Below, one piece after another: positions 1 to 5,336 of a stretch of DNA of 5,336 nt. Numbering within the stretch: position 1 is the first letter of the stretch; each line of letters starts with the position of its first letter. This stretch comes from a bacterium (GTDB taxonomy: Bacteria > Electryoneota > JAOADG01), in contig JAOADG010000021.1 of the NCBI GenBank assembly GCA_026417415.1, positions 1 through 5,336 on the forward strand, read 5' to 3'. The translations under genes were made by a program, and so were the position numbers. A model generated the notes under the pieces. That model was not told the origin of the DNA and ran no database searches. It saw only the letters and a program-made list of their open reading frames with translations.

Positions 1-1203
1 TTTTTCCAACTCCCTTACAAACCTTTCGCCACTTTTTCCGTCCAATTGATACAAATGCCTTTTGATGGCCTGCTCCATTCCTTGAAAAAGTGACTCACGG
101 GCATTTTCATTGTGTAGTGCGTGATGGAGTGCTGCAGGAAGTTCTTCGGTATGATAAATCGGAATACTAGCGCCATATTGATAGAAATCTAATTCAAATC
201 CTGCATCCATATACTTCAATTGAATAATAGGTAAACCCTTAAGCAAAGCATAGTAGGCAACAGTAGAAGATGCTACCAGCATAGCATCAAAATCATCCAA
301 CAAATCCACCGCATCCCCTTCGGTCTGAAGTTGAACTTGATTTGACTCGATTAGAGGAGATAATTCAGTTCGCAAAATGCGATCAACTTCATCAAAATCT
401 TTTCTTGATTTGATAAACAAAAAGTATCCCTGTTGGGTCACGGTAATTGCAATTTTGATAATTTCTTTTGCTAAACTATCTGGGTTTGTGTACTTTACAG
501 AAATCTGCAATGGATAGATAATTCTATTATTTAAGTTAGGTTTCAAGGTGCGGGGTTGGATAGCATGATCCATCATCACAGAGCCGATCAATTTCACGCA
601 TTCAGGTGGAAAAAACTTTTCATAGTATTCTTTTGCGATTGTACCGTAAACAAACACGTAATCACAATCCAACCCTAATGCATAAAACCAACGAAAAGTT
701 AAGCCATACCACCGATATACGACCGCATCAAAAAGATAACTCTTCACTCTTCTTAAAAATTTGCCCAAATTTTCTTTAACATTAAAGGTGGTTAACCCTA
801 ACGAACCTTCTTGATAATATACTGTAGGAATTTTTTTCAATTTCGAATAAGCAACTACTGGGAACGTAAAGACACTGGTATCATTGCACGTGACCAACAC
901 ATCAATATCTAAATTTACTTTCTGTTGCAACAAACGTCTTAGATTCTTAAACTTCCATAATCGTTTGAAGGAATAGGATCGCAAATTCGGATAATCAATG
1001 GGAAGTCGTTGAATAGGGACCCCTAAACCGGTATAACTTTTTTCGTATTCTTGTTTGGTTTCCGTTGCGAAAAAAACGACCTGATGTCCATGGTGAAGCA
1101 ACAATCGGGCAAGTGTGAGTATCATTTTTGTGGTCGCCACATTTTGAAAAATAGGGATCCCTACCTTCAATGGTTTTGGTATGGAGCAAGCATCTTGGTG
1201 CAT
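1..1203 (-). CDS. Glycosyltransferase-like protein (GT-B-type), 3' end cut by window
   Basis: The frame from ATG 1203 stays open for 401 codons to base 1, so the C-terminus lies outside. The N-terminus (residues 12-46) reads as a Rossmann-like beta-alpha-beta: KVGIPIFQ, an amphipathic helix, then GHQVVFFAT. A second domain begins near residue 225. It contains IIYPLQ (228-233), FLFIKSRKD (261-269) and an LLDDFDAMLVASSTVAYYAL stretch (301-320) followed by KGLPIIQ. This D...SST...AL..G.P pattern is typical of the nucleotide-sugar-binding half of GT-B enzymes, CDP-glycerol transferases and UDP-sugar epimerases. The visible end, LDGKSGERFVREL, resembles the C-terminal helix of such proteins. No signal peptide is seen, so it is probably cytoplasmic or membrane-associated. 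It follows neuD by 15 bases in the same frame with no clear Shine-Dalgarno site; a TTG at codon 12 is an alternative start. By context it could transfer a nonulosonic acid or a neighbouring sugar. The exact family is not recognised. Confidence 0.5.
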   Translation of the reverse strand, partial: MHQDACSIPKPLKVGIPIFQNVATTKMILTLARLLLHHGHQVVFFATETKQEYEKSYTGLGVPIQRLPIDYPNLRSYSFKRLWKFKNLRRLLQQKVNLDIDVLVTCNDTSVFTFPVVAYSKLKKIPTVYYQEGSLGLTTFNVKENLGKFLRRVKSYLFDAVVYRWYGLTFRWFYALGLDCDYVFVYGTIAKEYYEKFFPPECVKLIGSVMMDHAIQPRTLKPNLNNRIIYPLQISVKYTNPDSLAKEIIKIAITVTQQGYFLFIKSRKDFDEVDRILRTELSPLIESNQVQLQTEGDAVDLLDDFDAMLVASSTVAYYALLKGLPIIQLKYMDAGFELDFYQYGASIPIYHTEELPAALHHALHNENARESLFQGMEQAIKRHLYQLDGKSGERFVRELEK

Positions 1204-1218
1204 GGTTCGTAATAAGGG

Positions 1219-1869
1219 TTAAGATGTAATTCTAATAGGTTTTGCAGGAACACCTACCACAGTTTCTCCATCCGCCACATCTTTCACTACAACGGCACCC
1301 GCTCCCACAATCACGTTATTTCCAATATGGATGCCTTGCCGAACGGTAGAACCTACCCCAATCATACATCCTTCTCCAATTTGAACCGCTCCACTTAGCG
1401 TTACACCGGGGGCTATATGAGTATGCGCACCAATATGGCAATCGTGATCAATATTTGCTCCTGTATTCACGATTACATTTTCACCGATAACTGTATAAGG
1501 GTTAATAATTGCACCTGCCATAATACTAACCCCTTCACCTAAAGTGACACTACTTGAAACGATACTTTTTGGATGTATCGCTTGGATGGGAGTCAATCCC
1601 CAACGTTTTCCTAATTCGAACAATTTTTTTCGTTTTTCAGCACCTTTCACAGTACCCACACCTAAAAAGAAATGTGTGACTCCCATAGAAGCAGCGTTTT
1701 CTAACCAATCATCGTTCCCTAAAATGGGAACCCCGTCAAGCATGTTAAGGGAATCGTCAGGAGATAAAAGCCCGACGATTTCTAAATTCTGGTGAAACCG
1801 TAAGATTTCAAGCATTACTTTACAATGTCCACCTGCTCCAAGACCGATCACTTTGGTGTTTGGTTTCAA
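1219..1869 (-). CDS. neuD: NeuD/PglD-family sugar O- or N-acyltransferase
   Basis: This is a two-domain acyltransferase of 216 residues from the preferred TTG start. Residues 6-20 (KVIGLGAGGHCKVML) form the PglD_N Rossmann motif GxGGH that binds the sugar nucleotide in PglD-type enzymes. Residues 98-100 (IHP) lead into the left-handed beta-helix of hexapeptide repeats, about 103-205. The probable catalytic base is His142 in GANIDHDCHIG, the position of the active-site His in PglD relatives. It closes with GVPAKPI (206-212). The TTG at 1869 is chosen because GGGAG lies 5 bases upstream and the TTGA overlaps the neuC stop by 4 bases. The longer TTG at 1881 adds four residues but has no ribosome site. 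In sialic clusters NeuD usually O-acetylates the sugar. The same fold also serves as a 4-N-acetyltransferase (LegH, PglD) in legionaminic or bacillosamine synthesis, so the substrate is uncertain. Confidence 0.87.
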   Translation of the reverse strand: MKPNTKVIGLGAGGHCKVMLEILRFHQNLEIVGLLSPDDSLNMLDGVPILGNDDWLENAASMGVTHFFLGVGTVKGAEKRKKLFELGKRWGLTPIQAIHPKSIVSSSVTLGEGVSIMAGAIINPYTVIGENVIVNTGANIDHDCHIGAHTHIAPGVTLSGAVQIGEGCMIGVGSTVRQGIHIGNNVIVGAGAVVVKDVADGETVVGVPAKPIRITS

Positions 1870-3032
1870 TGGTTCTCCCAACGAATATCATAAAAAGTTT
1901 TGCGAAGTAGTTTTGTATCAATCGGTATTTTTTTAATGGTCTCAACGATTATATTTGAAGCATTCCCATTTCCATAAGGATTTGTAAGATCAGTAAGTGA
2001 GTTCCGAAATTCTTCTGAAGTTCCGTAAAGAATGGCATTAAGAATGGATTCGGTATCTACATCACAATCAAGAACATTTTTAGCACGTATTCGCCCTGCC
2101 TGACGTTCTCCAATGTTAATGACAGGCAATTGGAAGGTTGCAGCTTCAATAATCCCACTGGAAGAATTGCCTACCATTGCACGTGCATGTTTCATCATGC
2201 TAAAATAGGCCTCATTGCCTAAATTGGGCTGGAAAAAGGCGTTGGGATGGTTTTGAACATAGTTTAGAATAGCATGGTTAATGAACTGCCCACCCGGATC
2301 AGCATTGCTCATGGTGAATACTACTGGAAATCCAGAGCGTTCAATCGCTTGCAAGAAACAGTGAACCAACGTTTCTATTCCATTAGGGTTCATGGTCTCT
2401 GGATGCAAGGTTGCTAAAAGAAATTTTTCGGGAAGGGGTTGACCGAGTAAATTAGACAATTGTTCTCGACTCAATAAAACCAAATCGTTTAAGGCATCCA
2501 ATGAGGGTGCACCACTAACATGCACTCGCCAAGGTTCTTCTCCCATTTGAATGATTCGCCGTGCATATGCTTCTGTTGAAGCAAAATGGAGATGACATAA
2601 TTTTGTTAACGAGTGTCGCAAAGAATCATCAATTGCACCAAAAGTGAGTTCGCCACCATGGATGTGTGCTACCGGAATATGAAAGGGGAGTGCTGCGAGG
2701 GCGGCGCAATACATATCAAACCGATCACCCAATACGATCAACAAGTTTGGTTTCCTAAGTTCAAACTCACGAGCAAAACCCAACAATCCTTGTCCCATTG
2801 TAAGAGCAACACCACTCGGTTCATCATTTTCAATAAGCGAAGGAATTTTAACCATATCGCTATATCCATCTTGTTCTACCATTTGATAGGTAGAACCATA
2901 TCGTTCGGATAAATGCATTCCAGAAATGTAAATACGAAGGTGAATATCTGAAAAAGCACGGAATTTTTTAAGGATGGGGGTATAGATACCATAATCAGAA
3001 CGGCCTACAGTAACTACACCTACAGTTCTCAT
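1866..3032 (-). CDS. neuC: Hydrolysing UDP-N-acetylglucosamine 2-epimerase (NeuC/LegG family)
   Basis: The 388-residue product is full length for the family. It would convert UDP-GlcNAc, or a 2,4-diacetamido UDP-sugar in the legionaminic route, to the free manno-configured sugar plus UDP, the substrate of the next enzyme. Two Rossmann-like domains are visible. The first carries GRSDYG (10-15), the LGDRFD motif (101-106), HIHGGE (123-128) and DDSLRHSLTKL (135-145). The second carries SGAPSLD (173-179), TLHPET (208-213), SNADPGG (242-248), the UDP-phosphate-binding GNSSSGIIEA (288-297) and NIGERQAGRIRAKNV (306-320). All are hallmarks of the NeuC type rather than the non-hydrolysing WecB type. 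The ATG overlaps the neuB stop as ATGA, and GAGGA lies 6 bases upstream, so the start is secure. Its own end overlaps the neuD start by 4 bases. The enzyme is cytoplasmic. NeuC and LegG cannot be told apart reliably from motifs alone. Confidence 0.93.
   Translation of the reverse strand: MRTVGVVTVGRSDYGIYTPILKKFRAFSDIHLRIYISGMHLSERYGSTYQMVEQDGYSDMVKIPSLIENDEPSGVALTMGQGLLGFAREFELRKPNLLIVLGDRFDMYCAALAALPFHIPVAHIHGGELTFGAIDDSLRHSLTKLCHLHFASTEAYARRIIQMGEEPWRVHVSGAPSLDALNDLVLLSREQLSNLLGQPLPEKFLLATLHPETMNPNGIETLVHCFLQAIERSGFPVVFTMSNADPGGQFINHAILNYVQNHPNAFFQPNLGNEAYFSMMKHARAMVGNSSSGIIEAATFQLPVINIGERQAGRIRAKNVLDCDVDTESILNAILYGTSEEFRNSLTDLTNPYGNGNASNIIVETIKKIPIDTKLLRKTFYDIRWENH
1875..1879 (-). promoter_or_regulatory. 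Ribosome binding site that selects the TTG start of neuD
   Basis: GGGAG on the minus strand lies 5 bases before TTG 1869, inside the final codons of neuC. The TTG overlaps the neuC stop as TTGA. A TTG twelve bases earlier (1881) is in frame but has no such site, so the shorter protein is preferred. Confidence 0.6.
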
Positions 3033-4075
3033 TCCAAATCCTCGTATCGCAACATACTTCCCATTGGTAGATCTCGCAGTATTCTTTTACCCACGATGGA
3101 CTGAAGTTCCGATGGAGGAATACCTGTACCCGGCCGTCTCGCTATCAAACAATCCGATGTTATAGTACTTCCTTTTTTTAATGGTTTAGATGTAAATAAA
3201 CTTTTTCTAGCAACTTCGGTGACATCTTTTTCAATCGCATGCGGTCTTTTTATACCATCTCCAAGAGCGATCTCTACGGAACGAATTCCCTGAACCATTG
3301 CTTTTAACTCAATGGGTGATAATGAAGCTTTATGATCAGGTCCCGGTAAATTGCGATCTATAGTAAAATGTTTTTCTATGATACAAGCACCAAGCGCTAC
3401 AGCAGCGATAGGGATATGAATCCCTTCCGTATGATCTGAAAAACCGATGGGAATCTGAAATTCCTTTTCTAAAGTCAGCATTGCCCTTAGGTTAATTGAA
3501 TCGTAAGGTGCAGGATAACTGCTGGTGCAATGTAATAGTGCCAAGGGAGGATTTCCATTTTGGAAAATGATTTGAACGGAACGTCGGACTTCTTCTAAGG
3601 TTGCCATTCCCGTGGATACAATTAAAGGAAGTCCCATTTTAGCTAAATGGATTAGAAAAGGAAAATTCGTCAATTCACCTGAAGGGACCTTAATTGCAGC
3701 CACTTTTAGTTCGTTCACTAAGAAGTCCGCACTTTTTTCTTCAAAGGGGGAAGATAAGAACACCAACCCTTTTTTTTCAGCATATTCTTTTAATTGAAAA
3801 TAGATGGGCAATGGCAATTCCAACTGCTTGAGCATTTCCAATTGGTTGATGGTTTCACCTACCGTTTCCTGTTGGTATACGGCTTTAGGTGCATTTACAT
3901 CGGCTAAATCTTCGGCACGAAAGGTTTGAAATTTGACGGCATTTACACCTGCTTCTGCAGCAATATCAATCAATTGAAAAGCAAGTTCAGGATTACCATT
4001 ATGGTTGACTCCCGCCTCAGCGATAATGAAGCATGGATGGTTTTTATCAATCATTTTGTTTTGAATAACGAACAT
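3029..4075 (-). CDS. neuB: Nonulosonic acid synthase (N-acetylneuraminate or legionaminate synthase)
   Basis: The 348-residue product has the full two-domain NeuB architecture. It condenses an N-acyl-mannosamine-type sugar with phosphoenolpyruvate to give a nine-carbon nonulosonic acid. The TIM barrel shows IIAEAGVNHNG (17-27), KFQTF (48-52), KVPSGELTN (129-137), STGMAT (154-159), LLHCTSSYPAP (180-190), GFSDHTEG (211-218), IEKHFT (233-238) and GPDHKAS (245-251). His215 and His236 occupy the metal-ligand positions known from Neisseria NeuB. The C-terminal SAF (antifreeze-like) domain runs from about 287 to 345 and includes ARRPGTGIPP, with Arg314 as the residue that reaches the partner subunit's active site. 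The start at 4075 is preferred over Met8 because the first residues align with the usual N-terminal strand; the ribosome site is weak (TGGA). It follows neuA by 3 bases and overlaps neuC by 4. The HCT-YPAP and DHT-GIH segments look somewhat LegI-like from memory, which is not decisive. Confidence 0.95.
   Translation of the reverse strand: MFVIQNKMIDKNHPCFIIAEAGVNHNGNPELAFQLIDIAAEAGVNAVKFQTFRAEDLADVNAPKAVYQQETVGETINQLEMLKQLELPLPIYFQLKEYAEKKGLVFLSSPFEEKSADFLVNELKVAAIKVPSGELTNFPFLIHLAKMGLPLIVSTGMATLEEVRRSVQIIFQNGNPPLALLHCTSSYPAPYDSINLRAMLTLEKEFQIPIGFSDHTEGIHIPIAAVALGACIIEKHFTIDRNLPGPDHKASLSPIELKAMVQGIRSVEIALGDGIKRPHAIEKDVTEVARKSLFTSKPLKKGSTITSDCLIARRPGTGIPPSELQSIVGKRILRDLPMGSMLRYEDLE
3039..3043 (-). 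promoter_or_regulatory. Ribosome binding site of neuC
   Basis: GAGGA on the minus strand, 6 bases before ATG 3032, lies inside the last codons of neuB. Together with the ATGA stop/start overlap it indicates translational coupling of neuB and neuC. It is the clearest Shine-Dalgarno site in the window. Confidence 0.75.
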
Positions 4076-4078
4076 AGA

Positions 4079-4807
4079 TTATTTTCCACTTATCCAGGGG
4101 AGTACGATTTTCCTATTCTGTAAAAGAAATTCAGCGTACTCAAAATCTTCTAATGTATCAATATCCACTGAACGAAGAGAGGGAACTACGTAGATTAGAT
4201 TTTTCCCATTTCTCCAAGATTTTTTTTCAGAAAGAAGAAAATCACGCCGCCAAAGAAAGTACATTCCATTTAGCATATATATAGTAGGTAAATCTTGCCT
4301 ACGCAAATAGGTTTTTGATAATTCAGACAATTCAACAAGATATCCATCTTTTTGTTCAACACAATATCCTATAGGGTTGTGCTTTGGAATAGTGACACTG
4401 ACAATGCCATCTGCTTCAGGTTGTTGTAGTAACATAGTATAACATTGTTCAAATTCATTTGGAATTCTAAACGGGCTGGTAGGTTGTAAAAGGAGTAAAA
4501 AATCGTATTGCAGTTTATCCATTTTCTCAATCTCGATCAATGCATGTTGCAAAACAGGTAGCATCGGTGTTTCGTCTTGTGCCAATTCACTAGGTCGTAA
4601 AAAGGGTACTTCGCAATTGTATTGACGTGCAATACCAGCGATTTCTTCCGAATCGGTTGAAACAATGGTTTTCGTAATGGATGGACACAACTTTGCAAAT
4701 TCAATGGAATGTGCAATTAAGGGCTTCCCACCCAACAACAGAATATTCTTTTTTGGTAACCCCTTAGAACCACTACGAGCGGGAATTACCGCTAAAACGC
4801 CTTCCAT
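4079..4807 (-). CDS. neuA: CMP-nonulosonate cytidylyltransferase (CMP-sialic or CMP-legionaminic acid synthetase)
   Basis: The 242-residue product activates a nonulosonic acid with CTP, giving the CMP-sugar donor and pyrophosphate. The N-terminal P-loop-like signature IPARSGSKGLPKKN (8-21) is the CTP-binding motif of this family. STDSEEIA (50-57), RPSELAQDETP (71-81) and LLQPTSPFR (106-114) follow in the expected order. RRQDLPTIYMLNGMYF (169-184) is the sugar-binding segment. VDIDTLEDF (214-222) carries Asp215 and Asp217, the usual metal-binding pair. It is a single-domain enzyme, without the C-terminal esterase-like domain of E. coli NeuA. The ATG at 4807 fits the family start, and AGGTG sits 4 bases upstream. 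It is the first gene of the visible operon, with about 400 non-coding bases before it and only 3 bases to neuB. Close relatives include LegF (CMP-legionaminate), which motifs alone do not exclude; KdsB (CMP-Kdo) is unlikely given the neighbours. Confidence 0.93.
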   Translation of the reverse strand: MEGVLAVIPARSGSKGLPKKNILLLGGKPLIAHSIEFAKLCPSITKTIVSTDSEEIAGIARQYNCEVPFLRPSELAQDETPMLPVLQHALIEIEKMDKLQYDFLLLLQPTSPFRIPNEFEQCYTMLLQQPEADGIVSVTIPKHNPIGYCVEQKDGYLVELSELSKTYLRRQDLPTIYMLNGMYFLWRRDFLLSEKKSWRNGKNLIYVVPSLRSVDIDTLEDFEYAEFLLQNRKIVLPWISGK

Positions 4808-4811
4808 AGAA

Positions 4812-4816
4812 CACCT
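4812..4816 (-). promoter_or_regulatory. Ribosome binding site of neuA
   Basis: AGGTG on the minus strand lies 4 bases before ATG 4807 and after a run of A residues. The spacing is short but acceptable, and the site supports the chosen neuA start. No other in-frame ATG occurs before residue 82. Confidence 0.5.
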
Positions 4817-4849
4817 TTTTTTCCATAATCTATTTAGAAAAAGTACTTA

Positions 4850-4877
4850 ACTTTACAAGAACAATGAGTATTGACAA
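4850..4877 (-). promoter_or_regulatory. Candidate sigma70-type promoter for the neu operon
   Basis: On the minus strand TTGTCA (4877-4872, five of six consensus bases) is followed after 16 bases by TAAAGT (4855-4850, four of six). Transcription would start around 4843, giving a leader of roughly 35 bases before neuA. The match is modest in AT-rich DNA and rests on spacing and position only. Other weak boxes lie between here and 4825. Confidence 0.3.
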
Positions 4878-4921
4878 TGAATGAATGCTTTTTCCTTTCC
4901 CTCTTACCACATCGTAGAATG

Positions 4922-4937
4922 TTTAAGTATACTTTAA
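4922..4937. repeat. Near-perfect 16-base palindrome
   Basis: The sequence TTTAAGTATACTTTAA pairs at seven of its eight positions around the centre, and its inner ten bases (AAGTATACTT) are perfectly palindromic. It lies about 115 bases upstream of neuA, where an operator could sit. It also contains a TATACT box readable on both strands. In AT-rich DNA such a palindrome can arise by chance. Confidence 0.3.
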
Positions 4938-5148
4938 GAATGGTTGGTCAAAACATAAAATAGATTATTTATTGGTTATCAAAAAGGGAACAATTTGTAC
5001 CAAAACTTCTTCTAATTTCCTTCATTAGATCGCACATTTGAAAACGTTTATTCTTGACCATGCCATTTCTCTAACACAATCCTTAGATGTCAAATACTAT
5101 TAATTATGAATCGTGGCGATCGTTCCAATGGATTCACAAGTTTACGAA

Positions 5149-5154
5149 TATAAT
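5149..5154 (+). promoter_or_regulatory. TATAAT box pointing into the CRISPR array
   Basis: A perfect TATAAT hexamer lies 50 bases before the first repeat, so transcription from it would begin near 5161 and enter the array. No good -35 box is present at 16-18 bases upstream (only TTCCAA at 19) and there is no extended -10 TG, so this is only a candidate pre-crRNA promoter. Confidence 0.2.
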
Positions 5155-5203
5155 GGTTTGTTAAAAATAATTCCAAAATTTAACTGAAACAGCACATTCA
5201 TTT

Positions 5204-5336
5204 ATTGTGGTTTGCGGGCAGTCAACGGTTAGTTATATTTCTTCAGATGCTTCATACTCCAAACTTGCTGTTGTGGTTTGCGGGCAGTCAACGGTTAGTT
5301 ATATTCTCATCTCTCAACTCAATATCAACATCAAAG
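5204..5336 (+). CRISPR. Start of a CRISPR array, 36-base repeats and 30-base spacers (type II-like)
   Basis: Two repeat copies lie at 5204-5239 and 5270-5305. They are identical over 35 bases and differ only at the first base (A in the first, G in the second). The unit begins GTTGTGGTTTG, has GCGGGCAGTCAACGG in the middle and ends TTATATT. Spacers at 5240-5269 and 5306-5335 are both 30 bases and unrelated to each other. The period is exactly 66, and the last window base (5336, G) is the expected first base of a third repeat. A 36/30 geometry, a GTTGT start and an AT-rich end are usual for type II arrays written in crRNA orientation, hence the plus-strand call. Type VI-B (Cas13b) arrays share the 36/30 geometry, but their repeats normally end in CAAC, unlike this one. 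No cas genes or tracrRNA are in the window. The array continues beyond it. Confidence 0.88.

What the first reader, a model, noticed from the sequence alone, without database searches (positions are those of the whole stretch)
5204..5336. CRISPR array beginning at the window edge beside a sialic-type sugar operon, probably type II-C
Two 36-base repeats at a 66-base period with different 30-base spacers are directly visible, and base 5336 matches the predicted first base of a third copy. The repeat's GTTGTGG start, AT-rich end and 36/30 geometry fit type II arrays. The effector is not in the window, so the type, and whether the locus is an orphan array, are open.
Basis: partly seen in the sequence, partly recalled or inferred. 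Interest (0 to 1): 0.62.

Follow-up and report, generated by a model that had tools for sequence, protein, structure and literature searches.

The report
Contig-edge end of Cas9 CRISPR array
This is the far end of an ordinary bacterial CRISPR-Cas9 immune memory (almost certainly subtype II-C), cut off by the end of an assembled DNA fragment; the start of its Cas9 gene and its matching helper RNA lie at the end of another fragment of the same genome.

Summary
Two 36-base repeats (5204-5239, 5270-5305; 35 of 36 bases identical) flank a 30-base spacer, and a second spacer ends at 5335. Base 5336 is the expected G, but the window is the whole contig (C11), so the third repeat cannot be read. No other copy lies in the genome. 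Another contig end of the same genome (C37) carries the first 86 codons of a Cas9. Just upstream and divergent is a tracrRNA gene whose anti-repeat pairs with this repeat along its whole length (-50.8 kcal/mol; shuffles -15.5, sd 2.9), followed by hairpins and a terminator. Two genomes of the same phylum have near-identical repeats (32 and 30 of 36) in cas9-cas1-cas2-array loci, with the array convergent to the cas genes and no csn2 or cas4: subtype II-C. By their layout, C11 and C37 face each other across an assembly gap holding the rest of cas9, probably cas1-cas2, and the rest of the array; this join is inferred. The repeat's 3' end (GTTATATT) resembles the II-C repeat-embedded -10 box. Verdict: an ordinary new member of a known kind.

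The parts
5204..5239 (+). CRISPR repeat 1 (array-terminal, cas-distal by inference; first base A, not G)
   Evidence: distal position inferred from the layout of relatives L009, L010
5240..5269 (+). spacer 1, 30 nt, target unknown
   Evidence: no credible target
5270..5305 (+). CRISPR repeat 2, GTTGTGGTTTGCGGGCAGTCAACGGTTAGTTATATT; 3' GTTATATT resembles the II-C repeat-embedded -10 box
   Evidence: motif gnTAnaaT from PMC4607530
5306..5335 (+). spacer 2, 30 nt, target unknown
   Evidence: no credible target
5336..5336 (+). expected first base of repeat 3; the contig ends here

Best explanation
The feature is the cas-distal end (oldest spacers, by inference) of a type II-C CRISPR array, cut by the contig end. 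Shown: the array; a cas9 5' end and a divergent tracrRNA gene at the end of contig C37 of the same genome; and predicted full-length pairing of the tracrRNA with this repeat. Inferred: C11 and C37 face each other across an assembly gap that holds the rest of the array, cas2, cas1 and the rest of cas9. Inferred mechanism: each repeat carries a -10 box that starts a crRNA in the following spacer; the crRNA repeat pairs with tracrRNA; RNase III trims the duplex; Cas9 with the dual RNA cuts DNA that matches the spacer.
For: Repeat and spacer anatomy 36/30. Cas9 N-terminus (RuvC-I GLDIGTNSIGWA and arginine-rich bridge helix), 86 aa cut by the contig end, TIGR01865 E 6.7e-24, five PADLOC Cas9 models. 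Anti-repeat at L005:1405-1442, alignment score 44 against a shuffle maximum of 25; duplex -50.8 kcal/mol against shuffled mean -15.5, sd 2.9, minimum -26.2. tracrRNA folds at z -4.08, has a terminator at L005:1357-1338 and a promoter-like site at 1479-1451. Same-phylum loci L010 and L009: cas9-cas1-cas2 followed by an array whose repeats match 32/36 and 30/36 and lie on the opposite strand, with the same type of tracrRNA upstream of cas9; their Cas1 is TIGR03639 (type II), E about 1e-86. Published II-C marks: 3' -10 box gnTAnaaT, convergent array, no csn2 or cas4, degenerate proximal repeat (PMC4607530); promoters in each repeat (PMC3656092).
Against: Most of cas9 and any type II cas1 or cas2 are missing from the assembly, so function cannot be judged and II-C is not read directly. 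C11 and C37 are not physically joined. The repeat's -10 box departs from the published motif at one fixed base (GTTATATT). No spacer target was found.
Confidence: 0.92

Rival explanations
1. A type II array served in trans: the array in the window is remote from the cas9 locus and uses its tracrRNA and Cas9 from a distance.
For: No physical join between C11 and C37 is available.
Against: Only two repeat copies exist in the assembly, both on C11, so a second array beside cas9 is not seen. Both contigs end in the locus and in the orientation that the relatives' layout predicts.
Confidence: 0.05
2. Type II-A or II-B instead of II-C.
For: The genes after cas9 in this genome are unassembled.
Against: The closest repeats (30-32 of 36) sit beside cas9-cas1-cas2 loci where the array directly follows cas2, without csn2 or cas4, on the opposite strand, with Cas9 of 985-1007 aa. 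The repeat ends in a -10-like box, not in C as II-A repeats do (PMC4607530).
Confidence: 0.02
3. A type VI-B (Cas13b) or class 1 array, or a chance two-copy direct repeat.
For: 36/30 geometry and a GTTGTGG start also occur in Cas13b arrays (own knowledge); the genome has a class-1-like cas1-cas2 on C17.
Against: A tracrRNA anti-repeat matching this repeat lies beside cas9. The C17 array has a wholly different repeat, GTCGCAATCCCCTAAATCGGGGTAGGCAATTGAAAG. Near-identical repeats form arrays of several copies in relatives.
Confidence: 0.01

Closest known systems
   Same: Repeat 32/36 and 30/36 identical, tracrRNA gene upstream of and divergent from cas9, Cas9 N-terminus about 45-51% identical, spacers of about 30 nt
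   Different: Here the locus is split over two contig ends, and cas1, cas2 and most of cas9 are unassembled
Type II-C-like loci of Gammaproteobacteria MAGs (L012, L013)
   Same: Cas9 N-terminus 53% identical, same gene order, same position of the anti-repeat, 66-base period
   Different: Repeat only 23 and 26 of 36 identical
Campylobacter jejuni and Neisseria minimal type II-C systems
   Same: -10-like box at the repeat's 3' end and 36-nt repeat; promoter in each repeat in C. jejuni (PMC3656092, PMC4607530)
   Different: Repeat sequence differs; promoter activity is untested here

Membership tests
CRISPR array | identical direct repeats with regular, different spacers | tested here: met
   two repeats, 35/36 identical, 66-base period, two different 30-nt spacers; further copies are cut off by the contig end
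CRISPR type II | Cas9 effector encoded in the genome | tested here: met
   first 86 codons only, RuvC-I and bridge helix, C37 end; the rest is not in the assembly
CRISPR type II | tracrRNA with an anti-repeat matching this array's repeat | tested here: met
   L005:1405-1442, duplex -50.8 kcal/mol against shuffled -15.5, terminator
CRISPR type II-C | cas9, cas1 and cas2 only, no csn2 or cas4 | tested here: inconclusive
   gap in this genome; met in same-phylum relatives L009 and L010
CRISPR type II-C | array downstream of and convergent with the cas genes | tested here: inconclusive
   the ends of C11 and C37 are oriented as this predicts, but are not joined; met in L009 and L010
CRISPR type II-C | -10 box (gnTAnaaT) at the 3' end of the repeat | tested here: met
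   GTTATATT, five of the six fixed positions (motif from PMC4607530); promoter activity not tested
functional immunity (not a membership criterion) | spacers match a mobile element beside a PAM | tested here: inconclusive
   no credible target in IMG/VR exact 20-mers, phage records or own genome; only two spacers, so no match is uninformative

The most novel reading that the evidence does not exclude
The gap beside the array hides an unusual arrangement, such as a cas9 without its own cas1-cas2 that borrows the class-1-like adaptation pair on C17, or an insertion that disrupts cas9. The assembly does not exclude this: only one cas1 was found in the whole genome.
Probability: 0.06. Interest if true: 0.35.

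Novelty: new member of a known kind. Interest (0 to 1): 0.12.

Why it matters
It adds a type II-C Cas9 locus with a well-defined tracrRNA from a sparsely sampled phylum (3 of 39 held genomes, this one included, showed a related Cas9) and shows how such a locus can be split over contig ends. Otherwise ordinary.

Tried and rejected
The first Cas9 domain search (PF18541) was uninformative, since no control genome rang. The exact repeat is absent from viral contigs, and no copy with up to 3 mismatches lies in the other genome of the family. The array region has no phage match. Spacer searches gave only chance-level matches (E 2-8) or none outside the array itself. No Rfam family matches in the window. 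The cas1 on C17 was rejected as the partner of this array, because it sits beside a different repeat and scores far better as a general or class 1 Cas1 than as type II. One Pfam call failed on a wrong frame.

Full report
The array. The window holds two copies of a 36-base repeat at 5204-5239 and 5270-5305 (35 identical bases; the first copy has A instead of G at base 1) and two different 30-base spacers, 5240-5269 and 5306-5335. Base 5336 is G, the expected first base of a third repeat. No further copy, allowing three mismatches, lies elsewhere in the genome.

Cas9 and tracrRNA. A search with the Cas9 model TIGR01865 found one place, at the right-hand end of contig C37. There an open frame starts with a RuvC-I motif and an arginine-rich bridge helix and is cut by the contig end after 86 codons. 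A search with a relative's whole Cas9 found no further piece in the assembly. About 50 bases upstream, reading away from cas9, lies a tracrRNA gene. Its anti-repeat (L005:1405-1442) aligns to the window's repeat with score 44 (best of 200 shuffles 25), and the predicted duplex covers essentially the whole repeat, interrupted only by a small internal mismatch region (-50.8 kcal/mol; shuffled mean -15.5, sd 2.9). The RNA folds better than all 200 shuffles (z -4.08), ends in a clear intrinsic terminator, and has a promoter-like site placed just upstream of its expected start. The Cas9 system on C37 is therefore the partner of the array on C11.

Subtype and layout. Within the phylum, two of the 38 other genomes searched encode a related Cas9. 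Their loci (L010, L009) hold what is missing in ours: cas9 (985 and 1007 aa), cas1 (type II model TIGR03639, E about 1e-86), cas2, then the array on the opposite strand, with no csn2 or cas4 between. Their arrays also run into contig ends. Their repeats match the window's at 32 and 30 of 36 positions, and each has an anti-repeat upstream of cas9. More distant Cas9 relatives in Gammaproteobacteria share this layout. These are the marks of subtype II-C, as described in PMC4607530. In the relatives the 3' end of the array (in crRNA sense) adjoins cas2. The window shows the 5' end, so it is the cas-distal end. C11 and C37, both cut at their right-hand ends, would face each other across a gap holding the rest of the array, cas2, cas1 and most of cas9. 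This join is inferred, not shown.

Mechanism. II-C repeats commonly carry a -10 box at their 3' end (gnTAnaaT; PMC4607530), and in Campylobacter jejuni each crRNA starts from the promoter in its upstream repeat and is then trimmed once by RNase III on the tracrRNA duplex (PMC3656092). The window's repeat ends in GTTATATT, one fixed base off that motif. The likely mechanism is thus standard II-C immunity. The altered first base of the first repeat fits the reported decay of the proximal repeat in II-C arrays. Neither spacer has a credible target.

Surroundings. The five genes left of the array, all on the minus strand, form a nonulosonic (sialic-type) acid operon: a cytidylyltransferase, NeuB, NeuC, NeuD and a glycosyltransferase-like protein. 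They run away from the array and have no evident link with it. A second CRISPR array with a different repeat, beside a class-1-like cas1-cas2 pair, begins contig C17.

Verdict. A real CRISPR array and an ordinary one: the cut end of a type II-C locus, a new member of a known kind.

Noticed in passing
L004:30-138 and 496-1886 (G000:C17 start): A second CRISPR array with an unrelated 36-nt repeat (GTCGCAATCCCCTAAATCGGGGTAGGCAATTGAAAG) next to cas2 and a class-1-like cas1; its effector genes were not looked for.
   Followed up: partly
window 1-4807, minus strand: Nonulosonic (sialic-type) acid operon: PseF-like cytidylyltransferase below the PseF cut-off, NeuB, NeuC, NeuD and a glycosyltransferase-family-4-like protein.
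   Followed up: partly
G000:C11 and G000:C37 right-hand ends: The assembly lacks most of cas9 and any type II cas1 although completeness is given as 100%; the missing piece may be an unbinned contig.
   Followed up: partly
L009:24-53 and about 420-449: In relative G032 the spacer after the contig's first (partial) repeat recurs after a later repeat of the same array (TCGCCAGGAAGGACACCGCGTCATCGCTAA): a spacer duplication or an assembly overlap.
   Followed up: no
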